Below are positions 1 to 64,000 of a stretch of DNA of 64,000 bases, piece by piece (positions within the stretch are counted from its first letter, which is position 1; each line of letters begins with the position of its first letter). Source of the DNA: Streptomyces sp. Ru71 (GTDB taxonomy: Bacteria; Actinomycetota; Actinomycetes; Streptomycetales; Streptomycetaceae); contig NZ_PQSS01000002.1 of assembly GCF_002920535.1 (NCBI RefSeq), positions 124,001 through 188,000 on the forward strand, read 5' to 3'. Under the pieces are notes generated by a model that saw only the letters and a list, made by a program, of their open reading frames with translations, was not told the origin of the DNA and searched no databases. A program made the translations under genes and the position numbers.

Positions 1-653
1 TCCTGACGAAGATCAACGCGCCGGGCCCGGAACTGACCGCCACCGAGCAGGAACGGCTGCTGGAGACCGTGCGCGAGGCCTCGCGCGGCGCGGACTGGAT
101 CGCCTGCTGCGGCAGCCTGCCGCGAGGTCTGGCCCCCTCCTGGTACGCCGATGTCGTCACCCGGGCGCACGCCGGGGGCGCGCGGATCGCGCTGGACACC
201 TCGGGGCGCGCGCTGCTGGAGGCGCTGCGCGCCCGGCCCGACGTGGTGAAGCCGAACGCCGAGGAGCTCGCGGAGGCCGTCGGGCGCCCCCTGGCCACGG
301 TGGGCGACGCGCTCAAGGCCGCCGAGGAACTGCGCGAGATGGGCGCGGGCGCCGTGCTCGCCAGCCTGGGCGCCGACGGCCAGCTCCTGGTGGACGCCTC
401 GGGCGCCTGGTTCGGCAGCGCCCGCGTGGACGCCGTACGCAGCAACGTCGGCGCCGGTGACTCCTCCCTGGCCGGCTTCCTCATCGCCGGCGGCAGCGGC
501 CCCGAGGCCCTCGCCTCCGCCGTGGCGCACGGCGCCGCCGCCGTGCAGCTGCCCGGCAGCGTGATGCCGACGCCGGGCGACCTGGACCCGGCGGCCGTGA
601 CCGTCACGGACCAGGTGCCCGTCGACCGCCCGCTGACGGAGCCGGTGCCATGA
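1..653 (+). CDS. fruK: 1-phosphofructokinase, C-terminal part (5' truncated by window)
   Basis: The reading frame is open from base 3, so the gene starts before the window; about 217 residues are visible. It is a PfkB-family kinase that phosphorylates fructose 1-phosphate made by the fructose PTS to fructose 1,6-bisphosphate in the cytoplasm. The visible part opens with TKINAPGPELT, typical of the FruK subgroup, and carries the PfkB signature SNVGAGDSSLAGF with the catalytic Asp. The PTS permease fruA follows in the same direction 156 bases downstream, as in the usual fruRKA operon. Identification is firm. Confidence 0.93.
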   Translation, partial: LTKINAPGPELTATEQERLLETVREASRGADWIACCGSLPRGLAPSWYADVVTRAHAGGARIALDTSGRALLEALRARPDVVKPNAEELAEAVGRPLATVGDALKAAEELREMGAGAVLASLGADGQLLVDASGAWFGSARVDAVRSNVGAGDSSLAGFLIAGGSGPEALASAVAHGAAAVQLPGSVMPTPGDLDPAAVTVTDQVPVDRPLTEPVP

Positions 654-799
654 CGCCCCACGTGCCCGCTCTCCCGCGGCCCGGCTCCCCGTTAGGCGCC
701 GCGACCGCCCCCGTCGCCGTAGTCCCCGTAGTCCCCGCACCCTCCCCCCTCCCCGTCCCCACCCCGCCCACCCCACCGACCGGGCGATACGCGAGCTAA
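650..799 (+). CDS. possible 49-codon Pro-rich mini-ORF bridging fruK and fruA
   Basis: An ATG overlaps the fruK stop (ATGA), and this frame runs 49 codons to a TAA that lies inside the ribosome binding site TAAGGAG of fruA. The encoded peptide is rich in Pro, Val and Ala (MTPHVPALPRPG..., ending TGRYAS) and resembles nothing I recognise. The layout would let ribosomes finishing fruK read through to the fruA start region. Composition alone does not show that it is translated; it may be an accident of a C-rich spacer. Confidence 0.25.
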   Translation: MTPHVPALPRPGSPLGAATAPVAVVPVVPAPSPLPVPTPPTPPTGRYAS

Positions 800-809
800 G
801 GAGCCCGCG

Positions 810-2945
810 ATGAGCGACATGATCACCGCGGAACTGGTCGACCTCGACCTGTCCGCCACGACCAAGGAAGCGGCGGCCCGCGCCCTCGCCGAGCGCATGG
901 TGGCGCTGGGCCGGGTGACCGACCTGGACGGCTTCCTCGCCGACGTGGCCGCCCGCGAGGCGCAGATGCCGACCGGCCTCGACGGCGGCATCGGCATCCC
1001 GCACTGCCGCAGCGCCCATGTCACCGAGCCGACGCTGGCCTTCGGGCGCAGCGCCGCCGGCATCGACTTCGGCGCCGCGGACGGCCCCGCCGACCTGATC
1101 TTCCTGATCGCCGCACCGGCCGGCGCCGACGACGCCCATCTGACGATCCTGTCGTCGCTGGCCCGGCAGCTGATGAACGCCGAGTTCACGGGCGCGCTGC
1201 GGTCGGTGGCCGGGACGGGCACGGCGGCGGCGCTGATCCGTGGGGACATCACCCCGGCCGACGCCGAGGCCGAGCGGGCCTCCGCGGACAGCGCAGCGGC
1301 CCCCGCGGACGGGGAAGCCGCCTCCGCGGACACCGGACCGGCCTCCGCGCAGGCCCCCTCAGACTCCGTGGCGACGCCGGTGGCGGCCTCCGCCGGCGCC
1401 GCCACGGACACCACCTCCCCGTCCGGTGAGCGCGGTGAGCGTCCCTTCCGGATCGTCGCCGTGACCTCCTGCCCGACCGGTATCGCCCACACCTACATGG
1501 CCGCCGAGTCGCTGGAGAACGCGGGCCGCGAGGCGGGTGTCGAGCTCGTCGTGGAGACGCAGGGCTCGGCCGGCTTCACCCGGCTCGACCCGGCGGTGAT
1601 CGCGGACGCGGACGGCGTGATCTTCGCCCACGACGTGCCGGTGCGCGACAAGGACCGCTTCGCCGGCAAGCCCACCGTCGACGTCGGTGTGAAGGCGGGC
1701 ATCAACCGCCCCGCCGAACTGATCGCCGAGGTCCGGGGGAAGGCGGCACGCGGCGAGGCGACCGCGGCGGCACCCGCCTCGGGCGCCACCCCGGTCGAGC
1801 GCGCGGGCGAGACGGGCGAGGGCTACGGCACCAAGCTGCGCAAGTGGCTGATGAGCGGTGTCAGCTACATGGTCCCGTTCGTCGCGGCGGGCGGTCTGCT
1901 CATCGCGCTGGGCTTCGCCATCGGCGGCTACAAGATCAACAAGGCGCCGTCGGTGATGGACCACTTCATCTGGACCCAGGCCGACAGCTGGGGCGCCCTG
2001 CTGTTCCAGATCGGCGGTGTGGCCTTCGCCTTCCTCGTCCCGGTCCTGGCCGGGTACATCGCCTACGGCATGGCGGACCGGCCCGGCCTGGTGCCCGGCT
2101 TCGTCGGCGGCTCGATCTCCCTCACCATCAACGCCGGGTTCCTCGGCGGTCTGGCCGCCGGTCTGATCGCCGGCGGGGTGGTGATGTCGATCCAGAAGGT
2201 GCGCATACCCGCGGCGCTGCGCGGCATCATGCCGGTGGTGGTGATCCCGCTGATCTCCTCGGCGATCGTCGGGTTCCTGATGTTCGTGGTGATCGGCAAG
2301 CCCATCGCCTCCGCCCAGAAGGCCATGACGGACTGGCTGAACGGCCTCACCGGCACCAACGCCGTCCTGCTCGGTGCGCTGCTCGGCCTGATGATGTGCT
2401 TCGACCTCGGCGGTCCGGTCAACAAGGTCGCCTACACCTTCGCCACCGCCGGTATCGCCGTCGCGAGCCCCAGCGACTCCGCGATGAAGATCATGGCCGC
2501 GGTGATGGCCGCCGGCATGGTCCCGCCGCTGGCGATGGCCCTGGCCACGACCGTGCGCGGCAAGCTCTTCACCCAGACCGAGCGCGAGAACGGCAAGGCC
2601 GCCTGGGTGCTGGGCCTGTCCTTCATCTCCGAGGGCGCCATCCCGTTCGCGGCGGCCGACCCGCTGCGGGTCATCCCCTCCGCGATGGTCGGCGGCGCGA
2701 TCACCGGCTCCCTGTCGATGGCCTTCGACGCCACCCTGCGCGCCCCGCACGGCGGCATCTTCGTGGTCCCGCTGATCGGCAACCCGCTGCTGTACCTGAT
2801 CGCCATCGCCGCGGGCGTCTGTGTCACGACCGCCCTGGTCATCGTCCTCAAGGGGCTGCGCAAGCCGGCCCCGGGCGCGACGGCCCCGGAGCCGGCCGAC
2901 GGCACGCTCCCCGCGGAGGGCTCCAAGCAGCCGGTGGCCGCGTAG
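810..2945 (+). CDS. fruA: fructose PTS permease, EIIA-EIIB-EIIC fusion
   Basis: This 711-residue fused enzyme II imports fructose and phosphorylates it at C1. EIIA (about residues 1-155) has the phospho-accepting His65 in GIGIPHCRSAH. EIIB starts near 210 and has the phospho-Cys221 in VAVTSCPTGIAHTYMAA. An Ala/Pro-rich linker leads to the membrane EIIC from about residue 341 (KLRKWLMSGVSYMVPF) with many hydrophobic segments. A second linker of low complexity (150-205) joins EIIA and EIIB. The start is fixed by AAGGAG seven bases before ATG. It lies downstream of fruK in one operon. Likely controlled by an upstream regulator outside the window. Confidence 0.96.
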   Translation: MSDMITAELVDLDLSATTKEAAARALAERMVALGRVTDLDGFLADVAAREAQMPTGLDGGIGIPHCRSAHVTEPTLAFGRSAAGIDFGAADGPADLIFLIAAPAGADDAHLTILSSLARQLMNAEFTGALRSVAGTGTAAALIRGDITPADAEAERASADSAAAPADGEAASADTGPASAQAPSDSVATPVAASAGAATDTTSPSGERGERPFRIVAVTSCPTGIAHTYMAAESLENAGREAGVELVVETQGSAGFTRLDPAVIADADGVIFAHDVPVRDKDRFAGKPTVDVGVKAGINRPAELIAEVRGKAARGEATAAAPASGATPVERAGETGEGYGTKLRKWLMSGVSYMVPFVAAGGLLIALGFAIGGYKINKAPSVMDHFIWTQADSWGALLFQIGGVAFAFLVPVLAGYIAYGMADRPGLVPGFVGGSISLTINAGFLGGLAAGLIAGGVVMSIQKVRIPAALRGIMPVVVIPLISSAIVGFLMFVVIGKPIASAQKAMTDWLNGLTGTNAVLLGALLGLMMCFDLGGPVNKVAYTFATAGIAVASPSDSAMKIMAAVMAAGMVPPLAMALATTVRGKLFTQTERENGKAAWVLGLSFISEGAIPFAAADPLRVIPSAMVGGAITGSLSMAFDATLRAPHGGIFVVPLIGNPLLYLIAIAAGVCVTTALVIVLKGLRKPAPGATAPEPADGTLPAEGSKQPVAA

Positions 2946-3023
2946 GAGCGGCATACATATCCCTTTCAGCCACTGTGACTTGTTCACGATGGCTGTCGGG
3001 ATAGGTCCACATGCGAGATACGT

Positions 3024-3053
3024 CACGGTCCGGGGCCAAAGTCCCGGACCGTG
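3024..3053 (+). terminator. probable fruA terminator hairpin
   Basis: CACGGTCCGGG and CCCGGACCGTG form a perfect 11-bp stem around an 8-base loop, 79 bases after the fruA stop. No clear U-run follows, which is common for streptomycete terminators. It lies just before the next small gene, so it could instead act in that leader. Confidence 0.65.
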
Positions 3054-3069
3054 CTGTGTACTGGACCGT

Positions 3070-3339
3070 ATGCCCGAGCACCTCTCGTTCCTCCCAGCGG
3101 CGGGGGCGGCCTTCCTCACCCTGGCCTGCGTCGCCTGGCTGATCGGCGTCACCCGCATGCTGCGCCGCTTCCGGGCCGAGGCCGCCATGGCATGGCCCGC
3201 GTCCCCGGGTGAGGACACCGCCCTGCCCGCGATGCCCGGACCGCGCGAGACCGGCCCCCGCCGCGAGGCCGTCGAACTCACCCCGGCCGAACGGGAAGCC
3301 TTCGCGGGCCTGGTACGCCGGCTCGACAGCGGTCACTGA
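3070..3339 (+). CDS. small single-pass membrane protein of unknown function
   Basis: This is an 89-residue protein that I do not recognise. Residues about 5-27 are hydrophobic (FLPAAGAAFLTLACVAWLIG) and would form one N-terminal membrane segment, followed by an acidic and Pro-rich cytoplasmic or extracellular tail ending ...AFAGLVRRLDSGH. The ATG at 3070 is chosen because the hydrophobic segment starts directly after it and the upstream frame runs back through the fruA terminator. It stands alone between the fructose operon and a gene facing it. It is probably a real streptomycete small membrane protein, but its role is unknown. Confidence 0.55.
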   Translation: MPEHLSFLPAAGAAFLTLACVAWLIGVTRMLRRFRAEAAMAWPASPGEDTALPAMPGPRETGPRREAVELTPAEREAFAGLVRRLDSGH

Positions 3340-3369
3340 CGACAGGGCCGCGCGGGCGGGGTACGCCGC

Positions 3370-4116
3370 TCAGGACACCTTCGCCGCGCGCCGCTCCATC
3401 GCCTCCCGAGCCGCCTCCTCGCTCGTGTACACCTCGCACATGTGCCGCCCGTCCGGCGTCGCCGTGTGCTCGACCTCCCACAGGGCCACCTCGCGGCCGT
3501 CGCCCAGCAGGAAGGCGTGCTCGTAGAGCGAGAAGCACAGGCCGATACGGCCCGCCCGGCAGGGACGTCCGAAGGCCTGGGTGATCCGGTGCCCCCGCGC
3601 CGTGGCCAGCAGGGCCGCCGTCTCCCCGCCGGGGCGGTCCGCGTTCTCCGCGCGGCGCAGCAGCCGGCGCGCGTGGTCCGCCGAGCCGTCGGTGACGTAC
3701 ACATGGCGCGGACGGGGCACCGGCGCGCACTGCGCCGGCAGCGGCAGCTCGAACTCCGTCCCGTCCGACGGCAGCGGCAGCCGGGCTGTGGCCGCGCGCA
3801 GCTCCTCCTCGTCGATGTACACCTCGTGGTCCGGGTCGCTGCCCGGTGCGGTGTTGTGGACCAGCTCCCACAAGGTGAGCGCGGAGCCGTCCGCCAGCAG
3901 CCAGGTGTGCCGGTAGGTCTCCCGGTGCAGCCCCGCGCTGTGGTGCGCGGAGTGCAGCGAGCTGTCGTACGCCAGCGCGCACTCCAGCCGACGTATCACC
4001 TCGTCGGGCAGCTCGAAGGAGTTCAGGGCCCGGCCCAGGAGCCGCGCCAGCTGGTCCTCCGGGGACTCCGGCGACTCGGGTGGTTCGTACGCTGCCGTCT
4101 CGTACGGAACGCTCAA
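3370..4116 (-). CDS. DUF6227-like protein with an internal duplication
   Basis: This 248-residue soluble protein resembles the Streptomyces family I know as DUF6227 (N-terminal region LARLLGRALNSFELPDEVI). No enzymatic motif is visible. The two halves look related: TWLLADGSALTLWELVH plus an acidic DHEVYIDEEEL segment recurs as AFLLGDGREVALWEVEH followed by CEVYTSEEA. This points to an internal duplication of a roughly 40-residue unit. The start is TTG at 4116, preceded by GGGAG nine bases upstream. It converges on the small membrane protein gene. Function unknown; family assignment is from memory. Confidence 0.7.
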   Translation of the reverse strand: MSVPYETAAYEPPESPESPEDQLARLLGRALNSFELPDEVIRRLECALAYDSSLHSAHHSAGLHRETYRHTWLLADGSALTLWELVHNTAPGSDPDHEVYIDEEELRAATARLPLPSDGTEFELPLPAQCAPVPRPRHVYVTDGSADHARRLLRRAENADRPGGETAALLATARGHRITQAFGRPCRAGRIGLCFSLYEHAFLLGDGREVALWEVEHTATPDGRHMCEVYTSEEAAREAMERRAAKVS

Positions 4117-4222
4117 GGGGTCTCCCGCGCTTGCTGCATGTCACCTTGTGGGTGCATACCGTAGCCCCTCGGCCGGACATCGTGTCCGGGAACCGAGAAA
4201 ACGTACGCCCGGGAAACGCGCC

Positions 4223-4251
4223 GGGCCGTGCGGGAAGTTCCCGCACGGCCC
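4223..4251 (-). terminator. strong terminator of the L,D-transpeptidase gene
   Basis: GGGCCGTGCGGGAA and TTCCCGCACGGCCC form a perfect 14-bp inverted repeat around a single central base, about 40 bases past the transpeptidase stop codon on the minus strand. In practice the inner AAGTT would form the loop. Confidence 0.8.
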
Positions 4252-4293
4252 GACGGATCGTCAGCGGCCTTGCTCAGCAGGCGTTTCGACTGG

Positions 4294-5514
4294 TCAGACG
4301 GCGCTGCCGGCGACCCACTCGCTCCACGTCATGTTCCAGCCGTTGAGCCCGTTGTCGGGGGCCACGGTCTTGTCCGGGGAGTTCTTGACGATCACCACGT
4401 CACCGAGCAGCGAGTGGTCGTAGAACCACTTCGCCTGAGTGTCGCCCTGGGCACCCCGCACATCCGCCAGGCCCACGCAGCCGTGGCTGGTGCCCTCGCG
4501 CCCGAAAGGCGGATTGCCCTTGTTGTACCAGTAGTTGCCGTGGATGAACGTCCCCGACTGCGTCAGCCGCATCGCGTGCGGCACGTCCGGGATGTCGTAC
4601 TCCCCGCCCAGCCCGACCGTCCGGCTGTTCATCCGGGTCTGGGTGAACTTCTCGGAGATCACCATCGTGCCGTTGTAGGTGGTGTGGTCCGGGCTGCCGG
4701 AGGAGATCGGGATCGACTTCACCGTCTGGCCGTCCCGCACCACGGTCATGGTCTGCGTGTTCACGTCCACCGTGGAGACCTGCGACCGCCCGACGGTGAA
4801 GGTCACCGTCTTCTTCTGCACGCCGAAGACGCCGTTCGCGCCCTGCACGCCGTCCAGGTCGATCTTCATCGTGACCTTGGAGCCGGCCTTCCAGTAGTCC
4901 TGCGGGCGGAAGTCGAGCCGCTGGGCCCCGAACCAGTGCCCGACCACCTGCTGGCCGCTGCTGGAGGTGACCGTGATGTGCGACTGCACGGCCTTCTTGT
5001 CGCTGATCGCCTTGTCGAAGGTGAACGACACCGGCATGCCGACGCCCACCGTCGTGCCGTCGTCCGGGGTGTACGACCCGATGAAGCTGTTCGCCGACGA
5101 GACGGTGGTGAAGATGGAGTTCGCGGCCGCCGTCCGGCCGTCGGAGTCCTTCGCCGTCGCGGAGATCTGGTACTTCGTCCCGCGCTCCAGCTGCTCCTTG
5201 GGTTTCCAGGTGCTGCCGTCGGCGGATATCTCACCGGCCACGGCCTGGCCGGTGCCGGCCACCGTCATCTTCACGTCCGTCAGCTTGCCGTCGCTGACCT
5301 TGACTCCGGTGGTGTTGATCGAGGCGCCGGTCGAGCCGTCCTTGGCGGAGATGGCGATCTTCGCGACCGAGGTCTTGGTGTCGCCGCCGCCGCTCTTGCC
5401 GTCGTTGTTGTCGGCGCTGGCGTTCCCGCCGCACGCGGTGAGGGTCAGGGCGCCGACCATCAGGGCGGCACAGGCCCCCAGTACGCGCCGCGCTGCTGTG
5501 TCCGGCGTTGTCAC
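4294..5514 (-). CDS. L,D-transpeptidase lipoprotein with Ig-like domains
   Basis: This 406-residue secreted lipoprotein makes 3-3 crosslinks in peptidoglycan. The signal peptide ends in the lipobox LTAC with the lipidated Cys28. One or two Ig-like domains follow (about 45-255), then a YkuD catalytic domain with the active-site Cys346 in SHGCVGLADVRG and the upstream His-containing GTFIHGNYW. The layout is that of mycobacterial LdtMt2. The start is GTG 5514 with GAGGAG 6 bases ahead; a longer frame upstream has no ribosome site and would bury the signal peptide. It is monocistronic, with its own terminator. Confidence 0.93.
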   Translation of the reverse strand: MTTPDTAARRVLGACAALMVGALTLTACGGNASADNNDGKSGGGDTKTSVAKIAISAKDGSTGASINTTGVKVSDGKLTDVKMTVAGTGQAVAGEISADGSTWKPKEQLERGTKYQISATAKDSDGRTAAANSIFTTVSSANSFIGSYTPDDGTTVGVGMPVSFTFDKAISDKKAVQSHITVTSSSGQQVVGHWFGAQRLDFRPQDYWKAGSKVTMKIDLDGVQGANGVFGVQKKTVTFTVGRSQVSTVDVNTQTMTVVRDGQTVKSIPISSGSPDHTTYNGTMVISEKFTQTRMNSRTVGLGGEYDIPDVPHAMRLTQSGTFIHGNYWYNKGNPPFGREGTSHGCVGLADVRGAQGDTQAKWFYDHSLLGDVVIVKNSPDKTVAPDNGLNGWNMTWSEWVAGSAV

Positions 5515-5683
5515 GGGCTGCTCCTCATGTGGTGTGCGTGATCCACTCCGATTACGTGAAGAAAGAGTGATCGGACGACCGGCACGGTTCCCCGCGGTGC
5601 CGGGGGAGGGGCGTGCGTGACAGAACTGCGACAATTCCTGGGCCGGGGGAGGGCGTTCGGGGCGGAACCCGTCCCGCGCTGCC

Positions 5684-6709
5684 TCAGCCGTACAGCTCCC
5701 CGTACGACGGCCAGGTGCCCCCCGGGCCGTCCACCGACTCCGCGGCCCGCACCGCCTTCACGATCGCGCGGGTCACCACGTCCGCGGCCGCCGCCAGCAG
5801 TTCGTTCAGGGCAAGGGGGTTGCCGGCCTCCAGCGCCCGCGCCCCCGTCGCCAGGGCGAAGACACTGTCCCCGTCGTTGAGCAGGTGCACCGGCCGCACG
5901 GCCCGCGCGATGCCGTCATGGGCCGTACCCGCCAGCTTCTGCGCCTGCGCCTTGGACAGCTCCGCATCCGTGGCGACCACGGCCAGCGTCGTGTTGAGGG
6001 GCGGCGCCGCCGACGCCGCGGCGAGTTCGGCCAGACGCGCCCGCGCGGCCTCGTGCACCCCCGCCGGCGGATACTCCACCCGCCCGCCCTGGAACAACTC
6101 CCCGTACAGCACCCCCGTCGACGGATCCACCACCGCCCCGGCCGCGTTCGCCACCACCAGCGCGCCCACGGTGACCCCCGAGCCGAGCACCGCGCTCGCC
6201 GTCCCGACCCCGCCCTTCAACAGCCCGACGGCCGCCCCCGTACCGGCCCCCACACACCCCTGTGCGACCGCCGCCCCGAACCCGCTGCCCGCGGCCGCCT
6301 CCACCGCCGCCCGCCCCAGCGCGGCATCCGGCCGGGCCCGGAAGTCACCCCCGCGCCCGAGGTCGAAGACGCACGCCGCCGGAACCACGGGCACGACATG
6401 CGCGGGATCGGGACCCACCCGCACTCCGCGGCCCCGCTCCTCCAGCCACGCCATGACCCCGGACGCGGCGTCGAGTCCGTACGCGCTGCCGCCGGTGAGC
6501 ACCACGGCGTCGACCTTCTGCACGAGGTTGCGCGGATCGAGCGCGTCGGTCTCCTTCGTCCCCGGCCCGCCGCCGCGCACGTCCACGGCGGCCACGGCTC
6601 CCCCCTCGGGCGCGAGCACGACGGTGGTCCCCGTCAGCCACCCGTCACCACGGCGCGTCGCGTGTCCGACCCGCACCCCGGCGACATCCGTCAGAGAGTC
6701 AACTGTCAT
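5684..6709 (-). CDS. P1 (S58/DmpA) family peptidase
   Basis: This 341-residue protein is a self-cleaving N-terminal nucleophile hydrolase of the DmpA/L-aminopeptidase D-esterase family. Recognition rests on VRVGHATRRGDGWLTG at the N-terminus, VRGGGPGTKETDALDP, and VDAVVLTGGSAYGLDAASG. The region of autoproteolysis lies near residues 215-245 (ASAVLGSGVTVGALVVANA). No signal peptide is visible, so it should act in the cytoplasm. ATG 6709 is chosen because family members begin directly with the VDSLTDVAGVRVGH block. It is followed by ltrA on the same strand, 39 bases upstream, with no obvious functional link. Confidence 0.85.
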   Translation of the reverse strand: MTVDSLTDVAGVRVGHATRRGDGWLTGTTVVLAPEGGAVAAVDVRGGGPGTKETDALDPRNLVQKVDAVVLTGGSAYGLDAASGVMAWLEERGRGVRVGPDPAHVVPVVPAACVFDLGRGGDFRARPDAALGRAAVEAAAGSGFGAAVAQGCVGAGTGAAVGLLKGGVGTASAVLGSGVTVGALVVANAAGAVVDPSTGVLYGELFQGGRVEYPPAGVHEAARARLAELAAASAAPPLNTTLAVVATDAELSKAQAQKLAGTAHDGIARAVRPVHLLNDGDSVFALATGARALEAGNPLALNELLAAAADVVTRAIVKAVRAAESVDGPGGTWPSYGELYG

Positions 6710-6748
6710 ACGCCCCAGTGTGACCCGGCACGCAGGGCGCAAGGCCCC

Positions 6749-7984
6749 TCACGTCGTCGTAGCGGCTCTCTGCGCGCTTCTGCGGGCCGCCGTCCGTGCC
6801 GTCAGTGTCACCCCCACCGCCACCGCCGTCCCCGACACGATCCCCGCCGCGAGCACCGCCCAGTCGCCCAGGAATGTGCAGCAGATCACCAGCAGCGCGG
6901 TCACCGGCAGCACCAGCTGCTGCGCGATGCCCACCTTGAAGTGGCGTGCGTGCAGCGCCCACACGGTGAGCAGGTACAGCGCCGTCGGCAGGGTCACCGC
7001 GGCCGACGCCGCCGTGGTGGAGATGTGCGCCGACCCGACCGCCTGCTCCACGGCCACCTCAAGACCCGCGCCGATCGCCGCCGCCGAGGCGAAGATCAGG
7101 TAGTGGCCGTAGCCCCACAGGAAGATCTGGCCGCCGTAGCGCAGACGGCCGTGGATGGGCACCACGAAGTAGATCCACCAGGCGGCGAACACGATCAGCA
7201 GGCCGCCCGCCGCGATGGGCAGCAGCTCACCGAGGGCGTCGTGCTCGTCCACGGCCGTCTTCACGGCGACGGTGGCCGCGGCGATCGTCTCGCCGAGCAC
7301 GATGATGGTGAACAGGCCGTAGCGTTCGGCGATGTGGTGCGGGTGCCAGGACGTGGCGAAGTCCTTCTCGGCGAGCACCGGCACGGCCAGCTCCACCAGC
7401 ACCATCACCAGGAACAGCCAGGGCCGCGCGGGCTCGGGCAGCAGGACCAGTCCCAACCAGCCGATCTGGCACAGCAGCACGCCCAGGGCGTACCGCAGCG
7501 CGGTGGTGCGCTCGGCGCCCTCGGCCGCTCTCGCGGCGCGCAGCCACTGCGCCGCCATCGCCAGCCGCATGATCACATAGCCGAGCCAGACGACCAGGAA
7601 GTCGTGGTCGTCGAAGGCCCGGGAGACCCCCGCCGCCAGCACCAGGACACCGGCGATCTGCACCAGGGTGACGACCCGGTACAGCACGTCGTCGTTGTCG
7701 TAGGCGGAGGCGAACCAGGAGAAGTTCATCCAGGCCCACCAGATGGCGAAGAAGACCATCGCGTAGTTGAGGATGCCCTGGCCCGCGTGCCCCTCGGCGA
7801 GGAAGTGCACCAGCTGGGCGCCGGCCTGGGAGATCGCCACGACGAAGCACAGGTCGAAGAAGAGCTCCAGCGGTGAGGCGACGCGATGGGCCTCCTCGCG
7901 CCCGCGCGACGTGAGCCTGCGCAGGGGCCGGTGATGGGCGGGCACGCCGGAAGGCGCCGGGGGCTGGCTGGAACTCGACGTCAT
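6749..7984 (-). CDS. low temperature requirement protein A (LtrA) family membrane protein
   Basis: This 411-residue polytopic membrane protein has about 10-12 hydrophobic segments. The hallmark is the N-terminal block RVASPLELFFDLCFVVAISQ, followed by FFAIWWAWMNFSWFASAYDNDD and ERYGLFTIIVLGETIAAATVAV. LtrA was first linked to growth at low temperature in Listeria, but its molecular role is not established. ATG 7984 has GGGAGG almost touching it, so a GTG a few codons later (GVPAHH) is a possible alternative. An in-frame extension upstream through the repeat region is rejected. Confidence 0.88.
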   Translation of the reverse strand: MTSSSSQPPAPSGVPAHHRPLRRLTSRGREEAHRVASPLELFFDLCFVVAISQAGAQLVHFLAEGHAGQGILNYAMVFFAIWWAWMNFSWFASAYDNDDVLYRVVTLVQIAGVLVLAAGVSRAFDDHDFLVVWLGYVIMRLAMAAQWLRAARAAEGAERTTALRYALGVLLCQIGWLGLVLLPEPARPWLFLVMVLVELAVPVLAEKDFATSWHPHHIAERYGLFTIIVLGETIAAATVAVKTAVDEHDALGELLPIAAGGLLIVFAAWWIYFVVPIHGRLRYGGQIFLWGYGHYLIFASAAAIGAGLEVAVEQAVGSAHISTTAASAAVTLPTALYLLTVWALHARHFKVGIAQQLVLPVTALLVICCTFLGDWAVLAAGIVSGTAVAVGVTLTARTAARRSAQRAATTT

Positions 7985-8021
7985 GCCTCCCAGCACAGCA
8001 GATAACGAGCCAAAAATCTTG

Positions 8022-8105
8022 GGACCGGCGCCGCGCCGTACCGGACCGGCAGCGCGCCGTACCGCGTCGGCACCGCGCCGTAGCGGACCGGCGCCGCCCC
8101 GTACC
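8022..8105. repeat. four tandem 21-bp GC-rich repeats in a divergent intergenic region
   Basis: Four units of exactly 21 bp, each close to GGACCGGCGCCGCGCCGTACC, fill the gap between ltrA and the small gene at 8114. Variation between units is limited to a few positions. The last unit runs into the TACCCT that serves as the -10 element of the small gene, so the array sits directly upstream of that promoter. Confidence 0.85.
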
Positions 8106-8107
8106 CT
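8102..8107 (+). promoter_or_regulatory. -10 element TACCCT for leaderless transcript
   Basis: TACCCT ends six bases before the ATG at 8114, the spacing expected if the start codon is also the first transcribed base. Confidence 0.5.
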
Positions 8108-8113
8108 GGAGGC

Positions 8114-8296
8114 ATGAGCACCGAGTCCGCCCCCGAGCCCCGTGATCCGAAGGCCGCGCTGGTCTTCGACGACCCGTTCGAGCTGCAGTCCTCGGACGAC
8201 ACCGACCGCGGGTGGGGCGAGCGCCCGGGAACGGCCGGCGACAGCGCGGCCGACCTGAAGCGCTTCCTCGACGAGAAGCCGCCCCACCACCTCTGA
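8114..8296 (+). CDS. small conserved acidic protein, unknown function
   Basis: This 60-residue soluble protein reads MSTESAPEPRDP..., continues VFDDPFELQSSDDTDRGWGE and ends LKRFLDEKPPHHL. It is acidic with no membrane segment or known motif. I recall near-identical small proteins in many streptomycetes next to mscL, but none with a function. The ATG fits a leaderless arrangement behind TACCCT. The upstream 21-bp repeat array is immediately adjacent. Confidence 0.7.
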   Translation: MSTESAPEPRDPKAALVFDDPFELQSSDDTDRGWGERPGTAGDSAADLKRFLDEKPPHHL

Positions 8297-8316
8297 GCCG
8301 GCCGGGCCGTGCGCCG

Positions 8317-8772
8317 CTACTCGCCGCGCCCGGCACCCCGCTGCGCGACCAGGGTGTCGCGGATCTCCTTGAGCACCTCCAGCTCGCTCACCTCGACGAC
8401 CTCCTTCGTGCCCTCCCGGGCCGCCTTGCGGTCCGCCTGACGGGCCAGGTACTTCGCCATCGGCAGGACCATCAGGAAGTAGACCACCGCGGCGGTGATC
8501 ACGAAGTTCAGCGCGGCGCCGAGGACCGAGCCCCACATGATGCGGATGCCCTCGTCCTTGGTGCAGGTCCCGGTCAGGCAGGAGCTGTAGTTGTCCAGGC
8601 TCTGCGTGCCGATCGCGCCGACCACCGGGTTGATGACGCCCTTCACCACCGAGTTCACGATGTTGGTGAAGGCGGCGCCGATGACCACCGCTACTGCCAG
8701 ATCGACGACGTTGCCGCGCATCAGGAAGGCCTTGAAGCCCTCCCAGACGCCCGGATCCTTCTTCTCGCTCAC
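8317..8772 (-). CDS. mscL: large-conductance mechanosensitive channel MscL
   Basis: This 151-residue protein forms the homopentameric emergency valve that opens under membrane tension in hypo-osmotic shock. The N-terminal amphipathic helix and TM1 (FKAFLMRGNVVDLAVAVVIG, with the pore-lining Ala/Val/Gly pattern) and TM2 (FVITAAVVYFLMVLP) are clear. A periplasmic loop with two Cys residues (SSCLTGTCTK) separates them, and the C-terminal helical bundle ends in VLKEIRDTLVAQ. Length is normal for actinobacteria. It stands alone, convergent with the small acidic protein gene. Confidence 0.97.
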   Translation of the reverse strand: MSEKKDPGVWEGFKAFLMRGNVVDLAVAVVIGAAFTNIVNSVVKGVINPVVGAIGTQSLDNYSSCLTGTCTKDEGIRIMWGSVLGAALNFVITAAVVYFLMVLPMAKYLARQADRKAAREGTKEVVEVSELEVLKEIRDTLVAQRGAGRGE

Positions 8773-8907
8773 CTCGGGGCCCTTCCTCGTCCTTACGGCA
8801 TGTGGAGTAAACCGCTCCGCAACCTACGACAGGCCAAGGGAGGCGTGTCCAATCCGATAACTCGATCGAGCTACTTGACAAACAGCGCAGGCGGCTGACC
8901 TCCGGGT

Positions 8908-9492
8908 TCAGCACAGCGTCACCGCCAGACGTGCCGTGGCGCTCGCCCCGACGAGCCGGGCCGCCGTGGCGCGCGGCACCGACAGGACGACCAGGGCGCC
9001 GCCGTCCGCCGTGTCGTCCGCCGCCCCGGGCAGCCGGGCCACCCGGGCCCCACGGGCCACCACGCGGGCGTCGCCGCCGCTCGTGGCGTCCTCGGCGGCG
9101 ATGACGTCGACCCGGTCCCCCGGCCGCAGCAGGCGGACCGTGCCGGCGTCGGCGATCCGCACCGGTGCCGCCACCGTCCCGGCCCCCGCACCGCCGCGCA
9201 CAGGCGAAGGTGCCGCCGGGTGTGCCAACGGGCGTCCCGGTGGGTGCCCGCGGCCCCTGTCGGCCGTCTCCCGCGGCCCCGCCGCCACCAGCGCGGCCGC
9301 GGTGACGGCCAGCCCGGCGGCGACGGCCCGCCTGCGGTGCCGGGCCAGCCGGTGCGCCAGCAGACGCACACCGCGCACCCGCACCGGCGCGAACCGCGGC
9401 ACCTCGCGGGTGGGCGGCACGCCGTCCGACGGTGAGGAGGACGAAGGTCCCGGGAAGGAAGGGGCGAAGGAAACGGACACAGGGATCACCAC
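8908..9492 (-). CDS. CpaB/RcpC-like pilus-assembly protein with SAF domain
   Basis: This 194-residue protein has an N-terminal Ser/Pro-rich tail, a basic stretch leading into one hydrophobic segment (AVAAGLAVTAAALVAAG, about residues 57-73), and a C-terminal SAF-like half with IADAGTVRLLRPGDRVDVIAAE, the pattern seen in CpaB/RcpC proteins of tad pili. Its role would be at the cell surface in Flp-pilus assembly, but no other tad gene is nearby, so it may be a lone paralogue. The start is GTG 9492, with a second GTG directly after it. Confidence 0.72.
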   Translation of the reverse strand: MVIPVSVSFAPSFPGPSSSSPSDGVPPTREVPRFAPVRVRGVRLLAHRLARHRRRAVAAGLAVTAAALVAAGPRETADRGRGHPPGRPLAHPAAPSPVRGGAGAGTVAAPVRIADAGTVRLLRPGDRVDVIAAEDATSGGDARVVARGARVARLPGAADDTADGGALVVLSVPRATAARLVGASATARLAVTLC

Positions 9493-9556
9493 CCGCTGGC
9501 GAGGACATCGCTTGCGAGACCCACGATGAGGCCTCGCGCCGGGGCCCGCCGACGCC

Positions 9557-9583
9557 CGTGGACAACCGACGGGCTGTGGACAA
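9557..9583. promoter_or_regulatory. two DnaA-box-like sites
   Basis: CGTGGACAA (9557-9565) and TGTGGACAA (9575-9583) are 18 bp apart in the same orientation. The second is a perfect match on the reverse strand to TTGTCCACA, the preferred streptomycete DnaA box; the first differs at one end position. Confidence 0.5.
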
Positions 9584-9596
9584 CTCCCTCACTCGA

Positions 9597-9697
9597 ACGG
9601 AAGGTTCCACGCCCCCGTCACGGACGGTTCCACACTCTCGTCACGGAAGCCTCCACCCCCGTCACGAACGGATCGACACCCCCGTCACGGCAGCTCG
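9597..9697. repeat. degenerate 21-23 bp direct repeats reaching into the mtnP 3' end
   Basis: Units starting ACGGAAGGTTCC..., ACGGACGGTTCC..., ACGGAAGCCTCC... and ACGAACGGATCG..., each ending in CGTC, begin at 9597, 9620, 9643 and 9664, with a partial fifth. Lengths are 23, 23, 21 and 23. The fourth overlaps the mtnP stop codon. Confidence 0.7.
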
Positions 9698-10527
9698 AAC
9701 CCCGGGTCCATCCCTCCCAGCGCCGAGGTGCACAGGCAGTCCCGCTCCCCGTTCGAGGGCAGCGCGGCCACCGCGTCGAACAGCACCCCCCGCAGCCGGT
9801 CCACGTTCGCCGCGAACACCCGCAGCACCTCGTCGTGGGAGACGCCCTCACCGGTCTCCGCCCCGGCGTCGAGGTCGGTGACCAGGGTCATCGAGGTGTA
9901 GCAGAGCTCCAGCTCGCGGGCCAGCGCCGCCTCCGGGTGGCCGGTCATGCCGACCACGGACCAGCCCTGCGCCTGGTGCCACAACGATTCCGCACGCGTC
10001 GAGAAGCGCGGCCCCTCGACCACGACGAGCGTCCCGCCGTCCACGGGCTCCCAGTCCCGCCCCCGGGCCGCCTTCAGCGCGGCCGCGCGCCCGGTGGGGC
10101 AGTAGGGGTCGGCCAGGGACACGTGCACGACGTTCGGCACCGTGCCGTCGGGCAGCGGCAGCCCGTCGAAGTACGTGCCCACCCGGGACTTCGTGCGGTC
10201 CACGAGCTGGTCCGGCACCAGCAGCGTGCCCGGCCCGTACTCGGGCCGCAGCCCGCCCACCGCGCACGGCCCGAGGACCTGGCGCACCCCGAGCGAGCGC
10301 AGCGCCCACAGGTTGGCCCGGTAGTTGATGCGGTGCGGCGGCAGATGGTGACCCCGGCCGTGGCGGGGCAGGAACGCGACCCGGCGGCCGGCGATCTCGC
10401 CGAGGAAGAGGGAGTCGCTGGGCGCACCGTAGGGGGTGTCCACCTGGATCTCGGTCACCTCGTCCAGGAACGAGTAGAAACCGGAGCCGCCGATCACGCC
10501 GATCTCGGCGTTCGCGTTGTTCGCCAT
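9685..10527 (-). CDS. mtnP: S-methyl-5'-thioadenosine phosphorylase family protein
   Basis: This 280-residue member of the purine nucleoside phosphorylase/MTAP family cleaves 5'-methylthioadenosine with phosphate to adenine and methylthioribose 1-phosphate in methionine salvage. Motifs are the phosphate-binding GVIGGSGFYSFLD, RHGRGHHLPPHRINYRAN, and the substrate block GMTGHPEAALARELELCYT. The ATG at 10527 follows TAGGGT by six bases, a leaderless layout. Some family members act on other nucleosides, so exact substrate is inferred. Degenerate repeats lie at its 3' end. Confidence 0.9.
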   Translation of the reverse strand: MANNANAEIGVIGGSGFYSFLDEVTEIQVDTPYGAPSDSLFLGEIAGRRVAFLPRHGRGHHLPPHRINYRANLWALRSLGVRQVLGPCAVGGLRPEYGPGTLLVPDQLVDRTKSRVGTYFDGLPLPDGTVPNVVHVSLADPYCPTGRAAALKAARGRDWEPVDGGTLVVVEGPRFSTRAESLWHQAQGWSVVGMTGHPEAALARELELCYTSMTLVTDLDAGAETGEGVSHDEVLRVFAANVDRLRGVLFDAVAALPSNGERDCLCTSALGGMDPGFELP

Positions 10528-10533
10528 GCCCGC

Positions 10534-10539
10534 ACCCTA
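10534..10539 (-). promoter_or_regulatory. -10 element TAGGGT of mtnP
   Basis: On the minus strand TAGGGT is followed by six bases and then the mtnP ATG, consistent with a leaderless transcript. Confidence 0.5.
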
Positions 10540-10560
10540 ACCGGCCGGGCACACGCCGAG

Positions 10561-10588
10561 GACCCCGCCGTCGGGCGACGGCAGGGTC
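10561..10588 (-). terminator. terminator of the FmdB gene
   Basis: GACCC-C-GCCGTCG pairs with CGACGGC-A-GGGTC (13 positions, one mismatch), just past the FmdB stop on the minus strand. Confidence 0.75.
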
Positions 10589-10604
10589 CCGGGAAAAGTG
10601 AGTC

Positions 10605-10919
10605 TCAGGCGGCCGAGGAGCTGGTGGAGCTGCTCGACGAGGAGCTCGACCCCGCGTCCGAGGAGGACGAGGACGACGACGAGGACGTGCTCGACGTGGA
10701 AGAGGACGACTTCGACGACGCCGGCGAGCTGCTCGACGAGGAGCCGCGGCTGTCGTTGCGGTAGAAGCCGGAACCCTTGAAGACGATGCCGACCGCGGAG
10801 AACACCTTCTTGAGGCGGCCCTTGCAGCTGGGGCACTCGGTCAGGGCGTCGTCGGTGAACTTCTGCACCGCCTCAAGGCCCTCGCCGCACTCGGTGCACT
10901 GGTACTGGTAGGTGGGCAC
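10605..10919 (-). CDS. FmdB-family zinc ribbon protein with poly-Ser tail
   Basis: The 104-residue product begins PTYQYQCTECGEGLEA and has the two Cys pairs (CTEC, CPSC) of the FmdB zinc ribbon in the first 40 residues. Residues from about 60 on are almost only Ser with some Ala, Lys, Thr and Asp, an extreme low-complexity tail. The start is GTG 10919, with AGGAGG eight bases upstream; family members begin M-P-T-Y, and the longer frame from ATG 10946 would lie inside the CIRCE operator. Function of the family is unsettled. The operator suggests induction with chaperones. Confidence 0.9.
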   Translation of the reverse strand: MPTYQYQCTECGEGLEAVQKFTDDALTECPSCKGRLKKVFSAVGIVFKGSGFYRNDSRGSSSSSSPASSKSSSSTSSTSSSSSSSSSDAGSSSSSSSSTSSSAA

Positions 10920-10929
10920 TGTCTTCCTC

Positions 10930-10956
10930 CTGGCACTCTCACTCAATGAGTGCTAA
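10930..10956 (-). promoter_or_regulatory. CIRCE operator (HrcA site) upstream of FmdB gene
   Basis: The plus strand reads CTGGCACTC, nine bases, GAGTGCTAA. The right arm matches the CIRCE consensus TTAGCACTC-N9-GAGTGCTAA at 9 of 9, the left arm at 7 of 9, and the spacer is exactly nine. It overlaps the ribosome-binding region, the position CIRCE takes in groES leaders. Confidence 0.8.
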
Positions 10957-10986
10957 CGACGATCCATACTGACGTATTCCCGAGCG

Positions 10987-12279
10987 TCAGTCCACTGTCA
11001 CCGGCACGCGGTGACCCACGCCACGCGCGACGGTACGGCCCCGGGGGTGCGCCACCAGCCGGGAGCGCAGCGCCAGCAGGGTCACCAGGGCGAGCACCGT
11101 GCCGCCCATCGGGACCAGGAAACCGGCGCCGCCCCACAGCCGGTCCTCCAGCTGTCCGGCGACCGTGACGGCGGCGGCCTGGCCGAGCGCGACCGCGCCG
11201 GTCAGCCAGGTGAACGCCTCGGTGCGCGCACCGGCCGGCACCAGGCCCTCGACCAGGGTGTAGCCGGTGATCAGGGCGGGCGCGATGCACATGCCGACCA
11301 GCAGGCCGAGGCCGGCCAGCAGGAGCGTGGAGTGGGCGGTCCACAGGGCGGAGGCGACCAGTGCCAGGGCGGCGTAGCCGACGACCAGGCGGCGCTGCGG
11401 GGCGACCTTCCAGGCGACGGCGCCGCAGACGAGCCCGGAGATCATGTTGCCCGCCGCGAAGACGCCGTAGAGCACACCGTTCAGGCCGGGCTCGCCGATG
11501 GACTCGGTGAACGCGGCCAGCGACACCTGCATGCCGCCGAAGACGGAGCCGATGCCCAGAAACGTCACGATCAGCACGCGCACGCCGGGGACGCGCAGCG
11601 CGGAGGTGCGCTCCACGCGCGCGTGGGCGTCGGCGGAGTGGACCTGGGGCTGGGTGCTCTTCTGCGCGGCGAAGAGCAGACCGCCGACCAGCGTCAGCGC
11701 GGCCTCGGTGATCAGACCGGCGGCGGGCGCCACGGTGGTGCACAGGGCGGTCGCCAGCAGCGGGCCGACGACGAAGGTCAGCTCGTCGGTGACGGACTCG
11801 AAGGCCGCGGCGGTGCTCATCAGCGGGGAGCCCTTGAGCTTCACGCCCCAGCGGGCGCGGACCATGGGCCCGATCTGCGGCACCGAGGCGCCCGTCGGCA
11901 CCGCCGCCACGAACAGTGCCCACAGCGGGGCGTGCGCGAGGGCGAGCGCGGTCAGGGTGAGCCCGGACAGCGCGTGCACGATCACGCCGGGCAGCAGGAC
12001 GGCGCGCTGGCCGTAGCGGTCGGCGAGACGGCCGCTGTACGGGGCGAACAGCGCCATCGACACGCCGGTGACGGCCGCCGCGGCGCCGGCCGCGCCGTAG
12101 GAGCCGGTGGTGTGCTGCACGAGCAGCACGATGGAGAGGGTGAGCATCGCGAACGGCTGGCGTGCCGCGAAGCCGGGGAGCAGGAAGGTCCAGGCGCCGC
12201 GGGTGCGCAGCAGTTGCCCGTATCCAGGGCGGGCGGGAGTCGCCGCCTTCGTCTTCTCCGAGGTGACCGTGGACGCCAC
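10987..12279 (-). CDS. MFS transporter
   Basis: This 430-residue protein has 12 predicted membrane segments. The major facilitator motif between TM2 and TM3 is present (APYSGRLADRYGQRAVLL). The soluble N-terminus (about 20 residues, Lys/Thr-rich) precedes the first segment GAWTFLLPGFAARQPFAML. The substrate cannot be read from sequence; such proteins usually export drugs or metabolites by proton antiport. It starts at GTG 12279 with a weak AAAGG upstream. The 279 bases upstream of it (12280-12558) contain no gene or RNA element I can support. Confidence 0.88.
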   Translation of the reverse strand: MASTVTSEKTKAATPARPGYGQLLRTRGAWTFLLPGFAARQPFAMLTLSIVLLVQHTTGSYGAAGAAAAVTGVSMALFAPYSGRLADRYGQRAVLLPGVIVHALSGLTLTALALAHAPLWALFVAAVPTGASVPQIGPMVRARWGVKLKGSPLMSTAAAFESVTDELTFVVGPLLATALCTTVAPAAGLITEAALTLVGGLLFAAQKSTQPQVHSADAHARVERTSALRVPGVRVLIVTFLGIGSVFGGMQVSLAAFTESIGEPGLNGVLYGVFAAGNMISGLVCGAVAWKVAPQRRLVVGYAALALVASALWTAHSTLLLAGLGLLVGMCIAPALITGYTLVEGLVPAGARTEAFTWLTGAVALGQAAAVTVAGQLEDRLWGGAGFLVPMGGTVLALVTLLALRSRLVAHPRGRTVARGVGHRVPVTVD

Positions 12280-12558
12280 GGCCCGTGCCTTTCTGCCGCC
12301 TGGTAGCGCGGCGCCCTGGTAAGGGGCCGTGCGCCGAGAGCTGTCCTCTTGCGCGGACTGCGGTAGATGCCGGGGCCCTCGGTGAGGGGCTGCACGGCCG
12401 CCATACGGTCGCGCCAGCTCTGCGTCAGGCAGAGTTGGTTCGATCAGGGGTGCGCCTTCATCGTACAGGGATCCCGCGGGAAAGCCCTGTGAATACGAGC
12501 ACCGCCCAAGTGTTCACCTGGGATTGGCCGGGGTGCCGGAAATCGGACCACGCCGTGG

Positions 12559-14058
12559 TCAGCGTCCCTCACTCTCCGTGCCCAGCCATCCGGCCAGCTT
12601 GCCGCCGCGGGCGACCGCGCGCAGCCGGCGTTCCGCCGCGTCGCGCACCGGGTCGGTGGTGACGACGAGGAGCTCGTCGCCGCGGCGCAGCACCGTCGAG
12701 GGCAGCGGCACGAAGGACTTGCCCTCGCGCACCACCAGGGTGACCGCCGCCCCCTGCGGCAGGCGCAGCTCGTTGACCTCGACGCCGTGCATCCGCGAGC
12801 CCTCGGGGACGTCCACGGACAGCAGATGGCCGCGCAGCCGCTCCAGGGGCGCGGACTCGATGCCGAGGTCGGCGGTCTCCGTGCGGTCGCCCAGGCGCAG
12901 GGTGCGGGCGAGCCAGGGCAGGGTCGGGCCCTGGAGCAGGGTGTAGACGACGACCAGCACGAAGACGATGTTGAACACGCGCCGGCTGCCCTGGACGCCG
13001 TTCACCATGGGGATGGTCGCCAGGATGATGGGCACGGCGCCGCGCAGACCGGCCCAGGACATCAGGGTCTGCTCCCGCCAGGGCACCCGGAACGGTGTGA
13101 GGCACGCGACGACGCTCAGCGGGCGGGCCAGCATGGTCAGCACGAGCCCGATGACCAGCGCGGGCCACACGTCGTCGCCCAGCTCGTGCGGGGTGACCAG
13201 GAGGCCGAGCAGGACGAACATCCCGATCTGGGCGATCCAGCCGAGGCCCTCGGCGAAGCCGCGGGTGGCGGGCCAGTGCGGCAGCTTGGCGTTGCCGATC
13301 ACCATCGAGGCGAGGTAGACGGCGAGGAAGCCGCTGCCGTGCGCCAGCGCGCCGGCCGCGTACGCCGTGACGGAGATGGCCATGACGGCGATCGGGTAGA
13401 GGCCGGAGGCGGGCAGGGCGACGTGCTTCAGGCCCCAGGAGCCGGCCCAGCCGATCGCCAGTCCGATGGCGGCGCCGATGGCCAGCTCCTGGGCTATCTC
13501 GCCCAGCAGCAGATACCAGTGCTCGACCGGACCGGCCGTGGAGAAGGCGACGACCAGGATGACGACGGGTGCGTCGTTGAACCCGGACTCGGCCTCCAGC
13601 GTGCCCGTCACGCGCGCCGGGAGGGGGATCTTGCGCAGGACGGAGAAGACCGCCGCCGCGTCCGTCGAGGACACCACCGCGCCGATGATCAGCGCCTGCC
13701 GCCACTGCAGGTCCACCAGGTAGTGCGCACCCGCGGCCGTCACGCCCACACTCACCGCGACCCCGGCCAGCGCCAGCGCGGAGGCGGCGGGCAGGACCGG
13801 TTTGATCTCCTTCCACTTCGTGCCGAGACCGCCCTCGGCCAGGATGACGACCAGGGCGGCGTAGCCGATGACCTGGGTCATCTCGGCGCTGTTGAAGTGG
13901 ATGTGCCCGATGCCGTCCTGGCCCATGAGGATGCCGATGCCCAGGTAGACGAGCAGGCTCGGCAGTCCGCTCCGCGAGGAGATCCGGACCGCTGCCACGG
14001 CGACGAGCAGGACGAGCGAGCAGACGAGCAGGAGCTGGTTGAGGTGGTTGACAGTCAG
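12559..14058 (-). CDS. potassium/proton antiporter, CPA1/NhaP2 type
   Basis: This 499-residue protein joins a 12-13 segment Na+/H+ exchanger domain (about 1-380) to a TrkA-C/RCK_C regulatory domain (about 400-480, SRMHGVEVNELRLPQGAAVTLVV). The ND site typical of the family is in EAESGFNDAPVVI. The apparent GTG at 13998 would cut off the first membrane segment; the frame continues upstream to CTG 14058 (LTVNHLNQLLLVCSLVLLVAV), preceded by GGAGAGGAA, so I take the CTG as start. It likely exports K+ or Na+ in exchange for protons. Monocistronic. Confidence 0.88.
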   Translation of the reverse strand: MTVNHLNQLLLVCSLVLLVAVAAVRISSRSGLPSLLVYLGIGILMGQDGIGHIHFNSAEMTQVIGYAALVVILAEGGLGTKWKEIKPVLPAASALALAGVAVSVGVTAAGAHYLVDLQWRQALIIGAVVSSTDAAAVFSVLRKIPLPARVTGTLEAESGFNDAPVVILVVAFSTAGPVEHWYLLLGEIAQELAIGAAIGLAIGWAGSWGLKHVALPASGLYPIAVMAISVTAYAAGALAHGSGFLAVYLASMVIGNAKLPHWPATRGFAEGLGWIAQIGMFVLLGLLVTPHELGDDVWPALVIGLVLTMLARPLSVVACLTPFRVPWREQTLMSWAGLRGAVPIILATIPMVNGVQGSRRVFNIVFVLVVVYTLLQGPTLPWLARTLRLGDRTETADLGIESAPLERLRGHLLSVDVPEGSRMHGVEVNELRLPQGAAVTLVVREGKSFVPLPSTVLRRGDELLVVTTDPVRDAAERRLRAVARGGKLAGWLGTESEGR

Positions 14059-14280
14059 CGGCCGGTTCCTCTCCGAGATGTTCGAGATCTTCCGATTACT
14101 TCGTTACCTTACCTAACTCTTGACGATTTCTTGACGCTCGCCGAGGCAAGATCGAACGCCCGCCCCGGCTGGTTGCGGACTCCGCGTCAAGGGCCGACGG
14201 GCCCTGCGCCTATGGTTGCTCCAGCGCTCAGTTAAAAGCACAGCCGAACCTGCCGCTCGCGAAGGACAGCAAGGACAGCG

Positions 14281-17097
14281 ATGCCCCCCAACACCACCGC
14301 CACAACGGGTGACAAGCCCGGCAAGTCCGGCAGGAAGAAGGGGCGAAAAGCCCGTCTGGTCGTGCTCGTCCTGGTGCTGGCGGTCATCGGCGGCATCGGC
14401 TGGGGCGGCTACTGGTCCGTCAGTACGGTCCGGGCGTCCTTCCCGCAGACCAAGGGCTCGATCACCCTCAAGGGCCTGTCCGGACCCGTCGACGTCAAGC
14501 GCGACGGCTACGGCATCCCGCAGATCTACGCGTCCTCCGACGAGGACCTGTTCATGGCGCAGGGCTTCGTCCAGGCCCAGGACCGGTTCTACGAGATGGA
14601 CGTGCGCCGGCACATGACCTCCGGGCGCCTGTCGGAGATGTTCGGCAAGAGCCAGGTGGACAACGACGCCTTCCTGCGCACCCTGGGCTGGGACCGCGTG
14701 GCCAGGCAGGAGTACGAGACCAAGCTGTCGGCCTCGACCAAGAAGTACCTCCAGGCCTACGCCAAGGGCGTCAACGCCTACCTGGCCGGCAAGGACAACA
14801 AGGACATCTCGCTGGAGTACGCGGCGCTCGGCTTCAGCAACGACTACAAGCCGGCGCGGTGGACGCCGGTGGACTCGGTGGCCTGGCTGAAGGCGATGGC
14901 CTGGGACCTGCGCGGCAACATGCAGGACGAGATCGACCGTGCCCTGATGACCAGCCGGCTCGGCCCCCAGCAGATCGCCGACCTCTACCCGCGGTACCCC
15001 TACGACCGCCACAAGGCGATCGTCCAGGAGGGCCAGTACGACGAGCTGACCAAGTCCTTCGAACAGGGCGGCGGCTCCGGCAGCTCCGGTGGATCCGGCG
15101 GCTCCGGGTCTTCGCTGAGCGGCGGCACCGGCACGGGCACTGGTACGGGCACTGGCACCGGCACGGGTACCGGCACCTCGTCCGGCGCCGGCCTGCAGAG
15201 CCAGCTCGCCGGCCTCTACAAGGTCCTCGACGACGTCCCCACGGCCGTCGGCGTCAACGGCAACGGCATCGGCTCCAACTCCTGGGTCGTCGGCGGCGCC
15301 CACACCATCACCGGCAAGCCGCTGCTCGCCAACGACCCGCACCTGTCGGCCTCGCTGCCGTCCGTCTGGTACCAGATGGGCCTGCACTGCCGCAGCGTCT
15401 CCAGCACCTGCCAGTACGACGTCACCGGCTACACCTTCGCGGGCATGCCCGGCGTGGTCATCGGCCACAACAAGGACATCGCCTGGGGCATGACCAACTC
15501 CGGCGTCGACGTCAGCGACCTCTACCTGGAGAAGGTCACCGGCGACGGCTACCTGTACGACGGCAAGGTCCGGCCGTTCGTCACGCGCGAGGAGACCATC
15601 CAGGTCGCCGGCGGCGAGTCCAAGAAGATCGTCGTCCGGCAGACCCAGGACGGCATGCCCCTGCTGTCCGACCGCGACGACGAACTGGTGAACGTCGGCA
15701 AGAAGGCCACCGTCGACACCGCGGCGCCCGACCGCGGCGACGGCTACGCCATCGCCCTGAAGTGGACCGCGCTGCAGCCCGGCACCTCCATGGACGCCGT
15801 GTTCGCCATGGACAGGGCCACGAACTGGAACGACTTCCGCGACGCGGCGAAGCTGTTCGACGTCCCCTCGCAGAACCTGATCTACGCCGACAACAAGGGC
15901 GCCAAGGGCGACATCGGCTACCAGCTGCCCGGCAAGATCCCCACCCGCGGCAAGGGCGACGGCTCGATCCCGGCGCCGGGCTGGGACCCGAAGTACCGCT
16001 GGACCGGCTACCTCGATTTCGACGAGCTGCCCTACGAGCACAACCCCGACCGGGGCTACATCGTCACCGCCAACCAGGCCGTCGTCGACCCGGACGAGTA
16101 CCCCTACACGCTGACCACCGACTGGGCTTACGGCACCCGCAGCCAGCGCATCGCCGACCTGATCGAGTCCAAGATCAAGGGCGGCGGCAAGATCTCCACC
16201 GACGACATGCGCCAGATGCAGCTCGACAACAGCAGCGAGATCGCCAAGCTGCTCGTGCCGAACCTGCTGAAGATCGACGTCGGCGACACGGACGTCCGCC
16301 AGGCGCAGGAGCTGCTGGAGGGCTGGGACTACACCCAGGACGCCGACTCGGCGGCCGCCGCCTACTTCAACGCCGTGTGGCGCAACGTCCTCAAGCTGGC
16401 CTTCGGCAACAAGCTGCCCAAGGAGCTGCGGGTCGAGGGCCAGTGCCTGTGGGTGGACCCGGTCAACACCACCGGACCGGCCGACGACACCTCCAAGGTC
16501 CGTGAGTGCGGGCAGCGCGACGCCGACCAGGCGCAGCCGGACGGCGGCGACCGCTGGTTCGAGGTGGTGCGCACGCTGATGGACAAGCCGGACAGCGACT
16601 GGTGGAAGACGCCCCGCTCGGGCACGCGCCCCGCGGCGCACAACCGCGACGAGCTGTTCAAGCGGGCCATGATCGACGCCCGCTGGGAGCTGACCGCCAA
16701 GCTCGGCAAGGACATCGACACCTGGAGCTGGGGCCGGCTGCACCGGCTGTTCCTGAAGAACCAGACGCTCGGCACCGAGGGCCCCGGCATCCTCAAGTAC
16801 GTCCTCAACCGCGGCCCGTGGAAGCTCAGCGGCGGTGAGGCGGCGGTCAACGCCTCCGGCTGGAACGCCGCCGGCGGCTACGGCGTCGTCTGGGTGCCGT
16901 CGATGCGGATGGTGGTCAACCTCGACAACCTCGACAAGTCGAAGTGGATCAACCTCTCCGGCGCCTCGGGCCACGCCTTCAGCGCCCACTACACCGATCA
17001 GACGGACAAGTGGGCCAAGGGCGAACTGCTGCCGTGGTCGTTCTCACAGACGGCCGTGGACGACAGCACCAGCGACACGCTCGTGCTGAAGCCGTGA
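14281..17097 (+). CDS. penicillin acylase family protein
   Basis: This is a 938-residue N-terminal nucleophile amidohydrolase, exported or membrane-anchored by the hydrophobic segment at about 26-46 (LVVLVLVLAVIGGIGWGGYW). The precursor is expected to cleave itself before Ser332 in GIGSNSWVVGG, giving alpha and beta subunits. Just ahead lies an unusual Gly/Ser and (Gly-Thr)n spacer, residues about 261-303, coded by GGCACN repeats. Other family blocks are GMPGVVIGHNKDIAWGMTN and VTANQAVVDPDEYPY. It may hydrolyse acyl-homoserine lactones or other amides rather than penicillin; the substrate is unknown. Confidence 0.93.
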   Translation: MPPNTTATTGDKPGKSGRKKGRKARLVVLVLVLAVIGGIGWGGYWSVSTVRASFPQTKGSITLKGLSGPVDVKRDGYGIPQIYASSDEDLFMAQGFVQAQDRFYEMDVRRHMTSGRLSEMFGKSQVDNDAFLRTLGWDRVARQEYETKLSASTKKYLQAYAKGVNAYLAGKDNKDISLEYAALGFSNDYKPARWTPVDSVAWLKAMAWDLRGNMQDEIDRALMTSRLGPQQIADLYPRYPYDRHKAIVQEGQYDELTKSFEQGGGSGSSGGSGGSGSSLSGGTGTGTGTGTGTGTGTGTSSGAGLQSQLAGLYKVLDDVPTAVGVNGNGIGSNSWVVGGAHTITGKPLLANDPHLSASLPSVWYQMGLHCRSVSSTCQYDVTGYTFAGMPGVVIGHNKDIAWGMTNSGVDVSDLYLEKVTGDGYLYDGKVRPFVTREETIQVAGGESKKIVVRQTQDGMPLLSDRDDELVNVGKKATVDTAAPDRGDGYAIALKWTALQPGTSMDAVFAMDRATNWNDFRDAAKLFDVPSQNLIYADNKGAKGDIGYQLPGKIPTRGKGDGSIPAPGWDPKYRWTGYLDFDELPYEHNPDRGYIVTANQAVVDPDEYPYTLTTDWAYGTRSQRIADLIESKIKGGGKISTDDMRQMQLDNSSEIAKLLVPNLLKIDVGDTDVRQAQELLEGWDYTQDADSAAAAYFNAVWRNVLKLAFGNKLPKELRVEGQCLWVDPVNTTGPADDTSKVRECGQRDADQAQPDGGDRWFEVVRTLMDKPDSDWWKTPRSGTRPAAHNRDELFKRAMIDARWELTAKLGKDIDTWSWGRLHRLFLKNQTLGTEGPGILKYVLNRGPWKLSGGEAAVNASGWNAAGGYGVVWVPSMRMVVNLDNLDKSKWINLSGASGHAFSAHYTDQTDKWAKGELLPWSFSQTAVDDSTSDTLVLKP

Positions 17098-17115
17098 CCC
17101 GCTGAACGATCCCGC

Positions 17116-17145
17116 AGGGCCCTCCACGCGCGCGTGGAGGGCCCT
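17116..17145. terminator. bidirectional terminator between convergent genes
   Basis: AGGGCCCTCCACGCG followed directly by its exact reverse complement: a perfect 30-bp palindrome between the penicillin acylase stop and the 5-FTHF cyclo-ligase stop. Confidence 0.88.
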
Positions 17146-17147
17146 CG

Positions 17148-17765
17148 TCATGCGCGGAAGCGGCGCACCCCGGACGGCGTCACCACCGCGTGCACCGGCC
17201 GGTCGTGCGGCTCCACCGGGACGCGCGGGACGACCTCGGTGTCGTAGAGCAGCACCACCAGCGCGGGACGGGCACCCGCGCGCTCCAGCCGCGCGAGCAC
17301 CCGGTCGTACGAGCCTCCGCCGCGCCCCAGGCGCATCCCGCGCGCGTCGACCGCGACCCCGGGCAGCAGCACCACGTCGGCGGTGGTCACCGCCTGCGGG
17401 CCCAGCCGCTCGCCGGCGGGCTCCAACAGGGCCATCTTTCCGCCATGTTGCACCGTGGTGAGGGAGTCGGGGCCGGTGTACTCGCCCCAGTCCAGGTCGT
17501 TGTCGTCCAGCAGCACGGGCAGCAGGACGCGTACGCCCCGCGCGCGCAGCGCGTCCAGCAGCGGGAGCGTGCCCGGCTCGCCGCCCATGGAGACGTACGC
17601 CGCCACCGTTCGCGCGTGCGCCAGCTCGGGCAGTTCCCCCGCCCGTTCGGCGAAGGCGGACGCGGCCTTTGTCACATCGGCCGGGGTCAGCGCGGTGCGC
17701 GCGGCCAGGAACCGCCGTCGTACCGCACGCTTGTCCGGCTCCACATCCGGCCCTTTTTCGCCCAC
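17148..17765 (-). CDS. 5-formyltetrahydrofolate cyclo-ligase
   Basis: The 205-residue enzyme converts 5-formyl-THF and ATP to 5,10-methenyl-THF in the cytoplasm. The family signature RLGRGGGSYDRVLARLE and the N-terminal DKRAVRRRFLAARTAL are present. GTG 17765 is chosen for its GGGAG site six bases upstream; a second in-frame GTG (VEPDKR) seven codons on is possible. It is divergent from galU, with about 90 bases between the starts, an arrangement common in actinobacteria. Confidence 0.92.
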   Translation of the reverse strand: MGEKGPDVEPDKRAVRRRFLAARTALTPADVTKAASAFAERAGELPELAHARTVAAYVSMGGEPGTLPLLDALRARGVRVLLPVLLDDNDLDWGEYTGPDSLTTVQHGGKMALLEPAGERLGPQAVTTADVVLLPGVAVDARGMRLGRGGGSYDRVLARLERAGARPALVVLLYDTEVVPRVPVEPHDRPVHAVVTPSGVRRFRA

Positions 17766-17844
17766 TTGTCGCTCCCGTACCGTTCTCTTGTGCTCATATG
17801 AGCGCCGATGTCCGGGAGTCGCGGGGACCGTCTCGCACACCGGT

Positions 17845-17850
17845 TAAGGT
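17845..17850 (+). promoter_or_regulatory. -10 element TAAGGT of galU
   Basis: TAAGGT, seven bases, then the galU ATG: the leaderless pattern repeated elsewhere in the window. Confidence 0.5.
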
Positions 17851-17857
17851 GGCGGGC

Positions 17858-18760
17858 ATGACCCAGTCGCACCCCAGGATCAACAAGGCTGTCATCCCCG
17901 CGGCGGGCCTCGGTACCCGGTTCCTGCCGGCCACCAAGGCCACTCCCAAGGAGATGCTGCCGGTGGTCGACAAGCCGGCGATCCAGTATGTGGTCGAGGA
18001 GGCCGTCTCCGCGGGCCTCGACGACGTCCTGATGATCACGGGCCGCAACAAGCGCCCGCTGGAGGACCACTTCGACCGCAACTACGAGCTCGAATCCGCC
18101 CTGGAGAAGAAGGGCGACACCGAACGGCTCGGCAAGGTGCAGGAGTCCAGCGACCTGGCGACCATGCACTACGTGCGCCAGGGCGACCCCAGGGGCCTGG
18201 GTCACGCCGTCCTGTGCGCGGCCCCGCACGTGGGCCACGAGCCGTTCGCCGTGCTCCTCGGCGACGACCTGATCGACCCGCGCGACCCGCTGCTGCAGCG
18301 GATGATCGAGGTCCAGGAGCAGCACGGCGGCAGCGTGATCGCCCTCATGGAGGTCGCGCCCGAGCAGGTCCACCTCTACGGGTGCGCCGCGGTGGAGAAC
18401 ACCGAGGACGGCGACGTGGTCAAGGTGACCGGCCTGGTCGAGAAGCCCGACCCGGCCGACGCCCCGTCGAACTACGCCGTCATCGGCCGCTACGTCCTCG
18501 ACCCGGCCGTCTTCGACATACTGCGCAAGACCGAGCCCGGCCGCGGCGGCGAGATCCAGCTCACCGACGCCCTGCAGCAGCTCGCCGAGGACGAGAAGGT
18601 GGGCGGCCCGGTGCACGGCGTCGTCTTCAAGGGCCGCCGCTACGACACCGGCGACCGGGGCGACTATCTGCGGGCCATTGTCCGACTCGCGTGCGAACGT
18701 GAGGACCTGGGCCCGGACTTCCGGACCTGGCTGCGCAGTTACGTCAGCGAGGAGATGTAG
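17858..18760 (+). CDS. galU: UTP-glucose-1-phosphate uridylyltransferase
   Basis: The 300-residue enzyme makes UDP-glucose from UTP and glucose 1-phosphate, feeding cell-envelope and glycogen or trehalose pathways. The nucleotide-binding signature AAGLGTRFLPATKATPKEML and the Lys-containing VDKPAIQYVVEEA are intact, as is the C-terminal RYDTGDRGDYLRAIV. ATG 17858 fits family N-termini and follows TAAGGT at leaderless spacing. It is followed five bases later by glp, so the two are probably cotranscribed with moaC, mogA and the acetyltransferase. Confidence 0.96.
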   Translation: MTQSHPRINKAVIPAAGLGTRFLPATKATPKEMLPVVDKPAIQYVVEEAVSAGLDDVLMITGRNKRPLEDHFDRNYELESALEKKGDTERLGKVQESSDLATMHYVRQGDPRGLGHAVLCAAPHVGHEPFAVLLGDDLIDPRDPLLQRMIEVQEQHGGSVIALMEVAPEQVHLYGCAAVENTEDGDVVKVTGLVEKPDPADAPSNYAVIGRYVLDPAVFDILRKTEPGRGGEIQLTDALQQLAEDEKVGGPVHGVVFKGRRYDTGDRGDYLRAIVRLACEREDLGPDFRTWLRSYVSEEM

Positions 18761-18765
18761 CCACC

Positions 18766-20088
18766 TTGAGCGATGCCGCGTCCCGCACCCCGGGCCCCGA
18801 CCGCCTGTGGTCGGTGGACGAGCACCTTCAGGACGTCCTGACCACCGTCCGCCCGCTGGAACCGATCGAGCTGCAGCTCCTCGACGCCCAGGGCTGCGTC
18901 CTGGTCGAGGACGTCACGGTGCCGGTGTCCCTGCCGCCGTTCGACAACAGCTCGATGGACGGCTACGCGGTGCGGGTCGCGGACGTCGCGGGCGCGAGCG
19001 AGGAGTTCCCGGCGGTCCTGGAGGTCGTCGGGGACGTCGCCGCGGGCCAGGCCGACCTGCTGCCGGTGGGCCCCGGCCAGGCCGCCCGCATCATGACCGG
19101 CGCCCCGCTGCCGCCCGGCGCCGAGACGGTCGTCCCCGTGGAGTGGACCGACGGCGGGCTCGGCGAGGGCCCCGTCAGCGGCATGCGCGCGCGGGCGCTG
19201 GCCCCGCAGGGCGCCGAGGGGCACGTGCGCGTGTACCGGCCCGCCGAGGCACGCGCGCACGTGCGCGCCGCCGGCAGCGACGTCAAGGCCGGCGACCGCG
19301 CCCTCGTGGCCGGCACCGTGCTCGGCCCGCCGCAGATCGCCCTGCTCGCCGCGATCGGCCGCGGCACGGTCAGGGTGCGCCCGCGCCCCCGCGTGGTCGT
19401 GCTCTCCACCGGCAGTGAACTCGTCCAGCCCGGCGAGGAACTGGCGTCGGGTCAGATCTACGACTCCAACAGCTTCGCCCTCACCGCCGCCGCGCGCGAC
19501 GCCGGCGCCATCGCCTACCGGGTGGGCGCCGTCGCCGACGACGCCGAGACGCTGCGCTCCACCATCGACGACCAGCTCGTGCGCGCCGACCTGATGGTCA
19601 CCACGGGCGGGGTGAGCGTCGGCGCGTACGACGTGGTCAAGGAGGCGCTGTCGCACATCGGCGACGAGGACGAGCCGGGCGGCGGCGTGGAGTTCCGCAA
19701 GCTGGCCATGCAGCCCGGCAAGCCGCAGGGCTTCGGCTCCATCGGACCCGACCACACCCCGCTGCTCGCCCTGCCGGGCAACCCGGTGTCGTCGTACGTC
19801 TCCTTCGAGCTGTTCGTGCGCCCGGCGATCCGCACCCTGATGGGCCTTCCCGATGTGCACCGGCCGACGGCCAGGGCGACGCTGTCCGCCGAGCGGCCGC
19901 TGACCTCGCCGAAGGGCCGCCGGCAGTTCCTGCGCGGCGCCTACGCCGACGGCACGGTCAGCCCGGTGGGCGGGACCGGCTCGCATCTGATCGCGGCCCT
20001 GGCGCAGGCCGACGCGCTGATCGTCGTACCCGAGGACGTGGAGTCGGTGGCGTCCGGCGACGAGGTAGAGGTCGTCCTGCTCGGCTGA
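18766..20088 (+). CDS. glp: gephyrin-like molybdotransferase Glp (MoeA family)
   Basis: This 440-residue protein has the four-domain MoeA fold. Visible blocks are [31 protein letters not shown], and the MPT-binding [18 protein letters not shown] and [15 protein letters not shown]. MoeA inserts molybdate into adenylylated molybdopterin. In corynebacteria a MoeA-like protein called Glp binds FtsZ and a membrane partner GlpR. This copy lies in the locus that also encodes SepX/GlpR (22042), so I favour Glp over a purely biosynthetic MoeA. The start is TTG 18766 behind GGAG, five bases after the galU stop. Confidence 0.85.
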
Positions 20089-20090
20089 CC

Positions 20091-20162
20091 GCTCCCGGTT
20101 GGCGGTACCGTGTCGCGCAAACAGGCCCGTGCGCCGCAGCGCGCCGGGCCCGGACCGGGAGC
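20091..20162 (+). other. structured leader candidate ahead of moaC
   Basis: GCTCCCGGT (20091-20099) and ACCGGGAGC (20154-20162) can pair, enclosing an inner imperfect hairpin in which GGCCCG/CGGGCC arms surround GCGC arms. The outer right arm contains the GGGAG ribosome site of moaC, so folding would hide it. It does not obviously match the Moco riboswitch of proteobacteria. Confidence 0.3.
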
Positions 20163-20171
20163 GCCACCACC

Positions 20172-20684
20172 ATGACTGTGCCCAACCGGGGGGAGACCCC
20201 CGGCACCCCTGTGCAGGACCGCCTGACGCACATCGACGACGCGGGCGCCGCCCGCATGGTCGACGTGTCCGGGAAGGACGTGACCGCGCGCACCGCCCGC
20301 GCCAGCGGCCGCGTCCTCGTCTCTCCCCGCGTGGTCGAGCTGCTGCGCGGCGAGGGGGTGCCCAAGGGCGACGCGCTGGCCACCGCGCGGATCGCGGGCA
20401 TCATGGGCGCCAAGCGCACCCCGGACCTGATCCCGCTGTGCCACCCGCTCGCCCTCTCCGGTGTGAAACTGGACCTGTCGGTCGCGGACGACGCCGTGGA
20501 GATCCTGGCCACGGTGAAGACGACGGACCGCACGGGCGTCGAGATGGAGGCTCTCACCGCGGTCTCTGTCGCCGCGCTCACCGTGATCGACATGGTCAAG
20601 GCGGTCGACAAGGGAGCGGTCATCACGGACGTGCGGGTGGAGGAGAAGACGGGCGGCAAGTCGGGCGACTGGAGCCGGGCATGA
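20172..20684 (+). CDS. moaC: cyclic pyranopterin monophosphate synthase
   Basis: The 170-residue enzyme carries out the second step of molybdenum cofactor synthesis, turning the MoaA product into cyclic pyranopterin monophosphate. Signature blocks are [23 protein letters not shown] and [24 protein letters not shown], the latter with the catalytic Lys in MVKAVDKG. MoaC normally acts as a hexamer. Length is typical. Its TGA overlaps the ATG of mogA by four bases (ATGA), showing translational coupling. moaA is not in this window. Confidence 0.96.
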
Positions 20685-21187
20685 GCTACCGGGCCCTGGT
20701 CGTCACGGCCTCCAACCGGGCCGCCGCGGGTGTCTACGAGGACCGGGGCGGCCCCCTGGTCGCCGACGGCCTCAAGCGCTTCGGCTTCGACGTCGACGGC
20801 CCGCGGGTGGTGCCCGACGGCGACCCGGTGCGGGACGCGCTGCGGGCCGGCGCCGAGGACGGCTACGACGTGATCGTCACCACCGGCGGCACCGGCATCT
20901 CGCCCACCGACCGCACGCCGGAGGCCACCCGTGCGGTGATCGACCACGAGGTGCCGGGCATCGCGGAGGCGATCCGCGCCCACGGCCGGGACAAGGTGCC
21001 GACGGCGGTGCTCTCCCGCGGCCTGGCCGGTGTCGCCGGGCGGACCCTGATCGTCAACCTGCCGGGTTCCACGGGTGGTGTGAAGGACGGCCTGGCCGTG
21101 CTGGAGCCGCTGCTGGTGCACGCCGTCGACCAGATCCGCGGCGGCGACCACCCCAGACCCGGCGCCGGCAGTGGGGGTGCGAGCTGA
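20681..21187 (+). CDS. MogA/MoaB-family molybdopterin adenylyltransferase
   Basis: The 168-residue protein begins [18 protein letters not shown] and contains the MPT-binding [20 protein letters not shown] and the C-terminal [21 protein letters not shown]. It should adenylylate molybdopterin before metal insertion by a MoeA-type protein. MogA and MoaB cannot be told apart confidently here. The start overlaps the moaC stop. The stop overlaps the possible extended start of the following acetyltransferase gene. Confidence 0.92.
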
Positions 21188-21204
21188 ACGGCTCATCCTG
21201 GCCC

Positions 21205-21843
21205 GTGGTGCTGGCCGAGGGCGATGTGGTCCTGCGGCCCATAAAGATGCGCGACCAGCGGGCCTGGCGCGAGGTCAACCGGCGCAACCGGGACTGGCTG
21301 CGGCCGTGGGAGGCGACCATTCCGCCGCCCACGCCGACCGGGCCGATCGCGCACCGGCCGACCTACCGCCAGATGGTCCGGCATCTGCGCCGCGAGGCGC
21401 GCGCGGGCCGGATGCTGCCGTTCGTCGTCGAGTACCGGGGGCAGCTGGTCGGGCAGTTGACCGTGGCCGGGATCACCTGGGGGTCGATGTGCTCGGGGCA
21501 CGTCGGCTACTGGGTGGACCAGGCCGTGGCGGGGCGCGGGGTGATGCCGACGGCCGTGGCGCTCGCGGTGGACCACTGTTTCCGCACGGTGGGTCTGCAC
21601 CGCATCGAGGTGTGCATTCGCCCGGAGAACGGGCCGAGCCGCCGGGTGGTGGAGAAACTCGGATTCCGCGAGGAGGGGCTGCGGCCCCGCTATCTGCACA
21701 TCGACGGCGCCTGGCGCGACCATCTCGTCTTCGCGCTGACCGCCGAGGAGGTGCCGGAGGGACTTCTGGCCCGCTGGCGGCGCACCCGCACCCAGAACGG
21801 CTCGTCGCACAGCACGCAGAACACGCCCCGGAATCACGGCTAG
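21205..21843 (+). CDS. RimJ/RimL-type GNAT acetyltransferase
   Basis: This 212-residue protein has the N-terminal GDVVLRPIKMRDQRAWREVN and the acetyl-CoA loop and beta-bulge region GYWVDQAVAGRGVMPTAVAL, then HRIEVCIRPENGPSRRVVEK, typical of N-terminal acetyltransferases such as RimJ. Its substrate is unknown. GTG 21205 is used, but the frame is open upstream to CTG 21184, which would overlap the mogA stop and match the tight packing of the operon. It is the last gene of the galU-glp-moaC-mogA group before the sepX promoter. Confidence 0.85.
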   Translation: MVLAEGDVVLRPIKMRDQRAWREVNRRNRDWLRPWEATIPPPTPTGPIAHRPTYRQMVRHLRREARAGRMLPFVVEYRGQLVGQLTVAGITWGSMCSGHVGYWVDQAVAGRGVMPTAVALAVDHCFRTVGLHRIEVCIRPENGPSRRVVEKLGFREEGLRPRYLHIDGAWRDHLVFALTAEEVPEGLLARWRRTRTQNGSSHSTQNTPRNHG

Positions 21844-22028
21844 TCGGAGCCGTCACTCCGGGAAATTGAATAAGTGTTCGAAATTGATCGGCCTGTGACC
21901 ATCTCGGGGCGGTGAATTCCGGGATGAAGCGGCCCGCTGATCGCGCCGATCACAAAAAAAGTTCGGAATATCAGCCAGATCGTGCGACACACCGGCCCAA
22001 TTGGCGGATGGCCTCACGCAAACCCCTC

Positions 22029-22034
22029 TACCGT
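22029..22034 (+). promoter_or_regulatory. -10 element TACCGT of sepX
   Basis: TACCGT, seven bases, then the sepX GTG; the 198 bases between the acetyltransferase gene and sepX are the most AT-rich stretch nearby. Confidence 0.5.
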
Positions 22035-22041
22035 GTGAGAC

Positions 22042-23271
22042 GTGAGCAGCAGCGGCCTCATCTACGCAGTCATCGTCGGGGCCTGGGCCGCCTACTTGGT
22101 GCCCATGTGGCTCCGTAGGCAGGACGAGCTGAACGAGGCCCGTCCGACGGAACGCTTCAGCACCGCCATCCGGTTGCTGTCCGGACGAGCGGGCATGGAG
22201 CGCCGGTACGCCAAGGACCTGCGGGCGCGCTCCACCGACGAGGGGGAGCCCGACTTCGCCGACCCGGACGCCGTCACCGACTCGGTGGACGTCCGGGCCT
22301 TCGCCGTGCCTCCGACCCGACCGCACACCCACGCGGCGGCCCAGGCGCAGGCGTACGAGCACGACGTACCGGAGTCCGAGCCGGTGAGTGAGCCGGTGCA
22401 CGAGCCCGCGCCCGAGCCGGCGCGCGGCCGGGTGCCCGAAGCGCGGGTGCCGGAAGCCCGGCGTGCGCCCTCCGCTCCGTCCGCGTCCTCCGCGCCCTCC
22501 GCGCAGGCGGCCGCCGCGCGCGCCCGGCGCTCGAAGGTGCTCGCCCGGCGCCGGCGCACCACCGTGATGCTGTTCCTGGCGTTCACGCTGGGCGCGGTCG
22601 TCGCCGCCGTCGGCGGGCTGGCGTTCCTGTGGGCGCCCGGCGTGCCCGCCGTGATGCTCAGCGCGTACATCGTCTACCTGCGCCGGCAGGAGCGCCGCCG
22701 CTTCGCCTACCACATGGACCGCCGCCGGGCCGAGGCCGCCGCACAGCGACTGCGCGAGCGCCAGCCGCGCCGGCGCACCCCCGTCGACACCGGTGCGCAC
22801 GCCGACGCCGAGGAGCCGGACGAAGCCCACGACGTGGTGACCGACACCGGGCTGTCGGCGCTCGCCGCCGACCGGCGGGCCCTGGTGGAGCAGACCGACC
22901 ACGCCGAGTGGGTCGACCAGCAGCGCGAACGGCAGCGGCGCCCCGGCCACGGCGACAGCTGGGACCCGGTACCGGTGCCCCTGCCGACCTACGTCACCGC
23001 GCCGGTCGCCCCGCGCGCCACGGCCGACGTCGACCTGGGCGCACCGGACGCGTGGAGCTCGGCACGCTCCAGCGCGGTCATCCCGGAGCCGGCCGACGAG
23101 CAGCCGGTCGCGGTGGAGGAGCCCCCCGGCGCGGACGACAGGCCGAACGCCGCCGACGGCCGCAGCGACGCGCGCCGTGCCGCCTCCGCACGCCGGGCAC
23201 GCGAGCGCGGCCGCACCCCCCTCTTCGACCAGTACGAGGACGGCGACCGGCCGCGCGCGGCCAACGAGTGA
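22042..23271 (+). CDS. sepX: divisome membrane protein SepX/GlpR
   Basis: The 409-residue protein starts SSGLIYAVIVGAWAAYLVPM, an N-terminal membrane segment (4-22), followed by RLLSGRAGMERRYAKDLRAR. A long Pro/Glu/Ala linker leads to two further segments at about 173-198 and 203-214, then a disordered basic/acidic tail ending RARERGRTPLFDQYEDGDRPR. This layout and the N-terminus match SepX, needed for septation in Streptomyces hyphae, and corynebacterial GlpR, the membrane receptor of Glp. It acts at the cytokinetic ring. Its linkage to glp fits a shared division role. Confidence 0.85.
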   Translation: MSSSGLIYAVIVGAWAAYLVPMWLRRQDELNEARPTERFSTAIRLLSGRAGMERRYAKDLRARSTDEGEPDFADPDAVTDSVDVRAFAVPPTRPHTHAAAQAQAYEHDVPESEPVSEPVHEPAPEPARGRVPEARVPEARRAPSAPSASSAPSAQAAAARARRSKVLARRRRTTVMLFLAFTLGAVVAAVGGLAFLWAPGVPAVMLSAYIVYLRRQERRRFAYHMDRRRAEAAAQRLRERQPRRRTPVDTGAHADAEEPDEAHDVVTDTGLSALAADRRALVEQTDHAEWVDQQRERQRRPGHGDSWDPVPVPLPTYVTAPVAPRATADVDLGAPDAWSSARSSAVIPEPADEQPVAVEEPPGADDRPNAADGRSDARRAASARRARERGRTPLFDQYEDGDRPRAANE

Positions 23272-23300
23272 GCCCGGCATCCACCCGCCCGGGAGCGGAT

Positions 23301-23330
23301 TTCCGAGCACGCCGTGGGGGATGCTAAAGT
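23301..23330 (+). promoter_or_regulatory. promoter of the tRNA-Ala gene
   Basis: TTCCGA (23301-23306) and TAAAGT (23325-23330) are separated by 18 bases and lie 14 bases before the mature tRNA 5' end. Confidence 0.5.
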
Positions 23331-23344
23331 TTCACTCGTTGCAA

Positions 23345-23418
23345 GGGCCTGTGGCGCAGTCCGGTAGCGCACCTCGTTCGCATCGAGGGGGCCAGGGGTT
23401 CAAATCCCCTCAGGTCCA
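23345..23418 (+). tRNA. tRNA-Ala, anticodon CGC
   Basis: A 74-base cloverleaf: acceptor GGGCCTG/CAGGTCC (one G-U pair), D-arm GGCGCAGTCCGGTAGCGC, anticodon stem CCTCG/CGAGG with loop TTCGCAT giving anticodon CGC (reads GCG), and T-arm AGGGG-TTCAAAT-CCCCT. The discriminator is A and no CCA is encoded. Confidence 0.96.
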
Positions 23419-23424
23419 CGCAAT

Positions 23425-23461
23425 GAGAGCCCCGGCGATCATCACGATCGCCGGGGCTCTC
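23425..23461. terminator. terminator shared by tRNA-Ala and the ABC permease gene
   Basis: A perfect 16-bp stem (GAGAGCCCCGGCGATC and its complement) around ATCAC, followed on the plus strand by a short T-rich stretch. It lies between the tRNA and the permease stop codon. Confidence 0.88.
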
Positions 23462-23483
23462 GCCTTTGTCCCGGCCCTTCGTC

Positions 23484-25952
23484 TCAGCGGCGCGACGCGA
23501 CCGCCGCCGTGGCCGTCGCCGGCACCACCGCGAGCAGCGCGCACGCCGCCGTCGCCGCGCCCAGCGCGGGCCAGGGGATCACCAGCGGCGCCGGCGCGGA
23601 CAACAGGGCCAGGGCGGCGCCCGTACCGGCCGCCGTGACGAAGGTCACCAGCAGCCCGAGCAGGGCGCCCGCCGCCACCACCGTCAGCGACTCCAGTGCC
23701 GTCAGCCGCAGGATCTGCGCCCGCGTGGCACCCGCCAGCCGCAGTGCCCTGAACTCCGCGGCCCGGCCGGACGTCGACATGGTCAGGGTGTTGGCGAGCG
23801 ACAGGCCCGTGTAGAGCAGGGCGATGCCGAGGACCAGGAACAGACCGAGCCGGGTGGTGGCGTTCGTCCCGGGCCGGGACTCGCGCAGCCACTGCGCGCG
23901 TGTGAGGACCCGTACGCCGTCCCCGGGGCGTACCGCCGTGCGCAGCGCCGCCGCGACCGCGGCCGGGTCCGCGCCGGACCGCACCCGTACGTCGATCCGT
24001 TCCACCCCGGCGCCGGGGGCGTTGGCCGGGGTGACCCACACGCCGTTGTCGCCGGTGCCGGTGGCCAGGACGGCGGCGACGCGCAGCGTCCGGCGGGTGC
24101 CGTCGCCGAGCCGGACGGTGACACGGTGGCCGACGGTGTGCTCGGCCCACTCCTCGTTCACGACGATCGACGCATCGTCCAGGTCGGAGATCCGTCCGGC
24201 GGTCACGGGCAGCCGTACGGTCGCGGCCAGCAGACGGGGGCCGGCGGCACGGGCGTCGAAGGTGACGAGCGCGACGCCGTCCTCCAGGACGTGGACGGCC
24301 GTGCCGCGCACGGGGGAGACGTCGGCGCCGGGAACCGACCGCAGCCGGGCCACCACCGCCGTACCGATCCCGCCGGAGTCGTCCACCGCCGCGCCGGCCA
24401 CGAGCGCGTGCCCCCGCGGCACCACCGTGAAGTCGGCCACCGTCCGCGCCCCCGCCTCCGCCGCCCGCGCCTGCTGAAGCGCCGCCGGTGTGCCGAGCAG
24501 ACAGCCCGTCAGGGCGACCGTGGCCAGCACCGGGGCGGCGACGGCGGCCGTACGGCGCCCACTCGTCGCGGTGTTCTCCCGGGCCAGCATCCCCAGCGCG
24601 CCCGGAAGCCTGGCGGGCAGCCAGGCCAGCAGACGCACCGCCGACCGCAGCAGCGCGGGGGAGAGCAGCGCGAGCGCCCCGGTCAGCAACAGGGGGCGGC
24701 TGACGTAGGTCTTGCGGTGCAGCAGGTCGGCCGGGTCGGTCAGCAGGGTGTGGGCGAGCGTCCCGGCGGCGGTCAGCAGCAGGGCCGTACCGCACACCCG
24801 GCGCCCCCAGGTCAGGGTGCGGCTGTCCACCGACGCCTCGCGCAGCGCCCGCGTCGGCGCGATCCGCCCCGCCCGCCAGGACGCGGCGGCAGCCCCGCCG
24901 AGCGCGACCAGCAGGCCCGCCCAGAACGCCAGTTGATACGGCCACGCGTGCCAGGGCGGATCGGCGGGGGCGAACCAGCCGGGCGCCAGGCCGCCGTCCA
25001 CCACGCCAGCGACGAGCGGCGGCGCCCCGTACGCGCCGAGCGCGCAACCCGCCGCCGAGGCCGCCGTGCCCACGAGCAGCGCCTCCGCCAGCACCGTGCG
25101 CCGCACCTGACCCGGTGTCGCGCCCGCGGCGCGCAGCAGGCCGAACTCCCGCCCGCGCTGGGCCACCGTGAACGCGAAGGTGGACGCCACGACCAGGACC
25201 GAGACGAAGCCGCTGACGCCACCGGCCGTGCCGAACAGGGCGTTCAGCGCCGTCAGCGCCCGAGCGTCCCGCCCGGGATCGGGGTCCGCGAGCCCTCGCG
25301 CGTCACCGGTCAGCACCCGCACGTCCGCCGCGGCCACGGCCCGCCGTACGGCCGAGGGGCCGGCGTCGACGACCAGCTGGACGACACGGGGGGCGAGCCG
25401 GGCGGCACGCGCGTCGGTGAAGAACACCGGGTTCTCGGCCGCCGTGGCGCGGACCGTGCCGACCACCCGCAGCGTGCCGCGGTCACTGCGCAGCCGTCGG
25501 CCCACCGCCGTCCAGTCGTCGGCGGCGACCACCTCGTCGGCGGCGCGGGGCGCGCGCCCGGCGGTCAGCCGGTACGGCGCGAAGCGGGCGACCGGCCAGG
25601 GGTGGCCCACCAGATCGCCCGGCCCGCCCGCGACATCCACCGCGAAGGACCGGTCGACGACGACGTCGCCCACCGCGCGCAGCGCGGCCACCGTGGCCGG
25701 GGGCACCTCGCGCGGCCGGGTGAGCGGCCGGGTGCGCACGCCGGCCGGGGTCTCGACCCGCAGGGTGTCCTGGCCCCGGACCACGACGGGCGCGGCGGCG
25801 AAGCGCTCCGGGCGGTGCGGCGGCGCGTCGAGCGTGGCGGCCAGGGCGAGCCCCATCACCGTCAGCAGCGCCGTGCCGAGACAGAGGGCGAGAAAGCTGC
25901 CGGCGAAGGACACCCAGCGGGTGCGGACGGTGCGCAGGGCGAGAGTCAGCAC
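23484..25952 (-). CDS. FtsX-type ABC transporter permease
   Basis: This 822-residue permease has an N-terminal segment (SFAGSFLALCLGTALLTVMG), a large extracytoplasmic domain, three membrane segments around 265-350, further segments near 395 and 430, a second extracytoplasmic domain, and a final FtsX triplet at 690-815. This is the duplicated MacB/FtsX layout for lipoprotein or peptide export and resistance. The start GTG 25952 overlaps the ATPase stop (GTGCTGA). Together with the ATPase it faces a histidine kinase/regulator pair, the common arrangement of envelope-stress or peptide-antibiotic responsive exporters. The substrate is unknown. Confidence 0.9.
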   Translation of the reverse strand: MLTLALRTVRTRWVSFAGSFLALCLGTALLTVMGLALAATLDAPPHRPERFAAAPVVVRGQDTLRVETPAGVRTRPLTRPREVPPATVAALRAVGDVVVDRSFAVDVAGGPGDLVGHPWPVARFAPYRLTAGRAPRAADEVVAADDWTAVGRRLRSDRGTLRVVGTVRATAAENPVFFTDARAARLAPRVVQLVVDAGPSAVRRAVAAADVRVLTGDARGLADPDPGRDARALTALNALFGTAGGVSGFVSVLVVASTFAFTVAQRGREFGLLRAAGATPGQVRRTVLAEALLVGTAASAAGCALGAYGAPPLVAGVVDGGLAPGWFAPADPPWHAWPYQLAFWAGLLVALGGAAAASWRAGRIAPTRALREASVDSRTLTWGRRVCGTALLLTAAGTLAHTLLTDPADLLHRKTYVSRPLLLTGALALLSPALLRSAVRLLAWLPARLPGALGMLARENTATSGRRTAAVAAPVLATVALTGCLLGTPAALQQARAAEAGARTVADFTVVPRGHALVAGAAVDDSGGIGTAVVARLRSVPGADVSPVRGTAVHVLEDGVALVTFDARAAGPRLLAATVRLPVTAGRISDLDDASIVVNEEWAEHTVGHRVTVRLGDGTRRTLRVAAVLATGTGDNGVWVTPANAPGAGVERIDVRVRSGADPAAVAAALRTAVRPGDGVRVLTRAQWLRESRPGTNATTRLGLFLVLGIALLYTGLSLANTLTMSTSGRAAEFRALRLAGATRAQILRLTALESLTVVAAGALLGLLVTFVTAAGTGAALALLSAPAPLVIPWPALGAATAACALLAVVPATATAAVASRR

Positions 25953-26800
25953 GGGAACGCCTCCCGCACGCGCGCGTGCGCGGCACGGTGGTCGGCCTCC
26001 CGCACACGCGTGTGCCGGGCACCCTGGTCGGTCTCCGCAGCCACGCGCGCGTGCGCCGTGCCCCGGTCGGCCTCGGCCTCCAGGTCCGCCAGCCGGGCGG
26101 CGACGTCCCCCGCCGACGCCCCGCTCATCTCGCCGTGCACCCGCCCGTCGACCAGGAACACGACCCGGTCGGCACAGGAGGCGGCCACCGGGTCGTGCGT
26201 GACCATGACGGTGGTCAGGCCCTCGTCGTCGACCATGCCGCGCAGCAACCGCAGCACCTCACGGCTGGTGCGCGAGTCCAGCGCGCCGGTCGGCTCGTCC
26301 CCGAACAGCACCTCGGGGCGCGTGATCAGGGCGCGGGCCAGGGCGACGCGCTGCTGCTGGCCGCCGGACAGCTCCGACGGCCGGTGCCGGGCCCGCGAGC
26401 CGAGGCCGACCTGCTCCAGCGCCTCCCGCACGCGGGCCCCGGAGGGGCGGCGGCCGGCCAGGCGCAGCGGCAGGGCGACGTTCTGGGCGGCGGTCAGGGA
26501 CGGCAGCAGATTGAACGCCTGGAAGACGAATCCGACGCGCTCACGCCGCAGCAGCGTCAGCCTCCGCTCGCTCAGCCCGGTCAGCTCCGTCCCGCCGAGC
26601 CGGACCGAGCCCGAGGTGGGCCGGTCGAGCCCGGCGGCGCACTGCAGCAGCGTCGACTTGCCGGAGCCCGACGGGCCCATCACGGCGGTGAACGTGCCGC
26701 GCCGGAAGGCCAGCGACACGGAGTCCAGCGCCGTCACACCGCCGTCTGTGCTGCCGTATCTCCTGCTCACACAGGTCAGTTGGATCGCGTCCGTGGTCAT
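25946..26800 (-). CDS. ABC transporter ATP-binding protein (MacB/LolD type) with repeated tail
   Basis: The 284-residue ATPase has Walker A (GPSGSGKST), the signature (LSGGQQQRVALARAL), Walker B (VLFGDEPTGALDS) and the switch His (VMVTHDPV) within the first 225 residues. The last 40 residues are unusual: three copies of a 12-13 residue unit built around AHARVxxE/HTRVREAD, coded by imperfect 36-39 bp repeats. ATG 26800 has GGAAGGG upstream. It energises the permease encoded by the next gene, whose start overlaps this stop. Confidence 0.93.
   Translation of the reverse strand: MTTDAIQLTCVSRRYGSTDGGVTALDSVSLAFRRGTFTAVMGPSGSGKSTLLQCAAGLDRPTSGSVRLGGTELTGLSERRLTLLRRERVGFVFQAFNLLPSLTAAQNVALPLRLAGRRPSGARVREALEQVGLGSRARHRPSELSGGQQQRVALARALITRPEVLFGDEPTGALDSRTSREVLRLLRGMVDDEGLTTVMVTHDPVAASCADRVVFLVDGRVHGEMSGASAGDVAARLADLEAEADRGTAHARVAAETDQGARHTRVREADHRAAHARVREAFPC
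25961..26071. repeat. three tandem 36-39 bp repeats inside the ABC ATPase gene
   Basis: Units begin CTCCCGCACGCGCG, CTCCCGCACACGCG and CTCCGCAGCCACGCG at 25961, 25997 and 26033 and each ends in GGTCGG(C/T). They encode the repeated C-terminal tail of the ATPase. Confidence 0.8.
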
Positions 26801-26885
26801 CTGCCCTTCCCGCCCCACTCGTTCGGTCCCGATGGCACAAGCCAACCGCCGCCGGGCGTCCGGATCAGTCGGGCAGGGACGAGAC

Positions 26886-26912
26886 CTGGGGTAGGGCCAG
26901 GCATACCCCCAG
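26886..26912. promoter_or_regulatory. inverted repeat between the ABC operon and the two-component genes
   Basis: CTGGGGTA, ten bases, TACCCCCAG: a dyad in the 166-base gap between the divergent ATPase and histidine kinase genes. It is a candidate binding site for the adjacent NarL-type regulator. Confidence 0.45.
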
Positions 26913-26953
26913 CCCACCCGCTGGACCGATGGCCGTGACCGGGGCGCCGCTCC

Positions 26954-26959
26954 TACCGT
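26954..26959 (+). promoter_or_regulatory. -10 element TACCGT of the histidine kinase gene
   Basis: TACCGT, seven bases, then ATG 26967; this leaderless spacing is the reason to prefer ATG 26967 over the GTG at 26958. Confidence 0.5.
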
Positions 26960-26966
26960 GATCCGC

Positions 26967-28298
26967 ATGCAACCGCCGCGCACCCTCTGGCAGGCCCTGG
27001 CCCGCCCCCGCTACCTGCTCACCCCGTGGCCGTGGCGTGCCGCCGCCTACCTGGTGTCGGGCGTCGCCCTCGGGATCGCCGTGCTGGTGTCGCTGCTGAC
27101 CCTGCTCGCGGTCGGCGGTGTGCTGGCGCTCGCGCTCGTCGGGCTGCCGCTGCTCGCCGCCGTCGCCCTCGCCGGGCTGCCCGTGGCCGCGCTCGAACGG
27201 CACCGGCTGCGGCTGGTGGCCGACGGGCCGGCCCCGGGCGGTCACGTCGAGCCGCCCGAGCCCGGACTGCGCAGCTGGCTGACCACCCGGCTGCGGGAGC
27301 AGGCCACCTGGCGGGAGCTGGGCCACGCGCTGCTGTGCGCGGCGCTGCTGTGGCCGGCCGAGGTGCTGGTGGTGACCGTGGCGCTGCTCTTCCCGTCGGC
27401 GATGGCGGCGACCCCCCTGCTGATGGCGACGACGGGCGACGGCCGTGAGGCGAAGGTGCTCAAGACCTGGACGGTGACCGGCTGGCCGGCCGCGTGGGGC
27501 GTCGCCGTCCTGGGCGTGCTGCTGCTGGCGGCCGGCGCGTACGTCCTCGGCGCGGCGGCCGGGGCCCGGGCCGGGCTGACCCGGCTGCTGATCGCGCCCC
27601 GCGAGCCGGAGCTCGGCGCGCGGGTGGCCGAACTGGCCCGCTCCCGCAGTCGCCTCGTCGACGCCTTCGAGGCCGAGCGGCGCCGCATCGAGCGCGACCT
27701 GCACGACGGGGCGCAGCAGCGGCTGGTGGCGCTGACGATGACACTGGGCCTGGCCCGCCTCGACGCCCCGCCCGGACCGCTCGCCGAGCAGCTGGCCCGG
27801 GCCCACGAGGAGGCGGGCGCCGCCCTGGCCGAGTTGCGCGAGCTGATCCACGGCATCCATCCCAAGGTGCTCGCGGACTACGGCCTCAAGGCGGCCGTCG
27901 CCGACGCCGCCGACCGCAGCCCCGTCCCCGTGGACGTGCGGCTCGACCTGCCCGGGCGGCTGCCCGGGGCGGTGGAGGCCGCCGCGTACTTCGTGGTGTG
28001 CGAAGCCCTCGCCAACGTCGCCCGGCACAGCGGGGCGGACCGCGCCGAGGTGCGCGGCGGGCACGCCGGGGGACGGCTGACCGTCGAGGTGCGCGACGAC
28101 GGGCGCGGCGGCGCGGACCCGGCCGGCGGCAGCGGGCTGACCGGGCTCGGGGACCGGTTGTCAGTGGTCGATGGAAGACTTTCCGTGTCGAGCCCACCGG
28201 GCGGACCGACGGTGCTGCGCGCGGAGATCCCGTGCGCGGCGCTCGCGGACGCCCAGGAAGGGGCCGCTCGGGTCGCCACGGGGGAGCGGCCCGGGTGA
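26967..28298 (+). CDS. sensor histidine kinase (NarL/DesK-type, HisKA_3)
   Basis: This 443-residue membrane kinase has hydrophobic segments near 30-75 and 115-195, then a dimerisation helix with the phospho-accepting His246 in RRRIERDLHDGAQQRLVAL, and an HATPase domain with the N-box VCEALANVARHSGA and G-box VRDDGRGGAD and GSGLTGLGDRL. It should phosphorylate the response regulator encoded directly downstream, whose start overlaps this stop. Divergence from the FtsX-type exporter suggests that it senses envelope stress or a transported peptide. Confidence 0.92.
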   Translation: MQPPRTLWQALARPRYLLTPWPWRAAAYLVSGVALGIAVLVSLLTLLAVGGVLALALVGLPLLAAVALAGLPVAALERHRLRLVADGPAPGGHVEPPEPGLRSWLTTRLREQATWRELGHALLCAALLWPAEVLVVTVALLFPSAMAATPLLMATTGDGREAKVLKTWTVTGWPAAWGVAVLGVLLLAAGAYVLGAAAGARAGLTRLLIAPREPELGARVAELARSRSRLVDAFEAERRRIERDLHDGAQQRLVALTMTLGLARLDAPPGPLAEQLARAHEEAGAALAELRELIHGIHPKVLADYGLKAAVADAADRSPVPVDVRLDLPGRLPGAVEAAAYFVVCEALANVARHSGADRAEVRGGHAGGRLTVEVRDDGRGGADPAGGSGLTGLGDRLSVVDGRLSVSSPPGGPTVLRAEIPCAALADAQEGAARVATGERPG

Positions 28299-28996
28299 AC
28301 GACGGGGCGGAGAGGACGGGGGACATGGGGGACGGCAGGGGCGGACGGGCGGCGCTGCGCGTGGTGCTGGCCGAGGACAGCGTGCTGCTGCGGGACGGGC
28401 TGACCGCGCTGCTCACCCGGTTCGGGCACCGGGTCGTGGCGGCGGTCGGCGACGCGGAGGCGCTGCTCGCGGCGGTCGCCGAGCACGAGCCGGACGTGGT
28501 GGTGACCGATGTGCGGATGCCGCCCGGCCAGGCCGACGAGGGGCTGCGCGCGGCGGTCCGGCTGCGCGCCGAGCGGCCCGGGCTGCCGGTGCTGGTGCTC
28601 AGCCAGTACGTGCAGCGGGCGTACGCGGCCGACCTGCTGGACTCCGGGGACGGCACGGGGGTCGGCTATCTCCTCAAGGACCGCGTCGGTCAGGTCGAGG
28701 AGTTCGTGGACGCCCTCGCCGAGGTGGCCGCCGGCGGCACGGTGGTCGACCCGGAGGTCGTACGGCAGCTGCTGCGCCGCCGCCGGGACCCGCTGACGCG
28801 GCTCACCCCGCGGGAGCGGGAGGTGCTGGCGCTGGTCGCGGAGGGCAGATCCAACGGCGCGATAGCCCGGCAGCTGGTGGTCTCCGAGGCGGCGGTCGGC
28901 AAGCACATCGGCTCCATCCTGACCAAGCTGGACCTGCCGCCGGCCGAGGACGTGCACCGCCGGGTGCTGGCGGTGCTGGCGTTCCTGCGCGAGTGA
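28295..28996 (+). CDS. NarL/LuxR-family response regulator
   Basis: The 233-residue regulator has a receiver domain (VVLAEDSVLLRDGLTALL, phospho-Asp72 in VVVTDVRMPP, Lys in GYLLKDRV) and a C-terminal LuxR helix-turn-helix (LTPREREVLALVAEGRSNGAIARQL). GTG 28295 overlaps the kinase stop (GTGA); an ATG ten codons later with a G-rich site before it is the alternative. It most likely controls the divergent ABC exporter through the dyad at 26886-26912. Confidence 0.92.
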   Translation: MNDGAERTGDMGDGRGGRAALRVVLAEDSVLLRDGLTALLTRFGHRVVAAVGDAEALLAAVAEHEPDVVVTDVRMPPGQADEGLRAAVRLRAERPGLPVLVLSQYVQRAYAADLLDSGDGTGVGYLLKDRVGQVEEFVDALAEVAAGGTVVDPEVVRQLLRRRRDPLTRLTPREREVLALVAEGRSNGAIARQLVVSEAAVGKHIGSILTKLDLPPAEDVHRRVLAVLAFLRE

Positions 28997-29015
28997 GCGG
29001 CCCGCCCGCCCGGGG

Positions 29016-29492
29016 TTACAGCGCCCTCGCGAAGCAGCGGCTGTCCTCGTGGAAGCGGTAGTAGCCGAACTTCTCGCAGGGCTCGTAGCCGCAGGAGGTG
29101 TACAGGGCGATGGCCTCGGGCTGCTTGGTGCCGGTCTCCAGGACCATGCGGATACGGCCCGCCGCGCGGGCGTCCTCCTCCAGCGCGGCCAGGATGCGCC
29201 GGGCGAGGCCCCGGCCGCGCATGTCGGCGACCACGAACATGCGCTTCAGCTCGGCGTCGCCGTCCCGGTTGCCCTCCTCGTTGGCGTCCTGCCGGCGCCA
29301 GCCACCGGTGGCCACGGGCCGGTCGTCGGCGTCGTACGCGATCAGGTACACGCCGTTCGGCGGCTCGAAGTCGGACGCGTCGAGCTGGGTGGCGTCGCCG
29401 CCGTCGCCGTAGCGCTCGTGGTACTCGGCCTGGACCTCGTCGTTGAGCTTGACGGCGTCGGGGTGGTCGAAGGGGACGCGGCGTATAAGCAT
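29016..29492 (-). CDS. GNAT family N-acetyltransferase
   Basis: The 158-residue protein has the core acetyl-CoA site LKRMFVVADMRGRGLARRILAALEEDARA and the following ETGTKQPEAIALYTSCGYEP of GNAT enzymes. The substrate is unknown. ATG 29492 lies seven bases after TACGAT, a leaderless arrangement. It is divergent from exonuclease III and convergent with the response regulator gene. Confidence 0.9.
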   Translation of the reverse strand: MLIRRVPFDHPDAVKLNDEVQAEYHERYGDGGDATQLDASDFEPPNGVYLIAYDADDRPVATGGWRRQDANEEGNRDGDAELKRMFVVADMRGRGLARRILAALEEDARAAGRIRMVLETGTKQPEAIALYTSCGYEPCEKFGYYRFHEDSRCFARAL

Positions 29493-29499
29493 GCTGGGT

Positions 29500-29505
29500 A
29501 TCGTA
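29500..29505 (-). promoter_or_regulatory. -10 element TACGAT of the GNAT gene
   Basis: On the minus strand: TACGAT, seven bases, ATG 29492. Confidence 0.5.
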
Positions 29506-29560
29506 CTTCTATGCAGGAGGTGGGCTCTCGGGATTTTCAGGACCTGGACCAGTGTGCCGG

Positions 29561-29566
29561 TATCGT
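29561..29566 (+). promoter_or_regulatory. -10 element TATCGT of the exonuclease III gene
   Basis: TATCGT, six bases, GTG 29573; the spacing supports this start over the ATG-like codons farther upstream. Confidence 0.5.
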
Positions 29567-29572
29567 GCCGGG

Positions 29573-30376
29573 GTGCTGACAGTGACCACCGTGAACGTGA
29601 ACGGGCTGCGGGCCGCCGCCAAGAAGGGCTTCGTGGAGTGGCTCGCCCGGACGGAAGCAGACGTCGTCTGCCTCCAGGAGGTGCGCGCCGAGCCGCACCA
29701 GCTGCCCGAGGAGGTCCGGCAGCCCGACGGCTGGCACGTCGTGCACGCCCCGGCCGCCGCCAAGGGCCGCGCCGGCGTCTCCCTCTACACCCGCCGCGAG
29801 CCCGACCGCGTCCGCGTCGGCTTCGGCTCGGCGGAGTTCGACGGCAGCGGCCGCTACGTCGAGGCCGACCTGCCCGGCGTCACGGTCGCCTCCCTCTACC
29901 TGCCCTCCGGCGAGGTCGGCACCGAGCGCCAGGACGAGAAGATCCGCTTCATGGGCGAGTTCCTGGCCCACCTCAAGGAACTGCGCGAGCGGGCCGCCGC
30001 CGACGGCCGGGAGGTCCTGGTCTGCGGCGACTGGAACATCGCCCACCGGCAGGCCGACCTGAAGAACTGGCGCGGCAACCAGAAGAACTCCGGCTTCCTG
30101 CCGGAGGAACGCGAGTGGCTGACCCGCGTCCTGACCCCGGCCGACGGCGGCTACGTGGACGTGATCCGCGCCCTGCACCCGGACACCGACGGCCCCTACA
30201 CCTGGTGGTCCTACCGGGGACGGGCCTTCGACAACGACTCGGGCTGGAGGATCGACTACCACTGCGCGACGCCGGGACTTGCGGCCCGGGCGCTCAAGGG
30301 CTACGTGGAGCGCGCCGCCACACACACCGACCGCTGGTCGGACCACGCCCCGGTGACGGTCGTCTACGACCGGTGA
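29573..30376 (+). CDS. exodeoxyribonuclease III (XthA type)
   Basis: The 267-residue enzyme is an AP endonuclease and 3'-5' exonuclease of base-excision repair. All family blocks are present: VNVNGLRAAAKKGFVEWL, the metal-binding Glu in VVCLQEVRAE, the catalytic GDWNIAHRQADLKNW, and the C-terminal DNDSGWRIDYHCATP and SDHAPVTVVYD. Start choice is explained by the leaderless -10 element. It precedes the gene island at 30638 but is separated by 261 bases. Confidence 0.95.
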   Translation: MLTVTTVNVNGLRAAAKKGFVEWLARTEADVVCLQEVRAEPHQLPEEVRQPDGWHVVHAPAAAKGRAGVSLYTRREPDRVRVGFGSAEFDGSGRYVEADLPGVTVASLYLPSGEVGTERQDEKIRFMGEFLAHLKELRERAAADGREVLVCGDWNIAHRQADLKNWRGNQKNSGFLPEEREWLTRVLTPADGGYVDVIRALHPDTDGPYTWWSYRGRAFDNDSGWRIDYHCATPGLAARALKGYVERAATHTDRWSDHAPVTVVYDR

Positions 30377-30525
30377 CGCCTCCGGCGCGTCCGCCCCGGC
30401 GTACGCTCCGGCGTGCGCCCGCCGGCTCCCCTCGGGAAGCGTCCCTGTCGTCTCTCAACTCCCGTTGATCCAGGGCTATTTCGAACACGTCTGGCTCCTT
30501 CGAGCGTCTGTCGTGAATGCTTTCC

Positions 30526-30554
30526 GGCCAATCCCGCCAATGCGCCAAATGGCG
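30526..30554. promoter_or_regulatory. GCCAAT repeats and dyad upstream of the gene island
   Basis: GGCCAAT, CGCCAAT and CGCCAAAT occur 8-9 bases apart (30526-30550), and the last forms the 12-bp dyad CGCCA-AA-TGGCG (30543-30554). The stretch lies in the relatively AT-rich part of the 261-base gap between the exonuclease and cyclase-like genes. It is a candidate operator; no clear -10/-35 pair can be assigned. Confidence 0.35.
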
Positions 30555-30637
30555 TGGACCCGCTCCCTCCGGGTGCCGTCTACTGGTGGGGCTGATCGAT
30601 CGGCTGCGCGTCACGGGGAGCACGGGGAGGCACGCTC

Positions 30638-31510
30638 ATGGCGGGAGAGGCCACGCATCGCTGGATCATGGCGCTGGACGTCGAGAACTTCAGCTCGCGC
30701 CGTGATCCCGTCCAGCGGCGGGTGCGGGGCGCGATGTATCGGGTGCTCACGGCCGCGATGGAGCGGTCCGGGCTCGGTGCGGCGGACACGGTGACGGAGG
30801 ACCGCGGCGACGGCGTGCTGATGCTGGTCGAGCCCTCCGTCTCCCCGCTGCTGATCGCGGGGCCCTTCGTGCGGGAGCTGGACCTGGAGCTCGGCGAGTA
30901 CGCCGAAGGCGCCAACGCGGAGCACGCGCTGCGGCTGCGGCTGGCGCTGCACCAGGGACTGGCGGCCCGGGACGAGCGCGGCTGGTCCGGGGACGCCGTC
31001 AACACGGCGTGCCGGCTGGTCGACGCCCAGCCGCTGCGGGACGTGCTCACCGCGGCGCCGTCGGCGCGCATGGTGTTCGCCGTCTCCGGCGAGGTGCACC
31101 GCGCGGTGATCAGACACGGGCACCGGGGCATCGACCCCGCGGCCTACCTGCCCTGCGACTTCCTCACCAAGCACGGCGAGACGATCAGCAGCTGGATCAC
31201 CGTCCCCGGCCGGTCCGCCCCGGTCGGCCTGCCGAACCCGCCCACCGCCACTGAGGCGGGCGGTGCCGGCGCGGCAGCTCCTGCGGCCACGGCAGGTCGT
31301 GCCACACCGGCCGACCCCGCCGCCGACCCCGCCGCCGGGCAACCGCCGGCGCAGCCGACGGCCGCCCCTGAAGGCGGCACCCCGTCACAGGACGACGTCC
31401 GGCAAGCCCCCCACCCCGTTGTCTCGCAGCACGCTCAGACCGTTCAGGGCGACCAGATCGCCGGAGACAAGCACGTGACCGTTCACACGAGCGGGAGCGT
31501 GCGGCTGTGA
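30638..31510 (+). CDS. class III nucleotidyl cyclase homologue
   Basis: This 290-residue protein has an N-terminal cyclase fold (about 5-200). Metal ligands Asp14 (MALDVENFSS) and Asp58 (TEDRGDGVLML) and the transition-state pair Asn122/Arg126 (GDAVNTACRLVD) are all present, so it may be active. The base-selecting Lys of adenylyl cyclases is replaced by Glu54, as in enzymes that use other bases. An Ala/Pro linker (205-260) precedes a C-terminal VQGDQIAGDKHVTV motif that recurs in the next protein. ATG has GGGGAGG upstream. The stop overlaps the NTPase start. The product nucleotide cannot be read from sequence. Confidence 0.75.
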   Translation: MAGEATHRWIMALDVENFSSRRDPVQRRVRGAMYRVLTAAMERSGLGAADTVTEDRGDGVLMLVEPSVSPLLIAGPFVRELDLELGEYAEGANAEHALRLRLALHQGLAARDERGWSGDAVNTACRLVDAQPLRDVLTAAPSARMVFAVSGEVHRAVIRHGHRGIDPAAYLPCDFLTKHGETISSWITVPGRSAPVGLPNPPTATEAGGAGAAAPAATAGRATPADPAADPAAGQPPAQPTAAPEGGTPSQDDVRQAPHPVVSQHAQTVQGDQIAGDKHVTVHTSGSVRL

Positions 31511-33762
31511 CGGCCGGTCCGGCCGGCGCGGCTCCGGCCGCCGGCGCATCCGGGGGGAGCCAGCCGGCGGCCGGTTCGGGGGGACCCACGGCGGGCGCGG
31601 CGGGGACCACGTCCCCTCCGCCCGCCGCGGGCCCGGCGACACCCGAGCAGCCCGCCCCCAACGGCACCCCCGACAGCGCACCGTCGCCCGGCGCGGGCGA
31701 GGGAGCGGCACCCCAGTCCGGGCCCGGCGCCGAGTCCTACGAGGCGACCGGACGGCTCGGGCAGGGCTCCCAGCGGCGCGGGCATCTGCAGAACGCCGTG
31801 GCCAACGTCGAGGGCGACATGGTCGGCGGCGACAAGTACGTGGTGCTGCTGGGCGGCAGCAGGCGCAAGTTACGGGTGCTGTCCCCGCTCACCGTCGAAC
31901 GTGTCCGGTTCGCCTATTGCGCTCCCGCCGATCTGCCCGACGCCCGCGACGCCCTGCTCCGCCAGCGGCTGCTGATCCTGCGCGGGGCGGCCGGGCACGG
32001 CAAGTCCGGCATGGCGGTCCGGCTGCTGCTGGGAGCCTGCCAGGGCACCCTCTACCACCTCGACGGCGGCGTGGACCTGACCTCCCTGGCCGATCAGCTG
32101 GAGAACGACAGCGGGGTGATCGAACCCGGCGCGGGGTTCCTGCTGGAGCGTCCCGAGGACATCGCCAGCCTCAGCCGTGAGACGTACGACAAGGTGCAGG
32201 GCGCGCTGTCGCAGGCCGGTGCCTGGATGGTCGTCACCGTGGCGGCCGGCGAGCTCGCCGACGGCGAACTGCTGGCCGGCGTGCGGGACCTGTCCGATGC
32301 TCCCCAGCCGTGGGAAGTGGTGCGCGCCCACCTGCGGTGGCGCCTCGGGGAGCGCGACGCCGACCGGCTGATGGCCCGCGACGACGTGCGCGAGGTCGTC
32401 ACCGAACTGCTGGGCGACCTCCCGGCCTGCCGGCAGGCCGGCGAACTCGCCGCGGTGATGGGCGAACACGTCGACCTGTACGGCGGCGTCGACCTGGACC
32501 GCCTGCGTGAGCACCGCGCCCGGCTGGAGGCGGAGGACTTCGAGATCTGGGCGGAGAGCCTGCCCGACCCCGCCACCCGCAGCTTCGCGCTCGCGCTGGC
32601 CGTGCTCAACGGACTGCCGCAGGAGGACGTCGCCGAGGCCGCCCGCTCGCTGCGCGACCGCCTGGAGGACGACTCCCCGTATGTGAGGGCGCCGGGACCC
32701 GACGGCCGTCTCCCGCTCGCCAGGGACCCGTTCCGGACGCCGCGGCGCAGACAGCTGCACCGCCTGCGCGCCCAGGAGTTGGACCAGCCCGACGGCGAGC
32801 CCGGCAAGCTGCTGGAGTACCGGGACCCGGCCTACGCGCGCCGGGTCATCGTGCACGCCTGGACTCAGTACGAGATACAGGCCGAGATCCTCGACTGGCT
32901 GGCGGAGCTGGTCACCCACCCCTCGGAGCAGGTGCGCGTGTACGCGGCCGCCGCCGGGCTCGGGGTGCTGGCCGCCGAGTCCTACCGCACGGTGGAGCGC
33001 CGCGTGCTGGTCCCGTGGGCGTACGGGGACAGCGTGCCGCGGCGCACGGCCGTCGCCTACGCGCTCGCCGTGGCCTGCCAGAACCCGTGGGTGCGGGAGC
33101 AGGCGGACGCTCTGGTCGACGGCTGGTACGCCGACGACCATCCCGCCGCGCGGGCGACCGCGGCGCGGGTGCACGGCCTGGGCGCGGTCTCCGGCAGCCC
33201 GGTCGAGGAACTGGGCCGGCTGCTCCCCGTGGACAGCGTGACGGTGGCGGTGGCCGTCGGCTACGCGCTGGCCGACCTGGTCGCCGACGATCCCGATGTC
33301 ACCGGGGCCGTGCTGTCCATGCTGCGAGCCCGCGCGGAGGAGCACCGCTCCAGCCGGGCGGCGACGCTCGCCTTCCTGATCGTGGCCGCGCAGGTCGTCG
33401 TCGAGACCAGGGAAGTGGAGCCGGACGCGACGGTTCCGGAGTGGCCGACCCTGCTGCACCTGGCGCACCGCCGGCACGAACTGCGGGACCCGTTCGTGCG
33501 GTTGTGGCGGGGCGCGCTGAACGAGTCGTTCTTCCACGACGAGGCGGAGCAGGTCATCGGGCAGTGGGCGCGGCTGGCCGAACGGGACTCCTTGCTGCGC
33601 GAGATGTTCCGTCTGCTCGTCGGCGCCATCGCGCACGGGGACACGCGCTCGGGCCGGATCCTGCGCGGCTGCGCCGAGGACTGGGTCCACCCCGAGCGCG
33701 TCGTGCGGTTTCCGCTCACCGCCCGGGTGGTGCGCGCGCAGCTCGATCTGGAAGGGGTGTGA
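31507..33762 (+). CDS. large P-loop NTPase, possibly STAND-like
   Basis: The 751-residue protein has a Gly/Ala/Pro-rich N-terminus (1-95), a VEGDMVGGDKYVVLL motif (about 101-115) like that ending the previous protein, and a nucleoside-triphosphatase domain with Walker A GAAGHGKS (Lys166) and a likely Walker B strand in GAWMVVTVAAGEL. The C-terminal half is helical with degenerate repeats of HEAT type (about 450-700). It resembles regulatory STAND/NACHT-like NTPases of bacterial conflict systems, but I see no clear NACHT signature. GTG overlaps the cyclase stop. No effector domain is fused. Confidence 0.7.
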   Translation: MTAGPAGAAPAAGASGGSQPAAGSGGPTAGAAGTTSPPPAAGPATPEQPAPNGTPDSAPSPGAGEGAAPQSGPGAESYEATGRLGQGSQRRGHLQNAVANVEGDMVGGDKYVVLLGGSRRKLRVLSPLTVERVRFAYCAPADLPDARDALLRQRLLILRGAAGHGKSGMAVRLLLGACQGTLYHLDGGVDLTSLADQLENDSGVIEPGAGFLLERPEDIASLSRETYDKVQGALSQAGAWMVVTVAAGELADGELLAGVRDLSDAPQPWEVVRAHLRWRLGERDADRLMARDDVREVVTELLGDLPACRQAGELAAVMGEHVDLYGGVDLDRLREHRARLEAEDFEIWAESLPDPATRSFALALAVLNGLPQEDVAEAARSLRDRLEDDSPYVRAPGPDGRLPLARDPFRTPRRRQLHRLRAQELDQPDGEPGKLLEYRDPAYARRVIVHAWTQYEIQAEILDWLAELVTHPSEQVRVYAAAAGLGVLAAESYRTVERRVLVPWAYGDSVPRRTAVAYALAVACQNPWVREQADALVDGWYADDHPAARATAARVHGLGAVSGSPVEELGRLLPVDSVTVAVAVGYALADLVADDPDVTGAVLSMLRARAEEHRSSRAATLAFLIVAAQVVVETREVEPDATVPEWPTLLHLAHRRHELRDPFVRLWRGALNESFFHDEAEQVIGQWARLAERDSLLREMFRLLVGAIAHGDTRSGRILRGCAEDWVHPERVVRFPLTARVVRAQLDLEGV

Positions 33763-33764
33763 GG

Positions 33765-35489
33765 GTGTCCTTTTCGCTGATACTGAACGACCGCGCGATC
33801 CCGCGCAGCCGGGTGGGGGAGCTGCCCAACCTGCCGCCGGCGGTGGCGATCGTCTACCCCGTGGAGGGCGGGCCCTTCGAGGTGGAGCGGGTCCGTACGT
33901 TCGGGCAGCGCTGGTTCGGCGGGAGCCGGCCCTGCTACGTCGTCGACCTGAGCGATCACCGGCGTCAGGCGAACGTCACCAAGACCCCGCTGACCTGCAA
34001 GGACGGCGGGCACCGGTTCCAGGCGACGATCGACGTCGGCTTCCGCGTGCACGACCCGGCGATGGTGGTGGCCCGCAATGTGCGCGACGCGCTCACGGTC
34101 GTCTACGGGTATCTGACCGACCGCGTCCGCCTGTGCGCCGCCCGGTTCGCCATCACCGAGGCCATGGCGGCGCAGCTGGCGATCAACCAGGAACTGGACC
34201 GGGAGATCCGGCTGCCCGAGGGCGTCACGATCTACTACTGCAAGATCCAGATGGAGCCCGACGCGGCGGCCGCCCGGCACATCCAGGAGCTGGAGGAGGC
34301 CCGCCGCCGCGCCCGGCTCGGGGTGCACGAGCACGAGGCGAGGCTCGGTGAGGCCCGCTCCGAGGTGGAGATCGAGGCGCTGCGTGCCGCGGGCCGCCGG
34401 GAGCGCGAGCGGGAGGAGCGGGCCGCGCTGGGCAGCGGGCCGATGGACATGGAACGGCTCCTGTCCGAGCACCTCGTGCGCCACCCGGAGGACACCGCGC
34501 AGGCGCTCACCCTGTGGGGCCAGGTCCGTGCGGCCGAGGCCGCCCAGCACGAGATCCGCGACCAGCGGCACGCGGAGATGGTCAAGTTCCTGATCGAGCG
34601 GGGCGTGGTGCGCGAGGTCGACCTGCCGGGGCTGCGCAAGGGAGTGCTGGGACCCGGCGCGGCCGGCACCGGCGTCGCCGGGGTGCTGGAGCGTCCCGAC
34701 GCCGGCACCGCGCCGTCGTTCAGCACCGGCACGCCGCCGCAGCTGCCCGACTACTCGTCCGCGCCCGCCTCCGCGCAGGCCGGCGGTCCCGTCCAGTGGG
34801 GCGGCTCCACCCCCGCGGTCACCTCAGCGCCGCCCAGCGGGCTGATCCCGGTCTACCTCGTGCTGGACACCTCCGCCGCGGCGGCCGGCTGCCTCACCGA
34901 CCTCGGGAACATGCTGCGCTCGGTGCAGACCGTGCTGGCCAGCAGCCCCGACGTGGCGGCAGCGGTCCGGCTGTCGGTGATCACCTACGCCGACGGGGCC
35001 GACGTGGTGCTGCCGCTGACCGAGGTGTCCTGGCGCACCGGAGTGCCCGGCCTGAACACCGCGCCGGGCTGCCGTTACCGGCCCGTGCTGCGGCGGCTGC
35101 GGGACCTCGTGCCGCTGGAGACCGAGCGGCTGAAGGAGCAGGTGCCGCGCGTGCTGCGCCCGGTGGTCTTCTTCCTCGCCGTCGCCGAGGCCGAGGACGA
35201 CACCGAGTGGCCGCAGGCGCACGCGGAGCTGATGGCGCACACGTACCACCCGCACCTGGTGGCCTGCGGCGTCGGGCCGGGCCGGGTGCGTGCGGTGCAG
35301 CGGCTGGCCTCGCGGCCGGAACTCGGCGTGGTCGCCGTGGAGGGGGCGGACACGGCGCAGTCGGTCGTGCAGTTCTCGGTGCTGGTGCAGCAGACGCTGC
35401 TGCACCTGGGCCGGAGCGCGCTCGCGGGACGGATGGAGCTGCGGCTGGACTGCCCGCAGGGCCTGATGCCGGTCCCCGGCGAGCACTGA
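33765..35489 (+). CDS. SPFH-like/coiled-coil protein with degenerate vWA domain
   Basis: This 574-residue protein has an N-terminal SPFH/band 7-like part (1-170, with VTKTPLTCKDGGHRFQATID and a helix-rich DRVRLCAARFAITEAM region), a charged coiled coil (165-290), a disordered linker, and a C-terminal vWA-like domain from about 362. The metal site there reads LVLDTSAAAAG instead of DxSGS, so it probably does not bind metal normally. GTG 33765 has AAGGGG at good spacing; GTG 33759 overlapping the NTPase stop is an alternative. Role unknown; a scaffold is plausible. Confidence 0.65.
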   Translation: MSFSLILNDRAIPRSRVGELPNLPPAVAIVYPVEGGPFEVERVRTFGQRWFGGSRPCYVVDLSDHRRQANVTKTPLTCKDGGHRFQATIDVGFRVHDPAMVVARNVRDALTVVYGYLTDRVRLCAARFAITEAMAAQLAINQELDREIRLPEGVTIYYCKIQMEPDAAAARHIQELEEARRRARLGVHEHEARLGEARSEVEIEALRAAGRREREREERAALGSGPMDMERLLSEHLVRHPEDTAQALTLWGQVRAAEAAQHEIRDQRHAEMVKFLIERGVVREVDLPGLRKGVLGPGAAGTGVAGVLERPDAGTAPSFSTGTPPQLPDYSSAPASAQAGGPVQWGGSTPAVTSAPPSGLIPVYLVLDTSAAAAGCLTDLGNMLRSVQTVLASSPDVAAAVRLSVITYADGADVVLPLTEVSWRTGVPGLNTAPGCRYRPVLRRLRDLVPLETERLKEQVPRVLRPVVFFLAVAEAEDDTEWPQAHAELMAHTYHPHLVACGVGPGRVRAVQRLASRPELGVVAVEGADTAQSVVQFSVLVQQTLLHLGRSALAGRMELRLDCPQGLMPVPGEH

Positions 35490-35515
35490 AGCGGAACGGG
35501 AAGGGGAGTAGTGGG

Positions 35516-36193
35516 ATGGCTGAGACGCTGGGGCAGCTGCTGCCGGTGTACGTCCTCGCGGACGAGTCGGGGTCGATGACGGCGTACGTGGGCGACCTCA
35601 ACGAGGGGATGAAGTCGCTGCACGTGGCGCTGCTGGGGGAGCCGATGGCGGCGGCCAAGGTGCGCTTCTCGGTGCTCGGGTTCGCCGGGGGTGTCACCGA
35701 GCGGCTGGTGCTGGCCGATCTGAGAAGCGAGGCCGAGCTGCCGCGGCTGTCGGCGGGGGGCGGCACGAACTACGACGCGGCGTTCGGGGCGCTGCTGCAG
35801 CGGATCCCGCAGGACGTGGCGGCGCTGAAGGCCCAGGGCTACCGGGTGCACCGGCCCGCGGTGTTCTTCCTCAGCGACGGGCAGCCGACCTGCGGGGAGG
35901 AGTGGCGGCAGACGCACAGCCGGCTCACCGACCGGTCGGTTACCCCGGCGGCGCCCAACGTCATCGCGTTCGGGATCGGTGAGGCCCGAGCCGACACGAT
36001 CCTGTCCGTGGCGACGCGGCAGGACTTCGCGTTCGTGTCCCTTCCCGGGGCACAACTCGGCGATTCCATCGCCAGGTTCTTCACCGCGCTCACCAAGAGC
36101 GTGGTGGAGTCGGGCAACGCGATGGCGTCGGGCCGGCCCGAGCTGGTGGTGGAGAAGCCCGAGGGCTTCCGGCTCGCGATCGACGAGGTCTGA
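35516..36193 (+). CDS. TerY-like stand-alone vWA protein
   Basis: The 225-residue protein is a single von Willebrand A domain of the TerY type. The metal-ion site is complete: VLADESGSM (DxSxS), GGGTNYDAAF (Thr) and FFLSDGQPT (Asp). Such proteins appear with a PP2C phosphatase and a protein kinase in TerY-P triads, exactly the genes that follow here. It is expected to be a cytoplasmic metal-dependent interaction module. ATG 35516 has AAGGGGAG eight bases before it. The next gene starts one base after its stop. Confidence 0.85.
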   Translation: MAETLGQLLPVYVLADESGSMTAYVGDLNEGMKSLHVALLGEPMAAAKVRFSVLGFAGGVTERLVLADLRSEAELPRLSAGGGTNYDAAFGALLQRIPQDVAALKAQGYRVHRPAVFFLSDGQPTCGEEWRQTHSRLTDRSVTPAAPNVIAFGIGEARADTILSVATRQDFAFVSLPGAQLGDSIARFFTALTKSVVESGNAMASGRPELVVEKPEGFRLAIDEV

Positions 36194-36194
36194 G

Positions 36195-37730
36195 GTGGAC
36201 AAGCGGGTGCGGTTTCCCTGGCACAAGGACCGGGCGGACGAGCGGCAGGACGCGCCGGAGGCGGCCACGGACGACGGGCCGGACGGCACGCGGCCCGCGC
36301 CGGCGCAGGCCGGCCCCCCGGGCGCGGGGCACCCGGCCCGGCCCTACCCGCCGCCCGACTATCCGGTCCCTGACTACCAGGTGCCGGACTACCGGGTGTC
36401 GGACTACCAGGTACCCGAGTACTCCGGTCCGGACCTGAACGCCCCCGACCGGCCGCGGCCGCCCGGCAGCACGGACCGCGCCGGCGGCGCGTACGCCGAG
36501 CAGCCCGCCCCCGGCGACCACCCCGCCTACGGCACCCCGCCCCTGCTCGACGGCCGCCCACCACAGGGGTACGGCGTGCCGCCCCAGGGGTACGGCACCG
36601 CGCCGCCGCCGGATGGTCAGTGGTCCCAGGGCTACGGCACCGCGCCGCCGGCGGATGGTCAGCGGTCCCAGGGGTACGGCACCGCGCCGCCGGATGGCCA
36701 GCGGTCCCAGGGCTACGGCACCCCGCCCCCGCCCCCTGCCCAGCCACCGCGCGGCCATGGCGCCGTGAGCGGACCCGGGCAGCCGGAGTCCGCCGGGCGC
36801 GGTTCGCGCGTCCCGCGTCCCGAGGGTGACCCTTGGCAGCGGATCGTGCTCGGTACGCCGGCGGTCAGCCTGGAGGCGAAGCCTCCGCCCGCCGACCCCT
36901 ACCGGCCCGACACCCTCTTCGACGGATGGTCGACGCCGCACCTGACCGTGCGGCTGGCTTCCGTCCGCGGAGACGCCCACCGCGTCGGCGGGCTGCCCCG
37001 GCAGGACGACGTGGTCGTCGCCTGGCACGAGCCGACCGGCACGGTCGCCTTCGCCGTGGCCGACGGTGTCTCGGCCGCGCCGCAGTCCCACGTGGGCGCC
37101 GCGCTGGCCTGCCGTACGGCCGTGAACGACCTGCTGGTGCAGCTCGGCGAGGACAGAGCCGGACCGGACTGGTCCCGCGTGGTGCACGCCGCCGCCTACC
37201 AGCTCCACATGCGCGTCGCACGCGGCCGGGAGCCGGACGAGAGGGACCGGGCGGAGGCCGTGCGGACGCTGGCGACGACCCTGGTGGCGGGCACGGTCGC
37301 CCCGGCCGAGGACGGCGGGATGCACGTCACGGTGGTGCGCGCCGGTGACTCCTCCGCCTGGCTGCTGCAGGCAGGCCGGTTCATGCCGCTGCTGCACGAC
37401 GGGACGGAGGACAGCGACGACATCTCCAGCACCGCCGTGGTCGCGCTGCCGCGGCTCGCCGGTCAGGTGCGCCCGCTGTCGTACACCTTGCCCGCGGACT
37501 GCGTGCTGCTGGTGGGCACCGACGGATTCGGGGTGCCGCTCGGCGACGGCACCGGGCTGGTCGGGCAGATGTTCGCGCAGGGTCTGACGGTGCCGCCGGT
37601 GCAGCCGTGGACCCTGGCCCGTCTGCTCGACTTCTCCCGGGAGACGTTCGACGACGACCGCACCCTGCTCGCCGTATGGCCCAGGCACCGCCTGCCCACC
37701 GGGCCCGGTCCGAGCGGGGGCAGCCGGTGA
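36195..37730 (+). CDS. PP2C-type protein phosphatase with repetitive disordered N-terminus
   Basis: The 511-residue protein has a PP2C-like domain at about 245-490: an acidic DDVVVAWHE near the first metal site, FAVADGVSAAP, VVRAGDSSAWLLQAG and LLVGTDGFGVPLGDG, all matching PP2C blocks. The first 210 residues are disordered, with PDYxVPDY repeats (about 55-76) and four QGYGTxPPxDGQ units (about 117-178). It should reverse the action of the kinase encoded next. GTG 36195 lies one base past the vWA stop; its stop overlaps the kinase start (GTGA). Confidence 0.85.
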   Translation: MDKRVRFPWHKDRADERQDAPEAATDDGPDGTRPAPAQAGPPGAGHPARPYPPPDYPVPDYQVPDYRVSDYQVPEYSGPDLNAPDRPRPPGSTDRAGGAYAEQPAPGDHPAYGTPPLLDGRPPQGYGVPPQGYGTAPPPDGQWSQGYGTAPPADGQRSQGYGTAPPDGQRSQGYGTPPPPPAQPPRGHGAVSGPGQPESAGRGSRVPRPEGDPWQRIVLGTPAVSLEAKPPPADPYRPDTLFDGWSTPHLTVRLASVRGDAHRVGGLPRQDDVVVAWHEPTGTVAFAVADGVSAAPQSHVGAALACRTAVNDLLVQLGEDRAGPDWSRVVHAAAYQLHMRVARGREPDERDRAEAVRTLATTLVAGTVAPAEDGGMHVTVVRAGDSSAWLLQAGRFMPLLHDGTEDSDDISSTAVVALPRLAGQVRPLSYTLPADCVLLVGTDGFGVPLGDGTGLVGQMFAQGLTVPPVQPWTLARLLDFSRETFDDDRTLLAVWPRHRLPTGPGPSGGSR

Positions 37731-39373
37731 CGGACAGCGCGGCCGCCCGGATCCCCCACGAGCGTCTGCTCCTCGGCCGCTCGCTGGGCGACGGCGGCCA
37801 GGGCAAGGTCTGGGAGATCGAGAAGCGGCTGATCAACAAGACCTGGCCCGTGGCGTACAAGGAGTACAAGCCGACCGCGCTGGGCGAGCTGCGCGTCGGC
37901 ACGCTGGAGCGCATGGTCGCCTTCCTGCCCGCACAGCCGGCCGCGGTCGGTGAGTGGATGGCGCGGAACACGGCCTGGCCCGCGGCGCTGGTGACCCGCG
38001 GGCAGGACGTGTGCGGCTTTTTGATGCGGCAGATCCCGGACGAGTACTTCCTCACCCTGCCCTCGGGCGACCGCAAGACGGCCGGCTTCGAGTTCCTGCT
38101 CAACTCCCTGGCTTATGTGGACCGTATGGTCGGCGAGGTGACGCCCCGGCAGATGATGGGGCTGCTGCTCGCCCTGGCCGACACCTTGCAGCGGTTGCAC
38201 GGGCTGGGGGTGGTGGCCGGCGACCTGTCGCCGAAGAACCTGCTGTTCACCCTGGCCGGACCGCGCCCGGGCTGTTTCCTCATCGACTGCGACGCGATGG
38301 GCCTGGGCGGCGACTGGGCGCTCAAGCCCGTGCAGACGCCGGGCTGGGAGCTGCCCGCCGGTGAGGCGGTCGGCACCCGGCAGGGCGACGTCTACAAGTT
38401 CGCGCTGCTCGCGGTCCGTCTCTTCCTGCACGAGCAGCACGGGCAGGACACGGGGGCGCTACGGCGCGTCGACGGCGCCGTGGGCGACCTGGCGGAGCGT
38501 GCCCTGCGGGGCACGGCCCCCGATCGGCCGGCCCTGTCGGAGTGGCTGGATCCGCTGCGCCGGGCCTTCGACACCGCGCCGGTGACCTGGCCGGCCACCG
38601 CCGGCCCGAAGCCCCGCCCGACGCCCCCGACCCCACCGCCGAGCCCTCCGCCCACGGCCACCCCCTCCGGCCCGCCGCCCGGGCCGGGCAGGACGACGTC
38701 GCCGGGCCGCACCATGGCCGGCTCCGGGCCGGTCACCGCGCACGCGCCGCAGCAGGCCACCCCGCAGGGTTCGCGGACGGGCTGTGCGATTGCGGTCGCC
38801 GTGCTGCTCCTGGTCGCACTGGTCGTCGCGGTGGTGGCGTGGGTGCACGGCTCCAACGGTGACAGCGGCTCGGGAGGCAACAGCAGCAGCAGTACGGGCA
38901 CGCTCCAGGGCGAGGCGGGTTCGTCGGACAGCCTTGCGGAGCAGGCCCGCACGCTGGACGACCTGCTGGAGGAGAACGCCGGCCGGCGCGGGGGCGTCGC
39001 CGACGCGGTGCAGTCGATGACGCGCTGCACCGGTCTGCAGTCGGCCCGCAGTGTGTTCACCGAGGCGGCCGACGCGCGCGACGACCTGGTGACACGGCTC
39101 GACGCGCTGAGCGGGTCCGCGCTGCCCGACGGCCTGCTGTCGACGCTGCGCACCGCCTGGCGCAGCTCCGAGGAGGCCGACCGGGCCTACGCACGGGTGG
39201 TGGACGAGGTGTCGGGGAACTGCTCGGCCGACGCCGTGAACAGCTCCGGCGCCTGGCAGGACGCGGCGGACGCGAGCGCCGAGGCGACGCGGGCGAAGAA
39301 GGACTTCGTCACACAGTGGAACCCGCTCGCCGAGCAGTACGGCCTCACGACGCTGGTCTGGAGCGACCTGTGA
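37727..39373 (+). CDS. membrane-anchored protein kinase (TerY-P type)
   Basis: The 548-residue protein has a kinase domain in its first 290 residues: Gly loop SLGDGGQGKVW, Lys in VAYKEYKPTALGEL, catalytic loop GVVAGDLSPKNLLF and metal-binding FLIDCDAMG in place of DFG. A Pro/Thr-rich linker leads to one membrane segment (about 353-374) and an extracytoplasmic helical domain of about 170 residues. It therefore could couple outside signals to phosphorylation inside. It forms a triad with the vWA and PP2C genes. The gene ends 12 bases before the convergent Crp/Fnr gene. Confidence 0.85.
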   Translation: MTDSAAARIPHERLLLGRSLGDGGQGKVWEIEKRLINKTWPVAYKEYKPTALGELRVGTLERMVAFLPAQPAAVGEWMARNTAWPAALVTRGQDVCGFLMRQIPDEYFLTLPSGDRKTAGFEFLLNSLAYVDRMVGEVTPRQMMGLLLALADTLQRLHGLGVVAGDLSPKNLLFTLAGPRPGCFLIDCDAMGLGGDWALKPVQTPGWELPAGEAVGTRQGDVYKFALLAVRLFLHEQHGQDTGALRRVDGAVGDLAERALRGTAPDRPALSEWLDPLRRAFDTAPVTWPATAGPKPRPTPPTPPPSPPPTATPSGPPPGPGRTTSPGRTMAGSGPVTAHAPQQATPQGSRTGCAIAVAVLLLVALVVAVVAWVHGSNGDSGSGGNSSSSTGTLQGEAGSSDSLAEQARTLDDLLEENAGRRGGVADAVQSMTRCTGLQSARSVFTEAADARDDLVTRLDALSGSALPDGLLSTLRTAWRSSEEADRAYARVVDEVSGNCSADAVNSSGAWQDAADASAEATRAKKDFVTQWNPLAEQYGLTTLVWSDL

Positions 39374-39385
39374 GCCCGGCGGTGC

Positions 39386-40117
39386 TCATCCCGCTCCGGC
39401 GGTCGGCCCGCCCTCGCGGACGCGTTTGAGGGCGTCGGGATTGTCCAGGGTCAGCCGGGTGCGGCCGGTGGTCACCCAGCCGTCGGCCCGCCACTGCTCC
39501 AGGACGCGGCTGACGGTCCTGCGTGAGCCGAGGACCAGGCCGGCGAAGTCGTCCTGGGACAGCGGCAGTGCGATCTCGACGGCGCCGGAGGCACGCCGGC
39601 GCCCGTGGGCCGCGGCGAGATCGAGCAGGAGACCGGCGAGCCGGGAGGCGAGCGGGTCGGCGCCCGCGGAGGTGCGCTGCCGGTCGGCGTCGCGCAGACG
39701 GGCCGACAGCATCCGGTGCACGGCGCCGGTGATGACGGGGTGGTCACGGGCCGCCGTACGGAACCGGCCGGCCGGAATCAGCAGGGCGTGCACCGGGGTG
39801 AGCGCGGTCACCGTCGCCGACCGGGGACCGCCGTCCAGTCCGGCCTGTTCGCCGACCAGGTCGCCGGGGCCACGCAGAGCCAGCACCGCCTGGTAGCCGG
39901 CGGCGGACAGGCTCGTCACCTTCACGCAGCCGTCGCCGACGACGAGGAGGTGGTCGGTGAGGTCGTCCTGGCGCATCAGGTCGTCCCGCGCCGGATACGC
40001 CGTCACCCGGCCCGCGGCGCGCAGCGCGGAGCGGGCGGGCGCGTCCAGCAGGTCCCAGAAGGGGGTGTGGCCGGGCCCGCGGCCCGTCGGCCCGCCGCTG
40101 AGGAAGTCCGCGGTCAT
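39386..40117 (-). CDS. Crp/Fnr-family transcriptional regulator
   Basis: The 243-residue protein has an N-terminal cyclic-nucleotide-binding-like beta barrel (VVGDGCVKVTSLSAAGYQAVLALRGPGDLVGEQAGLDG) and a C-terminal winged helix with LPLSQDDFAGLVLGSRRTVSRVLEQW. No Cys cluster for an Fe-S centre is present, so it is more Crp-like than Fnr-like. The start has GGAAGGGA. It lies 28 bases downstream of the membrane protein gene at 40146 on the same strand, so the two are probably one operon, head-on to the kinase gene. A nucleotide made by the 30638 cyclase is a possible ligand; this is inference. Confidence 0.9.
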   Translation of the reverse strand: MTADFLSGGPTGRGPGHTPFWDLLDAPARSALRAAGRVTAYPARDDLMRQDDLTDHLLVVGDGCVKVTSLSAAGYQAVLALRGPGDLVGEQAGLDGGPRSATVTALTPVHALLIPAGRFRTAARDHPVITGAVHRMLSARLRDADRQRTSAGADPLASRLAGLLLDLAAAHGRRRASGAVEIALPLSQDDFAGLVLGSRRTVSRVLEQWRADGWVTTGRTRLTLDNPDALKRVREGGPTAGAG

Positions 40118-40145
40118 CGACGTCCCTTCCGCGTGGCCCCGGTGG

Positions 40146-40664
40146 TCAGCCCGTCAGCGCGGCGACCGCCACCAGGGCGCCGCCCGCCACGGCGGTCAGC
40201 AGCGACTGCCGTACCAGTCGCTGCTTGACCCACAGGATGCGGCTCATGGCCACGAGTTGGCGGCTGAGCGCGGGCAGCGGGCGGTGGCCGCGCAGGCCGT
40301 CGGCCAGCTCGGCGGGGGTCAGGTGGCGGATGTGTCCGTAGAAGACGAGGTCGTCCGGGTGGTGCGCCCGGGTGCGGCCCTCGCGGCCGTGCCGCGGCAG
40401 GACCGCGAGGACGGCCATGACGGCGGAGAGCCCGAGCAGGGCCACCCCCGTCCACAGCGCCGCCCGGGGCAGGGAGCCGGAGACCTGGCCGAGGCCGTGC
40501 CGGGAGTTGGCCAGGGCGGCCATGGCGGCGAGCGTCGCGGACTCGATGGCGAGCGCGAAGGACGCCTTGGCGTCGGCCGTGCGGGTCAACTCGGACAGCG
40601 CGCCCTGGAGTTGCCAGGCCTGGCGGGTCGCTTCCTCCTCGCTGACCCGTGGTCCCTCGGACAC
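40146..40664 (-). CDS. Pycsar effector-like (PycTM/DUF5706-type) membrane protein
   Basis: This 172-residue protein has the features of the small membrane effectors now called Pycsar system effector (PycTM): an N-terminal helix ending RTADAKASFALAIESATLAAM, a first membrane segment, a second one (ALWTGVALLGLSAVMAVLAVLP), a short loop with DDLVFYGHIRHL, and a third hydrophobic stretch near the C-terminus. In Pycsar defence, cCMP or cUMP activates such proteins to damage the membrane. No cyclase gene is directly beside it, but one is 8.6 kb away across the island. Family assignment is from remembered motifs. Confidence 0.7.
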   Translation of the reverse strand: MSEGPRVSEEEATRQAWQLQGALSELTRTADAKASFALAIESATLAAMAALANSRHGLGQVSGSLPRAALWTGVALLGLSAVMAVLAVLPRHGREGRTRAHHPDDLVFYGHIRHLTPAELADGLRGHRPLPALSRQLVAMSRILWVKQRLVRQSLLTAVAGGALVAVAALTG

Positions 40665-40759
40665 GGTCGCCCCCCTCGTCGTGTTGCTCCCCGTGGTCGC
40701 CGGCGCCTCGCGCCGGGAGCCGTGAGGGGCGGCGCGGGCACACCGCGACGCAGGGGACG

Positions 40760-41410
40760 TTACCCGTCCCCCTGCTTGCGCAACCGCCGGTCCAGCGCCA
40801 AAGACAGTTCCGCCTCCACCACGCTGCGGGCCAGGGGGCGCAGGCGGGGGAGGTCGGACTCCGTGGCGTGGCGCAGGATGAGGTCGGTGAAGAGGGTGGC
40901 GAGGGCGTCGGCGTGTTCGCGGACGCGGGCCGCCGCCGACAGGACCTCGGCGAGCGGGATGCCCTCGCGGACCAGGGTGGAGGAGACGTCCAGCAGGCGG
41001 CGGCTGATGTGGACGATCTCGTCGCCGTCGGTGCCGAGGTAGCCGAGGTCCATGGCGGCGGCGAGGTTCTCCGGGGTGACGTCGCCCTCGAAGCGGGCGG
41101 CGAGTTCCTCGGGGGTGAGGCGGACCGGCTCCTCCTCGGTGGGGGCGCCGACGCCGATCAGGTCGGCGACGTCGCGGCCCTGGTCGAGGGCCTCGGCGAG
41201 TTCCGCGATGCCGTTCAGGGTGTGGCCGCGCTCCAGCAGCGCGGCGATGGTGCGCAGCCGGGCCAGGTGGTGGTCGTCGTACCAGGCGATACGGCCCTCG
41301 CGGCGGGGCGGCGCGAGCAGCTTGCGCTCGCGGTAGAAGCGCAGGGTGCGCACCGTGATGCCGGCCAGCTCCGCCAGCTCCTCCATGCGGTATTCACGCT
41401 TCTCTGCCAC
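40760..41410 (-). CDS. MerR-family transcriptional regulator
   Basis: The 216-residue protein has the N-terminal MerR helix-turn-helix (YRMEELAELAGITVRTLRFYRERKLL) and wing (PPRREGRIAWYDDHHLARL), then a helical C-terminal part with no Cys metal site, so it probably responds to an organic ligand. GTG 41410 follows TAGGCT at six bases, a leaderless layout. It is divergent from the monooxygenase/hydrolase/dehydrogenase operon and is its likely regulator. Confidence 0.92.
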   Translation of the reverse strand: MAEKREYRMEELAELAGITVRTLRFYRERKLLAPPRREGRIAWYDDHHLARLRTIAALLERGHTLNGIAELAEALDQGRDVADLIGVGAPTEEEPVRLTPEELAARFEGDVTPENLAAAMDLGYLGTDGDEIVHISRRLLDVSSTLVREGIPLAEVLSAAARVREHADALATLFTDLILRHATESDLPRLRPLARSVVEAELSLALDRRLRKQGDG

Positions 41411-41416
41411 GGGAGG

Positions 41417-41422
41417 AGCCTA
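41417..41422 (-). promoter_or_regulatory. -10 element TAGGCT of the MerR gene
   Basis: On the minus strand: TAGGCT, six bases, GTG 41410. Confidence 0.5.
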
Positions 41423-41427
41423 TGTTC

Positions 41428-41438
41428 TACCGCGGGTA
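41428..41438. promoter_or_regulatory. dyad TACCGCGGGTA between MerR and monooxygenase genes
   Basis: An 11-bp imperfect palindrome in the 132-base divergent gap, placed upstream of the MerR gene's -10 element. It is a candidate operator for the regulator. Confidence 0.35.
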
Positions 41439-41542
41439 ACTTTCCTCGCCCGCCCCCTACCCATCAGTACGGAGCTCCTCTACTCTCCCCATTGCGCCAG
41501 TGTTCACTGGCAGAGTCGCAGGGCGCCAGGAGGAGCTTCGGC

Positions 41543-43069
41543 ATGGCTGAGCACGAGCATGTACGGGTGGCGGTGATCGGGTCCGGGTTCGGCGGGCTGG
41601 GGGCCGCCGTGCGGCTGCGCCGCGAGGGGATCACGGACTTCGTCGTCCTGGAGCGGGCGAGCAGCGTCGGCGGCACCTGGCGGGACAACAGTTACCCGGG
41701 GTGCGCCTGCGACGTGCCCTCCCACCTGTACTCCTTCTCCTTCGCGCCCAACCCCGACTGGCCCCGCACCTTCTCCGGGCAGGAGCACATCCGCGCCTAT
41801 CTGGAGCACGTCACCGACACCTTCCGGCTGCGCCCCCACATCCGCTTCGACTCCGAGGTGAAGCGGATGACGTGGGACGGCGAGCAGCTGCGGTGGCACA
41901 TCGAGACCAGCTCCGGGGAGCTGACCGCCGACGTCGTCGTCTCCGCCACCGGGCCGCTGTCCGACCCGAAGATCCCGGACGTCCCGGGGCTCGACTCCTT
42001 CCCGGGCAAGGTCTTCCACTCCGCCCGCTGGGACCACGACTACGACCTCACCGGCAAGCGCGTCGCCATGATCGGAACCGGCGCCTCCGCCATCCAGATC
42101 GTGCCGTCCATCCAGCCCAAGGTCGGCCGGCTCACCCTCTTCCAGCGCACCCCGGCCTGGGTGATGCCCCGCGTCGACCGCGCGATCAGCGGCGCCGAGC
42201 GGTGGCTGCACCAGCAGCTGCCGTTCACCACCAAGGCCCGCCGCGGCCTGCTGTGGGGCATCCGCGAGCTGCAGGTGCAGGCGTTCACCAAGCACCCGAA
42301 CGAACTCGGGTTCGTCGAGCAGCTCGCCAAGCGCAACATGGCCCGCGCCATCAAGGACCCGGCGCTGCGCGCCAAGCTCACCCCCGACTACCGCATCGGC
42401 TGCAAGCGCATCCTGCTGTCCAGCACCTACTATCCGGCGCTCGCGCAGCCCAACGTCGACGTCGTCGCGAGCGGGCTCAGCGAGGTCCGCGGGTCCACCG
42501 TCGTCGCCGCCGACGGCACCGAGGCCGAGGTCGACGCGATCATCTTCGGCACCGGGTTCCATGTCACGGACATGCCGATCGCCGAGCGGGTCGTGGGCGC
42601 GGACGGGCGCACGCTCGCCGAGCACTGGAGCGGCGGCATGCAGGCCCTGCGCGGCGCCTCGGCCGCAGGCTTCCCGAACTGGATGACGATCATCGGGCCC
42701 AACACCGGCCTCGGGAACTCCTCGATGATCCTGATGATCGAGTCCCAGCTGAACTACATGGCCGACTATCTGCGCCAGCTGAACGTCCTCGGCGGCCGCG
42801 CCGCCCTGGATGCCCGCCCGAGTGCCGTGCACGCCTGGAACCGCAGGGTGCAGGACCGGATGACGCGCACGGTGTGGAACACGGGCGGCTGCACCAGCTG
42901 GTACCTGGACGCGAGCGGCCGCAACACCACCATCTGGCCCGGGACGACCACCGAGTTCCGCCGGGCGACCCGGCGGGTGGACCTCGCGGAGTACGCCGTC
43001 CTGCGGCCGCCGGCCGTTCCCACGGCGCCCAAGGCCGAGAGCGACGACACCGCGGAGGTGACCGCGTGA
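41543..43069 (+). CDS. Baeyer-Villiger type flavin monooxygenase
   Basis: The 508-residue enzyme has two Rossmann sites, the N-terminal FAD site VAVIGSGFGGLGAAVRLR and the NADPH site RVAMIGTGASAIQIVPSI, and the Baeyer-Villiger fingerprint FxGxxxHxxxW as FPGKVFHSARW. It should insert oxygen into ketones or oxidise related substrates. The start is fixed by AGGAGGAG. Its stop overlaps the GTG of the hydrolase gene. The MerR-monooxygenase-hydrolase-SDR order resembles the mycobacterial virS-mymA locus, in which MymA, LipR and an SDR act on lipids. Confidence 0.92.
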   Translation: MAEHEHVRVAVIGSGFGGLGAAVRLRREGITDFVVLERASSVGGTWRDNSYPGCACDVPSHLYSFSFAPNPDWPRTFSGQEHIRAYLEHVTDTFRLRPHIRFDSEVKRMTWDGEQLRWHIETSSGELTADVVVSATGPLSDPKIPDVPGLDSFPGKVFHSARWDHDYDLTGKRVAMIGTGASAIQIVPSIQPKVGRLTLFQRTPAWVMPRVDRAISGAERWLHQQLPFTTKARRGLLWGIRELQVQAFTKHPNELGFVEQLAKRNMARAIKDPALRAKLTPDYRIGCKRILLSSTYYPALAQPNVDVVASGLSEVRGSTVVAADGTEAEVDAIIFGTGFHVTDMPIAERVVGADGRTLAEHWSGGMQALRGASAAGFPNWMTIIGPNTGLGNSSMILMIESQLNYMADYLRQLNVLGGRAALDARPSAVHAWNRRVQDRMTRTVWNTGGCTSWYLDASGRNTTIWPGTTTEFRRATRRVDLAEYAVLRPPAVPTAPKAESDDTAEVTA

Positions 43070-44004
43070 GCCGTCCCCACCACGTCACCTTCGGCCCGTA
43101 CGCCCCGCCGGCCCCCGCCCGCACCCTCACCGTCACCTCCGCCGACGGCGCCCGGCTGCACGTCGAGGTGCACGGCCCCGTGGACGACCCGGACGCGCCG
43201 GCCGTCGTCCTCGCGCACGGCTGGACCTGCTCGACCGCCTTCTGGGCCGCGCAGATCCGGGCGCTGTCCGCCGACCACCGCGTCATCGCCTACGACCAGC
43301 GCGGCCACGGACGCAGCCCGGCGAGCGCGACGTGCAGCACCGACACCCTCGCCGACGACCTGGAAGCCGTACTGAAGGCCACCCTCGCGCCCGGCGAGCG
43401 GGCGGTGATCGCCGGCCACTCCATGGGCGGCATGACGGTGATGGCGGCGGCCGAGCGGGACGCGTTCCGCGAGCACGCCGCGGCCGTCCTGCTGTGCAGC
43501 ACCGGCAGTTCCCGGCTGGTCGCCCAGGCCACCGTCGTACCCATCAGGGCCGGGCGGCTGCGGACCTGGCTCACGAAGCACATCCTCGGCTCCCGCGCCC
43601 CGCTCGGTCCCATCACGCCGCTCGCGCTGCGCATCCTCAAGTACGCGACGATGGGCCCCGGTTCGGCCCCGCACATGGTCGAGGCGTGCGCGCGGATCGT
43701 GCACGGCTGCCCGCGCACCGCCCGCCACACCTGGTCGCAGGTGCTGGACGCGCTCGATCTCGACCAGGGGGTACGGGAGTTGAGGGTGCCCACCGCGATC
43801 GTCGCCGGCACCGCCGACCGGCTCACCCCGCCGGCGCACGCACGGTCGCTCGCCGCCGCGCTGCCCGACTGCGCGGGGCTGACCGAGCTGCCGGGGATCG
43901 GCCACATGACCCCCGTCGAGGCGCCCGAGCTGGTCACCGGCGCCATCCGCGAACTGGTCGCCGCACACATACCCGCACACACCGAGGTCGAGGAGAGCGC
44001 ATGA
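43066..44004 (+). CDS. alpha/beta hydrolase
   Basis: The 312-residue protein has the oxyanion HGWTCSTAFW, the strand YDQRGHGRSP, the nucleophile elbow GHSMGGM with its Ser, an Asp in VAGTADRLTPP, and the C-terminal His in GIGHMTPVEAP, a complete Ser-Asp-His triad. No signal peptide is seen. Beside a Baeyer-Villiger enzyme it would hydrolyse the ester product. GTG overlaps the monooxygenase stop and its own stop overlaps the next ATG (ATGA), so the three genes are translationally coupled. Confidence 0.92.
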   Translation: MSRPHHVTFGPYAPPAPARTLTVTSADGARLHVEVHGPVDDPDAPAVVLAHGWTCSTAFWAAQIRALSADHRVIAYDQRGHGRSPASATCSTDTLADDLEAVLKATLAPGERAVIAGHSMGGMTVMAAAERDAFREHAAAVLLCSTGSSRLVAQATVVPIRAGRLRTWLTKHILGSRAPLGPITPLALRILKYATMGPGSAPHMVEACARIVHGCPRTARHTWSQVLDALDLDQGVRELRVPTAIVAGTADRLTPPAHARSLAAALPDCAGLTELPGIGHMTPVEAPELVTGAIRELVAAHIPAHTEVEESA

Positions 44005-44885
44005 GCAAGGTGAGCCTGGAAGGGCAGGTCGCGGTCGTCACCGGTGCCGCGCGCGGGGTCGGTGAACTCCTCGCCCGCAAGCTGTCGGTGCGCGGCGCGA
44101 AGGTGGCGCTGGTGGGGCTGGAGCCGCAGGCGCTGAAGGAGGTCTCGGAGCGGCTGCACAGCGAGAGCGCGTACTGGCACGCCGACGTCACCGACCACGA
44201 GGCGATGGCGCGGGTGGCGCAGGAGGTCAAGGAGCGGTTCGGCAAGGTCGACATCGTGGTCGCCAACGCCGGTGTGGCGACGGGCGGTCCGTTCGTCGAC
44301 TCCGATCCGGACGCCTGGCGGAGGGTGATCGAGGTCAACCTGATCGGCTCGGCGGTGACGGCCCGTGCCTTCCTGCCGGTGCTGATGGAGAGCCGCGGCT
44401 ATCTGCTCCAGGTCGCCTCGCTGGCCGCGATCACGCCGGCGCCGATGATGACGGCGTACTGCGCGTCCAAGTCGGGCGTGGAGGCGTACGCGCACAGCCT
44501 GCGCGCCGAGGTCGGCTACAAGGGCGTGCGGGTGGGCGTGGCCTACCTGTCGTGGACGGACACCGACATGGTGCGCGGCGCCGACCAGGACGAGGTGATG
44601 CGCGAGCTGCGGCAGCGGCTGCCGTGGCCGTCCAACAAGACCTACCCGCTGGGCCCGGCCGTCGACCGGATCGTCGCCGGGATCGAGCGCCGCGCCGGCC
44701 ATGTGTACGGGCAGTGGTGGCTGCGCGGGATGCAGTCGGTGCGCGGGTATCTGCCGGGCCTCATCGGCACGGTGGGGCAGCGGGAGATGCGGCGGTTCGG
44801 CGACCGGCTCCAGGGCATGCGCTCGGGCCTCGTCGGCGCAGGTGGCGCGGCCGATGAGCAGGAGCGCAGCACGCTGCGTGACTGA
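44001..44885 (+). CDS. short-chain dehydrogenase/reductase
   Basis: The 294-residue enzyme has the cofactor site VVTGAARGVGELLARKL, NAG in VANAGVATGG, a Ser in LQVASLAAITPAP and the catalytic YCASK. It probably oxidises an alcohol to the ketone used by the monooxygenase, or reduces the reverse way. A basic C-terminal tail of about 40 residues follows the core. It ends the three-gene operon. Confidence 0.92.
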   Translation: MSKVSLEGQVAVVTGAARGVGELLARKLSVRGAKVALVGLEPQALKEVSERLHSESAYWHADVTDHEAMARVAQEVKERFGKVDIVVANAGVATGGPFVDSDPDAWRRVIEVNLIGSAVTARAFLPVLMESRGYLLQVASLAAITPAPMMTAYCASKSGVEAYAHSLRAEVGYKGVRVGVAYLSWTDTDMVRGADQDEVMRELRQRLPWPSNKTYPLGPAVDRIVAGIERRAGHVYGQWWLRGMQSVRGYLPGLIGTVGQREMRRFGDRLQGMRSGLVGAGGAADEQERSTLRD

Positions 44886-44972
44886 TCGACATGCGCAGGG
44901 TGACCGCCCGTGTGAATCTGGTCGAGGCCCCTTCGGGGGTCACCGACTCACCCACCACAGGAGTGAACCCAC

Positions 44973-45176
44973 ATGGGCATGAAGGACAAGTTCCAGGACC
45001 AGGCCGAGCAGTGGCAGAACCAGGCCCGCCAGAAGGGCGAGCAGGCTCGCGAGAAGCTGGGCAACCGCGGGTCCCAGCAGCCCCAGCAGCCGCAGCGTGA
45101 GCGCGGCCGCCAGGGCATGGAGGACCCGGAGCACGAGCTGGACGAGCGGTTCGACCGCGACGAGGACATGATCTAG
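44973..45176 (+). CDS. small hydrophilic Gln/Arg-rich protein
   Basis: The 67-residue protein is highly charged and predicted helical: MGMKDKFQDQAEQWQNQARQ, a QQPQQPQ segment, and an acidic end (DERFDRDEDMI). It resembles small CsbD-like or unknown stress proteins common in streptomycetes, but has no defining motif. The ribosome site AGGAG is eight bases before ATG. It is followed by a strong terminator. Confidence 0.7.
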   Translation: MGMKDKFQDQAEQWQNQARQKGEQAREKLGNRGSQQPQQPQRERGRQGMEDPEHELDERFDRDEDMI

Positions 45177-45195
45177 CTCGGCCTGACCTGTACGC

Positions 45196-45229
45196 CGTGG
45201 GGTGCCCGGAGACGTCCGGGCACCCCACG
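45196..45229. terminator. terminator between convergent genes
   Basis: A perfect 15-bp stem (CGTGGGGTGCCCGGA and its complement) with loop GACG, just after the small hydrophilic protein gene and before the convergent peptidase stop. Confidence 0.88.
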
Positions 45230-45255
45230 CGCGTGCTCACCGCCTGGGCAGAGGC

Positions 45256-45297
45256 TCACTGCCGTGGCGGCGGCCGCGTGTTCACTGCCGCGGCGGC
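45256..45297. repeat. direct repeat around the tricorn peptidase stop codon
   Basis: TCACTGCCG(T/C)GGCGGC occurs at 45256-45271 and again at 45282-45297 (15 of 16 identical). The second copy is the real end of the peptidase gene (...PPRQ stop). Confidence 0.6.
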
Positions 45298-48200
45298 AAC
45301 TTGGGCCGGGCCCGGTTCGGGACGCCCCGGTAGTCCGGCGGGCTCGCCGGCGGGTTGGTCTGCAGCAGGTCCAGCGCCAGCCGTACCGCGTCGTCGAGTT
45401 GGGCGTAGCGGCCCTCGGCCCAGTCCAGCGGGGTGCGCAGGGCCTCCACGTCGGGGACCACCCCGTGGTTCTCGATGGACCAGCCGTAGGCGTCGAACCA
45501 GGCCGCGTTCATCGGCACGGTGATCACCGAGCCGTCGCCGAGCCGGTGCCGTCCGGTCATGCCGACGACGCCGCCCCAGGTGCGCTGGCCGACCACCGGC
45601 CCCAGCTTCAGCAGCTTGAACGCGGCCGTGATCATGTCGCCGTCGGATGAGGTCGCCTCGTCGCACAGGGCGACGACCGGTCCGCGCGGGGCGTTGGAGG
45701 CGTACGACACCGGCTGGGCGTCGCGGGTGAGGTCCCAGCCGAGGATGGTGCGGGTCAGTTTCTCCACGACCAGTTCGCTGATGTGGCCGCCGGCGTTGCC
45801 GCGTACGTCGACGATGAGCGCCGGCCGGGACATCTCCATGCGCAGGTCGCGGTTGAACTGGGCCCAGCCGGAGCCGCCCATGTCGGGGATGTGCAGATAG
45901 CCGCACTTGCCGCCGCTCAGCTCGCGTACGACCTCGCGGCGTTTGGCGACCCAGTCCTGGTAGCGCAGGGGCCGTTCGTCGATCAGCGGGACGACGGCGA
46001 CGCGCCGGGAGTGCGCCTCCTCGCCCTCCTCGCCCTCCGCGACGGAGAACGTCAGCTCCACCGTCGTACCGCCGGACCCGGCGAGCAGCGGATACGGTCC
46101 CGCGACCGGGTCCACGGGGCGGCCGTCGACGTGGGTGAGCGCGGCGCCCTCGCGGATGCCGGCGCCGGCCAGCGGGGAGCGGGCCTTGGAGTCGGAGGAG
46201 TCGCCGGGCAGGATGCGCTTGACCAGCCATGCGCCGTCCCGGCAGACGAAGTTGGCGCCGAGCAGGCCCTGCCAGCGCTGGAAGTGCGGCGGGCCCTCGT
46301 TGCGGCGGGCGGCGGTGACGTAGGCGTGCGAGGTGCCGAGTTCGCCGAGCACCTCGCGCAGCAGGTCGGCGAACTCGTCGGGCGAGGCGACCTGTTCGAC
46401 CAGCGGCCGGTACTGCGCGAGCACCCCGTCCCAGTCGATGCCGCTCATGCCGGGGTCCCAGAAGTAGGCGCGGATGAGCCGGCCGGCCTCGTCGAAGGAC
46501 TGGCGCCACTCGGCGGGCGGGTCGACCTCGTGCAGGATGCGGCGCAGGTCGATCCACACCGTCGAGTCGCTGTCGCCGGGCTCGGTGGCGGGCACCGCGC
46601 GCAGGTCGCCCTCGTCGACGACGACCAGCCGGGTGCCGTCGCCGCTGACCGCGAACCAGTCGAGGTGGCCGACGAGTTCGGTCTTCTTCGCCTTGGCCAG
46701 GTTGAAGTACTCAAGGGTGGGGCGGCCGCTGGTGTCGTCGGGGTTGACGAAGGTCTCGCCGAGCGCGCCGGAGATCGGCCAGCGCAGCCAGACCAGGCCG
46801 CCGCCGGCGACCGGGCACAGGGCCGAGTACTTGGAGGCGATCACGGGGAAGGGCACGACCCGGTTGGCGAGGCCCTCCACCTCGACGGTGACCTGTCCGT
46901 CGGCGCCCTCGTCCTCCACCGGGTCCAGGCCCCCGGCGGCCGGCCGGCCCTCGGGGCTCAGCGCGAACGGGGAGGGGGTGGCCGACGACAGCGGCACCAG
47001 GTAGGGGCGGCAGCCGAGCGGGAAGGACAGGTCGCCGGTGTGCACGTCGTACACCGGGTCGAAGCCGCGCCAGGACAGGAAGGCGAGGTAGCGGCCGTCG
47101 CGGGTGAAGACGGGACCCTCGTCCTCGAAGCGGCCGTTGGTGACGTCGACGATCAGCGCGTCCTTGATGCGGGCCATCTTGATCTGCCTGAGCGAGCGGC
47201 CGATGCCCGGGTGGGACCAGGTCAGCCAGGCGCCGTCCGGGGAGAAGGCCAGGTCCCGCACGGGCCCGTTGATGGACCGGATGAGCTCGGTGACCTCGCC
47301 GCCGCCGTCCTCGCTCGCGTCCAGCAGGAGCAGCCGGCCGTCGTGCGAGGCGACGGCGAGCCGTTCGCCGTCGGGGTCGGCGACCAGCTCCAGCACCCGG
47401 CCGAGTGCGCCCTGGGCGAGCCGGCGCGGGGCGCGGTCGCCGGTGGTGCGCGGCAGGTAGGCGATCTCGATGGCGTCCTCGCCCTCGGCGTCGGTGACGT
47501 AGGCGACCTGCCCGCCGGAGCCGAGCATCTCCGGCAGCCGCACGCGCACCCCGGGGGTGTCGGTGATGGTGCGGGCGGGGCCGTCGCGGTGGGTGAGCCA
47601 GTACAGGCTGCCGCGGACGACGACGGCGCTCGCGCGCCCCGTCTCGTCCACGCTGAGCCCGTCCACGTGCTGCGCGGCCGGCACCTGGTAGGGCCGCCGC
47701 CCGGTGCGCGGCCCGCCGAGGCGTACGTCGAGCCGGCGCGGCTCGGCGCCGGGGGAGAGGTCGTCGACCAGCCACACCTCGCCCGCGCACTGGTACACCA
47801 CCCGGCTGCCGTCGCTGGCGGCGTTGCGGGCGTAGAAGGCGTCGTGGTCGGTGTGGCGGCGCAGGTCGGAGCCGTCGTGGGCGCAGGAGTAGAGGTTGCC
47901 GACGCCCTCGTGGTCGGAGAGGAAGGCGATGCGGTCGCCGACGAACATCGGCGAGGCGAGGTGGCCGCCGATGTCGGCGAGCAGCCGGCGTCCGTGCAGC
48001 CACAGCCGGCCCATGGCGCCGCCCCGGTAGCGCTTCCAGGAGGCCGGGTCGTGCGGCGGGGTGCCGGTCAGCAGCAGCGACTTGCGTTCCCCGTCGAGGT
48101 CGGCGACCTGGAGGTCGCTGACCGGGCCCCAGGGCAGTTTGCGGCCCGGGTCGCCCTCGGTGGTGACCTTGTAGGCCCAGGTGAAGTAGGAGAACGGCTC

Positions 48201-48518
48201 GCCGTGCGAGGCGACGGCGAGGATGTCGCCGTCGGGGCTCCAGCCGGTCACCCGGGTGTCGGAGCTGCCCCAGTAGGTCAACTGCCGGCTGGTGCCGCCG
48301 TCCACCGGCACGAGGTGGATCTCCGGGTCGAGGGTGCGCCAGCTGGTGTACGCGACGAGGCCGCCGTCGGGCGAGAAGCGGGGGTGGCCGGCCTTGGTGC
48401 GGTCCGCGGTGAGCCGCCAGGCGCGCTCCCGTCCGTCGAGCGGGGCCAGCCAGAGGTCGTCCTCGGCCACGAAGCACAACAGGTCGCCATGGAGATGGGG
48501 CATGCGCAGATAGCTCAC
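45282..48518 (-). CDS. tricorn protease homologue (S41 family)
   Basis: This 1078-residue protein has an N-terminal six- and seven-bladed beta-propeller region (about 1-660, with repeats such as HPRFSPDGGLVAYTSWR and VTGWSPDGDILAVAS), a C1 helical domain with GELGTSHAYVTAAR (likely His), a PDZ domain (about 755-850), and a C2 S41 domain with the nucleophile in LCDEATSSDGDMITAAF. It degrades peptides released by the proteasome or other proteases in the cytoplasm. GTG 48518 touches its ribosome site GGGGAG; ATG 48503 is possible. Monocistronic. Confidence 0.93.
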   Translation of the reverse strand: MSYLRMPHLHGDLLCFVAEDDLWLAPLDGRERAWRLTADRTKAGHPRFSPDGGLVAYTSWRTLDPEIHLVPVDGGTSRQLTYWGSSDTRVTGWSPDGDILAVASHGEPFSYFTWAYKVTTEGDPGRKLPWGPVSDLQVADLDGERKSLLLTGTPPHDPASWKRYRGGAMGRLWLHGRRLLADIGGHLASPMFVGDRIAFLSDHEGVGNLYSCAHDGSDLRRHTDHDAFYARNAASDGSRVVYQCAGEVWLVDDLSPGAEPRRLDVRLGGPRTGRRPYQVPAAQHVDGLSVDETGRASAVVVRGSLYWLTHRDGPARTITDTPGVRVRLPEMLGSGGQVAYVTDAEGEDAIEIAYLPRTTGDRAPRRLAQGALGRVLELVADPDGERLAVASHDGRLLLLDASEDGGGEVTELIRSINGPVRDLAFSPDGAWLTWSHPGIGRSLRQIKMARIKDALIVDVTNGRFEDEGPVFTRDGRYLAFLSWRGFDPVYDVHTGDLSFPLGCRPYLVPLSSATPSPFALSPEGRPAAGGLDPVEDEGADGQVTVEVEGLANRVVPFPVIASKYSALCPVAGGGLVWLRWPISGALGETFVNPDDTSGRPTLEYFNLAKAKKTELVGHLDWFAVSGDGTRLVVVDEGDLRAVPATEPGDSDSTVWIDLRRILHEVDPPAEWRQSFDEAGRLIRAYFWDPGMSGIDWDGVLAQYRPLVEQVASPDEFADLLREVLGELGTSHAYVTAARRNEGPPHFQRWQGLLGANFVCRDGAWLVKRILPGDSSDSKARSPLAGAGIREGAALTHVDGRPVDPVAGPYPLLAGSGGTTVELTFSVAEGEEGEEAHSRRVAVVPLIDERPLRYQDWVAKRREVVRELSGGKCGYLHIPDMGGSGWAQFNRDLRMEMSRPALIVDVRGNAGGHISELVVEKLTRTILGWDLTRDAQPVSYASNAPRGPVVALCDEATSSDGDMITAAFKLLKLGPVVGQRTWGGVVGMTGRHRLGDGSVITVPMNAAWFDAYGWSIENHGVVPDVEALRTPLDWAEGRYAQLDDAVRLALDLLQTNPPASPPDYRGVPNRARPKLPPRQ

Positions 48519-48604
48519 CTCCCCATGCTTTTCCGCGCGAGGGGCCCGGGCAACTCGTGCGAGGGCACCTTATGCGGCGCTGACAACCGTGACCCACGAC
48601 ACGA

Positions 48605-48667
48605 ACGAAACCGTTTCGTTTCGCTTGCTCGGTGGGGTACCGTCGGACGTGTACGAAACCGTGTCGT
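48605..48667. promoter_or_regulatory. two copies of a TetR-type operator
   Basis: ACGAAAC-C-GTTTCGT (48605-48619) is a perfect 7-1-7 palindrome, and ACGAAACCGTGTCGT (48653-48667) differs at one base. They are 48 bp apart centre to centre, about five helical turns, and directly precede the TetR gene. Confidence 0.75.
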
Positions 48668-48707
48668 TCGGACGCGGGACCAGCAGCGGGAACAGGAGGT
48701 GAGCGGG

Positions 48708-49307
48708 ATGACCGAGGCCACGACGGCACGTCGCAGCCGTATCACCCCCGAGCGCGAGGCCGAGCTGTACGAGGCCGTGCTCGACCTGCTGCGCGAGGTC
48801 GGCTACGACGCCCTCACCATGGACGCCGTCGCCGCCCGCACCCGGTCCAGCAAGGCCACGCTCTACCGCCAGTGGGGCGGCAAGGCCGAACTGGTCGTCA
48901 AGGCCATCCGGCACACCAAGCACGGCCGGATCGACGAGATCGACACCGGCTCGCTGAGGGGCGACCTGCATGCCCTGGTACGGCTGGAGGACGACTGCAC
49001 CATCCAGCAGAACTCCGCGCTGATGCGGGGCGTCGCCATGGCGATGCACCACAACGCGGACCTGCGGGAGGCGTTCCGGGCCCAGCTCGTCGAGCCTGAG
49101 ATGTCCGGATTCCACCAGGTGCTCCAGCGGGCGATCGACCGCGGCGAGGTCCGGCCGGACTGTCCCGCGCTCGACTTCCTGCTGCACATGATGGTCGGCG
49201 GCTTCGCCACCCGGGCGCTGCTCGACGACCAGCCACCCACGCAGGCCTTCCTCACCTCGTACATCGACGCCGTGGTCCTCCCCGCCCTCGGCGTCCCCAC
49301 CTCCTGA
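48708..49307 (+). CDS. TetR/AcrR-family transcriptional repressor
   Basis: The 199-residue regulator has a TetR helix-turn-helix (YDALTMDAVAARTRSSKATLYRQWGGKAELV) and a helical ligand domain. ATG 48708 has AGGAGG eight bases upstream; an in-frame GTG just upstream overlaps that site and is rejected. Two near-identical operators precede it, pointing to autoregulation. It most likely also controls the MMPL transporter gene 102 bases downstream in the same direction. Confidence 0.94.
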   Translation: MTEATTARRSRITPEREAELYEAVLDLLREVGYDALTMDAVAARTRSSKATLYRQWGGKAELVVKAIRHTKHGRIDEIDTGSLRGDLHALVRLEDDCTIQQNSALMRGVAMAMHHNADLREAFRAQLVEPEMSGFHQVLQRAIDRGEVRPDCPALDFLLHMMVGGFATRALLDDQPPTQAFLTSYIDAVVLPALGVPTS

Positions 49308-49409
49308 CAGTCCCCTCCCTGCAAGCCCACCCTCTGACGTCACCGCTCACGTCGTCGGGCTGATCATCCCTGCCCTGCAACCCCACGACATGACCGGGAG
49401 AACGCCCTC

Positions 49410-51623
49410 GTGGCCACGTTCCTCTACAAACTGGGCCGCCTCGCCTTCAGGCGACGGCACTTCGTCGCCCTGATCTGGGTGGCGCTGCTGACGCTCGCCG
49501 GCGTCGGCGCCGCGTCCGCGCCCGCACCGGGCACCACGTCCTTCTCCATCCCGGGCACCGAGGCCCAGAAGGCCTTCGACCTGCTGGAACAGCGCTTCCC
49601 CGGGGCCAGCGCCGACGGCGCCACCGCCCGCGTCGTCTTCAAGGCGCCGGCCGGCCAGAAGATGACCGACGCCGGCACCAAGGCCACCGTCGAGAAGACG
49701 GTCAAGGAGCTGTCCACCGGCAGCGAGGTCGTCTCCGTCGCCGACCCCTACACCGGGCACGCCGTCAGCAAGGACGGCACGATCGCGTACGCCTCGGTGA
49801 AGTACAAGGTCTCCGGCATGGAGCTTGAGGACTCCTCGCGCGACGCCCTGAAGGAGACCGCGCAGCACGCGCGGGACGCCGGACTGACCGTGGAGATCGG
49901 CGGCGACGCGCTGTCCGCCACGCCCGAGACCGGATCCACCGAGGTCATCGGCATTGCCATCGCCGCGGTCGTCCTCGTCATCACCTTCGGCTCGCTGCTC
50001 GCGGCCGGTCTGCCGCTGCTCACCGCGATCATCGGCGTCGGCATCGGCGTCTCCTCGATCACCGCGCTGGCGTCCACCCTCGACCTCGGCTCCACCACGT
50101 CCACCCTCGCGACGATGATCGGCCTCGCGGTCGGCATCGACTACGCCCTGTTCATCGTCTCCCGCTACCGCGCCGAGCTCGCCGAGGGCCGCGAACGCGA
50201 GGAGGCGGCCGGCCGGGCCGTCGGCACCGCGGGCTCCGCGGTGGTCTTCGCGGGCCTGACCGTCGTCATCGCCCTGGTCGGCCTCTCGGTCGTCAACATC
50301 CCGATGCTGACCAAGATGGGCATCGCCGCCGCGGGCACGGTCGCCATCGCGGTCCTCATCGCCCTGACGATGATCCCGGCGCTGCTCGGCTACGCGGGCC
50401 GCAAGGTCAAGCCGGCCGGTCAGAAGTCCAAGCTGCTCGGCGGTGGCCGCGCCGCGAGGAAGACGGGCCGCCCGAACATGGGCACCCGCTGGGCCAGCTT
50501 CGTCGTACGCCGCCCGGTCGCCGTGCTGCTCCTGGGCATCGTCGGCCTCGGCGCGGCGGCCGTCCCGGCGGCCTCCCTGGAGCTGGGACTGCCGGACGAC
50601 GGCTCGCAGCCGGTGTCCACCACCCAGCGCCGGGCCTACGACCTGCTGTCGGAGGGCTTCGGCCCGGGCTTCAACGGCCCGCTGATGGTGGTGGTCGACG
50701 CCAAGGGCGCGTCCGCCCCGGGCGCCGCCTTCGACAAGGTCGGCGCCGAGATCAAGGGCCTGAAGGACGTCGTCACCGTCACCCCGGCGCAGCCGAACAA
50801 GGCCGGTGACACGGCCACCATCACGGTGATCCCGAACTCCAAGCCGTCGTCCACGCAGACCGAGGACGTGGTCCACGCGATCCGCGGCAAGGGCGCGGGC
50901 ATCGAGTCCGACACCGGCGCCAAGGTGCTGGTCACCGGCTCCACGGCGATGAACATCGACGTCTCGCAGAAGCTGAACGACGCGCTCGTGCCGTACCTGG
51001 TGCTGGTCGTGGGCCTGGCGTTCCTGCTGCTGATCGTGGTGTTCCGCTCGATCCTGGTCCCGCTGAAGGCGGCCCTCGGCTTCCTGCTCAGCGTGCTCGC
51101 CGCGCTCGGCGCCGTGGTCGCGGTCTTCCAGTGGGGCTGGCTGTCCGGCCTGATGGGCGTCGAGGAGACCGGTCCGGTGATGTCGATGATGCCGATCTTC
51201 ATGGTCGGCGTGGTCTTCGGCCTCGCGATGGACTACGAGGTGTTCCTCGTGACCCGGATGCGGGAGGCGTACGTCCACGGCGAGAAGCCGAGCCAGGCCG
51301 TCGTGACCGGCTTCAAGTACGGCGCACGGGTCGTCACGGCCGCCGCCGTCATCATGATCGCCGTGTTCTCCGGCTTCATCGGCTCCAGCGAGTCCATGGT
51401 GAAGATGATCGGCTTCGGCCTGGCCATCGCGGTGTTCTTCGACGCGTTCGTCGTCCGCATGGCCATCGTTCCGGCCGTCCTCGCGCTGCTGGGCAAGCGG
51501 GCCTGGTGGCTGCCGAAGTGGCTGGACCGCGCCCTGCCCAACGTGGACGTCGAGGGCGAGGGCCTGCGCGCCCTCGACGGGCGCCGCGACCCGGACGAGG
51601 ACAAGGAACTGGTGCGCGCCTGA
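49410..51623 (+). CDS. MMPL/RND-family exporter
   Basis: This 737-residue exporter has 12 membrane segments in two halves: TM1 near 16-36, an extracytoplasmic domain, TM2-6 (176-330), then TM7 near 368, a second large loop, and TM8-12 (528-710). MMPL blocks such as GLAVGIDYALFIVSRYRAEL and FGLAMDYEVFLVTRMREAY carry the Asp-Tyr pairs used in proton relay. Such proteins export lipids, siderophores or drugs. The TetR repressor directly upstream suggests drug- or lipid-inducible expression. Starts at GTG with GGGAG upstream. Confidence 0.94.
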   Translation: MATFLYKLGRLAFRRRHFVALIWVALLTLAGVGAASAPAPGTTSFSIPGTEAQKAFDLLEQRFPGASADGATARVVFKAPAGQKMTDAGTKATVEKTVKELSTGSEVVSVADPYTGHAVSKDGTIAYASVKYKVSGMELEDSSRDALKETAQHARDAGLTVEIGGDALSATPETGSTEVIGIAIAAVVLVITFGSLLAAGLPLLTAIIGVGIGVSSITALASTLDLGSTTSTLATMIGLAVGIDYALFIVSRYRAELAEGREREEAAGRAVGTAGSAVVFAGLTVVIALVGLSVVNIPMLTKMGIAAAGTVAIAVLIALTMIPALLGYAGRKVKPAGQKSKLLGGGRAARKTGRPNMGTRWASFVVRRPVAVLLLGIVGLGAAAVPAASLELGLPDDGSQPVSTTQRRAYDLLSEGFGPGFNGPLMVVVDAKGASAPGAAFDKVGAEIKGLKDVVTVTPAQPNKAGDTATITVIPNSKPSSTQTEDVVHAIRGKGAGIESDTGAKVLVTGSTAMNIDVSQKLNDALVPYLVLVVGLAFLLLIVVFRSILVPLKAALGFLLSVLAALGAVVAVFQWGWLSGLMGVEETGPVMSMMPIFMVGVVFGLAMDYEVFLVTRMREAYVHGEKPSQAVVTGFKYGARVVTAAAVIMIAVFSGFIGSSESMVKMIGFGLAIAVFFDAFVVRMAIVPAVLALLGKRAWWLPKWLDRALPNVDVEGEGLRALDGRRDPDEDKELVRA

Positions 51624-51640
51624 CGCACACCGCACAAGCC

Positions 51641-51680
51641 GCCGGTGAGGGTTCCGTGGGGACGGGGCGCCCTCACCGGC
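51641..51680 (+). terminator. terminator of the MMPL gene
   Basis: GCCGGTGAGGG and CCCTCACCGGC form a perfect 11-bp stem around an 18-base loop, 17 bases after the stop codon, followed by TTCCTCGTTCC. Confidence 0.7.
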
Positions 51681-51696
51681 TTCCTCGTTCCACGAC

Positions 51697-51702
51697 TACC
51701 GT
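51697..51702 (+). promoter_or_regulatory. -10 element TACCGT of the leader ORF
   Basis: TACCGT, seven bases, then ATG 51710; the transcript would start at the leader ORF, not at the transporter gene. Confidence 0.45.
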
Positions 51703-51709
51703 GCTGTGC

Positions 51710-51775
51710 ATGACAACAGCGACCGTCATCGCCACCGCCGACGCCGCCGTGGACGTGCGCGAGCGCGCCTCGTGA
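51710..51775 (+). CDS. 21-codon leader ORF coupled to the DMT transporter
   Basis: The peptide reads MTTATVIATADAAVDVRERA(S). Its ATG has the leaderless spacing behind TACCGT, and its TGA overlaps the GTG of the transporter gene (GTGA). The transporter start has no good ribosome site of its own, so it may depend on translation of this leader. No stretch of one repeated codon is present, so classical attenuation is unlikely. Translation is inferred, not shown. Confidence 0.5.
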   Translation: MTTATVIATADAAVDVRERAS

Positions 51776-52617
51776 CGCCCCTCGTCACGGCGGCCGTCCT
51801 GCTCGCCGCCGTCACCCACGCCGGCTGGAACGCCATCGCGCACCGGATCACCGACAAGCTGGTCGGGTTCACGCTCATCACCGGCGGCGGTGTCCTGATC
51901 GGGCTCGCGCTGACGCCGTTCACGGCCGTCCCGGCGGCCGGGGCCTGGCCGTATCTGCTGGTCTCCGCGGCCGTCCATGTCGCCTACTACGCGCTGCTGA
52001 TGCGGTCCTTCCGGCTCGGCGACTTCGGGCAGGCCTATCCGATCGCCCGCGGCTCGGCACCGCTGGTCGTGACCGTGCTCGCCGCCGTCTTCGCCCACGA
52101 GGTGCCCGGCGGCTGGGCCACCGCCGGCATCGCCGTCTCCTGCGCGGGACTGTCCGGCGTGGCCCTGTGGGGACTGCGCGGGCGCCGCCCCGACTGGGCG
52201 GCGATCGGCGCGGCGCTCGCCACCGGGCTCACCATCGCCGCGTACACCGTCGTCGACGGGCTCGGCGTGCGGGCCTCCGGCTCCTCCGTGGGGTACATCG
52301 CCTGGCTGATGATCGTCCAGGGCACGGTCGTCCCGGCGTACGCCGTGCTGCGCTGGCGCAGGCGCACGCCGGCGGTGCTGCGCCCCTGCGCCGCGCTCGG
52401 TCTCCTCGGTGCCGCCCTGTCCGTCTTCGCCTACGGGCTGGTGCTGTGGGCGCAGACCAGGGCGGACCTCGCACCGATCGCCGCCCTGCGTGAGTCGTCG
52501 ATCATCGTGGGCGCGGCCATCGGCGCGGTCTTCTTCAAGGAGCGCTTCGGCGCACCGCGGATCGCCGCGGCGGGCCTGCTCGTCGTGGGCATCGGGCTCA
52601 TGCTGCACGCGGGGTGA
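51772..52617 (+). CDS. DMT-superfamily (EamA) transporter
   Basis: This 281-residue protein has ten membrane segments arranged as two EamA repeats (about 5-130 and 140-278), with HAGWNAIAHRITDK after the first segment and RESSIIVGAAIGAVFFKERFG, the typical EamA motif, near the end. It would move a small metabolite such as an amino acid across the membrane; the substrate is unknown. The GTG at 51772 is preferred because the longer frame upstream reads a basic, non-homologous stretch. It overlaps the leader ORF stop. Confidence 0.88.
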   Translation: MTPLVTAAVLLAAVTHAGWNAIAHRITDKLVGFTLITGGGVLIGLALTPFTAVPAAGAWPYLLVSAAVHVAYYALLMRSFRLGDFGQAYPIARGSAPLVVTVLAAVFAHEVPGGWATAGIAVSCAGLSGVALWGLRGRRPDWAAIGAALATGLTIAAYTVVDGLGVRASGSSVGYIAWLMIVQGTVVPAYAVLRWRRRTPAVLRPCAALGLLGAALSVFAYGLVLWAQTRADLAPIAALRESSIIVGAAIGAVFFKERFGAPRIAAAGLLVVGIGLMLHAG

Positions 52618-52628
52618 GCGGCCACGAC

Positions 52629-52652
52629 GGCGGAGAGGGAGCCCTTCTCGCC
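52629..52652 (+). terminator. imperfect hairpin after the DMT transporter gene
   Basis: GGCGGAGAGGG and CCCTTCTCGCC pair with two mismatches around two bases, 11 bases after the stop. A weak terminator candidate. Confidence 0.4.
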
Positions 52653-52738
52653 GGTCCTCCCCGGCGGATACGATCGGTGAACCGCGGCTCACCCAGGGGC
52701 ATGTGACGCCGCGTCGAGCGGGAGGGGAGCCCGGCGTC

Positions 52739-53143
52739 GTGGTGTTGGGCGAGGACCGGATCAAGCACCTGGAGTTCATCCAGCAGGTCGTCACCCGGCT
52801 GGGCACGAACTCGTTCCTGGTCAAGGGCTGGGCGCTGACCCTGACGGCCGCACTGCTCGCGGTGTCGGCGAGCCGGCTGAGCTGGCCGATCGCCACGGTC
52901 GGCCTGGTGCCGCTGCTGTGCTTCTGGTACCTGGACACCTTCTTCCTGCGCCAGGAGCGCCTCTTCCGCCGCCTCTACGACGACGTCCGCCGCCCGGGCA
53001 GCGCCGTCGAGCCGATGTCCATGAACGTCGGCCCCTATCTGGCGCAGACCCCGTGGCTGCCCACCGCCCTGTCGCAGACCCTCGTGCTCTACTACGGCCC
53101 GCTGGTCGCCGCCGACCTGGTGATCCTCGGCGTCGCGCTGTGA
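52739..53143 (+). CDS. small multi-pass membrane protein, possible TIR-associated effector
   Basis: The 134-residue protein begins with KHLEFIQQVVTRLGTNSFLVKGWALTL, runs into two membrane segments (about 27-47 and 51-70, ending FWYLDTFFLRQERLFRRLYDDV) and has a third hydrophobic stretch at the C-terminus. I recall this KHLEFIQ/NSFxxKGW/LDxxxLRQERLFRxLY pattern from small membrane proteins encoded beside TIR-domain genes in many bacteria. A TIR gene lies 579 bases downstream. GTG 52739 has GGAGGGGAG nine bases upstream. Confidence 0.65.
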   Translation: MVLGEDRIKHLEFIQQVVTRLGTNSFLVKGWALTLTAALLAVSASRLSWPIATVGLVPLLCFWYLDTFFLRQERLFRRLYDDVRRPGSAVEPMSMNVGPYLAQTPWLPTALSQTLVLYYGPLVAADLVILGVAL

Positions 53144-53152
53144 GGGCCCGGG

Positions 53153-53587
53153 TCAGGGTGAGGCGAGAGCCTCGGTGAGGCGGCCGGCCAGGTCGTCCAG
53201 CGTGGCCGCGTCACCCTCCCGCCGCGGCGGCCAGATCGGCCCCATCGCGTCCCCGGCGTGGCGCGGCACCACATGCACATGCGCGTGGAAGACGGTCTGG
53301 GTGGCCGCCGTCCCGGAGGAGTGGATGATGTTCAGCCCCTGCGGAGCGAGCACCGCGCGCAGCGCCGACCCCACCCGCAGCACGGTCCGCATCACCCGGC
53401 CCACCGCCACCTCGTCCATCTCCCACAGATCCGCGGCGTGTGCGCGGGGCACCACCAGGGTGTGTCCGGGGACCGCCGGTGCGAGGGGGAAGAAGGCCAC
53501 GGTGTGGGCGTCCTCGTGGACGATGCGCGCGGGATCGCGGTGCGCGGCGATGGCGCAGAAGACGCAGTCCCCGGTGTCCGCAGCCAT
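53153..53587 (-). CDS. HIT-family protein
   Basis: The 144-residue protein has the histidine triad FHAHVHVVPRH and an N-terminal CVFCAI Cys pair typical of HIT hydrolases such as HINT or Ap4A hydrolases, which act on nucleotide phosphoramidates or dinucleotides. It is encoded between the small membrane protein and TIR genes but on the opposite strand, convergent with the former and divergent from the latter. ATG 53587 is preferred over the GTG just before it because of spacing to AAAGGGGAG. Confidence 0.93.
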   Translation of the reverse strand: MAADTGDCVFCAIAAHRDPARIVHEDAHTVAFFPLAPAVPGHTLVVPRAHAADLWEMDEVAVGRVMRTVLRVGSALRAVLAPQGLNIIHSSGTAATQTVFHAHVHVVPRHAGDAMGPIWPPRREGDAATLDDLAGRLTEALASP

Positions 53588-53721
53588 CACCGTCTCCCCT
53601 TTCCGTCGGAGGCCGTCCCCCGTATGACGGGAAGGTTCACGGTACCCGCGGTCCGCGCGGCCACCCCTGTGATACGTACGGGGTTCGAGCAGACAGGGAC
53701 GTGAGCTTGAGGGGGCCGGGG

Positions 53722-55206
53722 ATGCGCGCCGAGGGCGGTGTCTTCATCAACTACCGCAGGGGGCCGCACGGCCATCTGGTCGCCCGGCTGTACGAGCGCC
53801 TGCAGGAGCACTTCGGCGCGGACCGCGTGTTCCAGGACATCCCCTCGCTCGTGCCGGGTGCGCGCTACCCGGACGCCCTGCGCGAGCGCGTCGAGGACTG
53901 CGACGTCCTGCTCGTCGTCATGCACGAGGGGTGGGCCGGGGACCGGACCGACACCGGGGCGCGGCGCCTGGAGCAGCCGGGCGACTGGGTGCGCCGGGAG
54001 ATCGAGCAGGCGCTGCGCGGCGGCAAGACGATCGTGCCCGTCCTGCTGGACGCCGCCCTGCCGCCGCTGCCCGACGAGCTGCCCGAGCCGGTGCGCGACC
54101 TGGCGCACCGGCAGGCGCAGCGGCTGCGCGAGGCGCGGCTCGAAGAGGACCTGGCGGCACTGGTCGCGGTCGTGGAGGCCGACGTCAGCCGGAGCTGGCG
54201 GGAGATCCCGGCGCCCGAGCCGCGGCCCGGCCCCGGGCGGGTGACCGAGGCCGTCGCCGCCGTCGCCGGTGCCCTCGCCCTGGTCGGACTGCCGGTGCTG
54301 CTGACCGACCGGCACTGGGCGCCCGCCACCGACGACGAACTGCCGCTGCCCCTGTGGGGCGTGGTGTGGTCGTGCCTGGCGATGGGCGTGCCGCTGGTGA
54401 CGGTCGGCCTGATGCAGCTGCTGCTGCGCCGAGGTGTCGACGCCGTCGAGCGCGAGCTGCACAAGCTGCGCCACGAGACGTATGTGCGGCTGACCTGGCC
54501 GATGGCGGCGGCGCTGGCCGGTGCGGCGCTGGCCGTCGTCTTCGCGGGGCGGGGCGGCACGGGCGTGGAGGCCGCGCTGGTCATGGTGCTGATCGTGGTG
54601 CTGGGACTCGGACAGGCCGTCGCGCACTTCTTCCGCACCCGGCAGCGCGAACGCGACCAGTGGGAGAACTGGCCGCAGGGCCTGCCCGAGCGGGTGCCGC
54701 GCGCGGCGCTGCGCCGGGCGGTGGCCCGTCTGCACCGGCGGGTCGACGGCTGGCGCGCTCCGCTCTCCCGGGAGCAGCGGGAGAAGGCGGCCTGGGAACT
54801 CGCCGACCTGCGGGCCGCGCTGACCCGCCTGACGGGCGAGGCCCGGCGGTCACGGCGGGCATGGCTGCGCCAGGACCATCCCTGGCTGCTGGGCTGGTAC
54901 GTGCTGTGGCTGGCCGGGACGCTGGGCCTGGCCGTCGCGGCGGCGCTCACCTTCGACGCGGCCGGGCGCGGTATACCCCGGGTGTTCGGGGCGCTGGCGG
55001 CGACGGTGCTGATCGGCGCGGGCGCCACCGCCGGCACGCTGGAGCTCGGTCACCGCCGCCAGCGCCGGATGCGCGAGGACCTGGTCGCCGAGGCCGCCGG
55101 GCACCTGGCGGCGCTGGACGCGCGGGTCACGCGGCTCGCCGCGCCTCCGCGCACCCCGCCGCGCGCCCCGGCCCCGCGCACCGAGGCCCACGCCGAGCCG
55201 GACTGA
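53722..55206 (+). CDS. TIR-domain protein with six membrane segments
   Basis: The 494-residue protein has an N-terminal TIR domain (about 1-155): GVFINYRRGPHGHLVARLYE, FQDIPSLVPGARYPDALRE, DCDVLLVVMHEGW, and DWVRREIEQAL where Glu93 sits at the usual NADase position. It is followed by about six hydrophobic segments (around 178-200, 210-236, 258-276, 285-302, 389-412, 420-440). TIR domains in bacteria often degrade NAD+ or make signal nucleotides on infection. A membrane-bound TIR is less usual. ATG 53722 has GAGGGGG ahead; GTG 53701 is an alternative. Confidence 0.85.
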   Translation: MRAEGGVFINYRRGPHGHLVARLYERLQEHFGADRVFQDIPSLVPGARYPDALRERVEDCDVLLVVMHEGWAGDRTDTGARRLEQPGDWVRREIEQALRGGKTIVPVLLDAALPPLPDELPEPVRDLAHRQAQRLREARLEEDLAALVAVVEADVSRSWREIPAPEPRPGPGRVTEAVAAVAGALALVGLPVLLTDRHWAPATDDELPLPLWGVVWSCLAMGVPLVTVGLMQLLLRRGVDAVERELHKLRHETYVRLTWPMAAALAGAALAVVFAGRGGTGVEAALVMVLIVVLGLGQAVAHFFRTRQRERDQWENWPQGLPERVPRAALRRAVARLHRRVDGWRAPLSREQREKAAWELADLRAALTRLTGEARRSRRAWLRQDHPWLLGWYVLWLAGTLGLAVAAALTFDAAGRGIPRVFGALAATVLIGAGATAGTLELGHRRQRRMREDLVAEAAGHLAALDARVTRLAAPPRTPPRAPAPRTEAHAEPD

Positions 55207-55285
55207 CCGCCCGGTCCCGGTCGCATGGATGCGTCCCGGCGTCGAGAGGCGCACCCTGGAAGCAAGTGTTCCGGAGGTGATCGGC

Positions 55286-55564
55286 ATGACGATGCACACC
55301 GCTGTGGGATGGCACGTGGAGCTGGAGTTCATCGAGGACGACCAGCACACGCGCGCGGTGGCGCTGGTGCGGCTGCCGGACGGCTCGGAGGTACGGGCCC
55401 ACGGCAGTGCCACCCGCCACCGCACGGACTCCAATCAGCCCAGGGTCGGGGAGGAGATCGCCGGTGCGCGGGCGCTGAACGAGCTCGCGATGCGGCTGCT
55501 GACCAAGGCGCACGACGAGATCGACGAGGCGTCGGGCCGCACGTCGCACCCGATCCACGTGTGA
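55286..55564 (+). CDS. DUF1876 family protein
   Basis: This 92-residue protein reads MHTAVGWHVELEFIEDDQHT, followed by RVGEEIAGARALNELAMRLL, matching the small actinobacterial DUF1876 family. The fold is a small alpha/beta domain with no known activity. ATG 55286 has GGAGGTGA five bases upstream. It has no obvious link to neighbours. Confidence 0.85.
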   Translation: MTMHTAVGWHVELEFIEDDQHTRAVALVRLPDGSEVRAHGSATRHRTDSNQPRVGEEIAGARALNELAMRLLTKAHDEIDEASGRTSHPIHV

Positions 55565-55595
55565 GGCCGGGCCTCCTTCGGCTCCGGCGCCCGCC

Positions 55596-56756
55596 TCACC
55601 GGGACAGGGCTGTCCGCACCGCCCGCACGAGGGCCTGTGCGCGGGGGTCCGCCGTCACGCTCTTCCTGAAGCCGTTGGTGACATAGCCGAACGCGATGCC
55701 CGCGTCGGGGTCGGCGAAGCCGAGGGCGCCGCCGCGGCCGGGGTGGCCGAAGGAGCCGTCGGCGAGCAAGGGGGAGGCGCCGCCGTGCAGCATGTAGCCG
55801 AGGCCGAACCGGGTTGTGACCACCAGCACCCGGTCCGGGCCGGCCGACTGCTCGCCGCGGGCCAGCTCCGTGGTGTGCGGGGTGAACAGCCGCGTTCCGC
55901 CGTCGACCTCGCCGATCAGTGAGGCGTAGACGCGGGCCAGCCCGTCGGCGGTGGCGATGCCGGTGGAGCCCGCCAGGCCGGCCGCGTGGTAGGCGGGGTC
56001 GTTCTCGTCGGGTGCGGGGGCGATCGCCCCGAAGGCGCGCAGGGTCAGCGACGCGGGGTCCGCGTACGCCTCGGCGACCGCGCGCTTGGGCCGGGTCTTC
56101 AGGCCGCCCGCCTCGGGTGCCGTGACGGGCCCGACGCGGCCCACGCGCGGGCGGGCGTCCTCCGGCAGTCCGAGCCAGAAGTCCGCGCCCACGGGCCCCG
56201 CGATCTCGTCGGCGATCCACTCGCCGATCGGCCGCCCGGTGACGCGTCGCACCAGTTCGCCGGTGAGCCAGCTGTAGGTGTGCGCGTGGTAGCCGTGGTC
56301 GGTGCCCGGCTCCCACACGGGTGCCTGCGCCGCGACCGCCGCCGCGGCACGGTCCGGGTCGGCGGCCTCGGCCAGGGTCAGCGGGCGGTCCAGGACCGGC
56401 ACGCCGGCCCGGTGCGCGAGCAGGTGCCGCACCAGGGTGTGCTCCTTGCCGGCCGCCTTGTACTCGGGCCAGTAGGCGCCGACCGGCGCGTCCAGGTCCA
56501 GCTCCCCGCGCTGGTGCAGCAGGAGCAGGGCGGCCGCGGCCACGCCCTTGGTGGCCGAGCGCACGATCTGGGCCGTGCCGCGCTCCCAGGGCTCGGTGCC
56601 GTCGACGTCCTTCGTGCCGCCCCACAGGTCGACGATCTTGTGCCCGTCCCGGTAGACGGTCACCGCGGCGCCGCGCTCGCCGAGCGCCGCGAAGTTGCGG
56701 GCGAACGCCTCCCTGACCGGCTCGAAGCCCTCGGCCACCGCTCCGTGCACGTCCAC
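55596..56756 (-). CDS. serine hydrolase, class C beta-lactamase-related (EstB-like)
   Basis: The 386-residue enzyme has the SxxK motif as Ser67-Ala-Thr-Lys70 in VRSATKGVAAAALL, a Tyr near HTYSWLTGELVRRVT, and the C-terminal FGHPGRGGALGFADP in place of the KTG box. This pattern marks esterase-like members of the beta-lactamase/DD-peptidase fold rather than true beta-lactamases. No signal peptide is seen, so it is probably a cytoplasmic esterase. GTG 56756 has GGAGGGAAG upstream. Confidence 0.88.
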   Translation of the reverse strand: MDVHGAVAEGFEPVREAFARNFAALGERGAAVTVYRDGHKIVDLWGGTKDVDGTEPWERGTAQIVRSATKGVAAAALLLLHQRGELDLDAPVGAYWPEYKAAGKEHTLVRHLLAHRAGVPVLDRPLTLAEAADPDRAAAAVAAQAPVWEPGTDHGYHAHTYSWLTGELVRRVTGRPIGEWIADEIAGPVGADFWLGLPEDARPRVGRVGPVTAPEAGGLKTRPKRAVAEAYADPASLTLRAFGAIAPAPDENDPAYHAAGLAGSTGIATADGLARVYASLIGEVDGGTRLFTPHTTELARGEQSAGPDRVLVVTTRFGLGYMLHGGASPLLADGSFGHPGRGGALGFADPDAGIAFGYVTNGFRKSVTADPRAQALVRAVRTALSR

Positions 56757-56830
56757 GTCCGCACTTCCCTCCAGCTCGCCTGCGACGTAGAGGGCAACAG
56801 TGGGGGAGGGCCTGCGATTCCGTGGCGGGA

Positions 56831-57289
56831 CTACCCGAGCAGGATCGTTACATCGATGTTGCCCCGGGTGGCGTTGGAGTAGGGGCAGACCTCGTGGGCG
56901 GCGTCGACGAGCTGGGCGGCGAGGTTGGGGTCCAGCACCGGCAGCGACACGCTCAGGGCGACGGCGAGCCCGTAGCCGCGCTGCCGGTTGGGCCCGATGC
57001 CGACCTTCGCGGCGACGGTGGAGCCGGTGAGGTCGTAGCCGGAGCGGTTGCCGACGAGGATCAGGGCGTTGTGGAAGCAGGAGGCGTAACCGGCCGCGAA
57101 GAGCTGCTCGGGGTTGGTGCCGTTGCCGTCCCCGCCCAGCTCCGGGGGCATCGCCACCTTCAGGTCGAGCTGCCCGTCCTGGCTGGTGACGTACCCGTCG
57201 CGGCCGCCGTGCGCGGTGGCCTCGGCGACGTACATGATCTTCGAAGGACGGGTGTCGGGGCGGGTGTCCGCCGCGGCGCCGTCAGTCAT
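56831..57289 (-). CDS. ohr: organic hydroperoxide resistance protein Ohr
   Basis: The 152-residue OsmC/Ohr-family peroxidase reduces organic and fatty-acid hydroperoxides with two catalytic Cys residues, Cys71 in GYASCFHNALI and Cys135 in AHEVCPYSNATRG; the Ohr-type N-terminal KIMYVAEATAHGGRDG is present. ATG 57289 matches family length. It lies downstream of and on the same strand as ohrR, with direct repeats just ahead that are a likely OhrR operator. Confidence 0.95.
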   Translation of the reverse strand: MTDGAAADTRPDTRPSKIMYVAEATAHGGRDGYVTSQDGQLDLKVAMPPELGGDGNGTNPEQLFAAGYASCFHNALILVGNRSGYDLTGSTVAAKVGIGPNRQRGYGLAVALSVSLPVLDPNLAAQLVDAAHEVCPYSNATRGNIDVTILLG

Positions 57290-57311
57290 GGTGGGACCCC
57301 CCAGAAACAAG

Positions 57312-57339
57312 TGCGCACAAGTACATTGCGCACAAGGTA
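57312..57339. promoter_or_regulatory. direct repeats, likely OhrR operator of ohr
   Basis: TGCGCACAAGTA (57312) and TGCGCACAAGGTA (57327) are 15 bp apart and 23 bases upstream of the ohr ATG. On the ohr strand they read TTGTGCGCA, a near-palindromic half-site pattern of the MarR/OhrR type. Confidence 0.55.
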
Positions 57340-57395
57340 CTGGCCGGTAGCCTCCCGGTCCCCGGCAGGGGGTGGCGACCCGGGGTAACGCGAGG

Positions 57396-57851
57396 TCAGC
57401 GGCGTTCGGCGGCGGCCTGGGCGCGGGCCGCCAGCCGGTGCAGCTCCTCGCGCAGCCGGGCGACCTCCGCCGCCTCCAGGCCGGTCGCCGTGAGCAGCGC
57501 CCCGGGCACGCGCGCGGCACGGTCCTTCAGCTGCTCACCGCGACCCGTGCACGCCACGAGAACCGTCCGCTCGTCGTGCGGGGCGCGTTCACGGCGCACG
57601 AGGCCCGCCGACTCCAGGCGCTTGAGCAGTGGGGACACCGTGCCGTAGTCCAGGTGGAGCGCCTCGGTCAGCTCCTTGACCGTGGTCTCGCCCCGCTCCC
57701 ACAGCACCAGCAGCACCAGGTACTGCGGATAGGTCAGGCCCAGCTCGTCCAGCAGCGGGCGGTAGGCGGCCGTCACCGCGCGCTGGGCCGCGTACAGCGC
57801 GAAGCACAGCTGGTGGTCCAGGCGCGGGGAGTCCTCGTCGTGGCGCGTCAC
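57396..57851 (-). CDS. ohrR: OhrR-type MarR-family peroxide sensor
   Basis: The 151-residue repressor has the reactive Cys16 in LDHQLCFALYAAQRAV, the conserved sensor of OhrR, and a winged helix with TVKELTEALHLDYGTVSPLLKRLE. Oxidation of Cys16 by organic peroxide releases it from DNA. It should control ohr and possibly itself. The GTG start overlaps the stop of the ECF ATPase gene (GTGA), so it may also be read from the transporter transcript. Confidence 0.94.
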   Translation of the reverse strand: MTRHDEDSPRLDHQLCFALYAAQRAVTAAYRPLLDELGLTYPQYLVLLVLWERGETTVKELTEALHLDYGTVSPLLKRLESAGLVRRERAPHDERTVLVACTGRGEQLKDRAARVPGALLTATGLEAAEVARLREELHRLAARAQAAAERR

Positions 57852-58597
57852 GCGCCCATTGTCACGGAGCGGGGATCGAAGCCGAAGGGCAGCTCCAGGC
57901 GGTGGGCGCGCATCAGCTCCTCGTCGGCGAGCAGCTCGGCCGTCTTGCCGTCGGCCGCGATCACGCCGTCGCTGAGGATCAGCGAGCGCGGGCACAGCTC
58001 CAGGGCGTAGGGCAGGTCGTGGGTGACCATCAGGACGGTGACGTCCAGGGAGCGCAGGATGTCGGCCAGTTCGCGGCGCGAGGCGGGGTCGAGGTTGGAG
58101 GACGGCTCGTCCAGGACGAGGATCTCCGGCTCCATCGCCAGCACGGTCGCGACCGCCACCCGGCGGCGCTGCCCGAAGGACAGGTGGTGCGGCGGGCGGT
58201 CCTTGAAGGCGAGCATGCCGACCCGCTCCAGCGCCCGGTCCACCCGCTCCTCCAGCTCGGCGCCCTTCAGCCCGGCGGCGGCCGGCCCGAAGGCGACGTC
58301 CTCGCGGACCGTCGGCATGAACAGCTGGTCGTCGGGGTCCTGGAAGACGATGCCGACCTTGCGCCGGATCTCCGCCATGTTCCGCTTGTCCACGGGCAGT
58401 CCGGCCACCGTGACCGTGCCGGTCCCGCCGGACAGGATGCCGTTGAGGTGCAGCACGAGGGTCGTCTTGCCGGCGCCGTTCGGCCCGAGCAGCGCGACGC
58501 GCTCGCCGCGTGCCAGGGAGAAGTCCACGCCGAACAGGGCCTGGTGCCCGTCGGGGTACGCGAAGGCCAGTCCGGCCACTTCCAGTGAAGGGGTCAC
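57848..58597 (-). CDS. cbiO: ECF transporter ATPase for nickel/cobalt (CbiO/NikO type)
   Basis: The 249-residue ATPase has Walker A (GPNGAGKTT), signature (LSFGQRRRVAVAT), Walker B (ILVLDEPSSNLDP) and switch His (LMVTHDLPY). It powers metal uptake with the CbiQ and CbiM subunits encoded upstream. GTG 58597 overlaps the cbiQ stop (GTGA); an ATG three codons upstream is also possible. Only one ATPase gene is present, so it probably works as a homodimer. Confidence 0.94.
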   Translation of the reverse strand: MTPSLEVAGLAFAYPDGHQALFGVDFSLARGERVALLGPNGAGKTTLVLHLNGILSGGTGTVTVAGLPVDKRNMAEIRRKVGIVFQDPDDQLFMPTVREDVAFGPAAAGLKGAELEERVDRALERVGMLAFKDRPPHHLSFGQRRRVAVATVLAMEPEILVLDEPSSNLDPASRRELADILRSLDVTVLMVTHDLPYALELCPRSLILSDGVIAADGKTAELLADEELMRAHRLELPFGFDPRSVTMGA

Positions 58598-59355
58598 AGG
58601 AACCATCCCAGCAGACAGACGACCAGGGCCGAACAGGGGAGGGCCAGCGCGTACGACCACTGCGCCCGGGAGGCGGTCACCTCGTCGATCACCGGCATCG
58701 AACCGGCGTACCCACGGCTGACCATGGCGAGGTGCACGCGCTCGCCGCGTTCGTAGGAGCGGATGAACAGGGCGCCCGCCGACTTCGCGAGCACCCCCCA
58801 GTGCCGTACGCCCTTCGCCTCGAAGCCGCGCGACTCGCGGGCGATGCGCATGCGGCGCATCTCGTCGGTGATGACGTCGCCGTAGCGGATCATGAAGGAC
58901 GCGATCTGCACGAGCAGTGGCGGCAGCTTCAGCCGCTGCAGTCCGAGGAGCAGTTCGCGCAGCTCGGTGGTGGCGGCCAGCAGTACGGACGCGGCGACGC
59001 CGAGGGTGCCCTTGGCGAGCACGTTCCAGGCGCCCCACAGGCCGTTGACGCTCAGCGACAGCCCGAGGACGTCGACCCGCTCGCCCTCCGCGACGAACGG
59101 CATGAGCACCGCGAACGCGACGAACGGCACCTCGATCAGCAGCCGCTTCAGCAGGAACCCGGCCCCCACGCGCGCGTGGTACGCCACCACGCCGAGCAGG
59201 GCGGCGTACAGCGCGAACGCCCACAGCGCCTCCCGGGGCGTGGAGACGACGACCACGACGAAGGCGAACGCGGCGGCGAGCTTGGTGTGCGGCGGCAGCG
59301 CGTGCACCGGGGTGTGCCCGTGCCGGTAGAGCCGGTGCGCGTGCCCGGCGCCCAT
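58594..59355 (-). CDS. cbiQ: ECF transporter T-component (CbiQ/NikQ type)
   Basis: This 253-residue membrane protein has 5-6 hydrophobic segments and two cytoplasmic coupling motifs of the Ala-Arg-Gly type (RIARESRGFEAKG and LAMVSRGYAG) that contact the ATPase. It opens with a His-rich N-terminus (GAGHAHRLYRHGHTPVH) that may bind metal. It starts one base after the cbiM stop and its stop overlaps the cbiO start. Confidence 0.93.
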   Translation of the reverse strand: MGAGHAHRLYRHGHTPVHALPPHTKLAAAFAFVVVVVSTPREALWAFALYAALLGVVAYHARVGAGFLLKRLLIEVPFVAFAVLMPFVAEGERVDVLGLSLSVNGLWGAWNVLAKGTLGVAASVLLAATTELRELLLGLQRLKLPPLLVQIASFMIRYGDVITDEMRRMRIARESRGFEAKGVRHWGVLAKSAGALFIRSYERGERVHLAMVSRGYAGSMPVIDEVTASRAQWSYALALPCSALVVCLLGWFL

Positions 59356-59356
59356 G

Positions 59357-60412
59357 TCAGACGTTCTCCACGGTCGTCGACGCCGGCGACACGTCGTCGC
59401 CGCGGCGCCGGCGCACGGCCCAGAACACCGCGCTGCCCGCGACGACCGTCATACCCACGCCGATCACACCGGCGAGACCGCCGGACAGCCGGGCGTTGCC
59501 GATGTCCTTCACGCCGTAGTCGGCGAGCGGCGAGTCGGCGGAGGCGTGCTCCTTCGCCTTGGCGTCGATGCCCTGGTCGTGGGCGACCTTCTCCAGCCCG
59601 TCGGGGCTGGCGGAGGCGTAGAAGCTCACGAAGCCGGCGAGGACCAGGGAGGTGACCAGCCCGGTGACCCACAGCTTGCGGCGCGAGGTGCGCGCGGCGG
59701 CGGGCACGGTGACCGGCGTCGGGGCGTCAACCAGCTCCCCGTTCACCCGCAGCTTCAGCCGCTGCTGCAGGCCGCGCGCCCCGTACACCAGGTCCGGGCG
59801 TACGGCGATGACGGCGCCGACGGTCAGCGCGGTGATCGCGGCCTCGCCGAGGCCGATGAGGACGTGCACGCCGATCATCGCGGTGGCGACCTTGGCCAGG
59901 GAGACGTCGGTGGTGCCGCCCAGGGCGTAGATGCCGGTGAAGGCGAGGGCGGCGGCCGGCACCGACAGCAGCGCGGCGGCGAAGGTGGCGACGGTGACCG
60001 AGCGGCGGCCGCGCGGCAGCACCTTCACCAGGCCGCGGAAGACGGCGTAGGCGACGACGGTGGTGACGATCGCCATGTCGGTGATGTTCACGCCGAGGGC
60101 GGTCAGGCCGCCGTCGGCGAAGAGGATGCCCTGCATCAGCAGGACCACGGAGACGCACAGGACGCCGGTGCAGGGCCCGACGAGGATCGCGGCGAGCGCT
60201 CCGCCCAGCAGGTGGCCGCTGGTGCCGGCCGCGACGGGGAAGTTCAGCATCTGCACCGCGAAGATGAACGCGGCGACCAGGCCGGCCAGCGGCGCGGTGC
60301 GTTCGTCCAGCTCACGGCGGGCGCCGCGCAGGCTCACGGCTATCGCGCCGGCGGCGACGACGCCGGTCGCGGCGGAGACCGGGGCGTTGATGAATCCGTC
60401 AGGTACGTGCAC
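59357..60412 (-). CDS. cbiM: nickel/cobalt ECF substrate-binding protein, CbiM fused to PDGLE domain
   Basis: The 351-residue protein starts with the metal-binding N-terminus of CbiM/NikM (MHVPDGFINAPVSAATG), has about six membrane segments to residue 215, then a linker and a CbiN-like PDGLE domain (ASASPDGLEKVAHDQ) flanked by two more segments. The fusion replaces separate M and N subunits. GTG 60412 follows TATCAT at leaderless spacing. A Nur-like box lies over the promoter and no cobalamin riboswitch is seen, which favours nickel. Confidence 0.93.
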   Translation of the reverse strand: MHVPDGFINAPVSAATGVVAAGAIAVSLRGARRELDERTAPLAGLVAAFIFAVQMLNFPVAAGTSGHLLGGALAAILVGPCTGVLCVSVVLLMQGILFADGGLTALGVNITDMAIVTTVVAYAVFRGLVKVLPRGRRSVTVATFAAALLSVPAAALAFTGIYALGGTTDVSLAKVATAMIGVHVLIGLGEAAITALTVGAVIAVRPDLVYGARGLQQRLKLRVNGELVDAPTPVTVPAAARTSRRKLWVTGLVTSLVLAGFVSFYASASPDGLEKVAHDQGIDAKAKEHASADSPLADYGVKDIGNARLSGGLAGVIGVGMTVVAGSAVFWAVRRRRGDDVSPASTTVENV

Positions 60413-60418
60413 CGTTCG

Positions 60419-60449
60419 ATGATAGTGGCTTAATGCGAACTACTTGCAA
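60419..60449 (-). promoter_or_regulatory. cbiM promoter: -10 TATCAT and Nur-like box
   Basis: On the minus strand TATCAT (60419-60424) precedes GTG 60412 by six bases. Upstream, TTGCAA-GTAGT-TCGCAT (60433-60449) matches the Nur consensus tTGCaa-N5-ttGCAA fully in the first half and in four of six positions in the second, placed where the -35 region would be. Confidence 0.5.
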
Positions 60450-60581
60450 GAGCGAGTCGGTGGTTGCTTGAGATCCGAGACCGGAACGCTCAACAGGGCG
60501 TAAGGCGCCTCATGTGGGACATTGGTAAGGGAAGCGGATTGATAGCTTTCACATAGGTCACTGAGCGTAAGGGGCCGTCCG

Positions 60582-60917
60582 ATGTCTGTAGTCGAGCAGT
60601 ACGCCCGAGCCCACGTCGTCACGGACGCGGACCCCGACGAGGACACGGCGATACCCGTGGTCCTGCGCTACGACCCCGAGGCCGACCCGCGCTCCGTGCG
60701 CGTCGGCCTGCCCGGAACCGACGAGTGGACCTTCTCCCGCACCCTGCTCGAACAGGGCCTGCGCGCTCCGGTCGGCACCGGTGAGGTGCGGGTGTGGCCG
60801 TGCGGGCGCGTCGGCGCCGTCGTCGAGTTCCACTCCGCGCGGGGCGTCTCCGTCGTCCAGTTCGAGTCGAAGACGCTGCTCCGCTTCCTGCGGCGCACCT
60901 ATCTCGCCGCCGTCTGA
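60582..60917 (+). CDS. SsgA-like sporulation/cell division regulator
   Basis: This 111-residue member of the SsgA-like (SALP) family is found only in sporulating actinomycetes. Family features are VVLRYDPEADPRSVRVGLPG, EWTFSRTLLEQGLRAPVGTG and VQFESKTLLRFLRRTY. SALPs help place septa and steer peptidoglycan events during sporulation. It is shorter than SsgA or SsgB (about 135-140), missing some N-terminal length, and I do not assign it to a named member. ATG 60582 has TAAGGGG upstream. Confidence 0.88.
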   Translation: MSVVEQYARAHVVTDADPDEDTAIPVVLRYDPEADPRSVRVGLPGTDEWTFSRTLLEQGLRAPVGTGEVRVWPCGRVGAVVEFHSARGVSVVQFESKTLLRFLRRTYLAAV

Positions 60918-60930
60918 GCCCTCACAGGGT

Positions 60931-60984
60931 GGGCCTCAGCCCAATGGGGTGGGCCTCAGCCCAAGGGGGTGGGCCTCAGCCCAT
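60931..60984. repeat. three exact 20-bp tandem repeats with hairpin potential
   Basis: TGGGCCTCAGCCCA recurs at 60931, 60951 and 60971, each copy able to fold as TGGGC/GCCCA with loop CTCA. The array lies between the SALP stop and the stop of the penicillin-binding protein, overlapping the latter's last codons, and may act as a multiple terminator. Confidence 0.85.
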
Positions 60985-62646
60985 CCGCAGCAGCGAGGCC
61001 ACGATCGGCCCGGCCGTGTCGCCGCCGTGACCGCCCGCCTGCACCACACCGGCCGCCGCGAGATCACCCTTGTACGCGGTGAACCAGCCGTTGGGCTTCT
61101 CCTGCCCGTCGACCTCCGCCGAGCCGGTCTTCGCGCCGTAGTCCGGGCCGAGCCCGGACATCGCCTCGGCCGCCGTACCGGCCGCCGCCGTGTAGCGCAT
61201 CAGCTCCCGCAGCTGCGACAGCGTCGACGGCGACAGCGAGCGCGAGGCGTGGGCCAGGCTGCGGCCGTCCACCTCCGGGGAGACCAGGTACGGCTGGTGG
61301 AAGGAGCCGGACTGCACGGTCGCGGCGACCGACGCCATGTTCAGCGGGTTCATCCGCACCCCGCCCTGGCCGATCAGCGAGGCCGCCTTCTGCGCCGCCG
61401 ACTGCACCGGCACCGCCCCGTCGAAGGACGGCACGCCGATCGCCCAGTTGTTCATCGACAGGCCGAACACCTGCTGGGCCTGCCGGGTCAGGTCGTCGTC
61501 GTCCAGCTTCGGGGCCTGGCTGATGAAGGCCGTGTTGCAGGAGCGGGCGAAGCTCGCCTTGAACGAGCCGTTCTTGATCTCGAACTCGTCGTCGTTCTGG
61601 AACTTCCAGCCGCCGTAGGTGAAGTACTTCGGGCACGGGTGCTGCTTCTCCGACGACGCCAGGCCCTTGTCGATCAGCAGCGACGACGTGACGATCTTCA
61701 TCGTGGAGCCGGGCGCGAGCGAGCCCTGCAGCGCGGTGTTGAAGCCGTGGCCGCTGTTGGCGACGGCGAGGATCTCACCCGTCGACGGCCGCACCACGAC
61801 CACCGAGGCCCGCGCCCGCTTGGCCACCTGCGCTTCCGCTGCCGCCTGCATCCGCGGGCTCAGCGTCGTCTTCACCGTGCCCGGCGTGCCCTTGCTCAGC
61901 TCCAGCACGGTCTTGTCGGAGAGCTTCTTCGCCTTGGACTCCTTGCCGCGCACCACGCGCAGCTCGATGCCCGCCTTGCCGCCGGCCTTCTTGCCGTACT
62001 TCTCGCGCAGCCCGTCCAGGACCGAGCCCAGCGACGGGTACTTCGCCTCCGTGATCTCGCCGCCCGCGCGGTCCAGCGCCTTCACCGGCGGCGTGCCCGA
62101 CTCGCCGGTGACCAGGGTGTCGCCGTCGGCGAGGTCGGGGTGGACGACGTTCGCGTGCCAGTCCACGTACGGCTTGCCGTCCTCGGCGCGGCGCACCACG
62201 GTGAAGGCGCTGCTGTACGTGAGGGGCTTGCTGACGCCCTGGTAGGACACCGTTCCCTTGACGGTGAACGGGACCTTGGCGCCCTGCGGCGCACCCGGGG
62301 TGAGGGTGAGGCCCTGGATGTGGGCGTCCTTGGCGTAGCCGGTGAGCAGGGCGGTCGCGGCCGCGGGGTCGTTCGTGGCGGCCGCCGCCTGGGGGAGGCG
62401 GCCCTGCTGCCACGTCGTGAGGAACGTCTGCGCGGTGGTGGCGACCTCGGCCGCGGACAACGGGCCCGTCTTGACGGCCTTCTTGTGGGCCGCGGCCGTG
62501 GTGGCCTTGTTGTCCTCGGCCGCCGCGCCGCCGCCGTACAGCGCGTACGCGCCGACCCCGGCGCCGCCGACGACCACGGCGATCATTCCGCCTACGACGG
62601 CGGGTCCGGTCCTGCGCCGCTCGGCGACGCGTCGTCTCTTACCCAC
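60976..62646 (-). CDS. penicillin-binding protein (MecA-N-like, class B)
   Basis: This 556-residue transpeptidase has one N-terminal membrane segment (about 17-40), an NTF2-like/MecA-N domain (about 60-180), a dimerisation region and a transpeptidase domain with SxxK (APGSTMKIVTS), SxN (ARSCNTAF) and KTG (YGAKTGSAEVDG) motifs. It crosslinks peptidoglycan outside the membrane. GTG 62646 has GGAGG upstream. A close paralogue lies directly upstream, so the two arose by tandem duplication. Confidence 0.92.
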   Translation of the reverse strand: MGKRRRVAERRRTGPAVVGGMIAVVVGGAGVGAYALYGGGAAAEDNKATTAAAHKKAVKTGPLSAAEVATTAQTFLTTWQQGRLPQAAAATNDPAAATALLTGYAKDAHIQGLTLTPGAPQGAKVPFTVKGTVSYQGVSKPLTYSSAFTVVRRAEDGKPYVDWHANVVHPDLADGDTLVTGESGTPPVKALDRAGGEITEAKYPSLGSVLDGLREKYGKKAGGKAGIELRVVRGKESKAKKLSDKTVLELSKGTPGTVKTTLSPRMQAAAEAQVAKRARASVVVVRPSTGEILAVANSGHGFNTALQGSLAPGSTMKIVTSSLLIDKGLASSEKQHPCPKYFTYGGWKFQNDDEFEIKNGSFKASFARSCNTAFISQAPKLDDDDLTRQAQQVFGLSMNNWAIGVPSFDGAVPVQSAAQKAASLIGQGGVRMNPLNMASVAATVQSGSFHQPYLVSPEVDGRSLAHASRSLSPSTLSQLRELMRYTAAAGTAAEAMSGLGPDYGAKTGSAEVDGQEKPNGWFTAYKGDLAAAGVVQAGGHGGDTAGPIVASLLRMG

Positions 62647-62760
62647 TGCTCCGTGTTCCTCCGCGCGTTCCCCAGGGCGCCACACGCCCCATTGCCCTCG
62701 TTGCCCTCACACACCCCAACGACGGCAACCACCCTAGAGTCCCGTCCTGAGCGGGTGACG

Positions 62761-64000
62761 TCAGCCGCCCACCCGTAGCACGCTTGCGACAATCGGCCCG
62801 GCCGCGTCGCCGCCGTGTCCGCCCTCCTGGGTCATCGCGGCCGCCGCGACATCGCCCCGGTAGCCGGTGAACCAGCTATTGGACTTCGACTGCCCGTCGA
62901 CCTCGGCCGATCCGGTCTTGGCGCCGATCCTGCCGTGCAGCCCGGCCATCGCCTGCGCGGCCGTGCCACTGGTCGCGGTGCGGTTCATCATGGCGCGCAG
63001 TTGCCGCACGGTGTCCGGCGACAGCCCCCGGGCGTGGGCAAGCTCACGGTCGTCCAGGCTCCGCGGCACGATCACCGGCTGGTGGAAGGCGCCCGTCATC
63101 GCGGTCGCCGTGACCGAGGCCATGTTCAGCGGGCTCATCTGCACCTGGCCCTGGCCGATGAGGGCCGCCGCCTTGTCGGGGCCCTCGACGGCCGGGACGG
63201 AGCCGTCGAACGAGGGGATGCCGGTCTGCCAGTTGTCCTGGCCGAGCCCGAAGCGCTCGGTGGCCTCCTGGTTCAGCGACTCGTTCTTCAGCTGCTTCAC
63301 GTACTTGATGAAGGCGGTGTTGCAGGAGCGGGCGAAGCTGTCGGCGAGCGTCGCGTCCGGGTCCGGCTTCATGCTCTTGAGGTTGTGGAAGGTCTGCCCC
63401 TCCCACATCACGTCGTCCGGGCAGGGCGCGGGCCCGTTCGCCGTGGTGAGGCCGTTGTCGATGAGCGTGGCCGCGGTGACGATCTTCATGGTGGAGCCGG
63501 GGGCGAGCTTGCCGAGGAAGGCGGCGTTGAAGCCGTCGCCCCGGTGGTTGGCGACGGCCAGCACCTCGCCGGTGCTCGCCTTGACCGCGACCACCGAGGA
63601 CTCGGCGTAGTTCTTCACGGCCTTCTCCGCGGCGGCCTGCACCGGTGCGCTCAGCGTGGTCGTCAGCTTGCCCGCCTTGCCCTCGGCGAGGGTGAGCAGA
63701 CTGGTGTCCGGGACGCTCGCATCCGCGTGGTGCACGCTCAGCTCGACGCCCGGGCTGCCGCCCGCCTGCTCGCCGTACTTGGCGCGCAGCTCGTCCAGGA
63801 TCGGGCCGAGCGAGGGGTAGGCGTCCTTGGTGAGGACCACGCCGTCCCGGTCCACCGCCTGCACCGGCGGGGACGCGGCCTCCCCGGTGACCAGGGTGTC
63901 GTCCATGCCGGTCAGCCGCGGGTGCACCACGGACGGCTGCCAGTCCACCAGCGCCCGCCCGGTGGTCAGCCCGCGCACGACGGTGAGCCGGCTGCTGTAG
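62761..64000 (-). CDS. second penicillin-binding protein, N-terminus beyond window
   Basis: The frame is open to the window edge; about 413 C-terminal residues are visible. It has the same MecA-N-like region (WQPSVVHPRLTGMDDTLVTGE) and transpeptidase motifs as its downstream neighbour: APGSTMKIVTAA, ARSCNTAFI and IGAKTGSAEVDG. The paralogues align from end to end with many substitutions, so the duplication is old. The 114-base gap between them holds no clear terminator. Confidence 0.92.
   Translation of the reverse strand, partial: YSSRLTVVRGLTTGRALVDWQPSVVHPRLTGMDDTLVTGEAASPPVQAVDRDGVVLTKDAYPSLGPILDELRAKYGEQAGGSPGVELSVHHADASVPDTSLLTLAEGKAGKLTTTLSAPVQAAAEKAVKNYAESSVVAVKASTGEVLAVANHRGDGFNAAFLGKLAPGSTMKIVTAATLIDNGLTTANGPAPCPDDVMWEGQTFHNLKSMKPDPDATLADSFARSCNTAFIKYVKQLKNESLNQEATERFGLGQDNWQTGIPSFDGSVPAVEGPDKAAALIGQGQVQMSPLNMASVTATAMTGAFHQPVIVPRSLDDRELAHARGLSPDTVRQLRAMMNRTATSGTAAQAMAGLHGRIGAKTGSAEVDGQSKSNSWFTGYRGDVAAAAMTQEGGHGGDAAGPIVASVLRVGG

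Follow-up and report, generated by a model that had tools for sequence, protein, structure and literature searches.

Gene content of the locus

The window, i.e. the whole stretch of 64,000 nucleotides from Streptomyces sp. Ru71 that was analysed, carries on its minus strand a gene with a GTG start (10605-10919), which encodes an FmdB-family zinc-ribbon protein with a serine-rich tail. Upstream of it lies a gene for an MFS transporter (10987-12279, minus strand), with its end some 6 bases short of the -35 element of the promoter described below. Directly past the stop codon, a hairpin was predicted by folding (10556-10592, minus strand), which is a probable terminator without a T run; the stretch containing it folds at -50.2 kcal/mol (z -3.81). 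The downstream gene for S-methyl-5'-thioadenosine phosphorylase (9685-10527, minus strand) has its own start past this hairpin. In view of the strong hairpin, the zinc-ribbon gene is probably monocistronic.

The reading frame matches Pfam Zn_ribbon_8, and its product matches NCBIfam TIGR02605, a family named CxxC_CxxC_SSSS. The window protein and all 71 proteins compared carry at their N-terminus a zinc ribbon that contains two CxxC pairs. Besides these pairs, the 71 actinomycete loci retain PTYxYxC..C, VFKGSGFY in exact or closely similar form, and a low-complexity tail. The C-terminal tail of the window protein comprises 46 residues, 74% of them serine, and ranks first in serine content among 69 tails from actinomycetes; their median is 50%, and nearly all of them are rich in serine. 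From its composition, the tail of the window protein is predicted to be disordered. An earlier note, made from the sequence alone, had called the poly-Ser tail odd. This view has to be dropped, since the family name itself includes the serine tail along with the two CxxC pairs.

On the grounds of its sequence, we assign the gene as the Streptomyces ortholog of M. tuberculosis Rv0991c (Ruc) rather than as an unusual FmdB gene, and refer to it as ruc. The window protein and M. tuberculosis Ruc both carry CxxC...CxxC, DDALT, GRL(K/R)K and AVG(I/V)VFKG. This comparison is based on a partial M. tuberculosis sequence, read from published primers that mutate the four cysteines to serine, which aligns at three stretches (MPTYSYESTQSANRFDVV, DDALTTSERSSGRLRKLF and AVGVVFKG). 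The identity to the protein of a mycobacterium-like locus (L063) amounts to 54% over 90 aligned positions. A generic FmdB regulator without any relation to Ruc would fit the family name "FmdB" used in the annotation, and the genome does contain another, shorter FmdB-type zinc-ribbon gene (G000 C20:21712-21855, plus strand). However, the full motif, the serine-rich tail and the promoter-operator layout described below all match M. tuberculosis Ruc, which makes a generic FmdB regulator extremely unlikely.

A CIRCE operator precedes ruc

In front of ruc lies a CIRCE element, the predicted operator of the repressor HrcA (10930-10956, minus strand). Read on the strand of the gene, it consists of two 9-bp arms, TTAGCACTC and GAGTGCCAG, which are separated by the 9-bp spacer ATTGAGTGA, and it differs from the consensus TTAGCACTC-N9-GAGTGCTAA at 2 positions, both of them located in the right arm. 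It is the sole match to this consensus in the window at up to 3 mismatches; 100 shuffles of the window gave 0 matches, and the chance expectation for the window is 0. Once the alternatives seen in actinomycetes were allowed in the scoring, the element reached 18/18, as did the corresponding elements in 20/20 other Streptomyces sampled, while dinucleotide shuffles of the ruc upstream regions of 71 actinomycetes scored 14/18 at most. The ribosome binding site GGAGG (10926-10930, minus strand, read from the sequence), which is invariant in 21 Streptomyces, shares its first G with the end of the operator, and the GTG start follows ten bases past the operator. Coordinates, nine-base spacer and position over the ribosome site had thus been read correctly in the earlier note, and the identification as CIRCE holds. 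From this we conclude that the heat-shock operator before ruc is real, and that control of the gene by HrcA is very likely.

The genome encodes one HrcA (204.7 bits, contig C73), whose gene is itself preceded by a CIRCE element. The best CIRCE sites of the genome precede hrcA, groES-groEL1 (contig C12), groEL2 (contig C40) and ruc, and this set equals the published HrcA set of M. tuberculosis. Two closely spaced elements each are found at groES-groEL1 (L006 2028-2102; 47 bases apart, start to start) and at groEL2 (L007 from 2213), and one each at ruc and hrcA. Weak matches on contigs 15, 17, 36, 47 and 60 were discounted as sites because of mismatches in the cores of their arms. A search for Hsp33 in this genome found none, which agrees with the reported anticorrelation of Hsp33 and Ruc (PMC7448276).

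A SigR-type promoter overlaps the operator

A feature missed in the first reading is a SigR/SigH-type promoter, GGAAT-N18-GTT (equivalent to GGAATA-N17-GTT), which overlaps the operator (10955-10980, minus strand). Its sequence, GGAATACGTCAGTATGGATCGTCGTT, matches exactly, including the spacing, the published SigR consensus of Streptomyces (GGAAT-N18/19-GTT; PMC9205884); the consensus described for SigH is GGAAYR-N17-GTT (PMC4803200). The -10 element GTT (10955-10957) has two bases in common with the start of CIRCE. HrcA bound to the operator would cover the -10 element and the start site, so that direct occlusion would be the simplest mechanism of repression. The window contains 2 matches to GGAAT-N18-GTT, compared to a chance expectation of 0.15. 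The other exact match (56796-56821, minus strand) may represent a further SigR promoter or a chance occurrence. The combination of GGAAT-N18-GTT with an overlapping CIRCE occurs in this genome only at ruc, even if two mismatches are allowed. The main text of the SigR literature examined does not mention the SCO318x/SCO319x tags.

Conservation of operator and promoter

The earlier note had proposed that loss of the left arm in related species would speak against the operator. Such losses were looked for, and the arm proved to be retained: a CIRCE element with exact arms precedes ruc in 118/121 genomes of the genus, and in 117/118 of those of good quality. Conservation ahead of the gene in other species, the check suggested in the same note, was likewise found, with a score of at least 16/18 in 75/80 named relatives. 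In a comparison of 21 Streptomyces, the arms were invariant and the promoter elements nearly invariant, whereas the bases before the -35 element varied. It is conceivable that CIRCE is an inherited relic without any controlling function and that ruc is driven by SigR or by vegetative promoters, but arms kept exact in 118/121 genomes next to variable bases before the -35 element indicate continuing selection, and we consider a relic highly improbable.

The overlap with a SigR-type box is less widespread than the operator itself. CIRCE together with an overlapping box was found in 49/80 named relatives, including members of Streptomyces, Kitasatospora, Mangrovactinospora, Rhodococcus and Nocardia. 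In 26/80, among them Micromonospora, Actinoplanes, Nonomuraea, Nocardiopsis, Thermobifida, Catenulispora and Pseudonocardia, CIRCE occurs without such a box, and dual control is therefore not universal in actinomycetes. One genome of the same genus (G022) has no GGAAT box at the usual place, and some lineages carry ruc without CIRCE.

The spacer of the operator follows a pattern of its own. Most Streptomyces species share the spacer AT(T/C)GAGTGA, whereas other genera keep the arms around an unrelated spacer. In the window, the spacer ATTGAGTGA (10939-10947) holds a second GAGTG, which creates an alternative CACTC-N3-GAGTG repeat. This conserved alternative pairing, together with the probable inclusion of the spacer and the right half in the transcript, would be expected if the inverted repeat worked mainly as a hairpin of the mRNA leader that affects translation or stability of ruc, instead of serving as an HrcA operator. 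However, the leader folds no better than shuffled sequences (z +0.33), so a structural role of the conserved spacer is not supported. In addition, the arms fit CIRCE and are found again at groES, groEL2 and hrcA of this genome, and other genera preserve them without the spacer. A leader hairpin as the main function thus appears very improbable, and we favor the HrcA operator.

The left half of the operator also varies in a locus-specific manner. It reads CAGTC instead of CACTC in 14/32 CIRCE-bearing ruc loci outside Streptomyces (upstream regions L037, L038, L071-L077, L080 and others). In 8/8 carrier genomes checked, the variant is confined to ruc, and their other CIRCE sites retain CACT; another genome, G198, has CACTT at ruc and CAGTC at another site. 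The CAGTC variant of many actinomycete families and, in Streptomyces, the conserved spacer and the merged SigR -10 element might mean that the ruc operator is specially tuned, with derepression at another level of stress than that of the chaperonins and with an AND gate for heat and thiol stress, although we regard this only as a tentative proposal that is rather unlikely to be correct.

Proposed regulation of ruc

Taken together, we are highly confident that the locus comprises the control region and the gene of the Streptomyces Ruc ortholog, where transcription would be started by SigR and blocked by HrcA at the overlapping CIRCE. In such a circuit, thiol oxidation or heat would free SigR, which would then initiate transcription at GGAAT-N18-GTT. 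By occupying the overlapping operator, HrcA would block the ruc promoter, as it would those of groES-groEL1, groEL2 and hrcA, and this block would be lifted once unfolded protein draws GroE off HrcA. By analogy to M. tuberculosis Ruc, the small zinc-ribbon protein would lose its zinc on oxidation, act as a holdase via its putatively disordered serine-rich tail, and pass its clients to DnaK. Our literature search retrieved no results on HrcA or SigR binding, heat shock or oxidation for Streptomyces ruc, no work that links Streptomyces FmdB to HrcA, SigR or heat shock, and no explicit statement that Streptomyces HrcA controls ruc.

Comparison with known systems

In M. tuberculosis, ruc (Rv0991c) is a direct target of HrcA (PMC7448276; PMC8557902), and the HrcA-controlled operons are groEL2, groES-groEL1, rv0991c-rv0990c and hrcA-dnaJ2 (PMC8557902). 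Heat induction of ruc depends on SigH, whose site overlaps that of HrcA (PMC7448276), and the SigH-dependent expression of Rv0991c after heat was reported to be about 40-fold (PMC4803200). The oxidised protein is a chaperone, the activity of which requires the disordered tail (PMC7448276). The earlier note had regarded the HrcA-controlled FmdB gene as a new regulon member. The CIRCE element and probable control by HrcA are borne out, but the novelty is not: since ruc is already an HrcA target in M. tuberculosis, the locus extends known biology. What is new is the documentation of this arrangement in Streptomyces and the depth of its conservation. The M. tuberculosis control circuit is thereby extended to an antibiotic-producing, genetically tractable genus, whose harmless laboratory species offer a setting to test which conditions need Ruc. 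Moreover, ruc appears to be part of the core HrcA regulon in many actinomycetes, and the overlap of SigR/SigH and HrcA sites would be either ancient or repeatedly kept.

The Streptomyces locus resembles M. tuberculosis ruc in the zinc ribbon with a serine-rich tail, the CIRCE element in front, the overlapping promoter of the SigH family and the same HrcA regulon partners. It differs in the junction, since the -10 GTT abuts CIRCE in mycobacterium-like loci, which have CTAGCACTT as the left arm, whereas two bases are shared in Streptomyces. Furthermore, M. tuberculosis ruc forms an operon with rv0990c (PMC8557902), while Streptomyces ruc is followed by the hairpin and the methylthioadenosine phosphorylase gene. 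With the CIRCE/HrcA control of actinomycete groES-groEL and hrcA, the locus shares the operator and, in this genome, the repressor gene, but its target would, by analogy, be a redox chaperone and not a chaperonin. Compared to the SigR regulon promoters of Streptomyces (PMC9205884), the ruc promoter has the exact consensus and spacing, but its -10 element is overlapped by an HrcA operator.
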